A stretch of 64,000 bases of DNA from Methanosphaerula palustris E1-9c (GTDB taxonomy: Archaea; Halobacteriota; Methanomicrobia; Methanomicrobiales; Methanospirillaceae), in NCBI RefSeq assembly GCF_000021965.1, contig NC_011832.1:1922001-1986000 (forward strand), in the 5' to 3' direction. Under the pieces are notes generated by a model. That model searched no databases, had not been told where the DNA came from, and saw only the letters and a program-made list of their open reading frames with translations. Positions within the stretch are counted from its first letter, which is position 1. Each line of letters opens with the position of its first letter. This document shows, in pieces, positions 1 through 64,000 of the stretch. Made by a program: the position numbers and the translations under genes.

Positions 1-814
1 CGGTATCGGAGACCCGGTTGCTCCATGAGATCCCCTGGCCCTGATTGGACTGATCATTGTAGGAGTAGATATTGAAGGCAGCCTTGGTCGTCATATTCTC
101 AAGGGAGTACTCCACCTTTGCAGCCCCATTGTCCCGCATGCCGGCGAGATTACTGTTAGAACCCAGGGCACCGACGTTCAGGTCGACGAAGAGGAGCGAG
201 TAGGTGTTGGCCGGGTCCTTCATATCCTCCCCTTCGATCAGGGGATAATTCTCCGGTCCGGCTGGTTTCCAAGCCTGAGGTGCATATATGAAATCAGATC
301 CTGTGAAGGTCTCGTTCAACGCCCCCTCAGTATAGGTCATATTGCTCAGATCGGGTGGTTGGTTCAGGACAGGAACTGGAACCCACCGATATCCATCTGA
401 TCGAATATTGACCTTGAAATCGGCGGGAACTTTCCCCTGCACCGCGAGCATCAGAATGAGATCGTCATCAAAACCCCTCCCGCCGGTATCTGATACATAA
501 AAGAACCCGGACGAACTGGTGGTATTGGTCACCTGCCCGAACGGCTCATTTGGATTGTTCGTAATATGCAGAGAACTTAACCCGCCACCATCAAATTTGA
601 TATAATAGGTGTTGTTGTGGAAGAGATCAAACCTGGCGCCATCAGTGTTGGAAACCTGGACATTGATATGGTTCTTCGCGGAGATCTGTTCCTTAACGGT
701 ATCTGCGGCCAGAACCGGCAGAACACATACCAAAACCAGGACCAGGGTCATCACACAGATGAAAGCAGCGAATGATCTTCGGTTTTTTGAAAATTTCACA
801 GGTCTTTTATTCAT
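1..814 (-). CDS. Secreted protein, C-terminus cut by window edge
   Basis: I do not recognise a named family with confidence. The frame opens at ATG 812-814, preceded on the minus strand by GGAGG eight bases upstream, and stays open to base 1, so the C-terminus is missing. The first 37 residues form a signal peptide: a basic start, a long Val/Leu run, then LPVLAADT as the likely cleavage site. The mature part is rich in Asn, Asp and Thr. It carries FDGGGLSSLHITNNP, YVSDTGGRGFDDDLILM, and later FVDLNVGALG and GISWSNRVSD. The pattern resembles large exported surface proteins of Methanomicrobiales, but that is a resemblance from memory. A TATA-like TATGAATATA lies on the minus strand near 858-868. 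Confidence 0.75.
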   Translation of the reverse strand, partial: MNKRPVKFSKNRRSFAAFICVMTLVLVLVCVLPVLAADTVKEQISAKNHINVQVSNTDGARFDLFHNNTYYIKFDGGGLSSLHITNNPNEPFGQVTNTTSSSGFFYVSDTGGRGFDDDLILMLAVQGKVPADFKVNIRSDGYRWVPVPVLNQPPDLSNMTYTEGALNETFTGSDFIYAPQAWKPAGPENYPLIEGEDMKDPANTYSLLFVDLNVGALGSNSNLAGMRDNGAAKVEYSLENMTTKAAFNIYSYNDQSNQGQGISWSNRVSDT

Positions 815-1178
815 AGAGAGCGCGCCTCCATTCCCATTTTGAGTGATACCTGGAGACTATATTCATAACTAGTATGTAATCAATCTTCGTAAACTTATCA
901 GATATTTAATCAATTTAATTAACCTTACGAGATCGTTTTTTTGTTCAGAGAGATCCGAAAGCCAGTGCACTTCGTGATAGGATGAGTACGGTGGAAGCAC
1001 GTGTTCAAATAAAAATTCCAGAAATTGCCTCCTCTGTTGTCAGAATTAGAGAGAAGATTCTGGGGAAAACCTGAAATCAAAAGATTTTTGTGGGCGCTCC
1101 TCATAATTAGCCATTGCAGGAGGGATCGCAATAGATTTCCCAACCATTCTCCACACCCTGAAGAGTGTCGACCAGGAG
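815..1178. other. Intergenic region between divergent genes
   Basis: This 364-base AT-rich stretch separates the leftward secreted-protein gene from the rightward TPR gene. It holds the probable leftward promoter (TATA-like motif near 858-868). There is a T7 run at 935-941 and a GGAGG at 1119-1123. A 30-codon ATG frame at 979-1071 is too short and unremarkable to call. I see no RNA gene or repeat. Confidence 0.4.
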
Positions 1179-1703
1179 TTGAATGATAACGATCTGGCAT
1201 CGGTCTGGGTCAGGCGTGGAGAAGAGAATCTGAAGGATGGCAACTACAGGAAGGCAGCCTGGTGCTTTACGAATGCGATCGAGCGCGAACCAGAGAACAG
1301 TCTGGCATGGATGGGGAAGAGCAGATCCCTCAAACACCTCGGAAAAGAGGAGGAAGCGCTCGCCTGCTATGATCGAGCGATAAAGATCGGACCGCACAAG
1401 TTCGACACCTGGCTTGAGAAGGGATTTGGTCTGATCGATCTCGATCAGCAGGAGGAGGCGATCTGGTGCTTTGAGATCGCCCTGGAGATCAATGCTAAAG
1501 ACAGCACGGCATGGCTGATGAAAGGGCTCTGCCTGAAGGCACTCGATCGATCAGAGGACGCATTGGAGGCGCTCGAATATTCCCTGGACCTTGACCCACA
1601 GCGGGGCACAACCTGGGCGGTGACCGGTGAGGTGATGGATCTTCTCGATCGACCGGACGAGGCGAGGATCTGCAGGGAGACGGCGAAGAAGCTCGGCGTC
1701 TAG
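1179..1703 (+). CDS. TPR-repeat protein
   Basis: This is a 174-residue soluble protein made almost wholly of tetratricopeptide repeats of about 34 residues. Each has the Gly/Ala and Trp-x-x-x-Gly pattern, for example AWMGKSRSLKHLGKEEEAL, TWLEKGFGLIDLDQQEEAI and AWLMKGLCLKALDRSEDAL. TPRs form helical scaffolds for protein-protein contacts, and nothing here indicates the partner. The start is uncertain. The only usual start codon before the first repeat is TTG 1179, with GGAG directly against it. The frame stays open upstream to 1107 with no ATG, GTG or TTG, while a good GGAGG at 1119-1123 precedes an ATA. There is no signal peptide or membrane segment. Confidence 0.75.
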   Translation: MNDNDLASVWVRRGEENLKDGNYRKAAWCFTNAIEREPENSLAWMGKSRSLKHLGKEEEALACYDRAIKIGPHKFDTWLEKGFGLIDLDQQEEAIWCFEIALEINAKDSTAWLMKGLCLKALDRSEDALEALEYSLDLDPQRGTTWAVTGEVMDLLDRPDEARICRETAKKLGV

Positions 1704-1717
1704 GCAGGGCACCCAGG

Positions 1718-1726
1718 TATAAATAG
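1718..1726 (+). promoter_or_regulatory. TATA box upstream of msrB
   Basis: TATAAATAG at 1718-1726 is a near-consensus archaeal TATA element. Start sites usually lie about 25 bases downstream, which puts this one near 1745-1750. That falls on the upstream ATG at 1747 and leaves a leader of about 65 bases for the ATG at 1813. Confidence 0.6.
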
Positions 1727-1812
1727 TCCGATGACATCCACCATGCATGGAACAAACGGCAGATGGGACTCATTCGGTACCGATCTTCTCCGTGGCAACC
1801 GGCAGGATCGAT

Positions 1813-2211
1813 ATGGTTGAGATGGTCGTGCATACCGACGCCGAATGGCAGCGCCTGCTCACAGAAGACCAGTTTAGAGTGGCACGAAAGAAGGGGACTG
1901 AGCCGGCCGGCACCGGGATTTATGCCCATTGCGAAGCAAAAGGGATCTATACCTGTGTCTGCTGCGGAACCGACCTCTTCTCCTCAGCGAAGAAGTTCGA
2001 GTCAGGGACCGGCTGGCCGAGTTTTTCAGCGCCTGTCGCTGAAACGAACGTACACCGTGTTCAGGATACCAGTTTTGGAATGAACCGTACCGAGGTGCTC
2101 TGCAGCAGGTGCAACGCCCATCTCGGCCATGTCTTTGATGACGGGCCGGCACCCACCCACCAGCGGTACTGTATGAACTCGGCCTCACTCAGGCTGGTCA
2201 GAGATGACTGA
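1813..2211 (+). CDS. msrB: Peptide-methionine (R)-S-oxide reductase
   Basis: MsrB reduces the R epimer of methionine sulfoxide in proteins, a cytoplasmic repair function. The MsrB fold is complete: TDAEWQRLLTEDQFRVARKKGTEP at the start; zinc ligand pairs in YTCVCCGTDLF (about residue 49) and VLCSRCNAHLGHVF (about 96); GTGWPSF; and the catalytic Cys in RYCMNSASLRL near residue 119. I chose ATG 1813 because the conserved domain begins just after it and an AGGAT lies upstream. ATG 1747 would add 22 unconserved residues and could be a leaderless start from the TATA box at 1718. The 3' end overlaps the convergent kinase gene by 27 bases. Family assignment is very secure; the start is not. Confidence 0.93.
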   Translation: MVEMVVHTDAEWQRLLTEDQFRVARKKGTEPAGTGIYAHCEAKGIYTCVCCGTDLFSSAKKFESGTGWPSFSAPVAETNVHRVQDTSFGMNRTEVLCSRCNAHLGHVFDDGPAPTHQRYCMNSASLRLVRDD

Positions 2212-5115
2212 GTTGTTCGGATCGGATGGCATCGCACCTTTTGTTCCCAGCAGAATCGACTGGATCAGTTCTTCCATCGCAGTGAGTTGAAACGGTTTGG
2301 GGAGAAGACCGACGAAACCATAGTCCAGATACGAGGCCATCACCGGGTCGTTGGAGTAACCGCTGCAGACGACGGCCCGCACCGCCCGATCAAGGGAGAG
2401 AAGACCTCTCATCGTCTCCTCACCACCCATCCCCCCGGGGACGATCAGGTCGAGAAAGACGATATCGAACGGCCGGTGCTGGATCATCGCCTCCTGATAG
2501 GCCTGAATCGCAGAGACCCCATCATCGGTGATCACCGGATCGTATCCACGCCGGGTGAGCCAGATTCTGAGGATATCGGTGATGGCCTCCTCATCATCCA
2601 TGATCAGGACACGGGTGCGGCCGGTGGGGAGGCGCGGGGCAAGGTCCAGCGGGCGGTCATGTCCGATCGGGATCATAAAGGTGACGATGGTCCCCCCGCC
2701 AGGACCAGAAGATACCTCGATCTCCCCCCCGTGCTTCTGGATCACCGAGCGGGCGAGGGGAAGTCCGAGTCCCGCTGCCCCGTCCTTGGTGGTGAAGTTG
2801 AGCTCAAAGATCTTCTTCTGGTTCTCGTCAGGGATCCCCTGACCGATGTCAATCACACGAATGCAGAGTTGAGGCTCCCTTTCTCCATCTGTTCTGTCGC
2901 AGAGTTCTGCAACAATAGTGATGGTGCCACCTCTGGGCATCGCCTCCATGGCATTCGTGATCAGTTGCTGCAAGGCCTCAACGATCTGATCCCGATCGAG
3001 GAATACCCTGGGGAGATCGTCACTGACCCGGTATTCGATCTGATACGATCCACGTCCATTACAGTTTTCAGCAGCCTCGTGGAGCAGCGGTTCAACCTCC
3101 TGGAAAGACCGGAGCGGCTCGCCGCCTCTGGAGAAGGTGAGCAGTTTGTTGGTCACCATCCTCGCCCTGGTGAGCTGGTCTTCAGCCTCGTCAAGTCGAC
3201 CGAGCAGAGCCTCCCGGTCATAGAGCATCGACCTGGCAAGTGTCAGGTTCCCAAGGATACTGGTGTGCAGGTTGTTGAACTGGTGAGCCAGTGAACCGGA
3301 CATCACCCCCAGAGTCTCGAGCTTTGCCAGTCTGAGCCGATCCTCCTCCATCTGATTCTCCTCACTGATATCTCTGGCCGCCACCAGCACTCCGATCAGG
3401 GTTCCCTCATAATCCCGAAAGAGTGATGCAGTACAGTGAAGTGGAATGATATGACCTTCACGATGACGGATACAAACTTCTGACTCCCTGCGAATACCGT
3501 TATCCAGCACCCCCTGACAGCAGTCTCTAATAAGGGCAGGCTCAGTGAAGTGCTCGGCGAGCCGGGTACCGATCATGTCCTGGCGAAGGAATCCAAGCAC
3601 CTGTTCAGAGGTCGCATTCAGATCCGTGATGATTCCATCCGGATCGACGATGATCAGCAGATCACGACTGATCTCGATCAGCGACCGGTTGTAGGCATTC
3701 ATATACCGTATCGTCTCTTCCACTCGTTTCCGCTCGGTGATGTCCCGGGCAATTCCCATCACTTCACCAAATCCCCCGTCAGGATTGATGAGGGGGATCA
3801 CCTCCACATCAAAGCAATGGTCAGAACCGGCGATCGTACCATCGACCTCAAAACGATTGGGGGTCCTGGTCTCGAGGACCATCTGAAACACAGTGGCGGC
3901 CGAAGAACTCTCCTCTGATGAAAAGAGCCCGGTGAACGTCTGCCCAAAAGACTCCCTGCTGGTCATCCTGAGCGTGGCCAGAGCGGTCGGATTCGCATAG
4001 GTGAGCCGGCCGTCCGTTCCAAAGAGGAAGATCAGGTCCTGCGCGGACTCTGCAAGGGTCCGGTACCGTTCTTCGCTCTCCCGGGTCGACTGATGGGCCA
4101 GTGAGAGTTCATCCAGCATCCCGTTGATCGCAGCTGAGAGGAGGGCCAGTTCGTCACTGCCGGCGATACCTTCTATTCGTGCATTCTCGCCATTCATCCT
4201 TATCGCCCTGACACCCGTAATCAGACGGTTCAACCGTGTAAGGACCGTCCGGTCCACAAATCCAAGGCTCAGAAACACGAAGAGGAGACTGATCAGCATC
4301 GTGGTCATGATGAAGGTTCTGGCACTTTCAGCCCCATTCAAAACGATCGTGCGTGGCTCCTGCACCCGGATCAGCAGCGATCCGGTGCCGGCGACGTCGG
4401 AGAGTGGCAGCACAGCAGCGACCTGGGAACTGTTCAGTGAAGAGATCGATACGCTATCCATCGAGACGGGACCGACTGCAGACCGGTTCTGAACCAGAGT
4501 GAAGGGAACACCAGATTGTTCTGCAAGACGGTTCACCTGTGCGGGGTCCAGATACTGCCCCATCATCATGACCCCTGGACTCGGACCGAGAAAGGAACTG
4601 GTCAGAACCGGTTGCGAAGCCAGCAGCATCGGCTGATCCCCGACCATCAGAATCCCGGTCTTCGACCCCTCCTCTGCAGTCACATTCAAAAAACCTGGCG
4701 TTGTTGAGATGGTATCGAGGAGGAGAGGAGAGAACTGCTCAAAAGTATCGCTGCTCAGGTTGAACCCCTGACCGTATAGCAACCGGTGATCATGATCATA
4801 GATCAACAGAACATTGATGTCGCAGGTTGTAAAGGTCTGGGAGATATTGTTTGTACTGACATAACTCCGATCAGTGGGATCGGTGACAAAGGTGAAGGTG
4901 TCATTCCATGCAGCCCGTTCCATCAGATGGGAGTTGATGGTGGAGAGATCGGCATCGACTGCTGCCCGGGCCTGACTCGCTTCGTGCTGCATCTGATCGG
5001 TCTCGAGGTTGACGTAGCCGTCCCGTATGACCGTCGCCGTAAAGAAGAGCATCACCACAAGCACAGAGATAAGGGTGACGGCGAGTGCAAGCAGGATCTT
5101 CTCACGGAGTTTCAT
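2185..5115 (-). CDS. Hybrid sensor histidine kinase (CHASE4-HAMP-PAS-PAS-HK-REC)
   Basis: This is a 976-residue membrane sensor. Order: membrane segment at about 7-28; an extracytoplasmic CHASE4-type domain (about 40-260, with ERAAWNDTFTFV); a second segment at about 265-290; HAMP; two PAS domains (from about 352 and 475); an H-box GSLAHQFNNLHTS with the phospho-acceptor His near 610; an HATPase with N-box LITNAMEAMP (about 717) and DIGQGIP/GAAGLGLPLA; and a C-terminal receiver with DDEE and acceptor Asp in IVFLDLIVPGG (about 890). It would sense an extracellular signal and pass phosphate His to Asp within one chain. I start at ATG 5113-5115, with AGGTGGAT upstream. The open frame extends 42 residues further without features. 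No output regulator is adjacent. Confidence 0.93.
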   Translation of the reverse strand: MKLREKILLALAVTLISVLVVMLFFTATVIRDGYVNLETDQMQHEASQARAAVDADLSTINSHLMERAAWNDTFTFVTDPTDRSYVSTNNISQTFTTCDINVLLIYDHDHRLLYGQGFNLSSDTFEQFSPLLLDTISTTPGFLNVTAEEGSKTGILMVGDQPMLLASQPVLTSSFLGPSPGVMMMGQYLDPAQVNRLAEQSGVPFTLVQNRSAVGPVSMDSVSISSLNSSQVAAVLPLSDVAGTGSLLIRVQEPRTIVLNGAESARTFIMTTMLISLLFVFLSLGFVDRTVLTRLNRLITGVRAIRMNGENARIEGIAGSDELALLSAAINGMLDELSLAHQSTRESEERYRTLAESAQDLIFLFGTDGRLTYANPTALATLRMTSRESFGQTFTGLFSSEESSSAATVFQMVLETRTPNRFEVDGTIAGSDHCFDVEVIPLINPDGGFGEVMGIARDITERKRVEETIRYMNAYNRSLIEISRDLLIIVDPDGIITDLNATSEQVLGFLRQDMIGTRLAEHFTEPALIRDCCQGVLDNGIRRESEVCIRHREGHIIPLHCTASLFRDYEGTLIGVLVAARDISEENQMEEDRLRLAKLETLGVMSGSLAHQFNNLHTSILGNLTLARSMLYDREALLGRLDEAEDQLTRARMVTNKLLTFSRGGEPLRSFQEVEPLLHEAAENCNGRGSYQIEYRVSDDLPRVFLDRDQIVEALQQLITNAMEAMPRGGTITIVAELCDRTDGEREPQLCIRVIDIGQGIPDENQKKIFELNFTTKDGAAGLGLPLARSVIQKHGGEIEVSSGPGGGTIVTFMIPIGHDRPLDLAPRLPTGRTRVLIMDDEEAITDILRIWLTRRGYDPVITDDGVSAIQAYQEAMIQHRPFDIVFLDLIVPGGMGGEETMRGLLSLDRAVRAVVCSGYSNDPVMASYLDYGFVGLLPKPFQLTAMEELIQSILLGTKGAMPSDPNNSVISDQPE

Positions 5116-5473
5116 CGGATCCACCTGAAACCAGGAGAGAACGGTTCGGCCTCTGGCCGACAGGATTATTCCGGCACCGACAGATACTCCCGGAATCGGA
5201 AGGTCCACGATCAGAAGGCTGGTGAAGGTCGGCCCCCCCACGCAGGGGGAGGGCTGCTGGTATGAGAATAGATGGCGCCCTACCCCGGTCAGCAGTCTTT
5301 TGAGTCATATTCAAACCATAATAATCGCCGTTCTGTAAATCACCACCTTTACAGAACGATCGGATATACCGGCAATTAAAAGTAATAGCAGATAAATACT
5401 CCGATTTTAATCTGATCATGAGAGAGACAGATATTCATGACCATACCAAATTTGAATATACGGAGAAGAGAGG
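5116..5473. other. Divergent intergenic region
   Basis: This AT-rich spacer of 358 bases lies between the leftward sensor kinase and the rightward DUF2703 gene. It contains the perfect inverted repeat at 5329-5358. A TATA-like ATAAATACT at 5392-5400 could serve the rightward gene. No small gene or RNA is evident. Confidence 0.4.
5329..5358. repeat. Perfect 11-bp inverted repeat, possible operator
   Basis: CGTTCTGTAAA (5329-5339) and TTTACAGAACG (5348-5358) are exact reverse complements separated by eight bases. The site lies between divergent promoters and has no T-run, which suits a dimeric regulator's operator better than a terminator. No regulator gene is adjacent, so the binding protein is unknown. 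Confidence 0.55.
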
Positions 5474-5851
5474 ATGCAGAGCACACTGGAGATAACATGG
5501 CGGCACAGCAGCGACATCAGGGAGACGGCGATCAGGAGTACAGACACCGGGAAGACCATCCCTGAGATCCAGAAAGAGATCGAGCGATCATTGACCGATG
5601 CTGGCATCAGCGTCAGGTTCGCTGAGGAACTGGTTCCACCAGGGAGTGTTGGGGTGGATGAGATCCTCCTGAACGGCCGGCCCTTTTTGGAGCTGTACAG
5701 CGGGGTGAAGGCATCGCATGACTACTGCCATGCACGATCGAGGAGAGAGGAACTCTGCTGTCATCCACTCGGCGAGGAGGATCAATCCGCTTCCGACATG
5801 ACCGAGTTTCTGATCAGAAAGACGATTCTGCTCGCACTGGAAGAGGATTAG
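5474..5851 (+). CDS. DUF2703 family protein
   Basis: This 125-residue cytoplasmic protein begins LEITWRH and continues with TGKTIPEIQKEI and DEILLNGRPFLELY, the layout of the DUF2703 family (function unknown, thioredoxin-like in appearance). ATG 5474 follows GGAG by eight bases. Many relatives, as I recall, have a Cys pair after the first strand. Here that position reads IRSTDTG without cysteine. Cysteines occur only further on, in SHDYCHA and ELCCHP. The 3' end overlaps the convergent DUF1624 gene by four bases. It may bind a metal or thiol ligand, but I infer no function. Confidence 0.8.
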   Translation: MQSTLEITWRHSSDIRETAIRSTDTGKTIPEIQKEIERSLTDAGISVRFAEELVPPGSVGVDEILLNGRPFLELYSGVKASHDYCHARSRREELCCHPLGEEDQSASDMTEFLIRKTILLALEED

Positions 5852-6633
5852 ATCCACGATCCGCTGATCGCCATCAGGATACCCACCAGGATCGGCTGGT
5901 GGATCAGATAGATGAAGAGCGAGTGCCTGCCGATGAAGAGGATCGGCTCTGCCAGTTGGGGTGCAGGTGGAAGGGAGCGAAAGCCGCGCTGACCTCCCGG
6001 GTACAGCATCCTCCCACACCAGAGACCGATCAGGATCACCCCGAACCACGGAAGGAGGGGGGTATAGTCGACACTGGCAAAATCCGCAGGATGGATCCCG
6101 GTCCAGAGCAGCCAGAGCGGACCGTTGATCCCCGCCACCACCTGGCCGGCCCCGATACAGAGGAGCCCGAAGAGCAGATTCAGGTGTTTGAATCGGAGGA
6201 AGAGCAGGGAGAGGAGGATCGAGATCCCGATCAGGTGCAGGATCCCAAAGAGGATCGCGAGGTCGCCGAGGAAGAGATACGTGACCAGCGTGACCAGCAG
6301 TCCGCAGGAGAAGACCGTGAGCCCGTGTCTGACCAGCCGGCAGTACGGCCAGCCGGCGCCTGATCGCTGCTCCGCTCTGGCCGCACTGATCGTCACCGAG
6401 AGACCGGCGAGCAGCACGAAGAGCGAGGCGGTGGCGAGGGCGAAGTACCGCCAGAAGCCGGTCTCGACCTGGACAGGCATGATCGAAAAGAAGGCCAGAT
6501 CGAAGAGGAAGTGATAGAGGATCATCGCCAGCACCGCGATCCCCCGCAGGAGATCGATCTCCCAGTACCGTCCCGGCTTCCTCGGGAAGAGACGGGCCGG
6601 GAGATTCGAGAGGGACGGGAACTCCACGCTCAC
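5848..6633 (-). CDS. DUF1624/HGSNAT-like membrane acyltransferase
   Basis: This 261-residue integral membrane protein has about seven hydrophobic helices. The opening GRYWEIDLLRGIAVLAMILYH is the hallmark of the heparan-alpha-glucosaminide N-acetyltransferase/DUF1624 family. Members move acyl groups across a membrane to sugars or other acceptors. Later helices include LLPWFGVILIGLWCGR and IGRHSLFIYLIHQPIL, also typical. The start is GTG 6631-6633, with AGGAG five bases upstream; a second GTG follows two codons on. The acceptor in this organism is unknown; cell-envelope or glycan modification is a reasonable guess. It stands alone, convergent with the DUF2703 gene. Confidence 0.85.
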   Translation of the reverse strand: MSVEFPSLSNLPARLFPRKPGRYWEIDLLRGIAVLAMILYHFLFDLAFFSIMPVQVETGFWRYFALATASLFVLLAGLSVTISAARAEQRSGAGWPYCRLVRHGLTVFSCGLLVTLVTYLFLGDLAILFGILHLIGISILLSLLFLRFKHLNLLFGLLCIGAGQVVAGINGPLWLLWTGIHPADFASVDYTPLLPWFGVILIGLWCGRMLYPGGQRGFRSLPPAPQLAEPILFIGRHSLFIYLIHQPILVGILMAISGSWI

Positions 6634-6741
6634 CAGGACTCCTGATTGGGGGCTGACATCTCTATCCAGTTTTAATCCAGGGGCATATTAATGGATCTTC
6701 GGGGATGAACAGATCAGAGGGGTCGTCCTCCCTCTTTTCAA

Positions 6742-8706
6742 TCAGATCTCTCCATCCTCGGCAGCACGGGCATTGAGCTGCTTGATCCGCTCGCGAAGGG
6801 CAATCGCCCGCTCGAAGTCGAGCACCTCGGCGGCCTGCTTCATCTCGGCATCGAGGGCGATCAGCAGGTTCGGGATCTCCTTTCGCGGCAGGTGCTTGAC
6901 ATCCTTCAGGTCGATCTCCTTCTCCCGGATCGGCTTTCTGATCGTCTCGGGGACGATATGGTGCTCCTCGTTGTAGGCGATCTGCAGGGTCCGCCGCCGT
7001 TCGGTCTCGCTGAGGGCCGTTTTGATCGAGTCGGTCATGGTGTCAGCGTACAGGACCACATACGAGTGCATGTTCCGGGCAGCCCGCCCGATGATCTGGA
7101 TCAGGGACCGGGCGTCCCGCAGGAACCCCTCCTTGTCCGCATCGAGGATCCCGATGAACCCGACCTCGGGGATGTCGAGCCCTTCCCGAAGCAGGTTGAT
7201 CCCAACCAGCACATCGAACTCCCCGAGCCTGAGCTGTCGGATGATCTCGGTCCGTTCGATCGTGTCGATCTCAGAGTGCAGGTACCGGGTCCGGATCCCA
7301 CGGTCGGCGAGGTACTCGGTCAGTTCCTCAGCGAGCCGCTTGGTCAGGGTGGTGATCAGGGCCCGGTCGCCCCGGGCGATCACCTTCTTCACCTCCCTGA
7401 TCACATCGACGGTCTGCCCATCGGTCGGCCGGATCGTCACCGGCGGGTCGATGAGGCCGGTCGGCCGGATGATCTGTTCGACCACCTGGATCGACGTCTC
7501 GCGCTCGTACCGGGACGGGGTCGCAGAGACATAGATCACGTCCTTCATGTACCGCTCGAACTCTTCGAACTTCAGCGGCCGGTTGTCAAAAGCGCTCGGA
7601 AGCCGGAACCCGTAGTCGATCAGGGACTTCTTGCGTGAATAGTCCCCTTTGTACATCCCGTGGACCTGCGGAATCGTCTGGTGGCTCTCGTCGATCACCA
7701 TCAGGAAGTCGTCGGGGAAGTAGTCGAGGAGGCAGTACGGCTTCTCCCCGGCCTTGCGAAAGTCGAAATGACGGGAATAGTTCTCGATCCCCTTGCAGCT
7801 CCCGGTCTCCTCCATCATCTCCAGATCGTACTGAGTCCGCTGGGCGAGCCGGTGCGACTCGATCAGCCCGAGTTCAGGCAACCGTTCCTCGAGTTCCTCC
7901 CGGATCGACGCCATCGCACGCTTCCGGGTCTCCTCGGGGATCACGAAGTGGCGGGCCGGGTAGACGAAGAAGTAGTCCATGCTCTCCCGCTTCTCCCCGG
8001 TGTTCCGGTCGATCTCCATGATCCGCTCGATCTCGTCGCCGAAGAGTTCGATCCGAATAATATTGTTGAAGTACCCGGGGATGATATCGATCGTGTCCCC
8101 CTTCACCCGGAACCTCCCGGGCATCAGTTCGAGATCGTTCCGCTCGAACTGGATCTCGACCAGGCGCAGAAGGAGCGCTCGACGCTGCACCCGGTCGTGC
8201 ACCTTCAGTTCGAACCCCATCGACTGGAAGTTCTCCGGATTGCCGAGACCGTAGATGCAGGAGACCGAGGCGACGACGATCACGTCGCGCCGGCTCATCA
8301 GCGATGCGGTCGTCGCGAGCCGCATCTGCTCGATCTTCGGGTTGATCTGCGAGTCCTTCTCGATGTACTGATCCCGTTGCGGGATATAGGACTCGGGCTG
8401 GTAATAGTCGTAGTACGAGACGAAGTACTCGACCCGGTTCTCAGGGAAGAAGTCCTTGAATTCATTGTACAGCTGGGCGGCCAGGGTCTTATTGTGGGCG
8501 ATGACCAGCGTCGGCCGCTGGACGGCTGCGATGACGTTCGCGATCGTAAAGGTCTTCCCTGACCCGGTGACCCCGAGCAGGGTCTGGCGGGCGGGCCCGT
8601 CAGAGAGACCCTGCACCAGCTGCTCTATCGCCTCGGGCTGGGACCCCTTCGGTTCGAAGGGTGAAACAAGTTTGAATGGATGCTGCTGATCTTCTGTCCT
8701 CTTCAT
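6742..8706 (-). CDS. uvrB: Excinuclease ABC subunit B
   Basis: UvrB is the damage-verifying helicase-like subunit of nucleotide excision repair. It is loaded by UvrA and recruits UvrC. The 654 residues are full length. Visible are Walker A in GVTGSGKTFTIAN (about 47-59), the beta-hairpin YYDYYQPESYIPQRDQ, DESHQTIPQ, YVSATPSRYE, and the helicase C-lobe with LREGLDIPEVGFI and QIIGRAARN. A C-terminal UVR motif (LDAEMKQAAEVLDFERAIALRE, split by a few residues) contacts UvrC. ATG 8704-8706 overlaps the uvrC stop by four bases, so translation is coupled. It is last in uvrA-uvrC-uvrB. These genes in methanogens are generally regarded as acquired from bacteria. Confidence 0.98.
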   Translation of the reverse strand: MKRTEDQQHPFKLVSPFEPKGSQPEAIEQLVQGLSDGPARQTLLGVTGSGKTFTIANVIAAVQRPTLVIAHNKTLAAQLYNEFKDFFPENRVEYFVSYYDYYQPESYIPQRDQYIEKDSQINPKIEQMRLATTASLMSRRDVIVVASVSCIYGLGNPENFQSMGFELKVHDRVQRRALLLRLVEIQFERNDLELMPGRFRVKGDTIDIIPGYFNNIIRIELFGDEIERIMEIDRNTGEKRESMDYFFVYPARHFVIPEETRKRAMASIREELEERLPELGLIESHRLAQRTQYDLEMMEETGSCKGIENYSRHFDFRKAGEKPYCLLDYFPDDFLMVIDESHQTIPQVHGMYKGDYSRKKSLIDYGFRLPSAFDNRPLKFEEFERYMKDVIYVSATPSRYERETSIQVVEQIIRPTGLIDPPVTIRPTDGQTVDVIREVKKVIARGDRALITTLTKRLAEELTEYLADRGIRTRYLHSEIDTIERTEIIRQLRLGEFDVLVGINLLREGLDIPEVGFIGILDADKEGFLRDARSLIQIIGRAARNMHSYVVLYADTMTDSIKTALSETERRRTLQIAYNEEHHIVPETIRKPIREKEIDLKDVKHLPRKEIPNLLIALDAEMKQAAEVLDFERAIALRERIKQLNARAAEDGEI

Positions 8707-10268
8707 GGTACCACCTTCTTCCTCCGGAGGGTTCTATTGTAGGTGATCGCACTCCGATGGGTCTCGTCCCGGATCTGCTGCAGAAAGAGCGAGGCCTTCG
8801 AGCGCCGGTCGAGCGGCATCGGCAGGGAGAGCCCTGGCATGAAGACCTCCTCCTCCCGCTTGGCGAGCGCGATCAGCGGAACCTTCAGCCCGAGGGATGC
8901 CAGTTCGTCGGCTGCCGCATGGAGCTGCCCCTTACCGCCGTCGACGACGATCAGGTCGGGCATCCGCTTCTGCTCCCGCTGAAGCCGGCTGTACCGCCGC
9001 CGGACCACCTCGGCGATGGCACGGAAGTCGTCGATCCCCTCGACCGTTCTGATCCGGAACTTCCGGTAGTTCTTCCGGTCGGGCCGGCCGTCACGGAACT
9101 GGACCATCACCCCGACCATCGCCGTTCCGCTCAGGTGGGAGATATCGAAGCACTCGATCACGCCGGGTGATGTCGGGAGGTGGAGCGCCTTTTTGAGTTC
9201 CTCCACCTTGATCCGATCGCCGAAGAACTGGGTCTCGATATTGGTTTTGACCAGGTCGAGCAGGTTCTTCCGGTCCCCCCGCTGCGGAACGGTGACCCCG
9301 ACCTTCTGCCCCTTCATCTCCCCGAGGAACTCTGCGATCGACCCGTCGACCTCGTGGGGGACGAGCACCTCCTTCGGGACCGGGTGATCGGCATAGTACT
9401 GGACGAGAAACTCATCCAGAAACCCCTGGTGGAACGGAAAGACGTACTCCTCCTTCTGACCGAGCGTCCCCCGGTAGATGTTGAAGAGGGCGAGGTAGAC
9501 CGTCCCGTCGACGACCAGGTAGTTGATGACGTCCTCATCATAGTTCTTCTGCCGCTGCACCCGCTGATGCTCCTGCAGCCGTTCGATCGCCTGGATCTGA
9601 TCGCGGATGACGAGGGCCTGCTCGAACTCCTCCGCCTCGGACCGGGCGGCCATCTCCTCCTTCAGGGCCGCGATCAGATCGTCCCCTTTCCCACTCAGCA
9701 CCGCCTCGGCCCGGCAGACCTGTTTTGCGTACTCCTCCCGGCTGATCGCACCGACACAGGGCCCCAGGCAGGACTGCATATGATACCGAAGGCATGCCCG
9801 CTTCTGCAGGCGCCGGCACGATCGGATCAGAAACGCGTGTTTGAGGGCACGGAGGAGGTAATCGCGCTCAAGGCCCGAGGTGAACGGACCGAAGTAGGTC
9901 CCCGGCTGGTCCCGGTCCCGCGCCACCACGAACCGGGGGAACTCCTCATCGGTCCTGAGGATATACGCATAGGTCTTCGAGTCCTTCAGGCTGATGTTGT
10001 ACTTCGGCCAGTGCCGCTTGATCAGGTTGTTCTCAAGGAGGAGCGCCTCGACCTCGTTGTTGGTGACGATGAACTGGATCGAGGCGATATGAGAGACCAG
10101 GGCCTCGGTCTTGGGATCGAGGTCGTGCCGCTGGAAGTAACTCGACACCCGCCGTTTCAGGTTCTTGGCCTTGCCGACATAGATGACCGTCCCGTCCACA
10201 TCATGGTACAGGTAGCAGCCCGGAGCCGTCGGAAGGGTGTTCAGATCGACAGGAGGCTCGACGGTCAT
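8703..10268 (-). CDS. uvrC: Excinuclease ABC subunit C, short form
   Basis: UvrC makes the two incisions flanking a lesion once UvrB is bound. The 521 residues show an N-terminal GIY-YIG nuclease (PTAPGCYLYHDVDGTVIYVGKAKNLKRR, split), a Cys cluster near CLRYHMQSCLGPCVG, a UVR motif at about 200-235 (EFEQALVIRDQIQAIE), and the RNase H-like domain (GVIECFDISHLSGTAMVG; PDLIVVDGGKGQLHAA). It ends shortly after HRSAITYNRTLRRKK, so the tandem helix-hairpin-helix domain that closes most bacterial UvrC proteins (about 600 residues) is absent. ATG 10266-10268 overlaps the uvrA stop by four bases. Confidence 0.97.
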   Translation of the reverse strand: MTVEPPVDLNTLPTAPGCYLYHDVDGTVIYVGKAKNLKRRVSSYFQRHDLDPKTEALVSHIASIQFIVTNNEVEALLLENNLIKRHWPKYNISLKDSKTYAYILRTDEEFPRFVVARDRDQPGTYFGPFTSGLERDYLLRALKHAFLIRSCRRLQKRACLRYHMQSCLGPCVGAISREEYAKQVCRAEAVLSGKGDDLIAALKEEMAARSEAEEFEQALVIRDQIQAIERLQEHQRVQRQKNYDEDVINYLVVDGTVYLALFNIYRGTLGQKEEYVFPFHQGFLDEFLVQYYADHPVPKEVLVPHEVDGSIAEFLGEMKGQKVGVTVPQRGDRKNLLDLVKTNIETQFFGDRIKVEELKKALHLPTSPGVIECFDISHLSGTAMVGVMVQFRDGRPDRKNYRKFRIRTVEGIDDFRAIAEVVRRRYSRLQREQKRMPDLIVVDGGKGQLHAAADELASLGLKVPLIALAKREEEVFMPGLSLPMPLDRRSKASLFLQQIRDETHRSAITYNRTLRRKKVVP

Positions 10269-13063
10269 AACACCTTCTTCAGGTACTCCCCTGTGTAACT
10301 GCCCGGCGTCGCCGCGATCTCCTCCGGCGTTCCGGTCGCGATCACCTGTCCGCCCCGGTCACCTCCGTCCGGTCCGAGGTCTATCACATGGTCGGCAGAC
10401 TTGATGACGTCCAGGTTGTGCTCGATCACCAGCACCGAGTTCCCCTTCTTGACCAGGTCGTCCAGCACCTGGATCAGTTTCTTCACATCATGGAAGTGGA
10501 GGCCGGTCGTCGGCTCGTCGAGCAGGTAGAGCGTCTTGCCGGTCGCCCGCTTGGCCAGTTCCCGGGTCAGTTTGATCCGCTGCGCTTCACCGCCGGAGAG
10601 AGTCGTCGACGACTGTCCGAGTTTGATATAGTCGAGGCCGACCCGGGAGAGGGTCTCGAGTTTGGTTCTGATCGCCGGAAGCGACTCGAAGAGATGGAGC
10701 GCCTCATCGACGGACATATCCAGCACATCGGCGATGGAATGACCCTTGTACTTCACCTCAAGGGTCTCGCGGTTGTACCGCTTCCCCTTGCACTCCTCGC
10801 ACTCCACATAGACCTCGGGCAGAAAGTTCATCTCGATCTTGATCAGCCCGTCGCCCTGGCAGGCCTCGCACCGTCCGCCCTTGACATTGAACGAGAACCG
10901 GCCGGGTTGGTACCCCCGCACCTTCGCCTCCGGCACCCCGGCGAAGACCGACCGGATCTCGTCGAAGATCTTGGTATACGTGGCAGGGTTGGACCGGGGG
11001 GTCCGACCGATTGGACTCTGGTCGATCACGATCACCTTGTCGATCTCGGAATCGAGCGTCAACGACTCGTGTTTTCCAGCCGGTTCGCTGCTTCTCTTCA
11101 GTTTCTTCTGCAGGGCCTTGTACAGGATATCATAGACCAGCGTCGATTTCCCGGAGCCGGAGACACCGGTCACCACCGTCAGCACCCCGATCGGGAACTG
11201 GACATCGATCCCCTTGAGGTTGTTCTCGGCCGCCCCGGTGATTCTGATGAAGTGGTCGCTGGACCGCCGCCATTTCGGAGTATCGATCTTGAGCGAGCCG
11301 GCGAGGTACAGCCCGGTCAGCGAGTTGATCGACCGCTCGATCTGAAGCGGCGTCCCCTTGGCCACCACCTGACCGCCGTGCACCCCGGCCCCGGGGCCGA
11401 TGTCGACCACGTAGTCGGCATGACGGATCGTCTCCTCGTCATGCTCGACGACGATCAGCGTGTTGCCCAGATCGCGGAGCGCACAGAGTGAATCGATCAG
11501 TCGCTGGTTATCCCTCTGATGGAGACCGATCGAGGGCTCGTCCAGCACGTACAGCACCCCCATCAGGTTCGCCCCGATCTGAGTCGCCAGCCGGATCCGC
11601 TGGGCTTCTCCACCAGAGAGCGTCCCTGCCGACCGCGAGAGGTTCAGGTACCCGAGCCCGACCCGTTCGAGGAAGTTCAGCCGGTCGGTGATCTCCTTGA
11701 CCACCAGCATGGCGATCTCTGCCTGTTTCGGGGTCAGCGTCAGGTTAGCAAAGAAATCCCGACAGGCGGTGACCGAGAGACGGGTCACATCGACGATGGA
11801 TCGATCATTGATCCGGACCGCCCGGATCTTCTCCTTCAGCCGGGCTCCCTTACAGGTGGGGCACTCATAGATCCGCATGAACTTCTCAAGTTCCTTCTTC
11901 CGGTATTCAGACTGCGTCTGATGATACAACCGTTCAGCCTGCGGGAGGAGCCCCTCCCAGGTACCCCGGTGAGACCAGTGTACATCCCCCTGCTTCATCG
12001 TGACCGAGAAGTCGATCTGCTTGTCAGAACCGAACATCAGCCCATTGTACTGCTCTTCAGTCAGATCCTGGATGGGCGTGAAGAGGTCGAAACCGAAACT
12101 CTTGGCGACGGTGTCGAGCTGCTGACCCCGGAAGCCCTCCAGGACATTCCGATACAGGGCGATCGCCCCGTCCACGATACAGAGGCTCTTGTCAGGGATG
12201 ATCAGGTCCGGATCGAAGACCATCCGGAAACCGAGACCGTTGCACTCCTCGCAGGCGCCGAACGGACTGTTGAACGAGAACATCCGCGGCTGGAGTTCTT
12301 CGAAGGAGATCCCGCAGATCGGGCAGGCCATCAGCGAGGAGTAGGTCGTCTCTTTCCCCTCCTCGTCCACAACGATGATCAGCCCCTCGGCTCGCTTCAG
12401 CCCGACCTCGATGCTCTCGACGAGGCGGGTCCGGTCGATCGTATCGAACCGGTCGAGCACGATATCGATAGTGTGCTTCTTGTACCGGTCGAGGGTGATC
12501 TCCTCGTCGGTCCGAACGATCGTCCCGTTCACCCGGACCCTGGCAAACCCCTCCCGGTTCAGGTCCTTGAAGAGTTGCTGGTAGGTCCCCTTCTTCTGCC
12601 TGATGATCGGGGCGAGAATCGTCACCATGCCGGCCTGCTCCGCGGTGATCGTATCGGCGATCCGTTCCGGGGTCTGCGATTCGATCTTGATGTTGTGCAC
12701 CGGGCAGTAGGGTGTTCCGATCCTCGCATACAGAAGCCGGAGGTAGTCGTAGATCTCGGTGATCGTGCCGACCGTGGAGCGCGGGTTCTTGGAGGTGGTC
12801 TTCTGCTCGATCGAGATCGCAGGAGAGAGCCCTTCGATCGAGTCCACATCCGGCTTGTGCATCACCCCGAGAAACTGCCGGGCATAGGTGGAGAGGGATT
12901 CCACATACCGCCGCTGCCCTTCGGCATAGAGCGTATCGAACGCGAGCGTCGATTTTCCTGAACCGGACAGGCCGGTGAAGACGATCAGTTTGTCACGGGG
13001 GAGCACCACGCTGATATTCTTGAGGTTATGCTCCCTCGCCCCTTTGATGATGATCTCCCTCAT
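10265..13063 (-). CDS. uvrA: Excinuclease ABC subunit A
   Basis: UvrA is the dimeric ABC-type ATPase that finds bulky DNA lesions and loads UvrB. Both ATPase halves are present, with Walker [10 protein letters not shown] and GVSGSGKST, two LSGGEAQRI signatures, and [24 protein letters not shown]. Zinc modules appear as [11 protein letters not shown]...CEECNGLG and [10 protein letters not shown]...[10 protein letters not shown] start at ATG 13061-13063 ([17 protein letters not shown]), where the family normally begins, giving 932 residues. ATGs at 13096 and 13135 would add unconserved residues, and none has a strong ribosome binding site. First gene of the uvrACB operon, divergent from the pyrophosphatase gene. 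Confidence 0.97.
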
Positions 13064-13138
13064 GGTATCGTCAGAAATTAGAGGGTTCGCTCCCATATAG
13101 AGACTTCTTTTGACGCACGGGCCGACGGACCACATCGA

Positions 13139-13148
13139 TTATACATAT
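13139..13148. promoter_or_regulatory. Shared TATA-like region between uvrA and pyrophosphatase
   Basis: TTATACATAT at 13139-13148 is TATA-like on the plus strand and reads ATATGTATAA on the minus strand. Rightward it would place transcription near 13168, making the pyrophosphatase mRNA almost leaderless. Leftward it would start near 13118, upstream of uvrA. Confidence 0.4.
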
Positions 13149-13167
13149 CTGCACGGAGACCCAATAG

Positions 13168-14826
13168 ATGGAGACTCATCCGGATGGGGGGATTCATATC
13201 AATAGTATCTATGTGATCGGACATAAACAACCGGATACTGACAGTATCTGCAGCGTCATCGGCTACGCAGAACTCCAGAACAACGAGCCCTCGAACGAGG
13301 GAACCAGAACCTACATCCCTGCCAGGTGCGGCGAGGTGAACCCTGAGACCGCCTTTGCATTGGAGACCTTCGAGGTCGAGGCACCGGTGTACATCGAGAG
13401 CGTGGAACCCAACGTGGCCGATATTCCGTTCATCGACACCCGGTGCGCCCAGAAGGATCTTCCGACCGTCGACGTGGCCACGATGATGGACCAGTACGAC
13501 ATGCGGAACATGCCGATCACCGACGACCGGGGGATCCTGCTCGGTCTTGTCAGCGAATATGGGCTTGCGAGGGCGTATGTGACCAGGCAGCGGATGGAGC
13601 AGTTATCCATCGGGCCGATCCGGCTGGACGTGCTCGAACAGATCCTGAGTGCACAGACCGTGGTGGCCGCCGAGGAGCAGCTGGAAGGAAAGGTCTACAC
13701 CGCGATCGATGCCCTCCACGTCACCCTCTCCCGGCTGACTGCGAACGATGTCGCGATCGTCGGGGATAACGAGCCGGCCCAGCTCGCCCTCATCTCAGCA
13801 GGGATTGCAGCCCTGATCATCGCCGACGGCGCCCCGGTCGGCGACCGGGTGATCAATGCAGCCCGGGCCCAGGGGGTATCGGTGCTGGCCACGGCGCTCG
13901 ATGCGTTCGGGGTCGGAAAGATGATCCACCTCTCCCTGCCGGCCAGTCTGGTGATGGAGACCGACATTCCGATCGTCAGCAGGGAGGACTCGCTCGAGTT
14001 TGCCAAGAACCAGATCTCGACCTCGAAGTTCCGGACCGCCTGCGTGACCGGGGAGGGAGGGACCTTCCTCGGGATGCTCTCGCGGACGACCCTGATGCAG
14101 GAGATCCAGAAGTCGGTCGTCCTGCTCGACCACAACGAGGCCGCCCAGGCCGTGGACGGGATCGAGTACGCCGACATCGTCGAGATCATCGATCACCACC
14201 GGCTCGGGGTGATCTCGACACTCCGACCGATCCGGTTCATCAACGAGCCGGTCGGTTCCACCTCCACGATCATCACGACCATGTTCACGGCCCGGGGACG
14301 CACGCCGTCCCGGTCGACGGCCGGGCTCCTCCTCTGCGGGATCCTCTCGGACACCCTGGTCCTCCGGATGTCGACGACCACCGAGGCCGACCGGAAGGCG
14401 GTCACCTACCTCTCGGACCTGCTCGGCATCGATTTCCAGGATCTCGGCACCCGTCTGATCGAGAAGGGGATGGCCCTCGAGGGTCTGCCGATCACCGGGC
14501 TGCTGGCCAGGGATACCAAGCACTACGACCTCTTCGGGAAGTCCCTGCTGATCGGACAGGTGATGGTCCCGTCGTTCGCATTCACCAGCCAGCATGCCGA
14601 AGAGATCCGTGCAGAACTGGCAGCCCAGCGGAGAGCTCAGAAGGTCGACTTTGCGATCACCCTCTTCACCAGCGTCTTCGAGAACGCCAGCGAGGTCTTC
14701 GCTGCCGGGGATGAACTGGCCCTGCAGAAACTGGAACTCTGTCTGCAACCACGGCGGCTCGAGAACGTGATGTCCCGAAAGAAGGACTTCCTGCCCCATA
14801 TCGGTCAGCTGGTCAGGAGACTCTAA
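13168..14826 (+). CDS. Mn-dependent inorganic pyrophosphatase with CBS/DRTGG insert
   Basis: This 552-residue family II (DHH/DHHA2) pyrophosphatase would hydrolyse pyrophosphate to phosphate in the cytoplasm. Active-site elements: VIGHKQPDTDSICS near residues 15-28; LLDHNEAAQ near 320; IIDHHRLG near 340; and RPIRFINEPVGSTST with GLLLCGILSDTL downstream. The C-terminal DHHA2 domain ends with LQPRRLENVMSRKKDFLP. Between the first and second motifs lie a CBS pair and a DRTGG-like domain (about 70-300). In this family subgroup such inserts bind adenine nucleotides and regulate the enzyme. ATG 13168 follows GGAG by about nine bases. Confidence 0.93.
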   Translation: METHPDGGIHINSIYVIGHKQPDTDSICSVIGYAELQNNEPSNEGTRTYIPARCGEVNPETAFALETFEVEAPVYIESVEPNVADIPFIDTRCAQKDLPTVDVATMMDQYDMRNMPITDDRGILLGLVSEYGLARAYVTRQRMEQLSIGPIRLDVLEQILSAQTVVAAEEQLEGKVYTAIDALHVTLSRLTANDVAIVGDNEPAQLALISAGIAALIIADGAPVGDRVINAARAQGVSVLATALDAFGVGKMIHLSLPASLVMETDIPIVSREDSLEFAKNQISTSKFRTACVTGEGGTFLGMLSRTTLMQEIQKSVVLLDHNEAAQAVDGIEYADIVEIIDHHRLGVISTLRPIRFINEPVGSTSTIITTMFTARGRTPSRSTAGLLLCGILSDTLVLRMSTTTEADRKAVTYLSDLLGIDFQDLGTRLIEKGMALEGLPITGLLARDTKHYDLFGKSLLIGQVMVPSFAFTSQHAEEIRAELAAQRRAQKVDFAITLFTSVFENASEVFAAGDELALQKLELCLQPRRLENVMSRKKDFLPHIGQLVRRL

Positions 14827-14895
14827 TCTCTTCTTCGTCGGATCCTCTGATCCGACAATCATCCTTTACATGATGAGAGAGCATAACGCATCTCT

Positions 14896-15456
14896 ATGAA
14901 CGAAGAAACACGTGCGGTCAGGATGGTGGCCGACCTGATGGCCCTCTCTGCACGCACAGCCCCCAAAGCCAAAGGTGAAGATTCCCTGGTGATACGGGTC
15001 GCTGAAGGCGAGGAACTCCTGGCCCTGGCGGAGGAGATGCGAACGATCAGCGAACAGCGGAATATCCGGTTTTTCGTTCGCGATGCTGAGAATATCAGCA
15101 TCAGCGATGCCTGCCTGCTCGTCGGGACGCATGGGGAGGTGACAGCCGGCGTCAACTGCGGGGGCTGCGGGTTCCCGACCTGTCGCGAGATGCTGGATGC
15201 CTTTGAGAAGAAGGAGAACGAATCCAACGAGAGCCCCTTCATCGCCCCCAGTTGTGTGCTCCGGATCACCGACCTCGGGATCGCCATCGGGTCGGCGGTG
15301 AAGACCGCGTCGATTCATAACGTGGACAACCGGGTGATGTACTCGGCAGGGGTCGCCGCCCTCTCGCTCGGATGGCTGGAGGACTGCACGGTGGCCTTCG
15401 GGGTGCCGGTCAGTGCCAGCGGAAAGAGCCCGTACTTCGATCGGCAGCGGATGTAA
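14896..15456 (+). CDS. DUF2148 ferredoxin-domain protein
   Basis: This 186-residue protein has the DUF2148 pattern: an N-terminal helical part (RAVRMVADLMALSARTAPKAKG, split by family variation), DACLLVGTHG, then GVNCGGCGFPTCREML with three cysteines and a later Cys in APSCVLRITDLGIAIGSAVK. The Cys set suggests an iron-sulfur cluster. The family is widespread in anaerobes and methanogens, and its role is not known. ATG 14896 lies about 70 bases after the pyrophosphatase stop, and the stop is only five bases before the GHMP-family start, so the two downstream genes are probably co-transcribed. Confidence 0.88.
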   Translation: MNEETRAVRMVADLMALSARTAPKAKGEDSLVIRVAEGEELLALAEEMRTISEQRNIRFFVRDAENISISDACLLVGTHGEVTAGVNCGGCGFPTCREMLDAFEKKENESNESPFIAPSCVLRITDLGIAIGSAVKTASIHNVDNRVMYSAGVAALSLGWLEDCTVAFGVPVSASGKSPYFDRQRM

Positions 15457-15461
15457 CGAGC

Positions 15462-16535
15462 ATGGCCACGATGATGATCAGAGGCGGGGACCTGGACCTC
15501 GTCGAATACGATTTCAAGACCTTTCAACCTGGGGAGTACCTCCAGACACTGGGCTTCGACCTGACAGATGCTGTGAGACCGGTGGATGGGCCGGTGACCG
15601 TGCGTGCACCGTCCCGCATCCACCTGACCGTGCTGGATATGAACCGGTTCGCCCCTGAGCATCCTGGTGGGGGAGGGATCGGGTTTGCCATTCAGCTGTA
15701 CTGCACAGCCACGGCCGAGTGCACGCCGGCAGGGATCGAGATCTCCTACTCCCGCGAGCCGCTGCTCCGTCACCTCGTCTCCCTCATGGTGAAGCTCACC
15801 GGGTATACCGGCGGGCTGAAGATCACTGCCGAGGACCACACCTATGCCCATATCGGACTCGGGTCGACCTCCACGATCCTGACCGTCGTCGCCCACGCCA
15901 TCAACACAGTGCTCGGTTCTCCTCTCACCGACGAGCAGATCCGGCTGCTGTTGGGGCACAACTACGTCGAAGAGACCGCCGAAGGGACGATCGCGTTCGG
16001 GTTTGAGACTGGTGTCGGTCCTGCAGTCAGCACCTACGGCGGCTTTGCGGTGATGGGCGACGAACTGGTCCTGGCCTACCAGCATCCGTTCGCCGAAGGC
16101 TACCAGGTCTACATCGTGATACCGGAGAGCGACACATCCTCGGCCGGTGCGCAGGAGTTCGACCTGCTGATGAACAGGGCCAGATCGCTCGACTATCAGG
16201 ACCGGGAACTGAAGGCCTACATGGTACTGATGGACCTGATCCCTGCCCTTGAGAAGGAAGACGTGAAGCGGGCGGGGGATGTGATCTGGGAGATCGAGTT
16301 CCGCGGCTCCAAGCGGGCCGAGGTGGAGCACCACAGCTTCGAACTCTATTATCAGATGAGCCGGCTTCGGAACGCAGGGTTCGAGTTCGTCGGGATGTCC
16401 TCGGTCGGCCCGTCGATCGCCCTGATCACACGAAAAGACCGGAAAACCGTCGAAGAACTGCTCAAACCCCTTGATCTTTCCGTGGCCATCGAGACGATGG
16501 TTGACAACATCGGACTGCAGATACAGTATCCGTAA
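15462..16535 (+). CDS. GHMP-superfamily protein related to beta-RFAP synthase
   Basis: The 357 residues resemble beta-ribofuranosylaminobenzene 5'-phosphate synthase, which condenses p-aminobenzoate with PRPP in methanopterin synthesis. VRAPSRIHLTVLDMNRF (about 47-63) is the family's opening motif. GGGGIGFAI and HIGLGSTSTILTVVAHAIN form the GHMP phosphate-binding region, and the C-terminal SSVGPSIALIT is the usual GHMP closing motif. The N-terminal 40 residues (MATMMIRGGDLDLVEYDF) are extra, so it could be a paralogue rather than the main synthase. I start at ATG 15462, five bases after the DUF2148 gene; the open frame upstream is a shadow of that gene. Confidence 0.8.
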   Translation: MATMMIRGGDLDLVEYDFKTFQPGEYLQTLGFDLTDAVRPVDGPVTVRAPSRIHLTVLDMNRFAPEHPGGGGIGFAIQLYCTATAECTPAGIEISYSREPLLRHLVSLMVKLTGYTGGLKITAEDHTYAHIGLGSTSTILTVVAHAINTVLGSPLTDEQIRLLLGHNYVEETAEGTIAFGFETGVGPAVSTYGGFAVMGDELVLAYQHPFAEGYQVYIVIPESDTSSAGAQEFDLLMNRARSLDYQDRELKAYMVLMDLIPALEKEDVKRAGDVIWEIEFRGSKRAEVEHHSFELYYQMSRLRNAGFEFVGMSSVGPSIALITRKDRKTVEELLKPLDLSVAIETMVDNIGLQIQYP

Positions 16536-16553
16536 GGAATTATTCCCTTTTTT
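16536..16553 (+). terminator. Probable terminator after GHMP gene
   Basis: Directly after the stop codon, GGAA-TTA-TTCC can form a short stem, followed by CCTTTTTT. A T-run is the main archaeal termination signal, and the placement fits. Confidence 0.5.
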
Positions 16554-16636
16554 GGTCGGTTTGTGAAAGCGCCGACAATGCTGATGCCATCAATTGATGA
16601 GAAAAAAAGTGTTGTATCCGGTCTGGTCGCTGTCGA

Positions 16637-17557
16637 TCAGAACGGAAGTGCTGTTGGAAGTGCGGTCTGGATTGGCTGTGGAAGCTGGGTCGTGGAAGGC
16701 GCTGCAGTTGGCACAGTTGGAACCGAAGTCCGTTCCGTGGTCGGCGCTGCAGTCGGGGAAGAGGTCCTCTCTGTGGTCGGCGCTGCAGTCGGGGAAGAGG
16801 TTCTCACGGTAGTCGGCTCTGCAGTGGGGGAAGAAGTTCTCACTGAGGTTGGCGAAGAGGTTCTCACCGAGGTCGGCACTGCGGTCGGTGAAGAGGTTCT
16901 CACCGTGGTTGTTGAACCGGTTGAAGACTGGGTCGTGACTGCAGCACCTGTGGTCGAAACACCGGTGCTGGAGATGGTGCCGGTCGATCCAGTCGATACC
17001 GTGCCAGTTGTTGTGCCGGTTGTTCCGGTGGTTGCGCCGGTTGTTCCAGTCGTCGTGCCGGTGGCTGTGCCAGTGGCTGTGCCGGCATCAGTACCGGGGA
17101 CCAGAACCGATGGAAGGGTGGTTGCAACGACGATGCTGCCGTCCGGGTTCGTGACAACCGGGCTGACGGTGGACAGCCCTGTCACCAGTGCAGTATCTCC
17201 GTAACTGACAGCAGAGCCTGAGTCCTGCTCGATGTAATCAGTTGGTGTGACATTGGCGGTGGCGTTGGCCGTAGCGTTGACCGTTTTATTGCCGGTCGCA
17301 TTCAGAGTCGTGTTCACCACAGTCGTATTCAGCGATGCATTGGTGGTGATATTACCAAGCGTCGGGGTAATATTCGGCTTTATCGACACGTTCGGGGCGA
17401 CCGTCGCAGTGGTGTGACTGGCAGTAACGGTCACGTTGGCGGTGACAGAGGTTGTAGTGGTGTTAACGGCTGTAGGAGAGGTATTCACACATCCAGCAAA
17501 GAGCATACTGAATAGTAAAACCAGACCAAGACCCATCATCAGAGATCTCTTCGACAT
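16637..17557 (-). CDS. Thr/Ser-rich surface lipoprotein with repeats
   Basis: This 306-residue exported protein starts MSKRSLMMGLGLVLLFSMLFAGC. The LFAGC box at residues 19-23 is a lipoprotein processing site, so it is probably lipid-anchored outside the cell. The mature N-terminal half is packed with N-glycosylation sequons (NTT, NVT, NIT, NAS, NAT, NKT), at least ten within about 85 residues. Around residues 108-150 there is a small non-repetitive stretch (TDYIEQDSGSAVSYGDTALV). The rest is Gly-Thr repeats and then RTSSPTAAPTTE-type repeats, ending in Pro/Gln/Thr. It looks like a glycosylated stalk. No partner gene is evident, and composition alone does not give a function. Confidence 0.78.
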   Translation of the reverse strand: MSKRSLMMGLGLVLLFSMLFAGCVNTSPTAVNTTTTSVTANVTVTASHTTATVAPNVSIKPNITPTLGNITTNASLNTTVVNTTLNATGNKTVNATANATANVTPTDYIEQDSGSAVSYGDTALVTGLSTVSPVVTNPDGSIVVATTLPSVLVPGTDAGTATGTATGTTTGTTGATTGTTGTTTGTVSTGSTGTISSTGVSTTGAAVTTQSSTGSTTTVRTSSPTAVPTSVRTSSPTSVRTSSPTAEPTTVRTSSPTAAPTTERTSSPTAAPTTERTSVPTVPTAAPSTTQLPQPIQTALPTALPF

Positions 17558-17689
17558 AGATGAACTAATTTTGAATTACCCCGATTTAAATATATCTGAA
17601 TCACCTCAATCAGATATCTGACGAGTTTCCTTAAAAAATGAATGAAAATTGGGTTTGGAGGGTTCAATACCTCCGATCAGGGCAAAGGA

Positions 17690-19036
17690 TCACTGCTCTT
17701 TAAACATACGATCGATCGCCGCTGCTGCGGTCTTTCCGGCACCCATCGCAAGGATCACCGTAGCAGCGCCGGTGGCCACATCCCCACCGGCAAAGACATG
17801 CCCGATACTGGTCCGCCCGTCATCGTCGACGACCAGATTTCCACGCGCACCGATCGAGAGGCCGCTGACCTCCCGGATGAGCAGCGGGTTCGGGCTCTGA
17901 CCGATCGCCTCGATGAAGACATCGGCATCGATCACAAAGGTCTGGTCGGCCACCGGCTCAGGGGTGGGCCGGCCGCTGCCATCGAGCCCGCACATCTTCA
18001 TCGTCACGCATTCGACACCAGTGACCACCCCGTCGCCGAGGAGACGAATTGGAGCGGCGCAGTTAATGATCTCGACTCCTTCCTCCAGGGCGTGCACGAC
18101 CTCTTCCCTTCGAGCCGGGAGATCCTCCTCCCGCCTCCGGTAGACCAGCGTGACCCTGGCACCCATCCGGCGGGCGACACGGGCCGCATCCATGGCGACA
18201 TTGCCCCCGCCGGCCACAACGACCCGGCTCCCGGCTTTGACCGGGGTGTCAAAGACCGGGAACTGGTCTGCATGCATCAGGTTCACCCTGGTCAGGTACT
18301 CATTGGCCGAGTAGACACCATTCATCTGCTCGCCCTCGATCCCCATGAACCCGGGCAGACCTGCGCCGGTGGCGATGAAGACCGCATCGAAGGCGAGCAG
18401 TTCCGGAACAGAGACCGACCGGCCGACCAGGTAGTTCACCTTCAGGTCGACCCCCATGGCGAGCACCTGATCGATCTCGGCCTTCACAATCTCTTTGGGG
18501 AGTCGGAATGCCGGGATCCCATAACTGAGCACCCCCCCGGCTTCGTGAAGCGATTCAAAGATCGTAACCTTATGTCCGCGGCGGGCCAGCTCTGCTGCTG
18601 CAGTCAACCCGGCCGGGCCCGAACCGACGACCGCCACACGGCGGCCGGTCTGTTCCCGTGACTTCTGTTCGGCGGAAAAACCACGTTCCCGCTCCCAATC
18701 CGCGGCGAACCGTTCCAGGGCACCGATATTGATCGGTGTGTCCTTGTTCTTCAGGACACAGGCCCCCTCACACTGGGTCTCCTGCGGACAGACCCTGCCG
18801 CAGATCGCAGGGAGCATGTTCTGCTCCTTGATCGTGGTGGCTGCAACCGAGAAGTCCCCTGCAGCGATGGCGCTGATGAACGCCGGAATGTCGATCCCGA
18901 CCGGGCAACCAGTCACACAGAGCGGTTTTTTGCACTGAAGGCACCGCTCTGCCTCGAGGATCGCCTCGTCTGCTGAAAAACCGAGCGCGACCTCATGAAA
19001 GTCCCGGATCCGTTCGTTTACCTTGCGATCAAGCAT
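17690..19036 (-). CDS. NAD(P)-dependent flavoprotein, GltD/NfnB/SudA-like large subunit
   Basis: The 448 residues begin with an Fe-S N-terminal domain (ERCLQCKKPLCVTGCPVGIDIPAFI and ICGRVCPQETQCEGACVLK, split). Then come an FAD-binding Rossmann motif VAVVGSGPAGLTAAAELARRG, an NADP site VVVAGGGNVAMDAARVARRMGA, and GHVFAGGDVATGAATVILAMG at the C-terminus. This is the domain order of glutamate synthase small subunit, SudA and NfnB. Paired with the next gene it most resembles NfnAB/SudAB, which exchange electrons between ferredoxin and NAD(P)H. GGGAGG eight bases before ATG 19034-19036 fixes the start; the frame is open nine codons further. It overlaps its partner by eight bases. Substrate assignment is inference. 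Confidence 0.9.
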   Translation of the reverse strand: MLDRKVNERIRDFHEVALGFSADEAILEAERCLQCKKPLCVTGCPVGIDIPAFISAIAAGDFSVAATTIKEQNMLPAICGRVCPQETQCEGACVLKNKDTPINIGALERFAADWERERGFSAEQKSREQTGRRVAVVGSGPAGLTAAAELARRGHKVTIFESLHEAGGVLSYGIPAFRLPKEIVKAEIDQVLAMGVDLKVNYLVGRSVSVPELLAFDAVFIATGAGLPGFMGIEGEQMNGVYSANEYLTRVNLMHADQFPVFDTPVKAGSRVVVAGGGNVAMDAARVARRMGARVTLVYRRREEDLPARREEVVHALEEGVEIINCAAPIRLLGDGVVTGVECVTMKMCGLDGSGRPTPEPVADQTFVIDADVFIEAIGQSPNPLLIREVSGLSIGARGNLVVDDDGRTSIGHVFAGGDVATGAATVILAMGAGKTAAAAIDRMFKEQ

Positions 19037-19889
19037 GATGGTTTCCTCCCTCTTCACAGCCACAATGAGCTGCCTGGTGCCGCTCGAGAGCCACCTTCTC
19101 CTCCTCGGTATAGACGCGCTGCCTGGCCATCAGACTGTTGAAGTCGACCTGGTGCGCATCGAACTCGGGGCCGTCCACACAGGCGAACCTGGTCTCGCCA
19201 CCGACGATCACCCTGCAGGAACCGCACATCCCTGACCCGTCGACCATGATAGGGTTCAGACTCACGAAGGTCTTCACCCCGAACGGCTGCGTAACCCCAG
19301 AGGTGACCTTCATCATGATCGCCGGACCGATGACCCAGACCAGATCGAGTTTCCGCTCGGCGAGCAACGTCTTGAGAACATCGCTGACGAAACCGTGGGT
19401 TCCCTTGGACCCGTCATCGGTCGTGATGAAGAGTTCGTCGCAGACGGCACGCATCTCGTCCTCAAGGATCAACAGACCGGCGTTTCGCGCCCCGATGATC
19501 CCGATCACATGATTGCCGGCATCCTTTGCTGCCTTCGCGATGATCGGGGTGGAGGCGACACCAACTCCTCCCCCGATCACCACGCAGGTCCCGCCGCTGA
19601 TCATCTCGCTCGGTCGGCCGAGTGGCCCGGCAACATCCCGAACATGCTCCCCTGCCGCCAGGGAGGCGAGGTGATGGGTTGTCTTCCCGACTGCCATAAA
19701 GATCACTCTGACCAGGTCTCCGTTCACCCCGGAGATCGTCAGCGGTATCCGTTCACCCTGCTCATCGATCCGTATGATCACGAACTGGCCTGCCTGTGCA
19801 TGATGAGCCACATGCGGGGCCCGGATCCATATCTGATGGACCCGATCAGCCAGCTGCGTCGTCTCTTCGATCTTATACAACCCGTTCAC
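19029..19889 (-). CDS. FAD/NAD-binding small subunit, NfnA/SudB/PyrK-like
   Basis: This 286-residue ferredoxin-NADP reductase-fold protein has the FAD-site IPLTISGVNGD, the NAD-site CVVIGGGVGVASTPIIAKAAK, and a C-terminal [2Fe-2S] site with Cys in GSGMCGSCRV and RFACVDGPEFDAHQVDF. This arrangement is that of SudB/NfnA and related dihydroorotate dehydrogenase electron-transfer subunits. It precedes and overlaps the large subunit, so the two form a heterodimer moving electrons between NAD(P)H, FAD and Fe-S centres. The C-terminus is His/Cys/Gly-rich (AAHCGCEEGGNHHA), an unusual tail that overlaps the next gene's start. No nitrogenase, hydrogenase or pyrD gene is adjacent to settle the partner. 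Confidence 0.9.
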   Translation of the reverse strand: MNGLYKIEETTQLADRVHQIWIRAPHVAHHAQAGQFVIIRIDEQGERIPLTISGVNGDLVRVIFMAVGKTTHHLASLAAGEHVRDVAGPLGRPSEMISGGTCVVIGGGVGVASTPIIAKAAKDAGNHVIGIIGARNAGLLILEDEMRAVCDELFITTDDGSKGTHGFVSDVLKTLLAERKLDLVWVIGPAIMMKVTSGVTQPFGVKTFVSLNPIMVDGSGMCGSCRVIVGGETRFACVDGPEFDAHQVDFNSLMARQRVYTEEEKVALERHQAAHCGCEEGGNHHA

Positions 19890-19928
19890 TCCACTCGTTC
19901 CTACCTACGTGTATTCTATACTTTTCAC

Positions 19929-21554
19929 CTACCGTTTCATTACCTTACGCCTTCTGACCGCCACACCATGGTTGGAACGGGCCATCTCGAAGGCCCCCAT
20001 CGCAGCTCTGCCGGTGGCGAGCGCATGCGGCCCTTCGACCAGGACCTCGTCCCCTTCCCTGATGACCGGGTCTGCACTGAGCACACCCGGCGCCAGGATA
20101 TCCCCCTGCGGAACAAAATCGTCGATGACCACCCGGTATCCACGGGGGATTAGCGACCAGCCCTCGAAGGTCGGTCTGAGCATCCCGGTGGTGGTGTCGA
20201 GGCTGAAGAGCGGTCGGCGGTTCCGCATCACCGAGAGACGCGGGAACTTGCCCCGGACCTGCATCCCGGCCGTGTCGACATCGGCATCGAACTGGAACGA
20301 GAGCATCCCCTTGATCTGATCGGACCGGACCCGCCGTTCCCCGGCAAGCGCCGCATCCAGCGCCGAGAGCGATCCCCCAGAGGTCGGGTGATCCCTCACC
20401 GTGCATTCGAGAGTGATCCCGCAGATGTCGGCGGCCATCGCAGCCACCTGCATCGCCCCTCCCTCCAGATGAGCGATCACGCGCCGATACTGGTGTTTGG
20501 CCAGGTACTTCGCCAGCACATCGGCCAGAACCGCCACCTCTTCGCGGTCCCAGTACCCAGTCACGGGCACATCGTAGTGGGCGGCCGGGTAACAGAGTTC
20601 GATCTCACGGGGAACGACACCGAGCGGAGAGGTGATGATGATCTCATGCGCCCTGCCGGCGACGGTGTTGATGAACTTCCGGTGGCTCTGCGACCGCGAG
20701 TAGGGTTTTCGTGCAGAACAGGGAAGGAGGACGGCGACCTCGGCAGATGGCGGGATGTACCGGGTCAGAAGCCGGTCCATATACCGTTTCACCTCGGGCC
20801 GGTTCATCGAATCGCCTGAGTTGGCCTTGAAGGTGGCAGTCCGGGCCACCGGTGTCCACTGCTCGACAAAATCATAGTGGTTGTCGAGGTGCCGGAGGAC
20901 CGAGACCTGCGCGGCATTCAACCGGCACCGGGCCTCGGCCAGTTCCCTGAGCTGGCCCTTCTGCAAAAAGACACCGACCCTGTTCACCTCAGCCTCTAGC
21001 GCGAGCCGGTTGTGAACCTTCAGATCATGGTCCCTGCACCCCTGACAGGCACAGACCCCCTGGTCGAGCAGGTCGGCCGGAAACTCGCCTTCAGGCAGAC
21101 AGAAGATCCCCTGAGCCGACTTCAGATCGACAGCCGTGGTGTCGAAGAGATCGAACCCCGTGGCGATCAGCATCCAGACCGTCGAGGGCAGGGCCGCTGC
21201 CGGGGCATACCAGGCGGTATCGGCCCGGACATCGGTCTTCAGGCTGATCAGCCAGTCCACATACTGGCGCGGATTCTGCAGTGCCGTGTGCCAGTTTGCG
21301 ACCATCGCGATATCGCCGTCCGGCACAGGAACAGGCTTCTGCGGATGGACTGTGGTCGGATGTTCTCCGGCGACCAGATACTGTTCGGCCAACCCCTGCG
21401 GGGCTCCGAGCGGTACGTTGGTGAACGGGCGGTCCAGGCTGGTGGAGAAGAATGAAGACGCATCCACCACAGCCGGCAACCGCAGGGAGGTCTCACCCTC
21501 CCTGAGGATCCCCGACCGTGCCAGCCCGTCCCGTGATCGGATCTCAAATATCAT
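19929..21554 (-). CDS. arcS: Archaeosine synthase subunit alpha
   Basis: ArcS converts preQ0 at position 15 of archaeal tRNA towards archaeosine. The 541 residues are a TGT-like protein without its own N-terminal catalytic competence. They contain the archaeosine-synthase core [19 protein letters not shown] (about 287-305), a zinc-type Cys set in [12 protein letters not shown], and a C-terminal PUA domain ([19 protein letters not shown] through [18 protein letters not shown], split). The start ATG lies within the 3' end of tgtA, an 11-base overlap, so the two archaeosine genes are translationally coupled. This is a firmly archaeal marker. Confidence 0.95.
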
Positions 21555-22998
21555 TGAGGATCACCCCGACATCCGGCAGTGCCGCCCGGACCAGCGGTTC
21601 CCATTCCCTGGTACAGAGCACGGTGATCGCTGAATCGGGATGGCTCTCCTGGAGAGCAGCGATCCCCTCGCACCCCCGGAGCACCATCTCGTCATCCCAG
21701 TCAGGAACCTCGTGCTGCCCCACCGGGAACGTCTCGGAGAGCCCCTGCGGCAGCGGCCCAAAAGGCGGGCGGAAGAGGAGACAGTCGTCATAGCCTTCGA
21801 TCTCAGTGCCGTCGAACGACACCAGCACCTCCGCACCGAGCGTGAACCGGGAGACCATCTGATGATACCGGCCGACCTCGGTCCGGAGGCAGCTCTCGCT
21901 CCCCCGGTAGAAGAACCGGCGCTTAGAGACCCGGTCAGACTGTTCGAGTTCATCGGCATAGGTGAGCAGTTCGCGGTAGCCTGATAAGAGGCGCGGATGC
22001 CCCCGGCACCGCTCGTCGACCAGTTCCCAGAGCGTGCCGTCCTGAATGGCCTGCCGGATTCGACTGATCTCGGCGAGGGTCACATACAGGTTGTGCAGCG
22101 CCAGCAACCGCTCACGGTCTGGCGCCTTGTTCAGTTCATCGGCGGTATGGCTCCGGCAGACCGAGCAGGCGCAGGGGAGTTCGGCCAGTTCCCCGATCTT
22201 GAAGGATCCATGCACCGTCATGTACCTCCCCTCCTTGGCATAGAGGGCATAGGCAGCCGAATCGAAGAGGTCGCACCCCATCGCAACGGCCAGTGCGAAC
22301 ATCGCCGGATGTCCGGCTCCGAAGAGATGGATACAGGCGGCAGGGGAGAGACCCTTCTTCGCGGCCATCACGACCCTGACCAGATCCTGGTACCGGTACG
22401 ACTCCATCAGCGGCACAACGGCCCCGATCGGACAGAAGGTGAACCCGCGTTCACTGACAGCAGCCCCGGCCTCCTCCCGGAGATCGGTATAAATGCCGCC
22501 CTGCACCGGCGCTGCGAGCTGACAGTCCTCACCCATGAACTCCCTGGCTTCATCGAGCCGTTCGAGGGTCACCGCCAGTTCGTGTTTCGCCGTCTCGTAG
22601 TCAGCTGCAGGAGAGGTGGGAATATCGAGCGGGACGATGATCTCCGAACCGATCGCCTTCTGGAAGGAGAGGGTGTCCTTATTGGTCACCTCGACGTCCC
22701 CGTAGACCGAGAGCTGGAACGACCCTGAATCGGTCATGATCACGCCGTCGAAGTCAAGAAGTTTATGAAGCCCCTCTGCAAGTGCCTGCTCTCGATATTG
22801 AGCGGAACGGTAGAAGATGTAGGCGTTCGTGATCAGAGCCTCAACCCCGAGGTCTGCCATCTCCCGCGGCGTGACCAGCTGGAGGTGAGGGTTGATCACC
22901 GGCAGCAGGGCCGGCGTCCGGATCACCTTCTCCCCGACCTTCAGCTTTCCAACTCGCCCGGCTATATCCTTATGAATGACTTCAAAACCAAATGACAT
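21544..22998 (-). CDS. tgtA: tRNA-guanine(15) transglycosylase
   Basis: TgtA swaps guanine 15 in the D-loop of tRNA for preQ0, the step before ArcS. The 484 residues include [27 protein letters not shown] (split), the catalytic Asp in [28 protein letters not shown], and [28 protein letters not shown]. The zinc site is in [14 protein letters not shown] with downstream His (ALHNLYV). The C-terminal part after about 350 belongs to the extended archaeal form. ATG 22996-22998 is the first start. It is the first gene of the tgtA-arcS pair, followed at the 5' side by the AMMECR1 gene in the same direction. Confidence 0.96.
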
Positions 22999-23009
22999 GC
23001 ATTCTCCTC

Positions 23010-23567
23010 TTATTCATGAAAGATCTGGCCCTCAAAGGTGGAGACCTCCACATCCTGATCACGCCAGCATCTGCCAGCCATTCCGGCCTTAGCACAGACA
23101 CTGTTCAGGAACTCGTCACTCTCCCAATTGAACTCGGTCGCCACCTGGGGAAGGAGGAGACCGCTGGTCCCCCGTCCCTTGACGATCAGACCGTGCCGGC
23201 CGACCTCGACCTTCTCTTCCCTTTCAGCCGCCGGCCCTTCGATCACCACTGGTTCGGTCAGGACGGTCACCTCAACCCTGATCGAATCCAGTTCCTCAAC
23301 ACGAACCGGATGAAACCTGGGATCCTCAACGGCAGCAGCATGGGCAGCGTTGACGATCGCTTCTCCGAGCGGGGCGACCGGATAGGGAAAACCGATGCAT
23401 CCCCGCAGTTGACCGGACCTGGTCAGGGTCACAAAGACGCCCCTCTTCTCGTTAAAGACCTGTGGGAGGGACGGGAGCGGATTCTGTTCTCCGGTGACCG
23501 TTGAATGGAGAGACTGACGTGCAAGGCGCACCGCCAGTCTCCCTTCCTCTTCACGTAAGTCAGACAT
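23010..23567 (-). CDS. AMMECR1-domain protein
   Basis: This 185-residue cytoplasmic protein has the invariant AMMECR1 motif [20 protein letters not shown] (residues about 55-74) and the remaining family pattern: [47 protein letters not shown] and CAKAGM. AMMECR1 proteins occur in all domains of life. A role in RNA or redox-linked modification has been suggested from context, but the reaction is unknown. I start at ATG 23565-23567 ([18 protein letters not shown]), where relatives begin. ATG 23591 would add eight residues. A TATA-like element lies just upstream (about 23600-23608), so the mRNA has little or no leader. It sits 11 bases before tgtA and probably joins its operon. Confidence 0.92.
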
Positions 23568-23743
23568 GGTGTCTGGATGTATTGCATTCATGATTATTAT
23601 GTATAGCAGGAGGCCGATCCGCTCGTCAACGTATAATCAGGACCACACCATTCTCCAATTCTGAAATCAGATCATGAGTCAGATTGTTCAGTCTACCATT
23701 TGACAATTCAAAATTGATCTGAACCGATCATCACGGATCAGAG

Positions 23744-23775
23744 AAAAAAAGGGACCTCGGGTTCCTTCAGGAACC
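23744..23775 (-). terminator. Hairpin plus T-run terminator
   Basis: On the minus strand, directly after the dockerin-type gene, GGTTCCT-GA-AGGAACC forms a perfect seven-base stem (23760-23775), followed by a T7 run (23750-23744). The placement right behind the stop codon supports termination. Confidence 0.7.
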
Positions 23776-25563
23776 TTATAACATCGAGTTCAGTTTCACC
23801 ACATCACCGAAATCGATTCTGGCATTCGCATTGAAGTCGAATGCTATAATCTGTGCGGGATCGGTGATTGAATCGAGATCGTTATAGAGGGTCACAACAT
23901 CGTCAAAGTTGAACTTCCCATCGCCATTCACATCCTCATACCGGTGATCCCCATCAAGGTCCCTCGGCGGGGTGGTCAGGGTTCCGATCGGCTTGATCGG
24001 ATCAGACTGCTTATCGGTGATGGTGACCGTGGGCGTCGCGATTGGGGTCGTGTTCGTCACAGGAGTGACGATCGTCCCTGTCGGCACAGGAATCGTAACC
24101 GGAATCGATGGAGTCGTGTTGGCCACAGGTGTCTGCACCGTCGTTGATGTATTGGGTGTCGGCTCTGGCGGCATGACAACGACCGGCAGTGAAGTCACCA
24201 CTACCACAGGAACCGTCACCTGTGGATCGGGGGTGACCGTGGTCACCGGCACCGTGGTCGCGTTCGGCAATGGAATGGTGGGGGTCGGTCCTGACCCGGT
24301 TGATGTTGATGCGACCAGAGGATATTTATCGACGTTCGCACCGCTGAACTGGTAGGACTGATCGCAGATACCGTCGTTGTTCGCATCGGCATGCGTCTGC
24401 GAGAATCCGGTCCCACTTGGAGTACCCCAGAAGTTCCCACCAAGTGTGGACCCGCCGGTGATCGAGGAGCCGGCCTTGGTCTGGACACTCCAGACACTGG
24501 CGAGGTCGGTTCCACCGATCATGACATCCCGGGTGTTGGAGAGGTAATTGTTGGTGATCGTATTCCCTGAAGACCGGCAGAGGAAGAGACCTGATTCACT
24601 GTTGTCAGTGATCTTGTTCCCGTTGACGATATTCTGATCGGAGGTGAGCGTATCATCCCCAAGGAGCGCTATCCCGCCCTTGTTGTTGACCAGGGTATTT
24701 CCACTCATCGTGTTTCCTGAGGAGCAGGAGAGCCAGATACCATAATCGGTGTTGCCGGTCGCGGTGTTGCCGGAGATGATACAACCCCGTGCATCATAGA
24801 GCACCACACCACTCTGTCCACAACCCGAAATGCTGTTCCTGATCATCGAGGTGCCGCTTGCATAGTCGGCGAAGATTCCATAATCAGAATTATCGCTCAT
24901 CGAATTGTCAGTGAAAGTGTTCCCATTCGAGAAGACAACATAGACACCCTGATAATTTCCATTCAGGGTGTTTCCATTGATCTGGTTACCAGTGGTATCG
25001 TAGACCGTCGACGACGTGGACGCCACATAGACACCGGAGTCGGAATTGTTGCTTGCGGTGTTGCCGCTCACCGTATTGTAACTGCTGGCGAACGAGATCA
25101 GAATACCCTGTTCGTTGCCAGTGGAGGTACAACCAGTTACCTGATTGTTGCTCGAGTATGCCAGACATATCCCGGCATTATTATTATTTGATGCAGTGAC
25201 CCCGCTGATCTGTCCATTGCTGACACCCTTAAAATAGAGGCCATAGTGCCAGTTGGTTAACTTCACATTTTTGACTGTGACACGAGAGAGTCCCGACCCA
25301 CCGTTCACAAGTATGCCAAACGATCCTGAGGTTCCGGTCCCATCGATTGTGTGACCATTACCATCAAAGATCACATCAGAAGACTGGATCCAGATGGCGG
25401 GTGACCCACCACCTGAAATGTCCTTGGTAAGGACATACGTTCCAGGCGATGAAATGACAGTCGGACCATTGACACTGATCGATCCTGCAGCGAGTGCCGA
25501 CGGCACAAGGGTGACGAGCACCAGCATGATCAACAGTGCCTTGAAAAAATGGCTGTGCTTCAT
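23776..25563 (-). CDS. Secreted NosD-type beta-helix protein with dockerin-like C-terminus
   Basis: The 595 residues comprise a signal peptide (LLIMLVLVTLVPSALAAGS), then SISVNGPTVISSPGTYVLTKDI. A long right-handed parallel beta-helix follows with NosD/PbH1 repeats of the form GNTxSxNxxxGI (about 60-400). Next is a Thr/Pro linker (about 415-520). The end has two EF-hand-like Ca sites, DVNGDGKFNFDDVVTLYND and FDFNANARIDFGDVVKLNS, the pattern of a type I dockerin duplicated repeat. Beta-helix proteins of this kind bind or cleave polysaccharides or serve as surface proteins. A dockerin would dock to a cohesin partner; none is seen here. The start has no clear ribosome binding site. Confidence 0.9.
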   Translation of the reverse strand: MKHSHFFKALLIMLVLVTLVPSALAAGSISVNGPTVISSPGTYVLTKDISGGGSPAIWIQSSDVIFDGNGHTIDGTGTSGSFGILVNGGSGLSRVTVKNVKLTNWHYGLYFKGVSNGQISGVTASNNNNAGICLAYSSNNQVTGCTSTGNEQGILISFASSYNTVSGNTASNNSDSGVYVASTSSTVYDTTGNQINGNTLNGNYQGVYVVFSNGNTFTDNSMSDNSDYGIFADYASGTSMIRNSISGCGQSGVVLYDARGCIISGNTATGNTDYGIWLSCSSGNTMSGNTLVNNKGGIALLGDDTLTSDQNIVNGNKITDNSESGLFLCRSSGNTITNNYLSNTRDVMIGGTDLASVWSVQTKAGSSITGGSTLGGNFWGTPSGTGFSQTHADANNDGICDQSYQFSGANVDKYPLVASTSTGSGPTPTIPLPNATTVPVTTVTPDPQVTVPVVVVTSLPVVVMPPEPTPNTSTTVQTPVANTTPSIPVTIPVPTGTIVTPVTNTTPIATPTVTITDKQSDPIKPIGTLTTPPRDLDGDHRYEDVNGDGKFNFDDVVTLYNDLDSITDPAQIIAFDFNANARIDFGDVVKLNSML

Positions 25564-26048
25564 AGCAATTGATACTTTGAAGTCACCCCATAAAACTGTT
25601 TCTAAATTCTCAAAGGTAATAATATGGCAGATTATTTGTTGAAAAAATTCTATAACTTCATATACCAGTTCAGGATTTTATCTAATCTCCTCTCTAGAGA
25701 CCCTATTTTACGTCCAGATATCCATCTTTTGTAAATAAAATTGTGGTGGATAATAGAATGCATAGGGTGAATATTTGTCCAGAAACCAGTTGCGGCGACT
25801 CGAAATGAAATTTCTTTGGTACCACAAAAACACTAAAATAGAAGGCAATGAGGTGCGCCCTTATCTGACGGAAAAAATGATGCTTATATTGCGGTGCCCG
25901 CGTTCAGGTTCCGATCAATCACTTTATTAAGAAGAAAGGCGTGCGCACATTCACCAAAAAAACCACCAGATTGGAAAAAAACCGTCTCTTCTCAAGGATC
26001 GATCAAGAACTTAATCAAATATTGTGCTGACCTTAACACTGGAATTGT
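25564..26048. other. AT-rich divergent intergenic region
   Basis: These 485 bases separate the leftward beta-helix gene from the rightward acyl-CoA synthetases. A TATA-like GCTTATATT near 25880-25889 would give a leader of about 137 bases. Alternatively AATCAAATATTG near 26010-26022 would give an almost leaderless mRNA. The small frame at 25894-26139 overlaps the synthetase start in another frame and looks spurious. I see no riboswitch or repeat. Confidence 0.35.
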
Positions 26049-27707
26049 ATGGAACCAGTTGAACATATGGAGTACCAGGAAGCCTGTGAGAAATTCAGGA
26101 TCACCGTCCCTGAAAATTTTAATTTCGGTTTTGACGTGATCGATGCCTGGGCAACAAAGGATCGGAATCAGCTTGCGATGATCTGGACGAACGAACACGG
26201 TGACGAGAAGAAGTTCACCTACAGAGATCTTAAAAATCTCTCCAACCAGGCCGCAAACATTCTCCTGAAGTATGGAATCAAGAAAGGTGATCGCGTGATC
26301 CTCCTCCTCCCACGGGTCCCGGAGTGGTGGATCTTTGCCATCGCCCTGATCAAGCTCGGTGCGGTATTCTGCCCCTGCCCCACGCTTCTCACCCCAAAAG
26401 ACCTCAAGTACAGGATCAATGCCGGCAAGTTCAAGATGATCATCACGAACCTGGAGAACGCATCTAAGATCGAGGAGATCTCAGATCAGTGTCCGCCGCT
26501 CTCGACCCGGTTCCTGGTCGACGGTGAAAAGAAAGGGTGGGCGTCGTTCCAGTATGAACTGCTCTATCCCGCCCCGGTTTCGCACAGAACGGTCTCCCTC
26601 CCGATCACAAGGAAGACCCGGGCCAGCGATCCGATGCTGATCTACTTCACCTCAGGCACCACCGGCGAGCCCAAGATGGCCCTTCATAACCAGGCATATG
26701 CTCTCGGTCACGAGGTCACCGCAGCCCTCTGGCAGGACATCAGACCCACCGATCTCCACTGCACACTCTCTGATACCGGCTGGGCAAAGAATGCATGGGG
26801 AAATATCTTCGGACAGTGGATCCAGGGAGCATGCCTGCTGATCTTCGATATCAGAGGAAAATTCAATGCAACTGAGATTCTGCCGCTTCTGGAAAAGTAT
26901 GAAGTGACCACCTTCTGTGCACCCCCAACAATCTATAGAATGCTCATCCTCGCAGACCTCGATAAGTTTGATCTCAAGGATCTCAGAAGATGTGTATCCG
27001 CAGGTGAACCACTCAACCCCGAGGTGATCAGGGTTTGGAAAGAGGGGACCGGCCTTCCCATCTGCGAAGGATACGGGCAGAGCGAAACCGTCTGCTGTAT
27101 CGGAAACTTCCCGGGCATTTCACCACGACCCGGTTCAATGGGAAAACCGGCACCAGGATGGAAGATCGAACTCCACGACGACGAAGGACAGCCGGTGCCG
27201 ATCCATGAAGAGGGACGGATCGCCATTAACCTTGACCCATGGCCAGTCGGTCTGATCATCGAGTACCTTGAAAATCCGGAGGCCAATAAAGACTCGTTCA
27301 AAAATGGCTGGTATTATACTGGAGACAAGGCATACATGGATGAGGATGGGTATTACTGGTTCATCGGAAGGGATGACGACGTCATCAAGAGTGCCGGTTA
27401 CCGGATTGGACCCTTCGAGGTCGAGAGTGCCCTGCTCGAGCACCCATCAGTCCAGGAGTGTGCGGTTGTGGGTTCGCCCGACATGATCAGAGGGTTGATC
27501 GTCAAGGCATTCGTCATCTTGAACCAGGGATTCGAACCATCTGAGGCACTGGTCAAGGATCTCCAGAACCACGTGAAACGGACCACTGCACCGTATAAAT
27601 ATCCACGTGCCATCGAGTTTGTCAGTGAACTGCCCAAGACCATATCAGGAAAGATCCGCAGAAATGAACTGCGAAGACTGGAACAGGAACGATCGGATAG
27701 CAGTTAA
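26049..27707 (+). CDS. Acyl-CoA synthetase, AMP-forming (medium-chain type), copy 1
   Basis: This 552-residue ANL-superfamily enzyme activates a carboxylic acid to an acyl-adenylate and then an acyl-CoA, using ATP. Motifs: LIYFTSGTTGEPKMALHN (A3 P-loop, about 197-214), EGYGQSETVCCIGNFPG (A5), GWYYTGDKAYMDEDGYYWFIGR (A7, split), IGPFEVESALLEHP, and the catalytic Lys in KTISGKIRRNELR. It belongs to the medium-chain branch. An archaeal member from Methanosarcina is known to prefer 2-methylbutyrate, so substrates such as branched or short acids are possible here, though not shown. The next gene is a close paralogue 24 bases downstream. Confidence 0.93.
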   Translation: MEPVEHMEYQEACEKFRITVPENFNFGFDVIDAWATKDRNQLAMIWTNEHGDEKKFTYRDLKNLSNQAANILLKYGIKKGDRVILLLPRVPEWWIFAIALIKLGAVFCPCPTLLTPKDLKYRINAGKFKMIITNLENASKIEEISDQCPPLSTRFLVDGEKKGWASFQYELLYPAPVSHRTVSLPITRKTRASDPMLIYFTSGTTGEPKMALHNQAYALGHEVTAALWQDIRPTDLHCTLSDTGWAKNAWGNIFGQWIQGACLLIFDIRGKFNATEILPLLEKYEVTTFCAPPTIYRMLILADLDKFDLKDLRRCVSAGEPLNPEVIRVWKEGTGLPICEGYGQSETVCCIGNFPGISPRPGSMGKPAPGWKIELHDDEGQPVPIHEEGRIAINLDPWPVGLIIEYLENPEANKDSFKNGWYYTGDKAYMDEDGYYWFIGRDDDVIKSAGYRIGPFEVESALLEHPSVQECAVVGSPDMIRGLIVKAFVILNQGFEPSEALVKDLQNHVKRTTAPYKYPRAIEFVSELPKTISGKIRRNELRRLEQERSDSS

Positions 27708-27731
27708 TACACTCAAATGACCGGTGATCTT

Positions 27732-29432
27732 ATGAGAACACAGAGAACATACAGCGAGGCAGGGGGGGAGAATTCCGCCTTTGTCCCGAATATGACCGAC
27801 TACGATGAAGCACGAGCCAACTTCCGGATCGATGTCCCCGAGTATTTCAACTTCGGGTTCGATGTGATCGATGCCTGGGCAAAGGAAGATCGAAACAGAC
27901 TGGCCATGATCTGGGTGGACCAGAAGGGGAACGAGAAGACCTTCACGTTCCGGCAGTTTATGAACCTCTCCAATCAGGTCGCCAATATGCTCCTCAAGTA
28001 CGGGATCAACAAGGGCGACCGGGTGCTGATCATGCTCCCCCGTGTACCCGAATGGTGGATCTTTTCGATCGCCCTGATCAAGATTGGAGCCGTCTTCTGC
28101 CCGTGCCCGACGATGCTGACACAGAAGGATCTCAAATACCGGATCAATGCGGCAAAGTTCCGGATGGTGATCACAAACCAGGAGAACGCCGAAAAGATCG
28201 ATGAGATCTGGGATGCCTGCCCGTCGCTCACCTCCCGGTTCCTGACCGACGGAGAACGGCCGGAATGGATCAATTATAAGAGCGAACTCACGTATCCTGC
28301 GCCGGCATCGCACCGGCTCGTGAATCTGCCGGGGATGAAGAAGACCCGGTCCACCGATCCGATGGTGATCTACTTCACCTCAGGGACCACCGGCGAACCG
28401 AAGATGGCCCTCCACAACCAGGCTTACCCACTCGGTCACCTGGTGACCGGCGGCCTCTGGCTCGACATCCATCCCAACGATCTCCACCTGACCCTGGCGG
28501 ATACCGGCTGGGCCAAGTCGGCATGGGGGAAGTTCTTTGGACCATGGATGAAAGGGGCGGCCACGCTCATCTATGATTTCAGGTCCAAGTTCAACTCCAC
28601 CGAGATCCTCCCGATCCTCTCCAAGTATGAGGTGACCACCTTCTGTGCGCCCCCGACGATCTATCGGATGCTGATCCTCGCCGACCTCGAGACCTTCGAT
28701 CTCTCTCAGCTTCGTCACTGTGTCTCTGCCGGCGAGCCCCTGAATCCAGAAGTGATCAGGGCGTGGAAGGAAGGAACAGGACAGACGATCTATGAAGGCT
28801 ACGGACAGACCGAACTGGTCCTCTGCATCGGAACCTTCCCCTGCATGAAGGCAAAGCCCGGGTCCATGGGGAAACCCTCTCCTGGATGGGACGTGGCCCT
28901 CCTCGATGAAGAGGGAAATCCGGTCCCGACAGGCCTGGAAGGGAAGATCGCCATCAGGGTGAGTGAACGGCACCCGGTCGGGATGTTCATGGGCTACCTG
29001 GAAGGAGAACATCTGAACGAGGATGTCTTCGCAGACGGCTGGTATTATACCGGGGACAAGGCATATCAGGACGAGGACGGTTACTTCTGGTTTGTCGGCA
29101 GGAATGACGATGTGATCAAGAGTTCCGGCTACCGGATCGGTCCCTTCGAGGTCGAGAGCGCACTGCTCGAACACCCGGCTGTGCAGGAGTCTGCCGTGGT
29201 GGGATCCCCGGATGTGATCAGGGGTATGGTCGTGAAGGCATTCGTCGTCCTGAATCCAGGGTTTGCCCCGTCAGAGTCCCTGGTCAAGGAGATCCAGAAG
29301 TACGTGAAGCGGACCACCGCACCGTACAAGTATCCACGGATCATCGAGTTCGTCGATTCGCTCCCAAAGACGCTCTCAGGCAAGATCCGACGGAACGAAC
29401 TCCGGGCTCTTGAACTGAAGAAGAGTGAATAA
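27732..29432 (+). CDS. Acyl-CoA synthetase, AMP-forming (medium-chain type), copy 2
   Basis: The 566 residues are clearly homologous throughout to the gene before it (for example NFGFDVIDAWAKEDRNRLAMIW against NFGFDVIDAWATKDRNQLAMIW, each split), so this is a tandem duplication. P-loop VIYFTSGTTGEPKMALHN, EGYGQTELVLCIGTFPC and KTLSGKIRRNELR are intact, so both copies should be active. The acyl-pocket neighbourhoods differ (CIGTFPCMKAKPG against CIGNFPGISPRPG), which could mean different substrates. I start at ATG 27732, with GGTGAT three bases upstream. ATG 27717 lacks such a site and would add five residues. The two genes share a promoter. Confidence 0.93.
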   Translation: MRTQRTYSEAGGENSAFVPNMTDYDEARANFRIDVPEYFNFGFDVIDAWAKEDRNRLAMIWVDQKGNEKTFTFRQFMNLSNQVANMLLKYGINKGDRVLIMLPRVPEWWIFSIALIKIGAVFCPCPTMLTQKDLKYRINAAKFRMVITNQENAEKIDEIWDACPSLTSRFLTDGERPEWINYKSELTYPAPASHRLVNLPGMKKTRSTDPMVIYFTSGTTGEPKMALHNQAYPLGHLVTGGLWLDIHPNDLHLTLADTGWAKSAWGKFFGPWMKGAATLIYDFRSKFNSTEILPILSKYEVTTFCAPPTIYRMLILADLETFDLSQLRHCVSAGEPLNPEVIRAWKEGTGQTIYEGYGQTELVLCIGTFPCMKAKPGSMGKPSPGWDVALLDEEGNPVPTGLEGKIAIRVSERHPVGMFMGYLEGEHLNEDVFADGWYYTGDKAYQDEDGYFWFVGRNDDVIKSSGYRIGPFEVESALLEHPAVQESAVVGSPDVIRGMVVKAFVVLNPGFAPSESLVKEIQKYVKRTTAPYKYPRIIEFVDSLPKTLSGKIRRNELRALELKKSE

Positions 29433-29447
29433 AAATTCAATCCCGTC

Positions 29448-29453
29448 TTTTTT
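29448..29453 (+). terminator. T-run after acyl-CoA synthetase operon
   Basis: T6 at 29448-29453, 16 bases after the second synthetase stop, within CCCGTCTTTTTTCCC. It is a simple archaeal-style termination signal. Confidence 0.4.
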
Positions 29454-29493
29454 CCCATTACCCTCACAAAAGGTGACAGGCATTCTGAGATCT

Positions 29494-29500
29494 AAAAAAA
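29494..29500 (-). terminator. T-run after iscU-type gene
   Basis: On the minus strand a T7 run (29500-29494) follows the iscU-type gene by about 55 bases, opposite the synthetase operon end. It is a likely convergent termination zone. Confidence 0.4.
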
Positions 29501-29553
29501 GGAATCAGGATGAATGCAGTGAACTGCAATCATCCGATCCTGATCGATCCGCG

Positions 29554-29991
29554 TTATTCTGACGGAGGGATGTCGCAGGCATCCGCTTCGTGAGCATGGG
29601 CGTGGGGATCGGGAATCGGTTCAAGCCCCTGCTTGACCCGGTAATCATTGATGGCCTTGTGGATTCCCTCTTCTGCAAGCACAGAGCAGTGCATCTTGAT
29701 CGGAGGCAGCCCGCCGAGCGCTTCAGCCACCGCCTTGTTGGTGGTCTCCCACGCCTCGTCAAGGGTCTTTCCCTTGATCAGTTCGGTTGCGATGCTGCTC
29801 GACGCCACTGCCGCGCCGCATCCGAAGGTCTGGAACTTGACATCCTCGATCCGATTCTCCCTGATCTTCAGGTAGATCTTCATGATGTCACCGCACTTTG
29901 GGTTTCCAACCTCACCAATACCATCCGCATCTTCAATCTCACCCACATTCCGCGGGTTCATGAAGTGGTCCATCACCTTTTCACTATACAT
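29554..29991 (-). CDS. Fe-S cluster scaffold protein, IscU/NifU N-terminal type
   Basis: This 145-residue scaffold assembles nascent Fe-S clusters using sulfur from the neighbouring desulfurase. The opening MYSEKVMDHFMNPRNVGEI and the three cluster cysteines are clear: GNPKCGDIMKIYL, FQTFGCGAAVASSS and KMHCSVLAEEGI. The start ATG 29989-29991 has GAGGT upstream and overlaps the iscS-type gene by eight bases. The C-terminus is extended by a His-rich tail (DPHAHAHEADACDIPP) that ordinary IscU lacks and that could bind metal. Together with the desulfurase upstream it forms the simple two-gene ISC system common in methanogens. Confidence 0.95.
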   Translation of the reverse strand: MYSEKVMDHFMNPRNVGEIEDADGIGEVGNPKCGDIMKIYLKIRENRIEDVKFQTFGCGAAVASSSIATELIKGKTLDEAWETTNKAVAEALGGLPPIKMHCSVLAEEGIHKAINDYRVKQGLEPIPDPHAHAHEADACDIPPSE

Positions 29992-31174
29992 TGCACGACC
30001 TCTTGTAATCTGCATAGAGGGGAGACATGGTCCGGAGTCTCTCCACAATTCCAGGGAGAACGCCGAGCAGATAGTCGACCTCCTCTTCTGTATTCTCCTC
30101 GCCGAGGGTCATCCGGAGCGACCCGTGGGCCAGTTCATGGGGAAGCCCGATCGCGAGCATCACGTGTGAGGGCTCGAGCGAGCCGGAGGTGCAGGCACTC
30201 CCGGTGGATGCACTGATCCCTGCATGATCGAGGAAGAGCAGGATCGATTCGCCCTCGATGAACTCAAACGAGATATTCATGTTACCGGGCAACCGCTCGG
30301 TCGGGTGACCGTTCAGACGGGCATGGGGGATCTTCTCCAGGATCCCATCCCGGAGGCGGTCCCGAAGGACGATCAGACGTTTGGCCTCCTGCTCCATCGA
30401 TGCAGTCACCCGCTCGATGGCGACACCTATCCCGACGATTGCGGCCAGATTCTCGGTACCTGCCCGCCGCTTTCTCTCCTGTCCCCCGCCATGCATGAAA
30501 TTATCGATCTTCACACCCTTCCTGATATACAGTGCCCCGATCCCCTTGGGGCCGTTGAATTTATGACCTGACAGGGAGAGGAGATCGATCTGCATCGCTC
30601 CGACATCGATCGGAACATGACCGATGGCCTGCACGGCATCGGTATGGAAGTAGATCCCTTTCTTACGGGCCAGTGCGCCGATGGCTGCAATCGGCTCGAT
30701 CGTTCCGATCTCATTGTTCGCAAACATGATTGAGATCAGGATTGTCTTGTCGGTGATGGCCGCCTCGACGGCTGCCGGGTCGACTCTTCCGTACTCGTCG
30801 ACCGGGAGATAGGTCACCTCGAATCCCATCTTCTCCAGATACTGGCAGGTATGAAGGACTGCATGGTGTTCGATCGCCGATGTGATGATATGATTACCTT
30901 TCTGTTTATTGGCAAAGGCGATCCCTTTAATGGCCCAGTTATCAGCCTCGGTCCCACCAGAGGTGAAGTAGATCTCCTCCGGTTTTGCAGAGAGCGCTCT
31001 GGCCATCTTCTCCCGAGCCTCATCGACGGCCGCTTTCGCTTCCCGTGCGATTTTATAGACTGAGGATGGATTGCCAAAGTGGTCAGTGAAGTAAGGTAGC
31101 ATCGCCTCCACCACTGCTGGTGCAGTGGCGGTTGTCGCCGCGTGATCCATGTAGACCAGTCTTCTCCCTTCCAT
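29984..31174 (-). CDS. Cysteine desulfurase, NifS/IscS type
   Basis: This PLP enzyme takes sulfur from cysteine for Fe-S assembly on the adjacent scaffold. The 396 residues show VYMDHAATTATAP, TSGGTEADNWAIKG, the PLP-binding Lys in LLSLSGHKFNGPKGIGALYI (about residue 205), HGGGQERKRRAGTENL, and the mobile loop Cys in STGSACTSGSLEPSHVM. I start at ATG 31172-31174 (MEGRRLVYMDHAATT), with GGAG about ten bases upstream. TTG 31195 and ATG 31192 would add seven or fewer residues. The overlap with the scaffold gene indicates coupled translation. Confidence 0.95.
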   Translation of the reverse strand: MEGRRLVYMDHAATTATAPAVVEAMLPYFTDHFGNPSSVYKIAREAKAAVDEAREKMARALSAKPEEIYFTSGGTEADNWAIKGIAFANKQKGNHIITSAIEHHAVLHTCQYLEKMGFEVTYLPVDEYGRVDPAAVEAAITDKTILISIMFANNEIGTIEPIAAIGALARKKGIYFHTDAVQAIGHVPIDVGAMQIDLLSLSGHKFNGPKGIGALYIRKGVKIDNFMHGGGQERKRRAGTENLAAIVGIGVAIERVTASMEQEAKRLIVLRDRLRDGILEKIPHARLNGHPTERLPGNMNISFEFIEGESILLFLDHAGISASTGSACTSGSLEPSHVMLAIGLPHELAHGSLRMTLGEENTEEEVDYLLGVLPGIVERLRTMSPLYADYKRSCNV

Positions 31175-31299
31175 TGTACTTGTTCTCCGCATCAAGATGG
31201 GTGAACCACATATATCAAGTTCGGGGTGACGGCATCTCCTGAACCGATAGAATCGGAAAAAACCTTAAAGAAAGCACCATGCCCTGGCTGGAAAGATTC

Positions 31300-31330
31300 A
31301 AAAAAAGAGATTGATCGGTCCTGTCGGACC
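31300..31330 (-). terminator. Hairpin plus T-run terminator
   Basis: Behind the CBM6 repeat gene on the minus strand, GGTCC-GACA-GGACC (31330-31317) is followed by a T7 run (31306-31300). It has the same design as the terminator after the dockerin-type gene. Confidence 0.65.
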
Positions 31331-31337
31331 GGTTGGT

Positions 31338-34300
31338 TCACTCAGACGCGGTGGTGTTGTTCTTCACCGCTGTTGCAGAGGTTGTCTTGACCACTGTTGG
31401 TGTGGTGGTCAGAGCCATCTCGGCATGCGGACCTGAGGGGAAGTCGATGTAATCGATGTTCTGCTTGCTTCCGGTGAAGGACAGTTTCAGCACATGCGAA
31501 CCTGCCGGGAGATTCAGGTTCATCGGGACATCTACAAAGATGGTAGAGTCGCCGGTGTTCGGAACCTGCACCGTGCCAACTGGAGTGTTGTCGACACTAA
31601 CGGTGATCGATCGTCCGTCCGCCCAGCTGGCCACATTGAAGAAGGCCGTGTACCAACCAGCTGACGGAATATCAACGGTATAGGTCAGCCATTCGCCATC
31701 GGCGACGTAGCCGACATCATATCCTGAGGCACCAGCCTCGATATCGACGTCCTGATCCAGACGGTAGGCCTTTCCAAGGTTGCCTGCTGTCGTATCATAG
31801 TACGCAGCACCTGCACCGCCGTTGTCATAGTCCTCGGCTTCGATGCGGACCGGGAGGCTGTGAGGCTTGTAGGCCCCGACAGTCTGGGACGGGGTGGTGG
31901 TCGTTGTGGGCGTCACCGTTATGGTGGTGATCGGAACAACGGTGTTGGTCGGAGCCGCCGCTGTTCCGAAGTCGACGTAGTCGATGTTCTGGTGGTTACC
32001 ACCAAAGGTGAGCTTCAGCACGTGCGTGCCTGCACCGAGGTTCAGCGTCAGTGGGACCGACTGGTAGGTATGATCATTCCCGGTGTTCGGGACATTGACG
32101 GTGCCCACAGCCGTGTCATCGACACTGACCGCAATTGTCCGGCCGGCTTCCCAGGACCCGACATTGAAGTTAGCAGTGTAGGTGCCCGCAGTAGCGACAT
32201 TGACGGTGTACTTCAGGTACTCGCCGTCGGTGATGTAGCCGACGTTATACCCGGTGGCACCGGCTTCGACGTCCACGCCCTCAGTCAGGCGGTAGGCGTT
32301 TCCGAGGTTCTGGGCAGTCGAGTCATGGTAGGCGACACCTTCGCCGCCGTTGTCATAGTCCTCGGCCTCGACACGGGCCGGGAGGTTGTATGCCTTATAT
32401 GGAGTCTCGTTCCCCGGGGTGACGGTCGTTGTCACGGTTGGGGTCACGGTGACCGTGGTGGTCGGCACTGTGGTGGCGGTGGTGGTCGGTGTTACTGAGG
32501 TACTGAAGTCAATGTAGTCGATGTTCTGGTGGTTGCCGTTGAAGGTCAGTTTCAGCACGTGGGTGCCTGCACCGAGGTTCAGCGTCACTGGGACCGACTG
32601 GTAGGTGTGATCATTCCCGGTGTTCGGGACGTTGACCGTGCCGACGGCATCTCCGTCATTATCACTGATTGTGATCGTCCGTCCGGCTTCCCAGGACCCG
32701 ACATTGAAGGTCGCGGTGTAGGTGCCGGCGGTCGCGACATTGACGGTGTACTTCAGGTACTCGCCGTCGGTGATGTAGCCGACGTTATACCCGGTGGCAC
32801 CGGCCTCGACGTCCACACCCTCAGTCAGGCGGTAGGCGTTTCCGAGGTTCTGGGCGGTCGAGTCATGGTAGGCGACACCCTCGCCGCCGTTGTCGTAGTC
32901 CTCAGCCTCGACACGGGCCGGGAGGTTGTGAGGCGTGTAAGGAGTCTCATTACCCGGGGTGACGGTCGTTGTCACGGTTGGGGTCACGGTGACCGTGGTG
33001 GTCGGCACTGTGGTGGCGGTGGTGGTCGGTGTTACTGAGGTACTGAAGTCGATGTAGTCGATGTTCTGGTGGTTGCCGTTGAAGGTCAGTTTCAGCACGT
33101 GGGTGCCTGCGTTAAGGTTCAGCGTCAGCGGAACAGAGACAAAGGTGCTCGAACTCCCGGTGTTCGGGACGTTGACCGTGCCGGCGATATCTCCATCATC
33201 ATCACTGACGGTGATCGTCCGTCCGGCTTCCCAGGACCCGACATTGAAGGTCGCGGTGTAGGTGCCCGCAGTCGTAACATTGATGGTGTACTTCAGGTAC
33301 TCGCCGTCGGTGATGTAGCCGACATCATACCCGCTTCCTCCGGCTTCGACATCCACGCCTTCAGTCAGGCGGTAGGCGTTACCGAGGTTCTGGGGAGTGG
33401 AATCGGAGTAACCAACACCCTGACCGCCGTTGTCGTAGTCTTCAGCCTCGACACGGGCCGGGAGGTTATGATCCTTGTAGGGAGACTCAACACCCGGGGT
33501 TGTGGTGGCCGTCGGGGTCACCGTCGGTGTGACGGCGGACGGAGTGTGCAACGGGAGGTTGTCGGTGTTTCCGGTCGTGATCACGAGGGGCTGATCGCAG
33601 AACCCATCGCCATTGGAGTCGGCGGTGGTCTGTGAGTACCCGGATCCATCTGGATTGCCCCAGAAGTTACCGCCGATCGAAGGACCGCCCACGATGTTGG
33701 TGCCGGTGGCCTGGTTGGTGTTCCACGAGTTGGAGCCAATGGTTCCCCCGAAGAGAGCATTGTAGAGGTTGCTGAAGTTGTTGTTATATACTGAGTTTGC
33801 CGAGGCGCTGTAGATGAACAGCCCTGCATTGGTGTTATTGGTGATGGTGTTCCCGTTCACCGTGTTGCCGTTCGAATCAAAGATGTAGATACCCTGATTA
33901 CTGTTGCCGGTGAGGGTGTTGCCGCTGATGGTGTTCGAACCACTGGAGGTGGAGAGGATGATACCACGTCCGTTGCCGGTGAGCGTGCTGCCGGAGATGG
34001 TATTCCCTGTGCTTCCAGAGTAGAGCACCATCCCTGCGTTGGCATTCCCGGTCGTGGTGACATCCTGGATTGCACTGTTCTGTGCATTCAGGAGATAGAC
34101 CCCATAGAACCAGTTGTTCAGACGAACATTCTTGATGGTGACCCCGGTGACCGGGGTGCTGGCATCCTTCGAAACGAAGATACCGGCTGATCCCTCATTG
34201 TTCACACCACTGATCTGATGGCCCTGACCGTCGAAGACGACGTTGGAGGCCTTGATCTCTATACATACGATCTGGCTGCTGCTGGTGATATCCTGTGTGA

Positions 34301-34445
34301 GCACATAGGTGCCGGGCTCGGTGATGACCACCGGACCGTTGACAGGGATACTTGCCGCGGTTGCTGGAAGTACCAGCAGTGCGGATGACAGTACCAGGAG
34401 GATGGCAAGCGCCATCACGTTTCTCAATTGCATATTCCAGTTCAT
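31338..34445 (-). CDS. Secreted beta-helix protein with four CBM6-like domains
   Basis: This 1,035-residue exported protein has a signal peptide (MALAILLVLSSALLVLPATAAS) and SIPVNGPVVITEPGTYVLTQDI. A NosD-type beta-helix follows (about 60-270, with GNTISGNTLTGN-style repeats), then a Thr/Pro linker. Four carbohydrate-binding modules of the CBM6/35 fold come next, each opening LPARVEAEDYDNGG and closing HVLKLTFNGNHQNIDYIDF. They are separated by TTxTVTPT linkers. Start ATG 34443-34445 follows AGGTG by six bases. The N-terminal half is built like the dockerin-type protein at 23.8-25.6 kb, so the two are relatives with swapped C-terminal modules. A role in binding extracellular or envelope glycans is inferred; no catalytic domain is seen. 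Confidence 0.92.
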   Translation of the reverse strand: MNWNMQLRNVMALAILLVLSSALLVLPATAASIPVNGPVVITEPGTYVLTQDITSSSQIVCIEIKASNVVFDGQGHQISGVNNEGSAGIFVSKDASTPVTGVTIKNVRLNNWFYGVYLLNAQNSAIQDVTTTGNANAGMVLYSGSTGNTISGSTLTGNGRGIILSTSSGSNTISGNTLTGNSNQGIYIFDSNGNTVNGNTITNNTNAGLFIYSASANSVYNNNFSNLYNALFGGTIGSNSWNTNQATGTNIVGGPSIGGNFWGNPDGSGYSQTTADSNGDGFCDQPLVITTGNTDNLPLHTPSAVTPTVTPTATTTPGVESPYKDHNLPARVEAEDYDNGGQGVGYSDSTPQNLGNAYRLTEGVDVEAGGSGYDVGYITDGEYLKYTINVTTAGTYTATFNVGSWEAGRTITVSDDDGDIAGTVNVPNTGSSSTFVSVPLTLNLNAGTHVLKLTFNGNHQNIDYIDFSTSVTPTTTATTVPTTTVTVTPTVTTTVTPGNETPYTPHNLPARVEAEDYDNGGEGVAYHDSTAQNLGNAYRLTEGVDVEAGATGYNVGYITDGEYLKYTVNVATAGTYTATFNVGSWEAGRTITISDNDGDAVGTVNVPNTGNDHTYQSVPVTLNLGAGTHVLKLTFNGNHQNIDYIDFSTSVTPTTTATTVPTTTVTVTPTVTTTVTPGNETPYKAYNLPARVEAEDYDNGGEGVAYHDSTAQNLGNAYRLTEGVDVEAGATGYNVGYITDGEYLKYTVNVATAGTYTANFNVGSWEAGRTIAVSVDDTAVGTVNVPNTGNDHTYQSVPLTLNLGAGTHVLKLTFGGNHQNIDYVDFGTAAAPTNTVVPITTITVTPTTTTTPSQTVGAYKPHSLPVRIEAEDYDNGGAGAAYYDTTAGNLGKAYRLDQDVDIEAGASGYDVGYVADGEWLTYTVDIPSAGWYTAFFNVASWADGRSITVSVDNTPVGTVQVPNTGDSTIFVDVPMNLNLPAGSHVLKLSFTGSKQNIDYIDFPSGPHAEMALTTTPTVVKTTSATAVKNNTTASE
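31449..33480 (-). repeat. Four tandem ~530-540-bp CBM6-coding repeats
   Basis: The sequence around ATCGATGTTCTG/TCGATGTTCTGGTGGTT recurs at about 31449, 31979, 32519 and 33059, giving periods of roughly 530, 540 and 540 bases. The two middle units, including their linkers, are near identical at DNA level. The outer two have diverged. This pattern suggests recent duplication or gene conversion inside the coding region. Confidence 0.85.
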
Positions 34446-35223
34446 GTAGTACACCTTGAAAACCTTCTCCTAAAATGAGAACCAGACGCCACATTCTCTG
34501 TCACATCTAGGGCGAGGTTGACATTATCGGCTCTAGCAAATTTCAATGAGGTACAATTCACCGATATTCCATATATTCCTTTAGGTTGTATCAGACCGGT
34601 TTGCGGTTACTTAATAGAAAAAACGATTATTAACGGAATTTTCCGGATCAGTCCCTGCATATGGGATTCAGAGGAGTCCAACCTGCTGCCGATCCGATCC
34701 GGATTGAAAAGAGCAGCGCAGGTGAGATATCCGGTCGATCACAGATTTCAGCCGAATTCGTTCCTGATTCGGAGATGGTCGTTGAGGAAGACCGGACCTG
34801 AAGGATTGTCCCCCCAGCACTCCTCCGGGATCATTACGGTCGACCGGACCGTTTCCTCTTCCGCGATCCTTACGCATCATTGCGGCATCCCGTCATCTAC
34901 GAACAATATATACAGGAATCCATTCTGCGCTCCAACCGGAGATGGGAATGGATCGAACTGAACGATATCGACTGATCTGGGGTTAAAACAGAAATTGGGT
35001 ACAATTCTTTCGATAATTCTGTACTCATTCAATTTGTTTTCAACGCGCTTATGGAGGGAGACCATGTCGACATCGTTCCAGGTGCCTTCACCCCCCCCTG
35101 CCCCATCGATAGATCCGTCCCGGCCCTCCGTTCCGTGCGAGCCGGGTTCCCTGATCCACATGCCCCGGCGCGTGCTCCGGGAGGAGACACCTGCAGGTGA
35201 AATCAGCATTTCCTCTGATATTT
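34446..35223. other. Long non-coding stretch upstream of CBM6 gene
   Basis: About 780 bases without a convincing gene. Open frames such as 34518-34961 (+) and 34877-35326 (-) have no recognisable motifs or clear ribosome binding sites, and their composition looks random. The leftmost part must hold the promoter of the CBM6 gene. It is probably degraded accessory DNA. Confidence 0.35.
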
Positions 35224-35342
35224 GGTGACAGGTGACAGGTGACAGGTGACAGGTGGTGACACCTTTTTCGGACAACTTCTCTAAGGGCACTCCTGTGGAG
35301 AACATATACAAAACACGTGTCACCACCTGTCACCTGTCACCT
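35224..35342. repeat. GGTGACA heptamer array with 26-bp inverted copy
   Basis: Four tandem GGTGACA units (35224-35251) run into GGTGGTGACAC. Bases 35237-35262 are the exact reverse complement of 35317-35342, with a 54-base loop between. As RNA or cruciform DNA this would be a very stable long hairpin. It directly precedes the remnant lamin-tail coding sequence, where an upstream gene part should be, so it may mark a rearrangement junction. I do not recognise it as a named element. Confidence 0.75.
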
Positions 35343-35583
35343 TTTGAAGACGCCCGTCATGAGACCACCCGCTCGTGGATTCGGTCTGATACGGGTAACG
35401 GGTGAACCCTCTGTCACCAGGGGCAGCAGCACCTCGATCGACACAGCCGGCACGGTTTCGATCGCCGCCGGCACCGCGACCGGCGTTATCACGTGGAAGA
35501 GTGATAACGTCTGGAACAACGACGGCGACACGGCCTGTGTCTCGGATGGCCCGGGCCGGCTCGTCAGTCAGAGGAGGGGATGA
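35343..35583 (+). pseudogene. Lamin-tail domain fragment, C-terminal remnant
   Basis: The frame reads TVSIAAGTATGVITW, then SDNVWNNDGDTACVSDGPG and RLVSQRRG before TGA 35581-35583. VWNNDGDTA with the following D-x-x-G-x-x-V is the characteristic end of a lamin-tail (LTD) domain. In methanogens and other microbes such domains often sit at the C-terminus of exported MBL-fold (ComEC-like) hydrolases followed by a DUF3006 gene. Here the next gene is DUF3006-like, in ATGA-type overlap spacing. All upstream coding sequence is missing, and the GGTGACA inverted repeat stands in its place. I call a decayed remnant; only about 50 residues are recognisable. Confidence 0.65.
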
Positions 35584-35585
35584 GC

Positions 35586-35795
35586 ATGAACGTGACCGTC
35601 GACAGATTTGAGGGAGCGGCCGCGGTCCTCCTAGTTCATCTCGACGAAGATCAATAGATTCTCTTTCCCCAGGAACTGCTGCCCGGTGTAGAAGAAGGGG
35701 ATATCCTTGAGATCACAGCGACCCGTGAGATACGCGAGACCGAAGAGGCTCGACAACGGGTCTCATCATTGATTGAAAAGTTAAGACAGAAATGA
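35586..35795 (+). pseudogene. DUF3006-like gene with in-frame amber codon
   Basis: From ATG 35586, after GAGGAGGGG, the frame reads NVTVDRFEGAAAVLLVHLDEDQ, then TAG at 35655-35657 (codon 24). It continues in the same frame as ILFPQELLPGVEEGDILEI and a charged helix (RETEEARQRVSSLIEKLRQK, last residues) to TGA 35793-35795. The two halves together are a full-length DUF3006 protein of about 69 residues (VDRFEG..AVLL; LPxGxxEGDIL). One C-to-T change of a CAG would explain the stop. The ribosome binding site is still good, so the loss may be recent, or the codon may be read through. No pyrrolysine genes are in the window. Confidence 0.75.
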
Positions 35796-35857
35796 GTTTG
35801 ATTGAGAGAGATCTAAAGGGTTGGTTTTTCTATTTTATAGAAATAGAACCTAATTTA

Positions 35858-36819
35858 GGCTCTGTTGAAACCCTCTGGTATCATTGCAAATATCTAATAA
35901 GAATCGTTGCTCCTTGGGTTAATGGTCAAACAAACAACAAGGAGCGGAGATAATGTCAGCGAACCGGTATATCAAACTTATCAGATACATCTGTTCAGTA
36001 CTAGGATCTTCTCATTTACCTCTTTATTCCTGCAAATATTCCAAGAAAACGTATACTCAACATCAACTCATGGCTATCCTTCTCTTTCGTGAAGCCCACT
36101 GTATTGACTATCGCGATGTGGTTGAACTCATCAATCTGATGGGCAGGATCAAAAGTATCTTCCAGCTGGACCAGGCTCCCCATTATTCAACCATCCATAA
36201 ATTCATGGCCCGAACTCCTTCGATATTTTTTTCGAGATTCCTGAATAAGACCCTGAAACTGTTTTATTCATGGGGTGAAATTGTTCCAATAACAGCCATT
36301 GATTCTTCAGGATTCACCAGTTCGTACGCCAGTCATTACTACTCCTGGCGTACAGGAAAGACCCGAAAAAACTTCGTGAAAACGTCGATTGCAGTAGATA
36401 CCTGCAAGCAGGTGATCCTCTTCTCCAAGATCTCGCTGAAACCAGTACACGACACTCAACACGCTGAACCACTTCTCAGGCAGTGCCAGAGGACCAGAAA
36501 AACCGGGTGTTATGTGATGGATAAAGGATACGATTCCGAGAACCTTCATCGACAGATCAGGGAAGAGATGGGTGCCGATTCAGTGATACCTGTCAGAACT
36601 TGGAAAGGGAAGATCTATTCAGGGAAATACAGAGAGGAGATGTATAACAACTTCGATTCTGAACGTTATCGTGAGAGGAACAAAGTTGAAACAACGTTTT
36701 CAGTCATCAAAAGAAGATTCGGAGAGGACCTCAAGGCACGAAAATATTGGTACCAGATCAAGGAGATCAAGGTCAAAATGATCCTCCATAACCTCACAAA
36801 GGCGGTTCACAACAGAGCC
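35858..36819 (+). mobile_element. IS5-like insertion sequence, ~962 bp
   Basis: Terminal inverted repeats are GGCTCTGTTGAAACC at 35858-35872 and, on the other strand, GGCTCTGTTGTGAACC from 36819 inward: ten identical bases, then similar with one indel. The element encodes one DDE transposase. No clear target-site duplication is visible; flanks are TAATTTA on the left and AATAAATTA on the right, which are themselves loosely inverted. It is inserted about six bases beyond the stop codon of the nuclease gene, leaving that gene intact. Its base composition is more AT-rich than the core genes. Confidence 0.8.
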
Positions 36820-36843
36820 AATAAATTAATGTTTCACAATTAG
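35953..36843 (+). CDS. IS5-family DDE transposase
   Basis: The 296-residue transposase moves the element at 35858-36819. The DDE triad is visible: Asp in [13 protein letters not shown] (about 116), Asp in [13 protein letters not shown] (about 189), and Glu in [19 protein letters not shown] (about 244). The last has the Y-x2-R-x3-E-x6-K spacing of the IS4/IS5 group. ATG 35953 follows GGAG by about five bases. The frame runs through the right inverted repeat and ends eight codons outside it at TAG 36841-36843, so the final residues (NKLMFHN) come from host DNA. It overlaps the convergent nuclease gene by 18 bases. It appears complete. Confidence 0.9.
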
Positions 36844-37770
36844 AAGGAATACATTTTTTTGATTATCTAGACCCTGTTTGAACTCGGCTTCGTCTCGGAT
36901 GTTACCAAGATCATAGATGAGAAATGCCAGCATTGCATAACTCTGACTATAAGCATGGATATCTGCACTGATTTCGTCGATTAGATCACTACGCCGTGAA
37001 CTTGTTTTATAGAGTTTTATTTCAAGCGCGAGCCCTAATCTTGGGAAAATGAAGTCGGGAATATATTCTTTCGCAGATGCTTTGAAACGCCCAACCTCTC
37101 GATCATAATCATGTCCTTTTGTAAGTCCTCGTCCAATCAGGAGTTGTTCTACAACATCTTGAATATCTTTTTCTTTTTTTGGCTCCTCTAGAATTGCGGA
37201 ACGTACTTTTGTTTGAAGAAAATCAATAATTTCACGATATTCGGGAGTTTTTTCATCCAGCTCACGGATCTGCAACTTTACTTTTATAGCGGATAATATT
37301 TCTTGTTGAGCTATGAAATCATTTATGACGCTATCGAGAATGTTTTGTTTTTTTACGTGTCCAATAAATTCGTTCTCTAATTTTATTGTATGAAGTATCC
37401 CATCCTGTGACGGAGATTTTTCACAATATTTTTTAAACTCTTCTTCTCTTTGCGGTGCAAATTCATGAACGAGATCGAACGCTTGATTGTACCATTTTAG
37501 GTAACTTTGGATCAAAATTCGATGTTGATCCCTTAAACTCGCAGCTAAAGGTAGCCACTGATTTATTGCCGGTTGAGAACTGAAGGCGTGTTTATTCCGA
37601 ATCATCCCATCTAGTGTTGGTATTTCGTCAGGACCAAATGATATTTGAATTCTTTTTGGAGGATTATTTTCTACACTTGCGTGGTTAATAAGCGTTTGAA
37701 TATCAGTTTCGATCTTTTTTGCATCGACTTCAAGGCAATCGATCTGTCTGATTATTTTATCAACAGACAT
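36826..37770 (-). CDS. PD-(D/E)XK nuclease, DpnII/MboI-like C-terminal domain
   Basis: The 314 residues have a helical, charged N-terminal region of about 200 residues with no motif I know. The C-terminal domain reads [19 protein letters not shown] (Asp about 237; Glu and Lys about 248-250, split by hydrophobics). Then come [35 protein letters not shown] and a closing VKH. This is the PD-x(n)-ExK core with the helix and strand pattern of DpnII/MboI-type restriction nucleases. No methyltransferase is adjacent, so it is not an ordinary restriction pair; a solitary defence or DNA-processing nuclease is possible. The gene is strikingly AT-rich compared with its neighbours, a sign of transfer. Confidence 0.75.
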
Positions 37771-38372
37771 GCAATAATATACTTCAATTCAAGTTAATAA
37801 CGTGATGCTCCTGTTTTTTTCTGTTTTCCAAAATTTCGCATAAATCTTCTGATGAATTGCCGCAATACGTTGGGCGCCCGTTACGCTCGCTATGGTGGGG
37901 ACCCGGAACCGGATTCAGTACCAGACCCGCGGTGCTTCTCCGGTACCGAGGGCACTGAGGAACGTTAGCGTTGTGGAGGGGCCGGGCCGCTCATTCGCTG
38001 AGGGGGTACCCACCTCGCACTAAGTGGGGGCGGGGCCGGGCTTGGTACTGATTGGGCGGACCTGGACCAGAGGAGATGAAGGCCGTCGTCAAGTGCCGGT
38101 ACTGAGGCTATGAGGATACTGGTCTTGGACTGGGCGAAACCTAGACAAAAAATCTTCGATAGAGAAAGATATCAGAGGATGTCAACAGAGCCGATTTTAG
38201 GAGAATTAGTATTTTTTTAAATAAGACACAGTGAAACCCCCTACAGACACCCGCCGGCAGCCGGCAACCCAGACGGGATGCCGGGAATCCTGATTGCTCG
38301 CAGCCAGTTCCATAAATAACCAAGTCAGACTGAGTCAGCAGGGTAATGAGGCCGGCAACCAGAAGACGACGA
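37771..38372. other. Intergenic region with GC-rich block
   Basis: No convincing gene in about 600 bases. The left 70 bases hold the nuclease promoter (TATA-like TATATTATTG on the minus strand near 37772-37783). From about 37860 to 38075 the sequence becomes sharply GC-rich with repeated GGGGCCGGGC (37978, 38032), a CCCAC...GTGGG hairpin near 38009-38030 and several GGTAC-type words. This contrasts with AT-rich flanks and could be a structured RNA or a relic. A 23-base relic of an IS end follows at 38170. Confidence 0.4.
38170..38192 (-). repeat. Solitary terminal repeat of a related IS
   Basis: These 23 bases match the reverse complement of the IS left end (35858-35880) at 20 of 23 positions, including an 11-base identical block TCAACAGAGCC. 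Similarity continues weakly inward (AATCTT, ATAGA). No transposase gene is attached, so this is a relic of a related element in opposite orientation, its body extending to lower coordinates. Confidence 0.55.
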
Positions 38373-38749
38373 TCACCCCTTACAGACTTTCGCCTTCGTT
38401 GGAGAATACGGGAAGGTATTCAGCACTACGGGGTACCAGTGGAGTTTTTTGTACTGCCGTGCCTGTTTTGCGAGAGGCATCATCAGGCATTTTCCATCAA
38501 GCATATACACGGCAGGCTTTCCTGCCAGGAGAGTCCTGGTTGGATGAAAATACAGGCGGTTTGAGTTCACAAGGTTAACGAAGAGACCCCCCCCTCTCCT
38601 GTGAAACCCGTCCACAGAATGATAGTTTCCAGACCTGGCAGCGAAATACACTGCATCCCGCCGAAGTACTGGGGGAACTCCCGTTCCAATTGAACAAACG
38701 ATACATGCATTTTTTCCGCTACATATTCTACAATCTCATCTCCATTCAT
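38373..38749 (-). pseudogene. Unrecognised gene split by a frameshift at a G8 run
   Basis: I do not recognise the family. From ATG 38747-38749, preceded by GAGGT at good spacing, the frame reads MNGDEIVEYVAEKMHVSFVQ and on to LWTGFTGEGG, then stops soon after a run of eight G (minus strand; C8 at 38587-38594). One inserted G (or two deleted) would join it to an open frame ending at 38373 that reads LFVNLVNSNRLYFHP and KPAVYMLDGKCLMMPLAK. The joined product would be about 125 residues with continuous, protein-like composition. It may be a sequencing-sensitive tract, a decayed gene or a slippage switch. Its 5' end overlaps the recombinase remnant. Confidence 0.5.
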
Positions 38750-39201
38750 GCTTGAAACCTCGGTTTGATTGATTTCCACCTTCAGAAAAAGGGGAGTCGT
38801 GGCTGCTCGCAGTCTGCTCCGTGAATACCTGAGTCAGTCCGGGCCGGCCGGCTGCTTCGCGGATGGTTTCCACCCGCAGATTGATACCCATTGTTGCAGG
38901 TCCCGTATATTTCATACGGAGATCGTCAAGGAAGACCTGCACCGCGTCGACACCGGCAGCGGTGAGCGGGATGTACCGCTCGGGGGATCGTGCTTTCAAT
39001 TTCCCAGACCGGATCCAGACCGACCGGTCCGATTCGTTGAAACATTCCGGGCATGACTTCAGACGCTTGATCTCTTCGTACCGGCAGCCGGTGAGCATGA
39101 GCACCCGGACGAGCCGGACCAGGCTGTCCTTCTGCAATCTGATCGACCAGGCGCTCGTACTCGCGAGGTGTCAGGATCCGGACTCCGTGAAGCTGATGCA
39201 T
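38736..39201 (-). pseudogene. Tyrosine recombinase/integrase, frameshifted and truncated
   Basis: The N-terminal frame from ATG 39199-39201 reads HGVRILTPREYERLVDQI. Near 39130 the coding continues in another frame as QKDSLVRLVRVLMLTGCRYEEIKRLK, carrying the box I catalytic Arg, then ARSPERYIPLTAAGVDAVQVF (split). The C-terminal His-x-x-Arg and Tyr are absent; the frame ends at 38736 in unrelated sequence. This is the typical small archaeal integrase, broken by at least one frameshift and a C-terminal loss. It is a sign that a mobile element once integrated in this neighbourhood. The nearest tRNA gene is tRNA-Arg at 43.1 kb. Confidence 0.75.
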
Positions 39202-39380
39202 ATCAGTAAGTGAGCGCTGAAGATATTGAAACGATACAGTTTTGGTGTGAAACCATATAGTGAAGAACGAGAAAGGGGAATGAATCAGGCTGATCCTAGA
39301 TACAGTTGTTGCTACCATGTGGCATTATGATACAGATTCGTTATACCGAGTAGTCCCAGATGAGATCTTCAATACTGGGA

Positions 39381-39713
39381 TCATTTGTATCCTTGTCGGA
39401 GGAGAGCATCCCTACTGCTCTTGGCCTTGGCGGAATTTCCTAGATCATAGTAGATTGAGCGGTTGAATGCCCAGAGCGCGTTACTGTAATCCTTATTAGC
39501 GACGTAGACGGTCCCAAGATTGTACAAGGTTTCGGAATTTTCTGTGTCTAACTGGTACGCCCGGGAGAAGCATATAGACGCTTGCTGGATGTTTCCCTTC
39601 TCGTAGTAGGCTACCCCCTTTTGGTTCCATTGATCTGCTTCGGACATAGCTATGCAGCCAGTTATCAAAATCCCACTCATTAAGAGGCAGACAAGAACCA
39701 GGGATGTTTGCAT
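39381..39713 (-). CDS. Small TPR lipoprotein
   Basis: This 110-residue exported protein has the signal MQTSLVLVCLLMSGILITGC ending in a lipobox (ITGC, Cys 20). It continues with about two TPR units: QWNQKGVAYYEKGNIQQASI and TLYNLGTVYVANKDYSNALW. It would sit on the outer face of the membrane and hold a partner protein. No partner is identifiable nearby. It lies in the accessory region and is more AT-rich than core genes. The start is ATG 39711-39713; there is no strong ribosome binding site. Confidence 0.7.
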   Translation of the reverse strand: MQTSLVLVCLLMSGILITGCIAMSEADQWNQKGVAYYEKGNIQQASICFSRAYQLDTENSETLYNLGTVYVANKDYSNALWAFNRSIYYDLGNSAKAKSSRDALLRQGYK

Positions 39714-39966
39714 AGATACTACGTTTTCTCATATAATGCCATCAAGGCTTCGTTTTGCCTCAGGGTAGCCATCAGCAAGGATATCGTGGCAGCCACCTAG
39801 GTTGTAGTGGATCAACTGTAATGGGCCTCGAAATTCGCATTGTTATAGCGTCTGATCGCTCTATCGTATTCTCCCAGTCCACTGATACTCACAGTGAATC
39901 ATGAAAAAGCGTTTCGTAAAATTCTTAGTGATATTCACCAATATCTTAATCCAAGATGATATTTCG

Positions 39967-40482
39967 ATGAAACAATGCCCAAATTGTGGTTCACATGCAC
40001 AAGACGGGTGGATCTTGTGTCCCTCGTGTGGGATGGATATGAAAAAGGCTGCAAAAATCATCGGTCGTGATTATTACATATATCCTGAAGCAGAACCAGT
40101 GTTAACCAACCAGGTGCCATCTCCACAGCAGGGGAAAACAACCCAGTCACGAACTGCAGAGGTACCTTCCCGTCCAATTCCTGATGTTACCTACTCCTCA
40201 AATGGGTTGTTGATAATTCTCCTGATCGTAACGCTTCCAGCGGTATTTACTTGGTTGCCGCTGGGATGGATCTGTGTGATCGCCAGTGCTATTGTGGTTT
40301 ATATTGACGTGAAGGGATTCCATGGAGGTAACAATCAGAAAGAGCACACCTTTAATTCGTCGACTTGGAGCCCACTCTCTTGGGCGCTCATGGTCCTTTT
40401 ATTCTGGGTCATAGGTATGCCATTTTACCTCTACCGGCGACGGCAGATCTGGGAACGGTCTGTAGCGTCCCCTGTCACATAA
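39967..40482 (+). CDS. Zinc-ribbon membrane protein, shorter paralogue
   Basis: The 171 residues open with a zinc ribbon MKQCPNCGSHAQDGWILCPSCG (two CxxC, split), then KKAAKIIGRDYYIYPEAEP. A linker follows, then two or three membrane helices (LLIILLIVTLPAVFTWLPLG; VIASAIVVYIDV; ALMVLLFWVIGMPFYLYRRR). I start at ATG 39967 because the paralogue at 41772 begins with the same MKQCPNCG. The frame is open 22 codons upstream without similarity. The function is unknown. Such ribbon-plus-membrane proteins are common and unassigned in methanogens. The shared head with the 41772 gene suggests duplication and tail exchange. Confidence 0.75.
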   Translation: MKQCPNCGSHAQDGWILCPSCGMDMKKAAKIIGRDYYIYPEAEPVLTNQVPSPQQGKTTQSRTAEVPSRPIPDVTYSSNGLLIILLIVTLPAVFTWLPLGWICVIASAIVVYIDVKGFHGGNNQKEHTFNSSTWSPLSWALMVLLFWVIGMPFYLYRRRQIWERSVASPVT

Positions 40483-40996
40483 AACAAGGAGAGGCTAATC
40501 AACAAGGCCTTCGTCCAAATCGGCAAGCAGTTAGACCCCTTTAAAAGTTTGGGTAATAAGACCACTCTGAGTCAAAAGAACTATGGGGGGAATGACACCC
40601 AGAACACCTGCTCGAACTAGAGGAGGTATCCCCCTACAACCCTGCACACCCGATCGTAGCAACGGTACCGGTTGCACAAAAAGGTTCGTTTATGTTATGT
40701 ATGGTGAAAAGTTCTGAAAATTTTACTATCCCCGCCCCGTTCCTCAATCCAGTGACATAGGAGAGGTTAACCAAACCGTCGATCATCCGGTACAGAGTAG
40801 ATATGGCAGCTGCTATGGGCTCAGATTCAGTAAAATCTGACCTCGGGGGATGGTTATTTTGGGTGGGGAATGGTGTGATAGCGTGAAAAATTGTGGTACT
40901 AAATAGCCGGCGATGCGATCGACGGGACCGGTACTCACACGCGAGCAAAGGCACGTCCTCGACTTTTTCCAATCTTCACACTGACCAGAAGAGACC
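40483..40996. other. Non-coding stretch in accessory region
   Basis: About 510 bases without a supported gene. A minus-strand frame at 40634-40972 is open but has no recognisable motif or ribosome binding site. Short runs such as CTATGGGGGGAATGAC occur, but I find no repeat, tRNA or hairpin worth naming. Its right end adjoins the hairpin at 40992-41030. Confidence 0.3.
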
Positions 40997-41030
40997 TCAA
41001 GTGGGGACTAGAAGTCCCGATATGAGGTCT
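40992..41030. repeat. Imperfect hairpin at the 3' end of the relE remnant
   Basis: AGACCTCA (40992-40999) pairs with TGAGGTCT (41023-41030), and inside it GGGACT (41004-41009) pairs with AGTCCC (41013-41018). That makes 14 base pairs with small internal mismatches. It covers the last codons of the toxin remnant and may act as a terminator or mark an old junction. Confidence 0.5.
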
Positions 41031-41279
41031 TTCGGGGGTGTTACCTCGATGACCAGGACCAGGAACCGATCGTCTACGATCTCAAGCAGAACACGGAACC
41101 CCCCCGCATGAATGGAGGAGACGGGCGCCTCGGGCGCTGAGGTCTTCAACTTCTTGATAGAGCCTCGGGGATCCTCCTTTACTCGTCCGAGCGCTCGGAT
41201 AATGCGCTGTGCATCCGCTCTCTCGATCTTCTGGAGGTCCTTCTTTGCCCGGTCTGTATATTCGATCCTACAGGGTCAT
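40997..41279 (-). pseudogene. RelE/ParE-type toxin that has lost its start by frameshift
   Basis: A RelE-superfamily toxin frame runs from ATCGAATATACAG near 41265 to TGA 40997-40999, reading IEYTDRAKKDLQKIERAD, then GSIKKLKT, HAGGFRVLLEIVDDRF and LVLVIEV. No ATG, GTG or TTG is usable at its head. The overlapping ATG at 41277-41279 (ATGACC within the antitoxin stop) is two bases out of register and meets TAG after three codons. Restoring two bases between TA and GG would give MTLYRIEYTDRAKKDL, a normal RelE start. The antitoxin upstream is intact, so the toxin was probably inactivated. Confidence 0.75.
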
Positions 41280-41512
41280 TCGACCCCGAAGGCCGCCTTG
41301 ATATCGGCTTCGGAGTGGATTCGGCCGGCCTTGATGTCTGCGAGGGCATCCTCGAGGCCGGCGATCTCTTCGCTTGAAAGCGGCTCGGAATCATAAGCCC
41401 GGCAGACGACACGGCCGATCACGTCGCTGTACGACTCGCGTGGATGCACCTTGAGGCCGTCGAGCATTGCTTTGATCTCCGGCTTCACCTTGATCGTGGC
41501 ACCAGCGCTCAT
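41276..41512 (-). CDS. Antitoxin of a RelE-type system
   Basis: This 78-residue protein starts MSAGATIKVKPEIKAMLDGL, with an N-terminal strand and helix of DNA-binding antitoxin type. It continues HPRESYSDVIGRVV and an acidic C-terminal helix (SSEEIAGLEDALADIKAGRI) of the sort that wraps the toxin, ending HSEADIKAAFGVE. It overlaps the first codon of the RelE remnant by four bases, the usual antitoxin-toxin order. It would bind its own promoter and neutralise the toxin. With the toxin start destroyed it is an orphan and may act only as a repressor or against related toxins. Confidence 0.75.
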   Translation of the reverse strand: MSAGATIKVKPEIKAMLDGLKVHPRESYSDVIGRVVCRAYDSEPLSSEEIAGLEDALADIKAGRIHSEADIKAAFGVE

Positions 41513-41771
41513 ACACCCAGGTAGCCATTCGTGGTCATAAGGCTGCCTGTTCCGGCAGCCCCAGGGGGAGGGGCGAGGCGGATCTTGCTTCAGCAGAATT
41601 CTGCCAAAGCAATCGAGACCAGGAAGGAGATCGCGAAACTCGCGGACGCGGGAGGCGGCCGGCTTCGTTGCAGTGGATCATCTCCGGTGGTTCGTGGGAT
41701 CACAGGGAATGGGAAGCATTTCACAAGATTATTAGAACCATCAACCAATATCCCTCATCTATGATGCTCGT

Positions 41772-42794
41772 ATGAAGCAGTGCCCGAATTGTGGGGCCGA
41801 GGTCCAGGACGGGTGGGTGGCCTGTCCCAAGTGCACAATTAACCTGAATGACGCCGAGCGTGTTCTCGGTCGCAGTTATTACGTCACTCCCAGTTCATCG
41901 ATCGCAATCGATCCCCCGTCTCCCCTCTGTATCTATTGTGCAAGCCCAATCGATACCAAAAATGGCTATTGCTCCAACTGCCAAAGAACGTTGGAACCCG
42001 ACGAAATCGTCGAAATGCAAAGGGTAGCCGATCTAAACACGCAGCCTGTAGGAAAGGCAACCGATCCCGATCGATCGATACTACGCTGCCCTCACTGCGG
42101 AGTCGAGTCCAGTGGCCGACATTCACTCTGTCCTGTTTGCGGGCGGAATATGCACCAGCCCGAAGCAGCGCCCATCTTCCAACCAAATGCTCCTCCCTCG
42201 GGGTACACCCCGCCCTCGACCGTTGGAGGAGACTCCCCTCCTCCACAAAAAAAGTCTGGATATGCTGCTCTCTTAATTTTTCTATTGGTGGTTGGAGGCA
42301 TCGTATGGGCTGTTACCTGGGGTCCATTCTCGGCAAATGCTGGGCTTCAGTCTCAGATGGATCATGTGCTCAACGAAGATTCTCGAAACGCGGTCGTGCA
42401 TATGAACTCGTACTACCGCAGCCCCGACGTGATCGTGGTGGATATGCAAGGCTTGACAGGCGCGGGCAGCCGGGCCGATGTGTTCAGGGTTGTTCTCCAG
42501 TTTGCTGAACAGGTGCGCCCGAAAGAATTCCGGCGTGTTGAGTTTGCATTCAAGGGAGAAACAAAGTTCTTCGTCACGGGATCATATTTTGCCCAGCTTG
42601 GAGACGAATATTCATACCAAAATCCGGTATACACAATGCGGACGTTCCCATCGAATGTGTACAACATGGACGGATCTCATGCATATTCTACATGGACGGG
42701 AGGGATCCTCGGTGTGCTCAAGGAGGAGACTGAAGATTTTGTCGATTTCCACGATAGGTGGTACTGGAATCAGATGCTGATCGAGCAAACCTGA
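41772..42794 (+). CDS. Zinc-ribbon membrane protein, longer paralogue
   Basis: The 340 residues have three zinc ribbons (CPNCGAEVQDGWVACPKC at 4-21; CIYCASPIDTKNGYCSNC about 53-70; CPHCGVESSGRHSLCPVCG about 107-125). A Pro-rich linker and one membrane helix (GYAALLIFLLVVGGIVWAV) follow. The external or distal domain of about 150 residues includes VHMNSYYRSPDVIVVDMQGL, FAEQVRPKEFRRVEFAF and FFVTGSYFAQLGDEYSYQNP. I do not recognise that last domain. The ribbons probably face the cytoplasm. The head is closely similar to the gene at 39967, but the tails differ. It ends 250 bases before tRNA-Arg. Confidence 0.8.
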   Translation: MKQCPNCGAEVQDGWVACPKCTINLNDAERVLGRSYYVTPSSSIAIDPPSPLCIYCASPIDTKNGYCSNCQRTLEPDEIVEMQRVADLNTQPVGKATDPDRSILRCPHCGVESSGRHSLCPVCGRNMHQPEAAPIFQPNAPPSGYTPPSTVGGDSPPPQKKSGYAALLIFLLVVGGIVWAVTWGPFSANAGLQSQMDHVLNEDSRNAVVHMNSYYRSPDVIVVDMQGLTGAGSRADVFRVVLQFAEQVRPKEFRRVEFAFKGETKFFVTGSYFAQLGDEYSYQNPVYTMRTFPSNVYNMDGSHAYSTWTGGILGVLKEETEDFVDFHDRWYWNQMLIEQT

Positions 42795-43045
42795 TCCTTC
42801 AAAAAATCACTTTTTTGCCTCCCATCGGTAGAATATATCCAAAGGAATAACGGCTTGTGAGAATCACAGCCGCATATGGCATGACGTCGAAAGATCCTCA
42901 GTCCCAGTGCGGGTAAAGAAAGATATACGAAGGTGCCTGTAAACCGTAGTCGACACGCCCAAGAGAGGTACCAAAAACAACTCTGAAAAGAAGACCAACT
43001 GAACTTTTTGAAATTTTGATTGGACATACCACCCAATCCCAATAC

Positions 43046-43116
43046 GCCCCGGCCGGGACTCGAACCCGGGTCAAAAGCTCCGGAAGCTTCTAGGATATCC
43101 ACTACCCTACCGAGGC
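43046..43116 (-). tRNA. tRNA-Arg (anticodon CCG)
   Basis: Read on the minus strand it folds as a cloverleaf. The acceptor stem is GCCTCGG/CCGGGGC, and the D arm starts GGGT. The anticodon stem GAAGC/GCTTT encloses loop TTCCGGA, so the anticodon is CCG (codon CGG). The T arm is CCGGG-TTCGAGT-CCCGG. CCA is not encoded. The 3' end faces the accessory region, a common integration site for archaeal integrases. Confidence 0.93.
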
Positions 43117-43166
43117 AGGCGTCTCCTCTAATATTGGCGGTGATCGTATAAAAAAAGACGCGGCGA

Positions 43167-44192
43167 TCAATGCCGCTGATGATAGGTCTGCCAGATCTTG
43201 CAGGCCCCCTCGTGGCTGACCATGCAGGGGCCGACCGGCGTCCGGGGCGTACAGACCTTCCCGAAGAGGGCGCAGTCCGAGGGCTGGGCCACCCCCCGGA
43301 GCACACGGTCGCAGATACAGGCCGAGGGCTTGGTCACCTTCTTGTAGACTAGATCGAACTTCCGCTGGGCATCGTAGCCGGCGAACTCCTCCCGCAGTGT
43401 AAGCCCGGACTGCGGAATCACCGGGAACCCGCGCCACTCGACATCGCAGGCCTCGAAGACCTCGTACATCAGGTGCTGAGCCTTGACATTCCCCTCCCGG
43501 CTCACGGCACGGGGATAGGCATTCTCGACATCGGCCCGCCCCTCCTTCACCTGCCGGACGAGCATCAGCAGACCGAGCAGCACATCCTCGGCCTCGAAGC
43601 CGGCGACCACCTGCGGCACCGGGAACTGCTCGTACTCCTGGTAGCCCATCACCACGCAGACATGCCCCGGAAGGAGAAAACCGTCGATCTTCCCCTCACC
43701 CTGCGCGAGAAGCCATTTCATCGCCGGCGGCACCAGCCGGTGACAGGAGAGGATACTGAAGTTCTCCGGCGGTTTCGCCAGCAGGGTCGCGGCCACCGTC
43801 GGAGCCGTCGTCTCGAACCCCACCGAGATGAAGACCACCTCACGATCGGTCTGTTCGGCGATCTCCACCGCCTTGTGAACCCCCTGAACGATCCTGACAT
43901 CCCCGCCCGACGACTCCAGGGTCCCCTTCGACCCGGGCACCCGGATCAGGTCCCCGTAGGTGGCCACAATGCAGCCGCGTTCAGCCAGTTCCACCGCAGC
44001 ATCGATCTCCCCCTGGGGAGTGATACAGACCGGACAGCCGGGTCCCATCACGATCTTCAACCTCTCCGGAAGCACACTCCGGATCCCATGCCGGGCGATA
44101 GCAGCCTCATGCGTCCCGCAGATATGCATCAGCGAAATATCCCTGTCCACTGTCTGCCGCAGTGTTTCGACGATCTCCTTTCCAACAGCCAT
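43167..44192 (-). CDS. hypD: Hydrogenase maturation protein HypD
   Basis: HypD, with HypC, holds the Fe(CN)2CO unit during assembly of [NiFe]-hydrogenase active sites, which hydrogenotrophic methanogens need in quantity. The 341 residues are full length: LMHICGTHEAAIARHGIR, IVMGPGCPVCITP, VFISVGFETTAPTVAATLL, PGHVCVVMGYQEY and GGFEAEDVLLG-like VVAGFEAEDVLLG. The C-terminal [4Fe-4S] cysteines are in ACICDRVLRG, DCALFGKVCTP and GPCMVSHEGACKIW. No other hyp gene is adjacent. It is divergent from the mscS gene 45 bases away and starts at ATG 44190-44192. Confidence 0.97.
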   Translation of the reverse strand: MAVGKEIVETLRQTVDRDISLMHICGTHEAAIARHGIRSVLPERLKIVMGPGCPVCITPQGEIDAAVELAERGCIVATYGDLIRVPGSKGTLESSGGDVRIVQGVHKAVEIAEQTDREVVFISVGFETTAPTVAATLLAKPPENFSILSCHRLVPPAMKWLLAQGEGKIDGFLLPGHVCVVMGYQEYEQFPVPQVVAGFEAEDVLLGLLMLVRQVKEGRADVENAYPRAVSREGNVKAQHLMYEVFEACDVEWRGFPVIPQSGLTLREEFAGYDAQRKFDLVYKKVTKPSACICDRVLRGVAQPSDCALFGKVCTPRTPVGPCMVSHEGACKIWQTYHQRH

Positions 44193-44237
44193 GCGTACTC
44201 ATAAGTTTATACCTCCATCCCCAAAAGAGTACACGTT

Positions 44238-45272
44238 ATGCAGGACCAGATCATCCTCGCCATCGCCGTCGTTCTGGCCGGACTCTGTGCTGCCGTTATC
44301 ATCTACGAACTCGGGATTCGACTGCAACGCCGGCTCGCAACACTGCAGCACCCCTTCTTCTCCTTCAGCGACTCGATCCTGATCGCCCTCGGGAGACCGC
44401 TGATCGTGGCCGTCATCACCGTGACGATCTACGTGGCGCTCAAATACTTCACGCCCCTCCCCGACACCTACCTCTGGCTCCTCGACAGCCGGTATCTGAT
44501 CGCCGTCTATGTGCTCATCGGAGCCTGGATCGTCTCGAACTTCTCGCTCACCATCATCAAGAACTATGCGGCCTGGCAGGAAGCCCGTCCAGACCGGCAG
44601 GTCGACATGCGGTTTCTGGACCTGCTCAGACTCTCTGCACAGTACCTGATCTGGTTCATCGCCCTCCTCTTCATCCTCTCCTACCTCGACATCAACATCA
44701 CTCCCCTGCTGGCCGGGGCCGGAATCGCCGGACTGGCCGTCGCCCTGGCCGCCCAGGACCTCCTCTCGAACATGCTCGGGGGGGCCATCATCATGGTCGA
44801 CCGCCCCTTCACCCTCAACGACAAGGTGAAGATCGAACCATATACCGGCACCGTGATCAGAGTAGGAATCCGGTCGACACGGCTCAAGACCATAGAACAT
44901 CAGATCGTGACCATCCCCAATGCGAAGATCTCAGGGAATATCGTGGTCAACTACTCGGTCCCTGACGTCATGCAGAAGGTCAGGGTCAGGGTCCCGGTCC
45001 GGTATGGATCATCGATCGAGCAGACCAGAGAACACGTCAAAACAGTCGCCACCAGGGTTGCTGAAAAGGTGGCCGGCAACCGCACCGACCTTTCCCCCCC
45101 GGAGGTCTATCTGACCAACTTTATGAAGGATTACCTGATCTTTGAACTGGTCGTCTGCGGGCCCGACGAGATCGATCAGGGTGCTATCAAGGACCTGGTC
45201 TATTGTGAGATCGCAAAAGAAGGGGAGGGACTCCTGATCCCATTCCCGCCAGAACCAAGAGATCAGCCCTGA
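44238..45272 (+). CDS. MscS-family mechanosensitive channel
   Basis: This 344-residue membrane channel releases solutes on osmotic downshock. There are about five hydrophobic helices: two at the N-terminus, one near 90-110, then ISLL-type YLIWFIALLFILSYL and the pore-lining LLAGAGIAGLAVALAAQDLL (TM3). MscS beta-domain motifs follow: MLGGAIIMVDRPFTLNDKV, IGIRSTRLKTIEHQIVTIPN-like VGIRSTRLKTIEHQIVTIP, and SGNIVVNYS. The carboxy-terminal alpha/beta domain is complete. ATG 44238 is the first start. The stop is directly against the end of the convergent propeller gene. Confidence 0.94.
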   Translation: MQDQIILAIAVVLAGLCAAVIIYELGIRLQRRLATLQHPFFSFSDSILIALGRPLIVAVITVTIYVALKYFTPLPDTYLWLLDSRYLIAVYVLIGAWIVSNFSLTIIKNYAAWQEARPDRQVDMRFLDLLRLSAQYLIWFIALLFILSYLDINITPLLAGAGIAGLAVALAAQDLLSNMLGGAIIMVDRPFTLNDKVKIEPYTGTVIRVGIRSTRLKTIEHQIVTIPNAKISGNIVVNYSVPDVMQKVRVRVPVRYGSSIEQTREHVKTVATRVAEKVAGNRTDLSPPEVYLTNFMKDYLIFELVVCGPDEIDQGAIKDLVYCEIAKEGEGLLIPFPPEPRDQP

Positions 45273-46544
45273 TCAGAAGTTCGCACGCTGAGGATCAGCG
45301 ATCGCCTCTCTGCCCTGAACATTCCCCGAGATCTGTTCTGCAGAACGGAATGCATCCTTGATACCATAGATCAGGTACCGTCCGACCTGTTCCAAGAGCG
45401 AACCCTGAGACTGGGTCGGAACCATGGTCAGCGATGGCACTGTTGTACCCCGATCACTGACAGTAATTCCAGGAACCGGTACGATCGGCAGTGGAGAGAG
45501 AGAGGGAGTAGGCACCGTGGTCACCGTCGTCGGCGGCGCAAATGCCAGATGGTTATTTAAGGTACTATCAGGGTCCACATATCCCACATACCCGTTCGTC
45601 GTAAACCAGCACCTGCCTTCTGCGTCCATAAAGATCCGCTGCACATAGGAATCATCTCCGATTCCCTCACTCTTCTGATACCTGACCACGGCACGACCGT
45701 CCTGCCAGCCCACAAGCCCCCCGGGGGTTCCAATCCAGAGCATCCCGTCGGGTGAAGCCGCAACATCCGTGATCTCATGAATATCAGAGGCAAGGTCAGC
45801 AGGAGTGAGGATAGTCTGGTAGTGGCCGTCGGCAGAATAGTGGGCAATCATGCTCTGGTTGAATGCATACACACCGCCCAGCGGATCATACCTGACATGG
45901 TTCAGCCCGGTATACTTCTGCTCTGGATCGGAGACCCGTATGAACTGGACCGGGTCGGAATGATCGGGCACTTCCCAGAGTCCACCGTCAGCGGACGCCA
46001 GAATCAGAGCCCCGTTCTTCTCGTCCACCGCCATACTGTCCACCTCGTAACACCCGGGGCCATAATTTTTGAATGGTTGGAACCAGGTCCAGGCCCCATA
46101 GGCATAGCGGTACAGACCGGATGTCCCCACAGAAACCCACATCTCCTGATCCCACCGCTGGATATCATGGACACTCAGCGAGACGAAAGCCTGCGGATCA
46201 TCGAAGACCCTGTAGGTGACACCATCAAATCGCTGCATCCCATCAGGGTACCCCATCCAGAACCCTCCCTTATAATCATAGGCAAGGGCAACGACCATAT
46301 CGTCGAGGAGACCCTGAGTCCGGTTCACCCGGTTGGCATGATAGATCGTCCAGGTGCTGCCGTCAAAGGTAGAAATCCCATTATCTGTCGCCAGGATCAC
46401 CTGACCGTTCGGTCCGTCGACCATATCATAAACACGGTCTGAAGAGACCGAACCTGCACCTGGGGCGAAGAGATGCACTGCTCCAGAAACAGGTACGACC
46501 AAAAAAATAAAGATGATCAGAAGAAGTATCAGACCTCTTGACAC
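45273..46544 (-). CDS. Secreted beta-propeller (two-component regulator propeller type), coupled to che operon
   Basis: This 423-residue exported protein has the signal GLILLLIIFIFLVVPVSGAVH, then a propeller of sensor-type blades: PNGQVILATDNGISTFDGSTW, KGGFWMGYPDGMQRFDGVTY, DQEMWVSVGTSGLYRYA and GMLWIGTPGGLVGWQDGR (the last at about 280). A Thr/Pro linker and a short C-terminal helix follow. Such blades form the ligand-sensing part of hybrid kinases, but here there is no kinase or membrane anchor. The GTG start at 46542-46544 lies inside cheD (16-base overlap), so it is translated with the chemotaxis genes. A role as an external sensing or binding component is inference. Confidence 0.85.
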   Translation of the reverse strand: MSRGLILLLIIFIFLVVPVSGAVHLFAPGAGSVSSDRVYDMVDGPNGQVILATDNGISTFDGSTWTIYHANRVNRTQGLLDDMVVALAYDYKGGFWMGYPDGMQRFDGVTYRVFDDPQAFVSLSVHDIQRWDQEMWVSVGTSGLYRYAYGAWTWFQPFKNYGPGCYEVDSMAVDEKNGALILASADGGLWEVPDHSDPVQFIRVSDPEQKYTGLNHVRYDPLGGVYAFNQSMIAHYSADGHYQTILTPADLASDIHEITDVAASPDGMLWIGTPGGLVGWQDGRAVVRYQKSEGIGDDSYVQRIFMDAEGRCWFTTNGYVGYVDPDSTLNNHLAFAPPTTVTTVPTPSLSPLPIVPVPGITVSDRGTTVPSLTMVPTQSQGSLLEQVGRYLIYGIKDAFRSAEQISGNVQGREAIADPQRANF

Positions 46545-47023
46545 GTCCCATCCGCCTGCTTGATGTTGACCTTTCCATGTCCAGAGGGGTTGTACATCAC
46601 CGACCGCCCCACATTTCCACCGATCACTTCCCCGGTGATGCGGATCTTCCTCACCTGAAGACCCTCCTTGATCGCCTTGATATTCCGCTCCCCGATATTG
46701 AGGTTATTTCCAAAGAAGGCAAACATACTCGCCCCACCAACGAGTTTTGCAGTGATGTTCTGTGGCCGGCTTCCCTTTGCACAGAGCCCATCGAACAGCA
46801 GCGGAACTGCCGAATCTGCATATTTACCAGGACGGTCGGACCGACCATTACTCTCAGGGAGCATCACATGCGCCATAGCACCGATTCCACGGGTTTCATC
46901 GTGCAGAATGACCGCCACGCAGGAACCGAGCCCGATCGTCGCCTTCGGTTCCGTTCCGATATGGTACTCCCCGATCCCAATGATGATTGCAGACTCTTCA
47001 AAGAAATTCGATGCTCTCACCAT
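46529..47023 (-). CDS. cheD: Chemotaxis protein CheD
   Basis: CheD is a glutamine deamidase that modifies chemoreceptors and partners with CheC. The 164 residues contain TIGLGSCVAVILHDE with the catalytic Cys, GIGAMAHVMLPES with the catalytic His, KLVGGASMFAFFG, and IGERNIKAIKEGL. The C-terminal GGNVGRSVMYNPSGHGKVNIK is also standard. It starts at ATG 47021-47023, 18 bases after cheC, and overlaps the propeller gene. It is the last of the conserved che genes. Confidence 0.96.
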   Translation of the reverse strand: MVRASNFFEESAIIIGIGEYHIGTEPKATIGLGSCVAVILHDETRGIGAMAHVMLPESNGRSDRPGKYADSAVPLLFDGLCAKGSRPQNITAKLVGGASMFAFFGNNLNIGERNIKAIKEGLQVRKIRITGEVIGGNVGRSVMYNPSGHGKVNIKQADGTCQEV

Positions 47024-47041
47024 GGTTCACCTCCCCCCTGT

Positions 47042-47656
47042 TCACTGGACCGATCCCACAAGTTCCTGCAGGAGACGGAGGATGTCATTCAATGTCCGTG
47101 TATCAGGCATGAACAGAATATCAGATTTTATCCGATGCTCTTCACTATGCAGTTCGGTCTTAAATAGGATTACCTCGTTGACATCCGCATCCATCTGGGA
47201 GAGGATCGACTCGATCCCGGCATGAGCCATATCGATGGCCAGTGCAGGCGGTGACGGCATCATCACAATCCCAAGCAACTCTGCAGTCCCGTCGAGGAAG
47301 GCGGAGATCATGATATTGCCAATCTCCAGCAGTGCACTCCGGTCCATCTCATCGATCTCCCGCTCCATATCAGTCATACCAAGCATCGTATTGGTCAGAC
47401 GGAGGGCCGACTCCCGTGGAACCAGGAGGACGATATATCCCCCGGGTTCAAGCTCGCCCTGCAGGGAGAAGACCACCATGGCTACATATTCATCCCCGAT
47501 ATGATCACAGATATTTCCAATATCAACAACCTTGATCTCGGGCACACTCATCTCAATCTGAGACATCAGCATCTGAGAGAGTGTCGTGGCTGCATGTGCA
47601 GCACCGATGTTGCCAAGCTCTCTGATGGCATCCAGTTGTATATCTGTCAATAGCAT
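47042..47656 (-). CDS. cheC: CheY-P phosphatase CheC
   Basis: CheC dephosphorylates CheY and binds CheD. The 204 residues carry two copies of the phosphatase helix with Glu and Asn: DAIRELGNIGAAHAATTLSQ near the N-terminus and RSALLEIGNIMISAFLDGTA near the middle. In between is YVAMVVFSLQGELEPGGYIV. It starts at ATG 47654-47656, 14 bases after cheA. The arrangement cheA-cheC-cheD is the common archaeal order. Confidence 0.95.
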   Translation of the reverse strand: MLLTDIQLDAIRELGNIGAAHAATTLSQMLMSQIEMSVPEIKVVDIGNICDHIGDEYVAMVVFSLQGELEPGGYIVLLVPRESALRLTNTMLGMTDMEREIDEMDRSALLEIGNIMISAFLDGTAELLGIVMMPSPPALAIDMAHAGIESILSQMDADVNEVILFKTELHSEEHRIKSDILFMPDTRTLNDILRLLQELVGSVQ

Positions 47657-47670
47657 CTTATCATCTCCAC

Positions 47671-49629
47671 TTATACCATAGTATTTACATCGAGTACCGG
47701 CACGACGTCGCCATCACCGAGTATGGTGATCCCACTGACACCACGTGAACTTCCGATCAATCTGCTGAGTGGTTTGACCACAACCTCCTGCTGACCTTCG
47801 ACGGTATCGAGCGGAATTCCGCATTTTTTCTCCAGATACTGAATTACAAGGACGATATCACTGTTCCCTGGCTTGCCGAACATCTCATCGAGCCAGTAGA
47901 TGGGAAGAACCTCGTCCCGAAGGAGGATCGCCTCTCCACTCCCGATCTGATGGACAGACTTCATATCAAGGGTCGCAACCTCGACAATGCTGTTGATCGG
48001 AATCGCACATCGTCTGCCATTGATCCTGACAATCATCACCTGCACAATCGCCATCGTGGGCGGAAGAACCAGTTCAAATCGTGTCATCTTTCCAAGGACG
48101 GTCTTGACATTGACCGAACCCTTCAATGACTCGATCGCACTCTTCACCACATCGAGACCGACACCTCGCCCACTGATATCGGTGATCTTCTCAGCAGTAC
48201 TGAACCCTGGCTGGAAGAGGATATTGATCACCTCATCCTCGGTCAGAGCATCAGCGGCATCCCGGGTCATCAGCCCCTTCTGGACGGCCTTGCTGCGCAC
48301 ACGCTCCACATCAATCCCTGCCCCGTCATCGGTCAGTTCAATGATCACATTATCCCGGTCACGCCGGGCAGAGAGCCGGACCGTTCCGACCCGTTCCTTG
48401 CCCAGACGTTCCCTGGTCTCCGGGGACTCCAGGCCATGGTTGATCGCATTCCGTATCAGGTGAAGGAGCGGATCGCTCAATCCATCCATCACACTCCGGT
48501 CGAGTTCAGTCTCACCGCCCTCCATCAGGAACTCCACCTCTTTGCCGTCATATTTGGCAACATCCCGAACGACCCGGGGAAACCGGTTGAAGATCTGCTG
48601 GAGCGGGATCATTCTGATGTTCATCATCAGATTCTGCAGTTCAGAGACCGAACGCTCAACCACGCTGATCGCCTCGTCCATCTCCTTGATCTTGTACTGC
48701 TCGGCGATCTGTTTCATCCGCCCGCGGTTGATCACCAGATCTTCGACGAGGTTCATCATGTGATCGAGCTGCTGAATATCCACGCGGAGGTTTTTTATCT
48801 CCCGGTTCTTCTCATGGGTCTTGGGTTCCTCCTCTTCACGACCCTTTTTGACGGTGGAATCGGAAGTATCCGAGGAGGCTGGCACCGCCAGAGGGATCTC
48901 CTGCTCGACCACCTGAACAGACTGAACATCAGGTCCTTCAGCTGCGACCTTCAGAGAATCAGAGCCGGCGTCACTCTGAACCACCACCATGAGATCCACC
49001 CCGCAGTCCCCATCGTCGATAGCCGCCCGGGACGGTGTTGTCTCGATGATCGTCCCGAATGCCTCCAGACTCTGGATGACCAGAAGGGCCCTGATATCCT
49101 TCATCAGGCACTCTTCCTTCAGCGTCACCTGCACGGAATACACAGGAACGCCTTCCAAGATTTCCGGGGAATCCTCCGGTTCGCCGGAAGATCCTGCCTC
49201 AAGAATAGTGGCAGGAGCAGATGCCGCACCCTGAGAGGACGATGGTTTCAAACTGGCCCATCTCTTAAGAGAAGTGATCAATGGTGCAGCTTCAGCGTTT
49301 GCACCATCACCCCCGCCCTCGATATCATCGATCATATTTTCGATGACATCTGCGGCAGAGAGGAGAAGATCTGTCAGATCACTGCTGATCTGCAACGAAC
49401 CATTCCTGATGTTCTGGAAGATATCCTCCATGGAGTGGCAGAGGTGTTCAGGTTCATCAAATCCCATCGAAGCTGATGCTCCCTTGAGCGTGTGAACTGC
49501 CCGGAAGATCTCATCGATCGCATTGTCATCCACACCCTGTTCAAGGACCAGCAGCCCCTTTACCATATTCTCATGGTTTTCGCGAGACTCTGCGACGAAG
49601 AGTCCCCGATATGCTTCAAATTCTGACAA
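47671..49629 (-). CDS. cheA: Chemotaxis histidine kinase CheA
   Basis: CheA autophosphorylates in response to chemoreceptors and donates phosphate to CheY and CheB. The 652 residues contain the P1 HPt domain with phospho-His in AVHTLKGASASMGFD (about 45), a low-complexity P2 region, the P3 dimerisation helices (LVEDLVINRGRMKQIAEQ), the P4 HATPase (HLIRNAINHGLESPETRE near 396; ISGRGVGLDVVKSAIESLKG, split) and the C-terminal CheW-like P5. I start at TTG 49627-49629 (MSEFEAYRGLF), with GGGAGG five bases upstream, just after the cheB stop. Upstream ATGs lie inside cheB. No cheW gene is in the window. Confidence 0.96.
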   Translation of the reverse strand: MSEFEAYRGLFVAESRENHENMVKGLLVLEQGVDDNAIDEIFRAVHTLKGASASMGFDEPEHLCHSMEDIFQNIRNGSLQISSDLTDLLLSAADVIENMIDDIEGGGDGANAEAAPLITSLKRWASLKPSSSQGAASAPATILEAGSSGEPEDSPEILEGVPVYSVQVTLKEECLMKDIRALLVIQSLEAFGTIIETTPSRAAIDDGDCGVDLMVVVQSDAGSDSLKVAAEGPDVQSVQVVEQEIPLAVPASSDTSDSTVKKGREEEEPKTHEKNREIKNLRVDIQQLDHMMNLVEDLVINRGRMKQIAEQYKIKEMDEAISVVERSVSELQNLMMNIRMIPLQQIFNRFPRVVRDVAKYDGKEVEFLMEGGETELDRSVMDGLSDPLLHLIRNAINHGLESPETRERLGKERVGTVRLSARRDRDNVIIELTDDGAGIDVERVRSKAVQKGLMTRDAADALTEDEVINILFQPGFSTAEKITDISGRGVGLDVVKSAIESLKGSVNVKTVLGKMTRFELVLPPTMAIVQVMIVRINGRRCAIPINSIVEVATLDMKSVHQIGSGEAILLRDEVLPIYWLDEMFGKPGNSDIVLVIQYLEKKCGIPLDTVEGQQEVVVKPLSRLIGSSRGVSGITILGDGDVVPVLDVNTMV

Positions 49630-49639
49630 GCAATCCTCC

Positions 49640-50674
49640 CTATCCATCCATCTGTGATACAACCCGGACGATCTCTTTCGCCATTCTCTTGAGCGGTACA
49701 ACCTGATCGACTGCATTATGCTCGATAGCTGATCTGGCCATACCATAGACCAGGCAGTCTTCCTCTCTACAGATCAGCGATGTCCCGCCGGCTTTCTTGA
49801 TCGCGGCAGCCCCTTCCCCGGCATCATTGCCCATTCCAGAGAGGATCACAGAGACTGCATTCTTCCCAAAGACCGGAGCACCGGATATAAAGATCTTATC
49901 AATAGCCGGACGGACACCATGGAGCGGTGGTGCACTCGAATGGACCAGTCGACCGGTCCGTCTCCCATCACTGCTGATATTTCCCGTGATCACCGAATGA
50001 TACCCCGACTTGGAGACAAGAACCCGTCCCCGTTCTAGGGGATCGCCGGACTGTGACTCCCTGACCGGGATGGGGCAGATCCGATTGAACCGCTCGGCAA
50101 GAGCTGCAGTGAACCCGGGAGGCATATGCTGGGTTACCACCACCGCCGCAGGGAGATCGGCCGGCAGGTCGATCAACAGTTGATCGAGTTGCTGGGGGCC
50201 ACCTGCCGATGAACCGATCATCACGATCCTGGTCGCCAGCTCATTTCCCGTTCCACCCCTTGCAATCCTTTTGATCGGCGAAAAACGAAAAGTGAACATA
50301 TGTTTGACCTTTTCGATCAGATCGTCGCCGATCCCTCTGACATGGGTGATATCCTTGGGCTTGAGCATGAAGTCATCAGCCCCGAGTTGTATCGCGAGCC
50401 TGGTCATCTCAGCATCCTGTGACGTGAGCGAGGAGAGCATCAATGTTTTGGGCCGTTTCTCCCAGGTTCCGAGTTCCTTGAGCACCTCAAGCCCATTCAT
50501 CCTCGGCATCTCGATGTCGAGTGTGATCAGATCCGGATCAAGAGCCTTGATCTTTGCAAGAGCATCCACACCATCGACGGCTGTCCCTACAACCTCTATG
50601 GTAGAATCCTTTGTCAGAATATCTCTGATGACCGTGCGCATGAACACAGAGTCATCAACAACCAGAACACGCAT
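49640..50674 (-). CDS. cheB: Chemotaxis methylesterase CheB
   Basis: CheB demethylates (and deamidates) chemoreceptors when phosphorylated. The 344 residues have a receiver domain (VLVVDDSVFMRTVIRDIL; acceptor Asp in DPDLITLDIEMPRMNGLEVL) and a methylesterase domain with the catalytic triad: Ser in IGSSAGGPQQLDQLL, His in VTQHMPPGFTAAL, and Asp in LSGMGNDAGEGAAAIKKAGG. ATG 50672-50674 is five bases after cheY. The matching methyltransferase cheR is not in the window. Confidence 0.97.
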   Translation of the reverse strand: MRVLVVDDSVFMRTVIRDILTKDSTIEVVGTAVDGVDALAKIKALDPDLITLDIEMPRMNGLEVLKELGTWEKRPKTLMLSSLTSQDAEMTRLAIQLGADDFMLKPKDITHVRGIGDDLIEKVKHMFTFRFSPIKRIARGGTGNELATRIVMIGSSAGGPQQLDQLLIDLPADLPAAVVVTQHMPPGFTAALAERFNRICPIPVRESQSGDPLERGRVLVSKSGYHSVITGNISSDGRRTGRLVHSSAPPLHGVRPAIDKIFISGAPVFGKNAVSVILSGMGNDAGEGAAAIKKAGGTSLICREEDCLVYGMARSAIEHNAVDQVVPLKRMAKEIVRVVSQMDG

Positions 50675-50679
50675 TCAGA

Positions 50680-51042
50680 TCATGACGCCAGGACGTTCTT
50701 CACTTCTTCAAGTACCTTTGGGGCCTGGAACGGTTTGACAATATACCCTTTCGCCCCTGTCTTGATTGCGAGTTTCACCATCTGTTCCTGCCCAACTGCA
50801 GTACACATGACCACCCTGGCTGCCGGATCGAACTGTTTGATACCTTTCAGTGACTCGATACCATTCAACTTTGGCATCACCACATCCATGGTGACGAGGT
50901 CAGGTTTCAGCTCCTTATACTTCGCAATCCCCTCTTCCCCATCGGCCGCCTCGCCCACGATAGTATGGCCGCCTGAGAAGAGGATATTCTTGAGAAGCGT
51001 CCGCATGAACATTGTATCATCGACAATTAATATGCGTCCCAT
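50680..51042 (-). CDS. cheY: Chemotaxis response regulator CheY
   Basis: The 120-residue single receiver domain reads ILIVDDTMFMRTLLKNILF, with acceptor Asp in PDLVTMDVVMPKLNGIES, Thr in VVMCTAVGQEQMVKLAI and Lys in GYIVKPFQAPKVLEEVK. Phosphorylated archaeal CheY acts on the archaellum motor through CheF. It is the first gene of cheYBACD, preceded by its own TATA element at 51075-51080, which gives a very short leader. Confidence 0.96.
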   Translation of the reverse strand: MGRILIVDDTMFMRTLLKNILFSGGHTIVGEAADGEEGIAKYKELKPDLVTMDVVMPKLNGIESLKGIKQFDPAARVVMCTAVGQEQMVKLAIKTGAKGYIVKPFQAPKVLEEVKNVLAS

Positions 51043-51074
51043 TGAACACCAGGATAATACTTTGTTATAAGCAC

Positions 51075-51080
51075 TATATA
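51075..51080 (-). promoter_or_regulatory. TATA box of cheY operon
   Basis: TATATA (51080-51075 on the minus strand, within TATATAGTGC) lies about 33 bases before the cheY start. A start about 25 bases downstream would fall near 51050, leaving a leader of about eight bases. It separates the che operon from cheF and the arl genes. Confidence 0.55.
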
Positions 51081-51089
51081 GAAGTACTG

Positions 51090-51099
51090 AAAAAAAAAA
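51090..51099 (-). terminator. T10 run after cheF
   Basis: A run of ten T on the minus strand (51099-51090) follows the cheF stop by about 20 bases and precedes the cheY TATA box. It marks a probable end of the arl-cheF transcript. Confidence 0.55.
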
Positions 51100-51117
51100 C
51101 CCTCAATAGTAAAAGAT

Positions 51118-51918
51118 TTATTGTTTTGTCGCGTCAGAGATGTAGCGTATCCCCTTTGTGGTCAGTTTAACCTCTCTTCTGACCTCCACAACTTCAGCAA
51201 TATTCAGATTGATCAGTTTGTCATAGATCAAATCCAGTTTTTTATTGTTGATCGAGAGCATGTTGATGATCGCGGACGAATCCATGCCACTGTATACCAG
51301 CATCGCCACCTGTTGATCATACTCGTCCAGTTCATCACCACGCATATCCATCGACTTGGTGGCATCGGTCAGGAAGTTGAAGAGGGTCTGGAGGGTTGAG
51401 ACCGGACAGAGCACAAAACTGGTCACCACCTCACCGGCATCGACATGATCGATCTTGATCACATCAGTCTGTTTACCCTGGACATCGCGCTTGGTCAACT
51501 GAATATCAGCAACATCATTGAGGGGGATACTGACCTGTTTCTGGGCGCTATCGAACCAGATACCAGTCTTTACAACGATGATTGAGCCCTTCTCCCACTG
51601 TGCATCCTTGACCATCACCCCGCCCCTGATTGCAGGAGAGAGAAAGTATGCTGCAAGACGGTAGGCACTGCAACTACTCAGAATGAGCCGTTTCATTACC
51701 CGGAGAACCTTATCGACAGAGAGGATCGGAAGTGTCACATCAGGCGTATCACTGGTGCTGATGAGGAGCAGATTCTTCCTTTCTTCAAGGTTTATGATAT
51801 TTTTATAGAGCACTTCCCTATTCACCGGTTTGGGGATCACCAGGCGGTCCTCACCGATACCAATCTTTACGACCAACCACGTTCCATTATACTCAATCTT
51901 AACAGGTACTTCCTTCAT
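51118..51918 (-). CDS. cheF: Archaeal chemotaxis adaptor CheF
   Basis: CheF is an archaea-specific adaptor that binds phospho-CheY and the archaellum switch proteins. The 266 residues match the family: KIEYNGTWLVVKIGIGEDRL at the start, repeated PH-like sheets (GGVMVKDAQWEKGSIIVVKT; VSIPLNDVADIQLTKRDVQG), and the C-terminal winged-helix part (QQVAMLVYSGMDSSAIINML; VRREVKLTTKGIRYIS). ATG 51916-51918 follows GAGGG. It lies between the arl genes and the cheY operon, which fits its linking role. Confidence 0.9.
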   Translation of the reverse strand: MKEVPVKIEYNGTWLVVKIGIGEDRLVIPKPVNREVLYKNIINLEERKNLLLISTSDTPDVTLPILSVDKVLRVMKRLILSSCSAYRLAAYFLSPAIRGGVMVKDAQWEKGSIIVVKTGIWFDSAQKQVSIPLNDVADIQLTKRDVQGKQTDVIKIDHVDAGEVVTSFVLCPVSTLQTLFNFLTDATKSMDMRGDELDEYDQQVAMLVYSGMDSSAIINMLSINNKKLDLIYDKLINLNIAEVVEVRREVKLTTKGIRYISDATKQ

Positions 51919-51981
51919 AAACCCTCATTTTTTTAGATTATTAATCCCCTCTGCGATAAAAAGGACCGCCATTGACCGTGA

Positions 51982-53118
51982 CTATGGCTTCGAAATCCCA
52001 TGTCTTTTCTTCTCCGGTTTCACTTCAGGCATACCAATCATCTGCATCAACCCTTCGAGATCTGTGACCAGATCTTCAGAGCTGACCTTCACATCACGCA
52101 GGTCCCGGAGGATCGACATGTCAGCCTCAACCTTCACAGACTTGACATCCGAAGCGAGCAGACTGAGCATTTCGTTATCCCCACCCATTCCTCCTGCAAA
52201 AGCAGCCAGATCTGGTTCATCCTTTGGAGGTTCATCCGGAAGGGCATCCTGCGGAAGCGGAAATTGAGGAATATCCGGGGTCGCTGTAGTTGAACTGGCG
52301 GCCGCATCTGGAGATTCATCCGGCACGTCAGGGACACTCAGGTCTGCTTCATCCAATCCGTCAAGCCCTGATAGCTGAATCTCATCCAGATCCACCTCAT
52401 CAAGACTTGCCAGTTCATTATCGATCTGGTCGATCCCTTCAAGATCAGTGAACTCCTCGAGATCAGAGGCATTTTCACTGAGGATCGCATCGGCACCCTG
52501 CAGTTCTGGCTCTGCAGGAGGGGTGACAGCCTCCATATCCAGTGAGAGATCCTCGGCCTTTTCCGGTTTCTCTTCAGGGACATCGAGGCTATCAAGGTCA
52601 TCGAGGAGATCGGTCTGCAGTTCGTCATCTGATAAAGACAGGAACGGATCCTCTGGCTTCCCACCACCACCACGAGAAGGTGCCGGGGCTGAAATAGATG
52701 ATTTGTCTACCGATCTTCCCTTCACTACCTCCTCTTTCTTCCCTCGGGAGAAGAGACCCCCCATCTTCTCCTCTTTCTTACGAGGAACCCGTTCTGGGAT
52801 CAGTTCCTTCAGAGATGAACGCATCCGTGCGAAGAGACCAGAACCACCCTTATCCTTGGTCTTCGAAGGAGCCACCTCAGTCGACCCCTTCTTTCCTTTT
52901 TCAGGCTTTACAGACTTCTTCTTTCCACCCTTTTTGAACCGCTCTCCAAACCGAATGAAGTCCTCTGCTGTCAGCGCTCCGGTTACAAAGAGGAGGATCA
53001 CACCAATCAGGATCAGCACGGGGAGGAGTTGCATCAGGGGCAGGTCGACCCCAATCATCAGTAACCCGATGACAAGGGTTACTACAAAAAGAAGAAGCCT
53101 CCGAACGTCCTCTCTCAT
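51982..53118 (-). CDS. Membrane-anchored acidic protein in the arl-che cluster
   Basis: I do not recognise this 378-residue protein. It has two N-terminal membrane helices (LLLFVVTLVIGLLMIGVDLP; LLPVLILIGVILLFVTGAL) and a strongly basic region (about 60-130, KKGGKKKSVKPEKGKKG). A long, very acidic Leu/Asp/Glu-rich region follows (about 150-300). The C-terminus has predicted helices (EMLSLLASDVKSVKVEADMS; EDLVTDLEGLMQMIG). ATG overlaps the arlJ stop by four bases and cheF follows 63 bases later, so it is made with the motor. Its position next to ArlJ, charge and membrane anchor suggest a cytoplasmic motor-associated or switch-complex role. That is inference only. Confidence 0.8.
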   Translation of the reverse strand: MREDVRRLLLFVVTLVIGLLMIGVDLPLMQLLPVLILIGVILLFVTGALTAEDFIRFGERFKKGGKKKSVKPEKGKKGSTEVAPSKTKDKGGSGLFARMRSSLKELIPERVPRKKEEKMGGLFSRGKKEEVVKGRSVDKSSISAPAPSRGGGGKPEDPFLSLSDDELQTDLLDDLDSLDVPEEKPEKAEDLSLDMEAVTPPAEPELQGADAILSENASDLEEFTDLEGIDQIDNELASLDEVDLDEIQLSGLDGLDEADLSVPDVPDESPDAAASSTTATPDIPQFPLPQDALPDEPPKDEPDLAAFAGGMGGDNEMLSLLASDVKSVKVEADMSILRDLRDVKVSSEDLVTDLEGLMQMIGMPEVKPEKKRHGISKP

Positions 53119-54752
53119 GTCGTATTCGCCGCCGTCGCAGAGTTAGCGATATTGGTCAGCACATCAACACTGAAGAACATCCCTACCAGGGTCGGTAGGA
53201 CCAGGAAGATCAATCCCGATAGGGTGAAGAAGATTGCAATATACAGATAATACATATACCGGTCCCCACCCCACACAATCTTTGCAGCTAAAACATTGGA
53301 TATCGACAGGATCACCATGATGATCACGACATAGTTGGTCATCACGTCCTTTGGAAAGTTGACAAACATATTGAGAGAGCCTGCGAGAAAAGCGTTTCCC
53401 CCCATACCAGTATCACCCCCAGAAGCAGCAGCAGCATCAGCAAACTTATTCATCATCGAGGTGATGGCCGTCGTCAGGGTCAGCATGATATCGAAGAGGG
53501 CTACCAGAATCCCGACCATCATCACGTGCATCGGGATCAACAGAATGATAAAACTCTTGGCCAGCATATCCCGCTTCTGCCGGAGGAGCACCATGTTCTG
53601 CATCGAATTGCCGACCACCTTTCCAATCTCACCAGCCGGCCCCCCGGTCGCGACCGTATCACGAAAGATATTCAGATACTTATAGATCAGGTTCGATCCA
53701 CTCTCACCGATGAACCGTTCCCAGATCTGCTCCTCATCAAGGCCGAGGTTCATCTTGGAGTGAACTGACCGAACCAGCGGTTCGAGCGCGATCAGCGATT
53801 TCTTGTCCACCTGGTCCAGCGCAATCGGCAGAGTGGCCCCCTGCCCCTCCATCACAGACCCGAGCGACCGGATAAAGATTGAAAAATCGTCATCACGCTG
53901 GGAGATATTGGTGTCGTCGATATACCCGATGATCCCCAAAGGACCCATCATCAACCCGATGAAGAGACAGACAAAACCGGCATTCACCCCGAATGCCACC
54001 ATGATCAGAGAGATGACAGCGACCAGCGGAACCATAATCCGCTCAATCTTCCTGATCGAGATCTGCTCCTTGGAACGCCAGGTATCAAGTCCATGTGTCT
54101 TCGGATCATCGGGGACGGATTTATACATCAACACAATCCCAAAGATACTGATCCCGAGCGTCAGCGCGTACGACATATTCAGGGTCATATCGATGCCGGT
54201 CGGCGCATAGATCGCCACCGAGATCATCATGGTGACAGCGACCACAGCACTTGAGAGAAGCATCGCGATGTAGGCATCCCCCCACTTCTTCAGCAGTTCA
54301 AATCCCTGTTCAATGTTGCTGACATAGACCATTCTGGTCGTGACCAGTTCATTGCTGAGAAACTCCTCATCCGGCACCCCAGAATCGATCGAGTTGGAGA
54401 AACGGTTGAAGAGACTCTGGATCAGGGGATTTTTCACCCGATCGGCGGTGATCTCCAGGGACTCCTTATAACTGAACCCCCACCCCATCGTGAGGATATT
54501 GACCTTTTTGATGTATTTTGAGGAGGCATACTCGCTCCGCTCGCTTGCACTGGCAAAGAGTTCCGGCCGCGACGCGCGGGCGAGGGCAAGGGAGGTCATA
54601 TAGGTGATCATATACAGAAGGTCTGCGGGCATCTGCTTGTTCTCAATGATCCCCGCATAATAATCCTGAAATGATTTGACGATCCCGGCAAAGGCACTCT
54701 CTTTTGGCTTATCCTCCTCGGATATCGCCCCGCTTATCGCCACCTCTGCCAT
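53115..54752 (-). CDS. arlJ: Archaellum membrane platform protein ArlJ (FlaJ)
   Basis: ArlJ is the polytopic membrane platform on which ArlI acts to assemble and rotate the archaellum. The 545 residues contain two T2SSF-type cytoplasmic domains (ESLEITADRVKNPLIQSLF region and the second with IFIRSLGSVMEGQGATLPIA). There are about nine hydrophobic helices, including MLLSSAVVAVTMMISVAIYA and VVAVISLIMVAFGVNAGF. It starts at ATG 54750-54752 with AGGGG upstream, two bases after arlI. Its stop overlaps the next gene. Confidence 0.95.
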   Translation of the reverse strand: MAEVAISGAISEEDKPKESAFAGIVKSFQDYYAGIIENKQMPADLLYMITYMTSLALARASRPELFASASERSEYASSKYIKKVNILTMGWGFSYKESLEITADRVKNPLIQSLFNRFSNSIDSGVPDEEFLSNELVTTRMVYVSNIEQGFELLKKWGDAYIAMLLSSAVVAVTMMISVAIYAPTGIDMTLNMSYALTLGISIFGIVLMYKSVPDDPKTHGLDTWRSKEQISIRKIERIMVPLVAVISLIMVAFGVNAGFVCLFIGLMMGPLGIIGYIDDTNISQRDDDFSIFIRSLGSVMEGQGATLPIALDQVDKKSLIALEPLVRSVHSKMNLGLDEEQIWERFIGESGSNLIYKYLNIFRDTVATGGPAGEIGKVVGNSMQNMVLLRQKRDMLAKSFIILLIPMHVMMVGILVALFDIMLTLTTAITSMMNKFADAAAASGGDTGMGGNAFLAGSLNMFVNFPKDVMTNYVVIIMVILSISNVLAAKIVWGGDRYMYYLYIAIFFTLSGLIFLVLPTLVGMFFSVDVLTNIANSATAANTT

Positions 54753-54754
54753 CG

Positions 54755-56611
54755 TCAGACCCCTATCGCCAGCAACCCCTGCTTCTTGATCTTGGTGATC
54801 ATATGGAACAGATCCCAGAACTGGGTATACCCTGCCTGATGGAGTCTCTCAAGGATCTTTGCCCGTTTTTCGACCTCCAGATAGATCTCTGCACGTCGAT
54901 TCTCGGGCAACCCGAGCATCGTTGCGATCTTCTCTTCCAGCAGGTACGAAGAACCCTTTCCTGACCAGGTGAATGTATCAGTGACCGGTTCCCAGCCGAA
55001 CATCTGCACAAATGAGAAACCCTGCGTCTCCGGATTAAAGCCGACCAGTTCATTGATACTGAGGACCCGCCTGACGGTTTCGCCGGTCGGACGCCTCACC
55101 GCACTCTGGATGATCACCAGGTTCAGGTTGTCCACATGCGACTTGGGGATGTTGATCGGGTCACTGCAGAGCCGCTGGATCAACTTCTCGACGCTGGCCG
55201 CGTGAAAGGTGGACATCACCGGGTGACCGGTCTGCATCGCACCAAACGCGACTGACCCCTCCGAACCTCTGATCTCACCGACCAGGATCTGGTTCGGACG
55301 CTGACGGAGGGCGGCCTTGAGGAGATCGAACATGGTGACCGAACCATCGTCACTCTCCCCTCCCTTGGCTTTAGCAACCTCGCGGGTCCAGTTCCTGTGC
55401 GGGACCGTCAGTTCTGGCGTGTCCTCGATCGTCACGATCTTGTTCTCCGGAGGAATAAACGTCGTGATCGCATTCAGGGTCGTGGTCTTCCCACTGGCAG
55501 TCTCGCCACTGACGAAGAGGGACATTCCATACTCGATGCAGATCCAGAGATAAGCCGCCATATTATAGTCACAGGCATTCGAAGCTATCACATCCATGAT
55601 AGAAAGCGGCACTTCATTCACCTTACGAATCGTGAAGTTCGAACCGTGCCGGCTCACTGCAGTTCCATAGACGATGTTGATACGGGAACCATCCAACAGG
55701 GTAGCATCTACAATCGGGTTCCGATAGGTGATCGGATGCTTGATCTTCTCTGCCATCTTGATCACAAACTGGTCGAGTTCATCAGAACGGGTGAACTCAA
55801 TCACTGACTTCAAACCCTTGAAGACCTTGTGCTCGATGAAGATCGGACCGACCCCGTTACAGGTGATATCTTCGATATTCGAGTCTGAAAGGAACGGTTG
55901 GAGCACCCCCATATCGATCTTATCCCGTGCCATCAGGTACTCCACCGCCTTGTACTCGATGGGGGTCAGGATCACCCTTCCATCCGGGGTCTGAGGCACC
56001 TTGACCTGCGACATCCGATCGATCATCTTCTTCTTCGCAGTGAAATCGGTGTTCAGAAAGTCCTTGACCTTCTCAAGACCCCCCTTCTGAACATCCTCCC
56101 CGCTCGACTCTTCGAGTATCTCACCGGGACGCCGGATCGCCGTCACCTTGGTGAGCAGATTCTTGAGGACAATCCGACGCTCCTCCTGAGAGGAGGGGTC
56201 GTTCTCAAGGGCATCGATCAGATCGATCAGCCTGAGTTCGATGGGTGGAACAAATTTGTTCACATTGTGCAGGAACGACGGCTCGATGGGGATATAGAAG
56301 TTTCGGACATCATTCGGATCCTGTAGAATATGGACAAAGGTGGTTTCATTGACAGGATAGATGATGTTCGGGTTCTTCATCGATCGAAGGTCCTTCTTCA
56401 ACTCGGAGAAGAAGAGAGGAATCCCATAGGTGTTCACCGGCAGGATATGCAGGTACTCGAGCAGGTGTGGAGCTCCTTGCACGTATTCCCGGGCATTCGC
56501 AGGGAGCATCCGATAGAGCGCACTGGACTCGAGATTGGTGGACCAATCAATTCCTTCATCGACAACTTCAGGCTTGAATGGCAGCTTCGCTGCCATTGTC
56601 ATGGTTGCCAT
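54755..56611 (-). CDS. arlI: Archaellum motor ATPase ArlI (FlaI)
   Basis: This hexameric secretion-type ATPase powers both archaellin export and rotation. The 618 residues include the N-terminal arch with LPVNTYGIPLFFSELKKDLR, KHPITYRNPIVDATLLDGSRI, Walker A SGETASGKTTTLNAITTFI (about 370-382), VTIEDTPELTVPHRNW (Asp box), and Walker B ILVGEIRGSEGSVAFGAMQTGHPVMSTFHA (split), then the C-terminal helices. It starts at ATG 56609-56611 after AAGGTG, two bases after arlH. Confidence 0.97.
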   Translation of the reverse strand: MATMTMAAKLPFKPEVVDEGIDWSTNLESSALYRMLPANAREYVQGAPHLLEYLHILPVNTYGIPLFFSELKKDLRSMKNPNIIYPVNETTFVHILQDPNDVRNFYIPIEPSFLHNVNKFVPPIELRLIDLIDALENDPSSQEERRIVLKNLLTKVTAIRRPGEILEESSGEDVQKGGLEKVKDFLNTDFTAKKKMIDRMSQVKVPQTPDGRVILTPIEYKAVEYLMARDKIDMGVLQPFLSDSNIEDITCNGVGPIFIEHKVFKGLKSVIEFTRSDELDQFVIKMAEKIKHPITYRNPIVDATLLDGSRINIVYGTAVSRHGSNFTIRKVNEVPLSIMDVIASNACDYNMAAYLWICIEYGMSLFVSGETASGKTTTLNAITTFIPPENKIVTIEDTPELTVPHRNWTREVAKAKGGESDDGSVTMFDLLKAALRQRPNQILVGEIRGSEGSVAFGAMQTGHPVMSTFHAASVEKLIQRLCSDPINIPKSHVDNLNLVIIQSAVRRPTGETVRRVLSINELVGFNPETQGFSFVQMFGWEPVTDTFTWSGKGSSYLLEEKIATMLGLPENRRAEIYLEVEKRAKILERLHQAGYTQFWDLFHMITKIKKQGLLAIGV

Positions 56612-56613
56612 GC

Positions 56614-57348
56614 CTACACCTTCGCGAAACTCATCGGAATGATCTTCATACCATATCCTGGATGGACCTCGAACGAGACCAGGTTCCCCGTCGTCTTCCG
56701 TGCACCCCGAACCTTGTTCACCTCGAGGACCATCACATATTTTGTCCCAAGGAGGGACTTCTTCATGAACAGGTGCGCATCAGAGATGGACCTGATCCGT
56801 ACCAGCGACTCCTCCTCAAAGGCATAGGTGTGGAGGGTGATCAGGATCGTCTTGCCATGGTCGACCAGGTTCTTGCAATTGGTGAAGAAGGTCAAAATCG
56901 TACCGGTATCGGCGTACTCACTGAAGAGGGTCAGGGAGTCGATGATGATCACATCTGCCCTGCTGTTCTTGATGAACAGGATCAGATTGCTCAGGAGCCC
57001 CGACATCTCCGTCTCCTTCCATTCAAATCCTACCACATTTAAGGGGAAGACTCGCAGGTATCCCCAGGCATAATATTCAGAGATGTCCAGACTCATCGAT
57101 TCCATCTGTTTGAGGAAACTCTTGGTGGTATTCTCTGTCGTGAAGAGATCGACACACTTCGACTGTTTCAGAGCGCCCCAGATGATCTGCTGAGTCAGTA
57201 CGCTCTTGCCGGTATCGTTCTCACCCTCGATCAGAGTCAGGGACTCCAGCGGAAGACCGTCTGCGATCTTCTTATCAAGTTCGTTGTTCCCCGTGGAGAG
57301 GATCTTATTATCTTCCCCTCCCAGAATATCTCCGATTCCACCACCCAT
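56614..57348 (-). CDS. arlH: Archaellum ATP-binding protein ArlH (FlaH)
   Basis: ArlH is a KaiC-like RecA-fold protein that binds ATP without much turnover and regulates ArlI. The 244 residues begin with an unusual 22-residue Gly/Asp-rich head (GGGIGDILGGEDNKILSTGN). They continue with LIEGENDTGKSVLTQQIIW (Walker A, about 38-55) and ADVIIIDSLTLFSEYA (Walker B). The start is ATG 57346-57348, 13 bases after arlF. Confidence 0.95.
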   Translation of the reverse strand: MGGGIGDILGGEDNKILSTGNNELDKKIADGLPLESLTLIEGENDTGKSVLTQQIIWGALKQSKCVDLFTTENTTKSFLKQMESMSLDISEYYAWGYLRVFPLNVVGFEWKETEMSGLLSNLILFIKNSRADVIIIDSLTLFSEYADTGTILTFFTNCKNLVDHGKTILITLHTYAFEEESLVRIRSISDAHLFMKKSLLGTKYVMVLEVNKVRGARKTTGNLVSFEVHPGYGMKIIPMSFAKV

Positions 57349-57361
57349 AGTTTTCCCCCAA

Positions 57362-57835
57362 TTACACTAACACGGTTGAATAGACACCGTTCGGCGTGAT
57401 CACCTGTGCCCAGACAGGTCTGTACGTGTCGGTGACCGACAGGGTCAGCACCTCTCCCGGGTCGAGTTGTCCGGGATGGACGTAATCCGGGACGATCTGT
57501 ATATTCTGCCAGGTCTGACTTGAGAGAGCGCCGGTAGTGAAATGATGATACAGCGGTTCCCCAACACCATCCGATGTTATCACATCCATATGAGTAAAAT
57601 CGCTGATGGGTTCCCCCCCGGTGTTGGTCACGTTCAGATAGACCGTGTTGTCGACCACCTGGTCTATTGAAAGGTTGATCATCGTTCTCATACGCGCCTC
57701 CTGCAACTGCCCCATATCACCCTGGGCGGAGGTGACGGTCTCTGCAGTCATAATCACGGATCCCACCAGTACATAAGCGACATACACAAGAAGCATCACA
57801 CCTACTACCGCACCAATCAGTTCACCTACTGCCAC
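57362..57835 (-). CDS. arlF: Archaellum stator protein ArlF (FlaF)
   Basis: The 157 residues have one N-terminal membrane helix (GELIGAVVGVMLLVYVAYVLVG) and an extracytoplasmic beta-sandwich (DQVVDNTVYLNVTNTGGEPI; GQLDPGEVLTLSVTDTYRP). ArlF and ArlG form the stator that holds the motor to the S-layer. The start is unusual: no ATG is available. I place it at GTG 57833-57835, three bases after GGTGAT at the arlG stop. GTG 57838 is the alternative. ATG 57889 would lie inside arlG. Confidence 0.85.
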   Translation of the reverse strand: MAVGELIGAVVGVMLLVYVAYVLVGSVIMTAETVTSAQGDMGQLQEARMRTMINLSIDQVVDNTVYLNVTNTGGEPISDFTHMDVITSDGVGEPLYHHFTTGALSSQTWQNIQIVPDYVHPGQLDPGEVLTLSVTDTYRPVWAQVITPNGVYSTVLV

Positions 57836-57839
57836 CACA

Positions 57840-58328
57840 TCACCCCGCGGAGAACTGCTCTGTCCTGGAAACCCCGTCAGGCAGAACAAACTGGAAGTAC
57901 ATCATATCCCCTTTGCTGACCGGGCCATAGTTTATGTCGACTCTGAGGGTCTCACCAGGATCCCAGTACTCGTTCGTGTTATCCTCAACCTGATAATTCC
58001 AGGGTTTCGGAGCCGTAAGCGTTGCATTATAGGTCATCCGTGAGAAATCTCCGACCTCTCCAAAGAAGAGATCAGACTTTGCAATATCCGAGTCGGGTAG
58101 GTTTGAAGACCCGATGTTCTTCATCCAGATCGTCGCTTCTCCATCGGTGTTGCAGTAGGTCGTCACCACCCGAAAGTCAGTCCTCATCCGTTGATCAGAG
58201 TCATGGGAAGAAGAAGCGAAGGTACCGGCCATCGTATAGATCACCGGAAAGATTGCGTTGATCAGAACACCGGCCGCAATGATTGAGGTGATCAGGAACA
58301 TCGCGGTGGTGAAGGTCTCACTTGACAT
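57840..58328 (-). CDS. arlG: Archaellum stator protein ArlG (FlaG)
   Basis: The 162 residues open SSETFTTAMFLITSIIAAGV, a single membrane helix. The external domain reads DQRMRTDFRVVTTYCNTDGE, ATIWMKNIGSSNLPDSDI, then a C-terminal DPGETLRVDINYG and DGVSRTEQFSAG. The KNIGSSNL element is the usual ArlG mark that separates it from ArlF. It lies three bases after the arlD/E-type gene. It should pair with ArlF at the tip of the stator. Confidence 0.87.
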   Translation of the reverse strand: MSSETFTTAMFLITSIIAAGVLINAIFPVIYTMAGTFASSSHDSDQRMRTDFRVVTTYCNTDGEATIWMKNIGSSNLPDSDIAKSDLFFGEVGDFSRMTYNATLTAPKPWNYQVEDNTNEYWDPGETLRVDINYGPVSKGDMMYFQFVLPDGVSRTEQFSAG

Positions 58329-58331
58329 AAA

Positions 58332-59270
58332 TTATATCCTGTCAAGCAGGTTTACCCACTCATCGCCCTTTATCCGGTCCCTGGCTCCCGGTTCATCACT
58401 TGCAAGCCCCTGCCGCTGTTCCATCAGCACCTCAATCATATCACGATCAAGGGTTATATCATTCGGCGAAAGAATCCTGTTTAAAACATAGAGCTCGGCC
58501 ACATATTCGCCGGGATCGATCTCATGCACCTCACCGAGGACAGCCGGCATCAACCGGGCGATCTCGATGACCTCGGCACAGGACTCCTGTGAAATGTACC
58601 CCATCGATCGGTACGACTGGAGCATACTCTCAAGCCGGTCATGGCCGTACTTCTTCACCGACCGGTTGGTCCACTTGAAGAGGCGATATGCCTTCTGGAG
58701 GCGCAGTTTTTCAGGAAGTGACGAAGAGTCCGGGATTGGAGGCACGGCCGGCATCGCCGGGAGTTGTAGTGGGGGCGCAGCAGCCGACTCCTGTGCCAGT
58801 TGCGAACGCAAAGCAGCGAGTAAACGCTCATCAGCCGCAGAGAACTCACCTTTCTTCTCCTTGCGGCGTGATCTGGTCGGACGCTCCTCCTCGAAATCAT
58901 CTTCCTCGTCCTCCTCGTCTTCATCGTCCCGCTTCCGCCGTCCCTTCCTCTCTTTGGTCTTCTCTGATGATGAATCTAAAGTAGACTCGCGAGCTTTCAG
59001 CGCACTCTCGCGAGCGTCCAGAGCAGACTCATGGGCGTCATTGGCCTCTTCCTTGAGATTCTGAGAATTATCCTGACTGTTGGCGGTACCGCCGACCAGT
59101 GTGAATGGATTATCGATATCATTCATACGTTCCCGTATATCGATAAGGAGCCGTTTGATCGAGGTCTTGATCAGATCAACCTCTCGCTCCAGGCTCTGCA
59201 GTTTTACCTCTGGATCATCCTCGGAAGCTGCTGTGAGTATCTGGTCAACCTGCGCCTGATTAACCACCAT
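58332..59270 (-). CDS. ArlD/E-like archaellum switch protein
   Basis: The 312 residues form the cytoplasmic ring component that receives the CheF/CheY signal. An N-terminal coiled coil (LQSLEREVDLIKTSIKRLL) is followed by heptad-like repeats (ALDARESALKAREST). A highly charged block (DDEDEEDEEDDFEEERP then KEKK) and an Ala/Pro linker come next. The conserved ArlD/E C-terminal domain reads FKWTNRSVKKYGHDRLESML, EVHEIDPGEYVAELYVLNR and DITLDRDMIEVLMEQ. It is the only gene of the arlC/D/E group here. I start at ATG 59268-59270; the frame runs 14 codons further upstream. It heads the arl operon. Confidence 0.88.
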   Translation of the reverse strand: MVVNQAQVDQILTAASEDDPEVKLQSLEREVDLIKTSIKRLLIDIRERMNDIDNPFTLVGGTANSQDNSQNLKEEANDAHESALDARESALKARESTLDSSSEKTKERKGRRKRDDEDEEDEEDDFEEERPTRSRRKEKKGEFSAADERLLAALRSQLAQESAAAPPLQLPAMPAVPPIPDSSSLPEKLRLQKAYRLFKWTNRSVKKYGHDRLESMLQSYRSMGYISQESCAEVIEIARLMPAVLGEVHEIDPGEYVAELYVLNRILSPNDITLDRDMIEVLMEQRQGLASDEPGARDRIKGDEWVNLLDRI

Positions 59271-59860
59271 GCAAGTTACTATATATGGGTTACAGTTAAT
59301 AAATACATTCATTCAGGAAAACAGACAATTCCCAATTTATATCCTATTTTGGTTGCAGAATAACGAGAGATCGGCATTCTACCGGGTACCGGATCTTTGA
59401 AGTACCGGCCCACCGATCAAAAATTTTATCGAATGCGAATCTTTCCACCCTCCTGTTCGCCTGATCGCGCAGTGACCAGGTGTGATTCTGAACAAAAAAA
59501 CACTCATTTTATCCATCCAACCACCATCATCGAACATACCACCACAGAAAGAAACAGTGTGCATACCCCGGTGCACTCATCCACCTTCTGGTTCAGGATA
59601 CACCGGATAATAATCCAGGGCCCATTTTTTGACTGGAGATCTCCGATCTGATTATTCTTGTGATCTCGCAGTACCCCCAATAAAGACATCCCTACCACCA
59701 TCTCCCAGTAGGAGAGGTGCTGGCATCAGGTGAGAGACCATTATATATACCAGTGCCACCGATCGACAGACTGGATGGTACACCAGTTTTGAAAGTTGAA
59801 GAGCGTGAAGAGGCTGACAAAGGAGAGGAGAAGAAAGCCGGTAGGACCAGGCGTCTACCC
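59271..59860. other. Divergent region between arl operon and pyruvate kinase
   Basis: About 590 bases. On the left, minus-strand TATA-like words (ATTTATTAA near 59299-59308 and TATATA near 59282-59287) are the likely arl promoter. On the right is the pyruvate kinase promoter (59741-59749). Between them I see AT-rich sequence, a palindromic CGGGTACCGG near 59390 and no convincing gene. The frame from 59717 belongs to the 5' leader of pyruvate kinase. Confidence 0.4.
59741..59749 (+). promoter_or_regulatory. TATA box of pyruvate kinase
   Basis: TTATATATA at 59741-59749 is near-consensus. A start about 25 bases downstream, near 59770, leaves a leader of about 90 bases before ATG 59861, long for an archaeal mRNA. 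Confidence 0.5.
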
Positions 59861-61294
59861 ATGAATAAGACAAAGATCGTCTGTACAATCGGTCCCTCAT
59901 CCTCATCACCACAGGTGCTTGCTGACATGATCCGAAGCGGAATGAATGTGGCCCGGGTGAACTTCTCCCACGGAACGAGCGATGAGCACAGGAAAATGAT
60001 ACGAAGTATCAGAGCAGTCGCCACTCGCCTCGGGAGGACGGTGGCAATTCTTGTTGACCTCCCAGGCCCAAAGATCAGGATCGGCAGGTTGAGACTGGAA
60101 CCAACGATCCTGAAGAGGGGGGAGACGATCACATTAACCACGGACCCGGCCTCTTCGAACCTGACCGCGATCCCGGTGGATTACCCCGACCTCCCCTCAC
60201 TCGTCACCGAAGGGACCACGATCTATCTGAACGACGGGTTTCTGCAGGTGAAGGTAGTCCGAACCAGCGAACAGGAGGTGGATGCAAAGGTCGTGATCGG
60301 TGGACCGCTCCTCTCACATAAGGGACTGAATCTGCCAGGGGTCGCCCTGTCGATCGCCGCAGTGACCCCGGAGGATCTCGCCCATGTCGATATTGGACTG
60401 GATGAAGGAGTCGACACCTTCACCATCTCATTCCTTGAGCGCCCGGAAGATATCAGGATACTCCGGGAGTATGCACAGAAGCGGGGCATAAAGATCCATA
60501 TCGTCGCAAAGATCGAACGGGCTGGAGCGGTCAGGGAGATCGACGCCATTCTTGCCGAAGCAGATGCCATCATGATCGCACGTGGCGACCTGGGCGTTCA
60601 GATTCCGATCGAGGATGTGCCTGGAGTTCAGAAACAATGTATCCTGAAGGCAAACCGGCTCGGGGTGCCGGTGATCACCGCCACCCAGATGCTCGAATCG
60701 ATGACAGAAAATATCCTCCCGACAAGAGCCGAAGTGACCGATGTAGCCAACGCAATTCTGGATGGGTCCGATGCCGTGATGCTCTCCGCTGAGACAGCCA
60801 CCGGCAGGTACCCGGTTGAGACGGTGCGCATGATGGCAAAGATCGCACGATCGATAGAAGCCCAGCGGACAATGTTGAAGGGCCGTTCCCAGCTTGAGGA
60901 GGTGCTGCTGCTTACCGGGATCAACAGGCGCGAACTGACGGTCGACGATGTGGTCTCCCTGAACGTGATCCAGGCGATGCACGCCCTCTCACCCCGGTAT
61001 ATCCTGACCCCCACCAGGAGCGGGAGGGCGCCGAGACGGATATCCCGTTTCAAACCGGACTGCTGGATCCTTTCGTTCTGCAGGGATCAGAAGGTTGCCG
61101 AGTTCCTCGCCTTCTCCTACGGCGTGGTGCCGTTCTTTGTTAAAACCGATGAGGCATCCTGGCACGACAGAATCTTTGATCTGATCAGTGATGCCGGACT
61201 TGCGAAGACCGGAGATCTCGTGATCCTGACAGAAGGGTCGGAACCGGATCTGGCAGGAGCGACCAACTCCCTGCGGATCATCAAATTCCCCTGA
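59861..61294 (+). CDS. pyk: Pyruvate kinase
   Basis: It converts phosphoenolpyruvate and ADP to pyruvate and ATP. The 477 residues are full length: MNKTKIVCTIGPSSSSPQVL, NVARVNFSHGTSDEH, LVDLPGPKIRIG, IHIVAKIERAGAVREIDAIL with the active-site Lys and Glu, ADAIMIARGDLGVQIPIEDV, and LDGSDAVMLSAETATGRYPVE. The C-terminal regulatory domain ends near LVILTEGSEPDLAGATNSLRI. ATG 59861 matches the usual family start; the open frame extends 48 codons upstream without similarity and begins before the probable promoter. In methanogens the enzyme serves mostly glycogen breakdown and biosynthesis. Confidence 0.97.
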   Translation: MNKTKIVCTIGPSSSSPQVLADMIRSGMNVARVNFSHGTSDEHRKMIRSIRAVATRLGRTVAILVDLPGPKIRIGRLRLEPTILKRGETITLTTDPASSNLTAIPVDYPDLPSLVTEGTTIYLNDGFLQVKVVRTSEQEVDAKVVIGGPLLSHKGLNLPGVALSIAAVTPEDLAHVDIGLDEGVDTFTISFLERPEDIRILREYAQKRGIKIHIVAKIERAGAVREIDAILAEADAIMIARGDLGVQIPIEDVPGVQKQCILKANRLGVPVITATQMLESMTENILPTRAEVTDVANAILDGSDAVMLSAETATGRYPVETVRMMAKIARSIEAQRTMLKGRSQLEEVLLLTGINRRELTVDDVVSLNVIQAMHALSPRYILTPTRSGRAPRRISRFKPDCWILSFCRDQKVAEFLAFSYGVVPFFVKTDEASWHDRIFDLISDAGLAKTGDLVILTEGSEPDLAGATNSLRIIKFP

Positions 61295-61852
61295 TTATGA
61301 AGGGACCGCAGAGTCCCGGATCACCCGCCATCGTTGCACCTTCTGATGAAAGGATTCGCGAGCGTTGGCAGGACTGGTTGAGGGGAGGGAGATGACGGTC
61401 ACACCGGCAGGCGGTCCCGCCTTCCCCAGCGACCGTTTCAGAAACCGTTCGGCGGTCCTCCCATTGGCTGCGACCAGGCGGATGGTCGGATGGGTTGTCA
61501 AAAATCCACGAATATCGTTCAGAGCCGGCTCATATATCGTACTGTCCATCGAACCCTCCTGATAACAGGAGTCGACCATATCCCAGAGCGCCACCTGCTG
61601 ATCAGCGAGCAGACGGACTCTCTCGGAATACGAGAGTGACCGGGAGATCCCAAAGAGTTCCTCGATGATCGGCCAGAAATGGTTCAGAGGATTCGCATAA
61701 TATTCTCCTACAGTCCGTGCCCGGGCACTTGGAAATGAACCGAGGACTAGCACGACCGGGGCCGAGCCGATTATTGGAAGGATACCCTGCTTTGGATCGG
61801 AGTCTTTTATACTGCTGGTTCTCTTCATCAGATCAGGCTTTCCTTCTATCAT
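61295..61852 (-). CDS. DNA-deoxyinosine glycosylase (uracil-DNA glycosylase superfamily)
   Basis: It removes hypoxanthine (deaminated adenine) from DNA to start base excision repair. The 185 residues have the superfamily pattern: LVLGSFPSARARTVGEYYANPLNHFWPII (split), motif 1 GSFPS; LWDMVDSCYQEGSMDSTI; LVAANGRTAERFLKR; and the C-terminal motif SLPSTSPANARESFHQKV. I start at ATG 61850-61852, with AGGGA upstream. ATG 61867 and ATG 61828 are alternatives, since the first 25 residues are unconserved. The stop is adjacent to the convergent pyruvate kinase stop. Confidence 0.9.
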   Translation of the reverse strand: MIEGKPDLMKRTSSIKDSDPKQGILPIIGSAPVVLVLGSFPSARARTVGEYYANPLNHFWPIIEELFGISRSLSYSERVRLLADQQVALWDMVDSCYQEGSMDSTIYEPALNDIRGFLTTHPTIRLVAANGRTAERFLKRSLGKAGPPAGVTVISLPSTSPANARESFHQKVQRWRVIRDSAVPS

Positions 61853-62235
61853 CTGCTTCCCTGTCATCAGGAGAAATCATCTCCGTATATTCCTATAACA
61901 ACCCAATTCAGCGCTGATCACCCGGGGATCAGATCATCAAGGCCCTGATATTCATGGTGGTCGCCCCTATGAAGAGAGAACGATTGCCCGAATTTCATGA
62001 GAGTATCATTCTTAGGATAACCCTTCATTATACTATCTAATTATTGGGCCAGACATGGGAGAGCACGTCGGGATATCATCAAAAACCTGATCGGTTTCCC
62101 CCCCACTTAAGGGGGAAGAAGAGGTTCTCGTAGGAGGATCCGGTCGGCTATTTCCATAAATGACTGCAACAATCATTGTATAATAGTATCAGGAACTAAT
62201 ACGCCCCTGCAGAAGATGAACTCCGGAGGGAAAAA
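61853..62235. other. Intergenic region before PP2C gene
   Basis: About 380 bases with no gene. A CCCCC-ACTTAA-GGGGG hairpin spans about 62100-62115. The PP2C promoter TATA (62179-62186) and GGAGG follow. The left part must contain the glycosylase promoter. Nothing else is evident. Confidence 0.4.
62179..62186 (+). promoter_or_regulatory. TATA box of PP2C gene
   Basis: TATAATAG at 62179-62186 predicts a start near 62210, giving a leader of about 26 bases that contains the GGAGG ribosome binding site before GTG 62236. Confidence 0.55.
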
Positions 62236-63027
62236 GTGAAAATCTGGCGGGCGGTAGGAGCATCAGTTCAGGGAACCTATCACCAGCAAATTGGGCTACC
62301 CAACCAGGACGCATTTGGATCTTCTGCTGTGGAAGGCGGAGTTGCCGTGGCGGTGGCCGACGGACACGGATCTGCCCGCTGTTTCAGAAGCGATAGGGGT
62401 TCGGCGTTTGCTGTTGAGGCAGCACTTTCAGTTTCCAGACTGTTCGCCGCCAGAACGGACCCGATTGTTCTTCTATCCTGCGATCAGGAGTATCTGAGAG
62501 CCGGCATCTGCACAGCGATCGTCGACAGGTGGAGAGAACTGGTGGATCAGGACCTCATCAGCAGAGGTGAAACCGGCATCTCTCCCTCTTCCAGATATGA
62601 CGAACTCGCGGATCAATTACTCCCCTACGGGTCAACCCTGATGACCGTCATCGCCACACAGGATTATCTGCTGTATCTGCAGCTTGGCGACGGGGATATC
62701 CTCACCATCTCACAGGAAAGAACAGTAGAACGTCCACTGGAGCGGGATCCCCGCCTCTTTGGAAACCAGACCACTTCACTCTGTCTACCCGAGGCAGCCA
62801 ATGATTTTTATACTGCTGTTGCCAGCGTACACGACAGGATACCCGCAGCAGTCCTGCTCGCAACCGACGGGCTGGTCAACTCATACCAGAGTGAAACCGA
62901 TTTTCATACAGCAGCCCTCAGACTCTTCACTGAAGATCAGCACCTATCAGAACTACTCTCCTGGATATCCTCGACCGGAAGCGGGGACGATATCACCGTC
63001 GGGATGCTGCTTCACAATTCTGAATAA
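62236..63027 (+). CDS. PP2C-type protein phosphatase
   Basis: This 263-residue metal-dependent Ser/Thr phosphatase begins KIWRAVGASVQGTYHQQIG, followed by LPNQDAFG. Metal-binding Asp residues are in VAVAVADGHGSARC (motif 2). Then YGSTLMTVIATQDYLLYLQLGDGDIL (split), VLLATDGLVNSY and GSGDDITVGMLL (final Asp pair) complete the family set. The GTG start at 62236 has GGAGG six bases upstream. Such phosphatases in prokaryotes usually act with a Ser/Thr kinase and a von Willebrand A protein. Neither is adjacent on the right; the neighbouring gene is convergent. Confidence 0.93.
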   Translation: MKIWRAVGASVQGTYHQQIGLPNQDAFGSSAVEGGVAVAVADGHGSARCFRSDRGSAFAVEAALSVSRLFAARTDPIVLLSCDQEYLRAGICTAIVDRWRELVDQDLISRGETGISPSSRYDELADQLLPYGSTLMTVIATQDYLLYLQLGDGDILTISQERTVERPLERDPRLFGNQTTSLCLPEAANDFYTAVASVHDRIPAAVLLATDGLVNSYQSETDFHTAALRLFTEDQHLSELLSWISSTGSGDDITVGMLLHNSE

Positions 63028-63104
63028 AGAAAAAAGATATGTTATTTTGGTTGATACCTGACTGCCAGTCTCACGTTCAATCGGAGATAAAAAATGAACC
63101 TGGA

Positions 63105-63130
63105 ACACCTTTTTTTGCTCAAAAGGGTGT
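63105..63130. terminator. Bidirectional hairpin between convergent genes
   Basis: ACACCTTTT (63105-63113) and AAAAGGGTGT (63121-63130) pair with one bulge, with T-runs usable from both sides. It lies between the PP2C stop and the stop of the repeat protein, a position suiting termination of both. Confidence 0.5.
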
Positions 63131-63147
63131 GATATTCTGAATTTCAT

Positions 63148-64000
63148 TCAACTGTTTGTGGCGTTCACCCCCAGATGATGTCTGCCTGTTGATCCGTTAC
63201 CAAGCACGGAGGTCCCATTGACTGCGAAGTCAGGGGCATGATCCGGACCGGCAGTTGTGTTACGGTCAAAGTCCGGAGGAGCAGTCTCGTTTCCGGCAGA
63301 GCCATGTGCATGACCGTGGCCAGCAGTTGCGTTAGTTGCGTTGCCAGCAAAGTCCGGAGGGGCGGTCTCGTTACCTGCGAAGTCGGGGGCATGATCTGGA
63401 CAGGCAGTTGTGTTACCGCCAAAGTCCGGAGGAGGAGTCTCGTTTCCGGCAGAGCCATGTGCATGACCGTGGCCGGCAGTTGCGTTCGTGGCGTTACCAG
63501 CAAAGTCTGGAGAAGCGGTCTCGTTTCTGGCAGGACCATGTGCAGGACCCGGACCGGGGCCGAAACTATTTTCATTCAGACCTGCAGCAGAGAGCGACTC
63601 GTTGATACTCTGTTTCAGAGCAGTCTTGGTACCATTATACGTCTTTACAGCGACCTGTGTCTGGTTGAAGAACAGACGCTCGACCGTTCCAAGGTTCTTC
63701 TCCGCAGTTCGAAGTTCAGTACCGTTCTGTATGGACGATAGTGATGCAGCGGCGGAGACATAGTTATCTCTGGTCGTAGTCATGGCAGTGGCGCCAGAAC
63801 TGTTGCTGATCTGATCGATGTATTGAATTGAACCCTGCATCATCACTTCAGTGATATGACTGGTGTTCACAATCCGATCCCTGATTTCAGTGATATGCGT
63901 CTGGTTTATAGAGTTTGTGACCCCCCCTGCGCTGACAGCAGGGACGAGCATCAGCATCAATCCGAGCATGCATATACTGACTGATACGATTGATTTAGTG
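63148..64000 (-). CDS. Secreted His/Asn-rich repeat protein, N-terminus beyond window
   Basis: The frame is open from the window edge through TKSIVSVSICMLGLMLMLVP and AVSAGG, a signal peptide whose first residues lie outside; an internal ATG at 63967-63969 would cut the peptide short. The mature region (about 30-150) is helical, with Asn sequons (NQTHI, NTSHI, NGTEL, NQTQV). The C-terminal half is made of 51-residue repeats containing GHGHAHGSAGNET, PPDF and PDHAPDF, with many N-x-T sequons. His-Gly motifs suggest metal binding, and the sequons suggest glycosylation. The DNA repeat period is 153 bases. The function is unknown. Confidence 0.8.
   Translation of the reverse strand, partial: TKSIVSVSICMLGLMLMLVPAVSAGGVTNSINQTHITEIRDRIVNTSHITEVMMQGSIQYIDQISNSSGATAMTTTRDNYVSAAASLSSIQNGTELRTAEKNLGTVERLFFNQTQVAVKTYNGTKTALKQSINESLSAAGLNENSFGPGPGPAHGPARNETASPDFAGNATNATAGHGHAHGSAGNETPPPDFGGNTTACPDHAPDFAGNETAPPDFAGNATNATAGHGHAHGSAGNETAPPDFDRNTTAGPDHAPDFAVNGTSVLGNGSTGRHHLGVNATNS
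63252..63530 (-). repeat. Tandem 153-bp coding repeats
   Basis: CAGTTGTGTTAC recurs at 63252 and 63405, and the sequence between is nearly identical over about 125 bases. A partial third copy continues to about 63530. The period of 51 codons keeps the frame, as expected for repeat expansion in a surface protein. Confidence 0.75.

Follow-up and report, generated by a model that had tools for sequence, protein, structure and literature searches.

The unnamed gene X, lying between arlJ and cheF, probably encodes an overlooked motor part of the archaellum, with counterparts at the corresponding position in well over 100 archaeal genomes. The simplest reading is that its product would be anchored in the membrane and serve the cytoplasmic motor of 'arl2'-type archaella as a structural tether or scaffold, as the euryarchaeal ArlC, ArlD and ArlE proteins have no membrane anchor (PMC8978795); judging from sequence and prediction, we put this at about even odds (roughly 0.5).

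Genomic context of X

The window, a stretch of 64,000 nucleotides, comes from a genome of one contig (2,922,917 bases). X is an ORF of 378 residues on the minus strand (51982..53118), which starts with ATG at 53118 and shares four bases with the arlJ gene ending at 53115. Upstream, on the same strand, lie arlJ (53115..54752; NF004703, 759.8 bits, 1.1e-228), the motor ATPase gene arlI (54755..56611; NF058587, 725 bits), arlH (56614..57348; assigned from its KaiC-type ATPase domain and position), two archaellin-fold/stator genes and an arlD/E-like gene. The two stator genes are arlF-like (57362..57889, minus strand; a weak Pilin_N match and its position) and arlG-like (57840..58328, minus strand; archaellin-type domain, PF01917, 8.9e-12), and the arlD/E-like gene (58332..59312, minus strand) matches PF04659 at 0.0012 with 19.2 bits, short of the curated cut-off of 21 bits. 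Downstream, cheF (51118..51918, minus strand; PF04283, 1.2e-15) is followed by cheY, cheB, cheA, cheC and cheD. The four-base overlap and the position at the meeting point of motor and chemotaxis genes, both described earlier in a sequence-only reading, are thus borne out by the ORF boundaries and by the families of the two flanking proteins. The arlG-like gene stands ahead of the other stator gene; the resulting order, G-F-H-I-J, is that of the fla2/arl2 arrangement described by Desmond et al. 2007 (PMC1914349).

In addition, a secreted repeat protein is encoded after cheD (45273-46544). At three other loci (L089, L103 and L109) a protein of similar appearance comes after X, and in these genera CheF was not detected downstream within the fetched sequence.

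Overall layout and predicted structure of X

Protein X consists of three parts in a conserved layout: a membrane anchor, a flexible acidic linker and, at the C-terminus, a helical hairpin. The anchor of the window protein is formed by two helices, helix 1 (residues 8-24; 53047..53097, minus strand), which is conserved in Methanomicrobiales, and helix 2 (residues 28-48; 52975..53037, minus strand). Hydropathy places hydrophobic segments at about residues 8-24 and 29-48, and AlphaFold2 predicts helices at 3-23 and 28-46 with a pLDDT of ~90, so that the two membrane helices proposed earlier are supported by both methods. The proposed basic collar was recovered as a lysine-rich stretch (residues 51-135; 52714..52968, minus strand), with K/R-rich residues spanning about 51-135 in the sequence scan, followed by an acidic region at about 154-310 (52189..52659, minus strand) within a middle part that AlphaFold2 predicts to be largely disordered. 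The acidic stretch had been taken for a long tail; the acidity holds, but the stretch is a linker, and the protein ends in a conserved hairpin missed in that reading. This hairpin (residues 314-361; 52036..52179, minus strand) is composed of two predicted helices, 314-341 and 347-361, with a pLDDT of ~60-84, and carries a LLRDLK-type motif. It is the most widely conserved portion of the family in alignments and profile searches, and its Arg338 is invariant throughout alignment A1, which comprises 43 X members from Methanomicrobiales only.

Outside Methanomicrobiales, those relatives in which the anchor is retained span the membrane with one helix, compared to two in the window protein; the Archaeoglobus homologue is predicted by AlphaFold2 to adopt the same layout with a single membrane helix. 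The anchor and the acidic disordered linker are both present in the window protein, and the anchor is missing in some Methanosarcinaceae copies.

Family searches

Searches of Pfam, NCBIfam and the PDB sequences gave no named family for the window protein; its relatives showed no consistent named family either, their Pfam and NCBIfam matches being scattered over membrane or low-complexity entries. Foldseek returned nothing meaningful, and literature searches found no paper describing the gene, for which an arCOG number may exist. A single-sequence scan of genome contigs with X gave no match, as the sequence diverges too fast for such a scan; profiles were therefore needed.

Two paralogy relationships were considered and rejected. 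An origin as an ArlC/D/E paralogue is contradicted by hhalign against the ArlDE proteins of the loci (probability 0.1-0.2); the window protein has no FlaC_arch or Arch_fla_DE match, and among the 43 aligned members only one has such a match, at E=0.066. A CheF paralogue was likewise dismissed, with no PF04283 match and an hhalign probability of 0.1-0.3. Altogether, hhalign found X unlike ArlDE, CheF, ArlF, ArlG, ArlH, CheC and CheD.

Distribution of X in Methanomicrobiales

The sample of this order comprised 150 genomes. A single-sequence X search matched 110 of them at E<=0.1, the A1 profile found X in 111 at E<=1e-3, and an ArlJ search matched 112. Two matches were set aside: the A1 match in G122 (E=7.8e-5, no ArlJ match), which is confined to A1 positions 21-159 in the membrane and basic region and was considered probably spurious, and the ArlJ match in G139 (7.5e-11), judged to be a TadC-type paralogue. 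Of the 111 genomes in which ArlJ is genuine, 110 thus have X; the remaining one is G090, whose ArlJ match, a fragment at the end of a short contig, was not usable either. By contrast, X is absent from all 39 Methanomicrobiales genomes without a true ArlJ, the partial G122 match being disregarded; homologues in archaea without arl genes, named in the sequence-only reading as evidence that would speak against a motor role, were therefore not seen among these relatives. The arl-less genomes fall in several genera, including ones in which other species retain both ArlJ and X, and this implies several joint losses of arl and X.

The 80 loci fetched for Methanomicrobiales hardly deviate from the arrangement ArlDE-(G,F)-H-I-J-X-CheF-CheY-CheB-CheA-CheC-CheD; X is present at every locus with enough sequence, lying between arlJ and cheF in nearly all loci read. 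The ORFs in this slot mostly encode 341-506 residues, and most of them overlap the end of arlJ or begin no more than a few tens of bases from it. The ORF is therefore genuine, far beyond chance, as related ORFs occupy the same slot in Methanomicrobiales arl loci; an ORF artefact was rejected on account of the family's presence across Methanomicrobiales genomes. The co-occurrence search suggested earlier thus detects X in all but one of the true-ArlJ genomes, and this near-perfect co-occurrence, together with the fixed position, supports the earlier proposal of an additional motor part.

Two disrupted copies were observed in the order. In G001 (genus g13; L088:7447-10640), an IS element that carries a transposase-like ORF of 388 residues (8846-10012, minus strand) interrupts X, a natural disruption beside which the arl genes and cheF are still present; in G017 (L063), the X copy is frameshifted. 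Such broken copies, together with the fast divergence of the family (20-32% identity to the window protein), would suit a protein with no role in the archaellum that merely travels with the operon. This reading is hardly credible, given the retention of X in nearly every arl genome of the order, its absence from the sampled arl-less relatives and its conservation at the same locus across families. Nevertheless, the interrupted copy in G001 indicates that X can be lost while the arl genes stay, which counts against the tether.

Distribution of X beyond the order

The A1 profile also matched ORFs of ~200-400 residues elsewhere in the phylum, with a best value of 1e-10 and essentially via its last ~50 positions; these matches constitute the independent detection of X outside Methanomicrobiales. 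When their loci were read, the matched genes were found directly after arlJ, apart from that in L189. The family thus extends to Archaeoglobaceae, Methanosarcinaceae, 'Ca. Methanoliparum' and a Methanocella-like family, and the suggestion of a lineage-specific part is wrong. Profile-profile comparison joined the Methanomicrobiales, Archaeoglobi and cheF-linked Methanosarcinaceae proteins with a probability of 95-98% (E 5e-8 to 5e-12).

A second profile, A3, was built from the C-terminal hairpin alone (44 rows, the window sequence among them, which it matches at 1.3e-18 in G000). Run on the 14,012 six-frame ORFs from all fetched loci, it gave 162 matches at E<0.01, 158 of them post-ArlJ, a test that measures specificity rather than independent sensitivity, as many of the matched ORFs or their close relatives are themselves A3 rows. 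The remaining four are recognisable X copies or fragments: a copy whose neighbouring ArlJ is cut (L177), the 3' half of the gene interrupted by the IS element (L088), and the matches in L189 and L190. The L190 match (4186-4458, G372) is a duplicated C-terminal fragment of X in an arl/che locus, lying ~12 kb from arlJ, beyond cheD. Genome-wide, A3 matched 107 of the 394 genomes of the phylum at E<=1e-3, and wherever the loci were read or the coordinates compared with those of ArlJ, the match was in the arl locus, normally as the gene after arlJ; in G117, X is split across two contigs.

Some loci depart from the common pattern. In G278, an Archaeoglobaceae genome (g65) of a single contig (2,076,931 bp, 99% complete), X lies between arlH and arlI (L189). 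The short copies of Methanosarcinaceae g93 (L201 and L203) have no membrane helix despite a significant hairpin match, so anchoring is not universal, which counts against the tether. Also against it are two of the distant loci L231-L238, namely those in which chemotaxis genes lie close to ArlJ: neither has X, a CheF-like ORF directly following ArlJ in L233, and a 324-aa HEAT-repeat-like ORF and then CheF in L235.

Both the arlH-arlI position in a complete genome and the close or overlapping starts with arlJ in the listed loci would agree with an assembly factor or regulator, serving ArlJ insertion or the ArlI/ArlH ATPases from outside the finished motor, and the layout of X resembles that of disordered membrane-bound recruiters. 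Nothing specific speaks against such a role, and by sequence it looks no different from the tether; we regard it as unlikely.

Relationship of X to chemotaxis

The gene's position between arlJ and cheF in Methanomicrobiales raises the possibility of a switch adaptor, whose disordered acidic part or hairpin would recruit CheF or CheY-P to the motor. In line with this, a K-I-D-x-x-L-D motif occurs in the linker of 40 of 53 non-redundant Methanomicrobiales proteins, compared to 1.5 expected by shuffling, and the K/E-I-D-x-x-L-D/E form, exemplified by L061, L069, L183, L186 and L189, resembles the CheY-binding EIDALL motif of FliM (PMC9126983). However, the motif is missing from the window protein and present in the X of G278, a genome in which neither CheF nor CheA was matched. 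The same holds for CheF and CheA in G155 and G164 (84-86% complete) among the 39 X-bearing genomes outside Methanomicrobiales that were checked, and several further genomes of this set lack a CheF match and have CheA. In Archaeoglobi, moreover, CheF is several kb away from X. As the complete G278 has the arl genes and X without CheF or CheA, X is not simply a switch or chemotaxis part; a part of chemotaxis alone was rejected, the earlier idea of a switch-linked part is not supported, and an adaptor function appears quite unlikely.

Proposed role of X in the archaellum motor

We propose that X, by translational coupling to ArlJ, would be inserted beside the platform. From the positive-inside rule, both termini and the long part of the protein are predicted to be cytosolic (N-in/C-in). 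Through the flexible linker, the hairpin would then extend to a part of the cytosolic motor, such as the hexamers of ArlI/ArlH or the ring of the ArlD/E-like protein, and keep that part close to the membrane, a function also proposed for ArlX in Thermoproteota; a binding partner within the cytosolic motor is accordingly presumed.

The same disordered, predicted cytosolic arm could instead tether motors to the polar cap or position them at the pole. The cap is a hallmark of Euryarchaeota and is closely associated with the motor, although structures have resolved no connection between the two (PMC8978795). Against this, Thermococcales possess polar caps, and X sits inside the arl locus wherever it was read; we therefore hold a cap tether to be very unlikely.

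The archaellum has been described with a short parts list encoded by loci of 7-11 genes (PMC12488501). An extra gene fixed beside arlJ in Methanomicrobiales, Archaeoglobi and Methanosarcinaceae would add an overlooked part to the motor and bear on how Euryarchaeota hold the cytosolic motor at the membrane. Its role is testable in Methanosarcina, which offers both genetics and an X copy.

Comparison with other post-ArlJ proteins and known archaellum components

An acidic post-arlJ protein with a similar C-terminal layout is also found in second Methanosarcina loci, ANME-1 (Methanophagales) and Chloroflexota. Hhalign comparisons involving these sets gave probabilities of 0.6-42% (E 3e-4 to 0.1), and those in which ANME-1 and Chloroflexota were set against the three firmly joined groups, or against one another, gave 2.5-28% (E 6e-4 to 0.02), compared to E values of 0.02-0.8 for unrelated control proteins of the same loci. 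With profile comparison below 50% probability, the ANME-1, Chloroflexota and most second-locus Methanosarcina proteins were not counted as homologues, and their sequences are no more than suggestive of a relationship to X. The ANME-1 and Chloroflexota proteins are like X in position, acidity and a C-terminal helical-looking segment.

The ANME-1-type proteins (L215-L230 and L243) are soluble and very acidic, with 116-189 residues; several carry a WWLQKG-like motif, and a CheY-like response-regulator ORF often follows. In several archaellated Chloroflexota (L306-L323), arlJ is followed by a gene for an acidic protein, and six of the eight proteins examined have a hydrophobic helix at the N-terminus. 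Conceivably, a post-ArlJ acidic protein is a general component of arl2-type archaella, ANME-1 and Chloroflexota included, that supplies the euryarchaeal cytosolic ring with the membrane anchor it had seemed to lack, a tentative extension that we rather doubt.

Compared to CheF (DUF439), X is likewise archaea-specific and arl/che-linked, and the two are neighbours in Methanomicrobiales, but they are separate families and X is found where CheF is absent. ArlC/D/E (FlaC/D/E) of Euryarchaeota are encoded in the same locus and, like the cytosolic part of X, are motor-associated; they differ in being unanchored, and the window has a separate ArlD/E-like gene.

Another close parallel is ArlX (FlaX) of Thermoproteota, which is monotopic in the membrane and has a soluble part that assembles into rings via a coiled coil (PMC4307647). 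The two were compared by description. ArlX has a single N-terminal membrane helix, whereas the window protein has two and the Archaeoglobi homologue one; for X, AlphaFold2 predicts a disordered linker and a short hairpin with no long coiled coil, and its gene comes after arlJ. Nevertheless, both are membrane-anchored cytoplasmic archaellum proteins of arl2-type clusters, and they would share the proposed task of keeping the cytosolic motor at the membrane.
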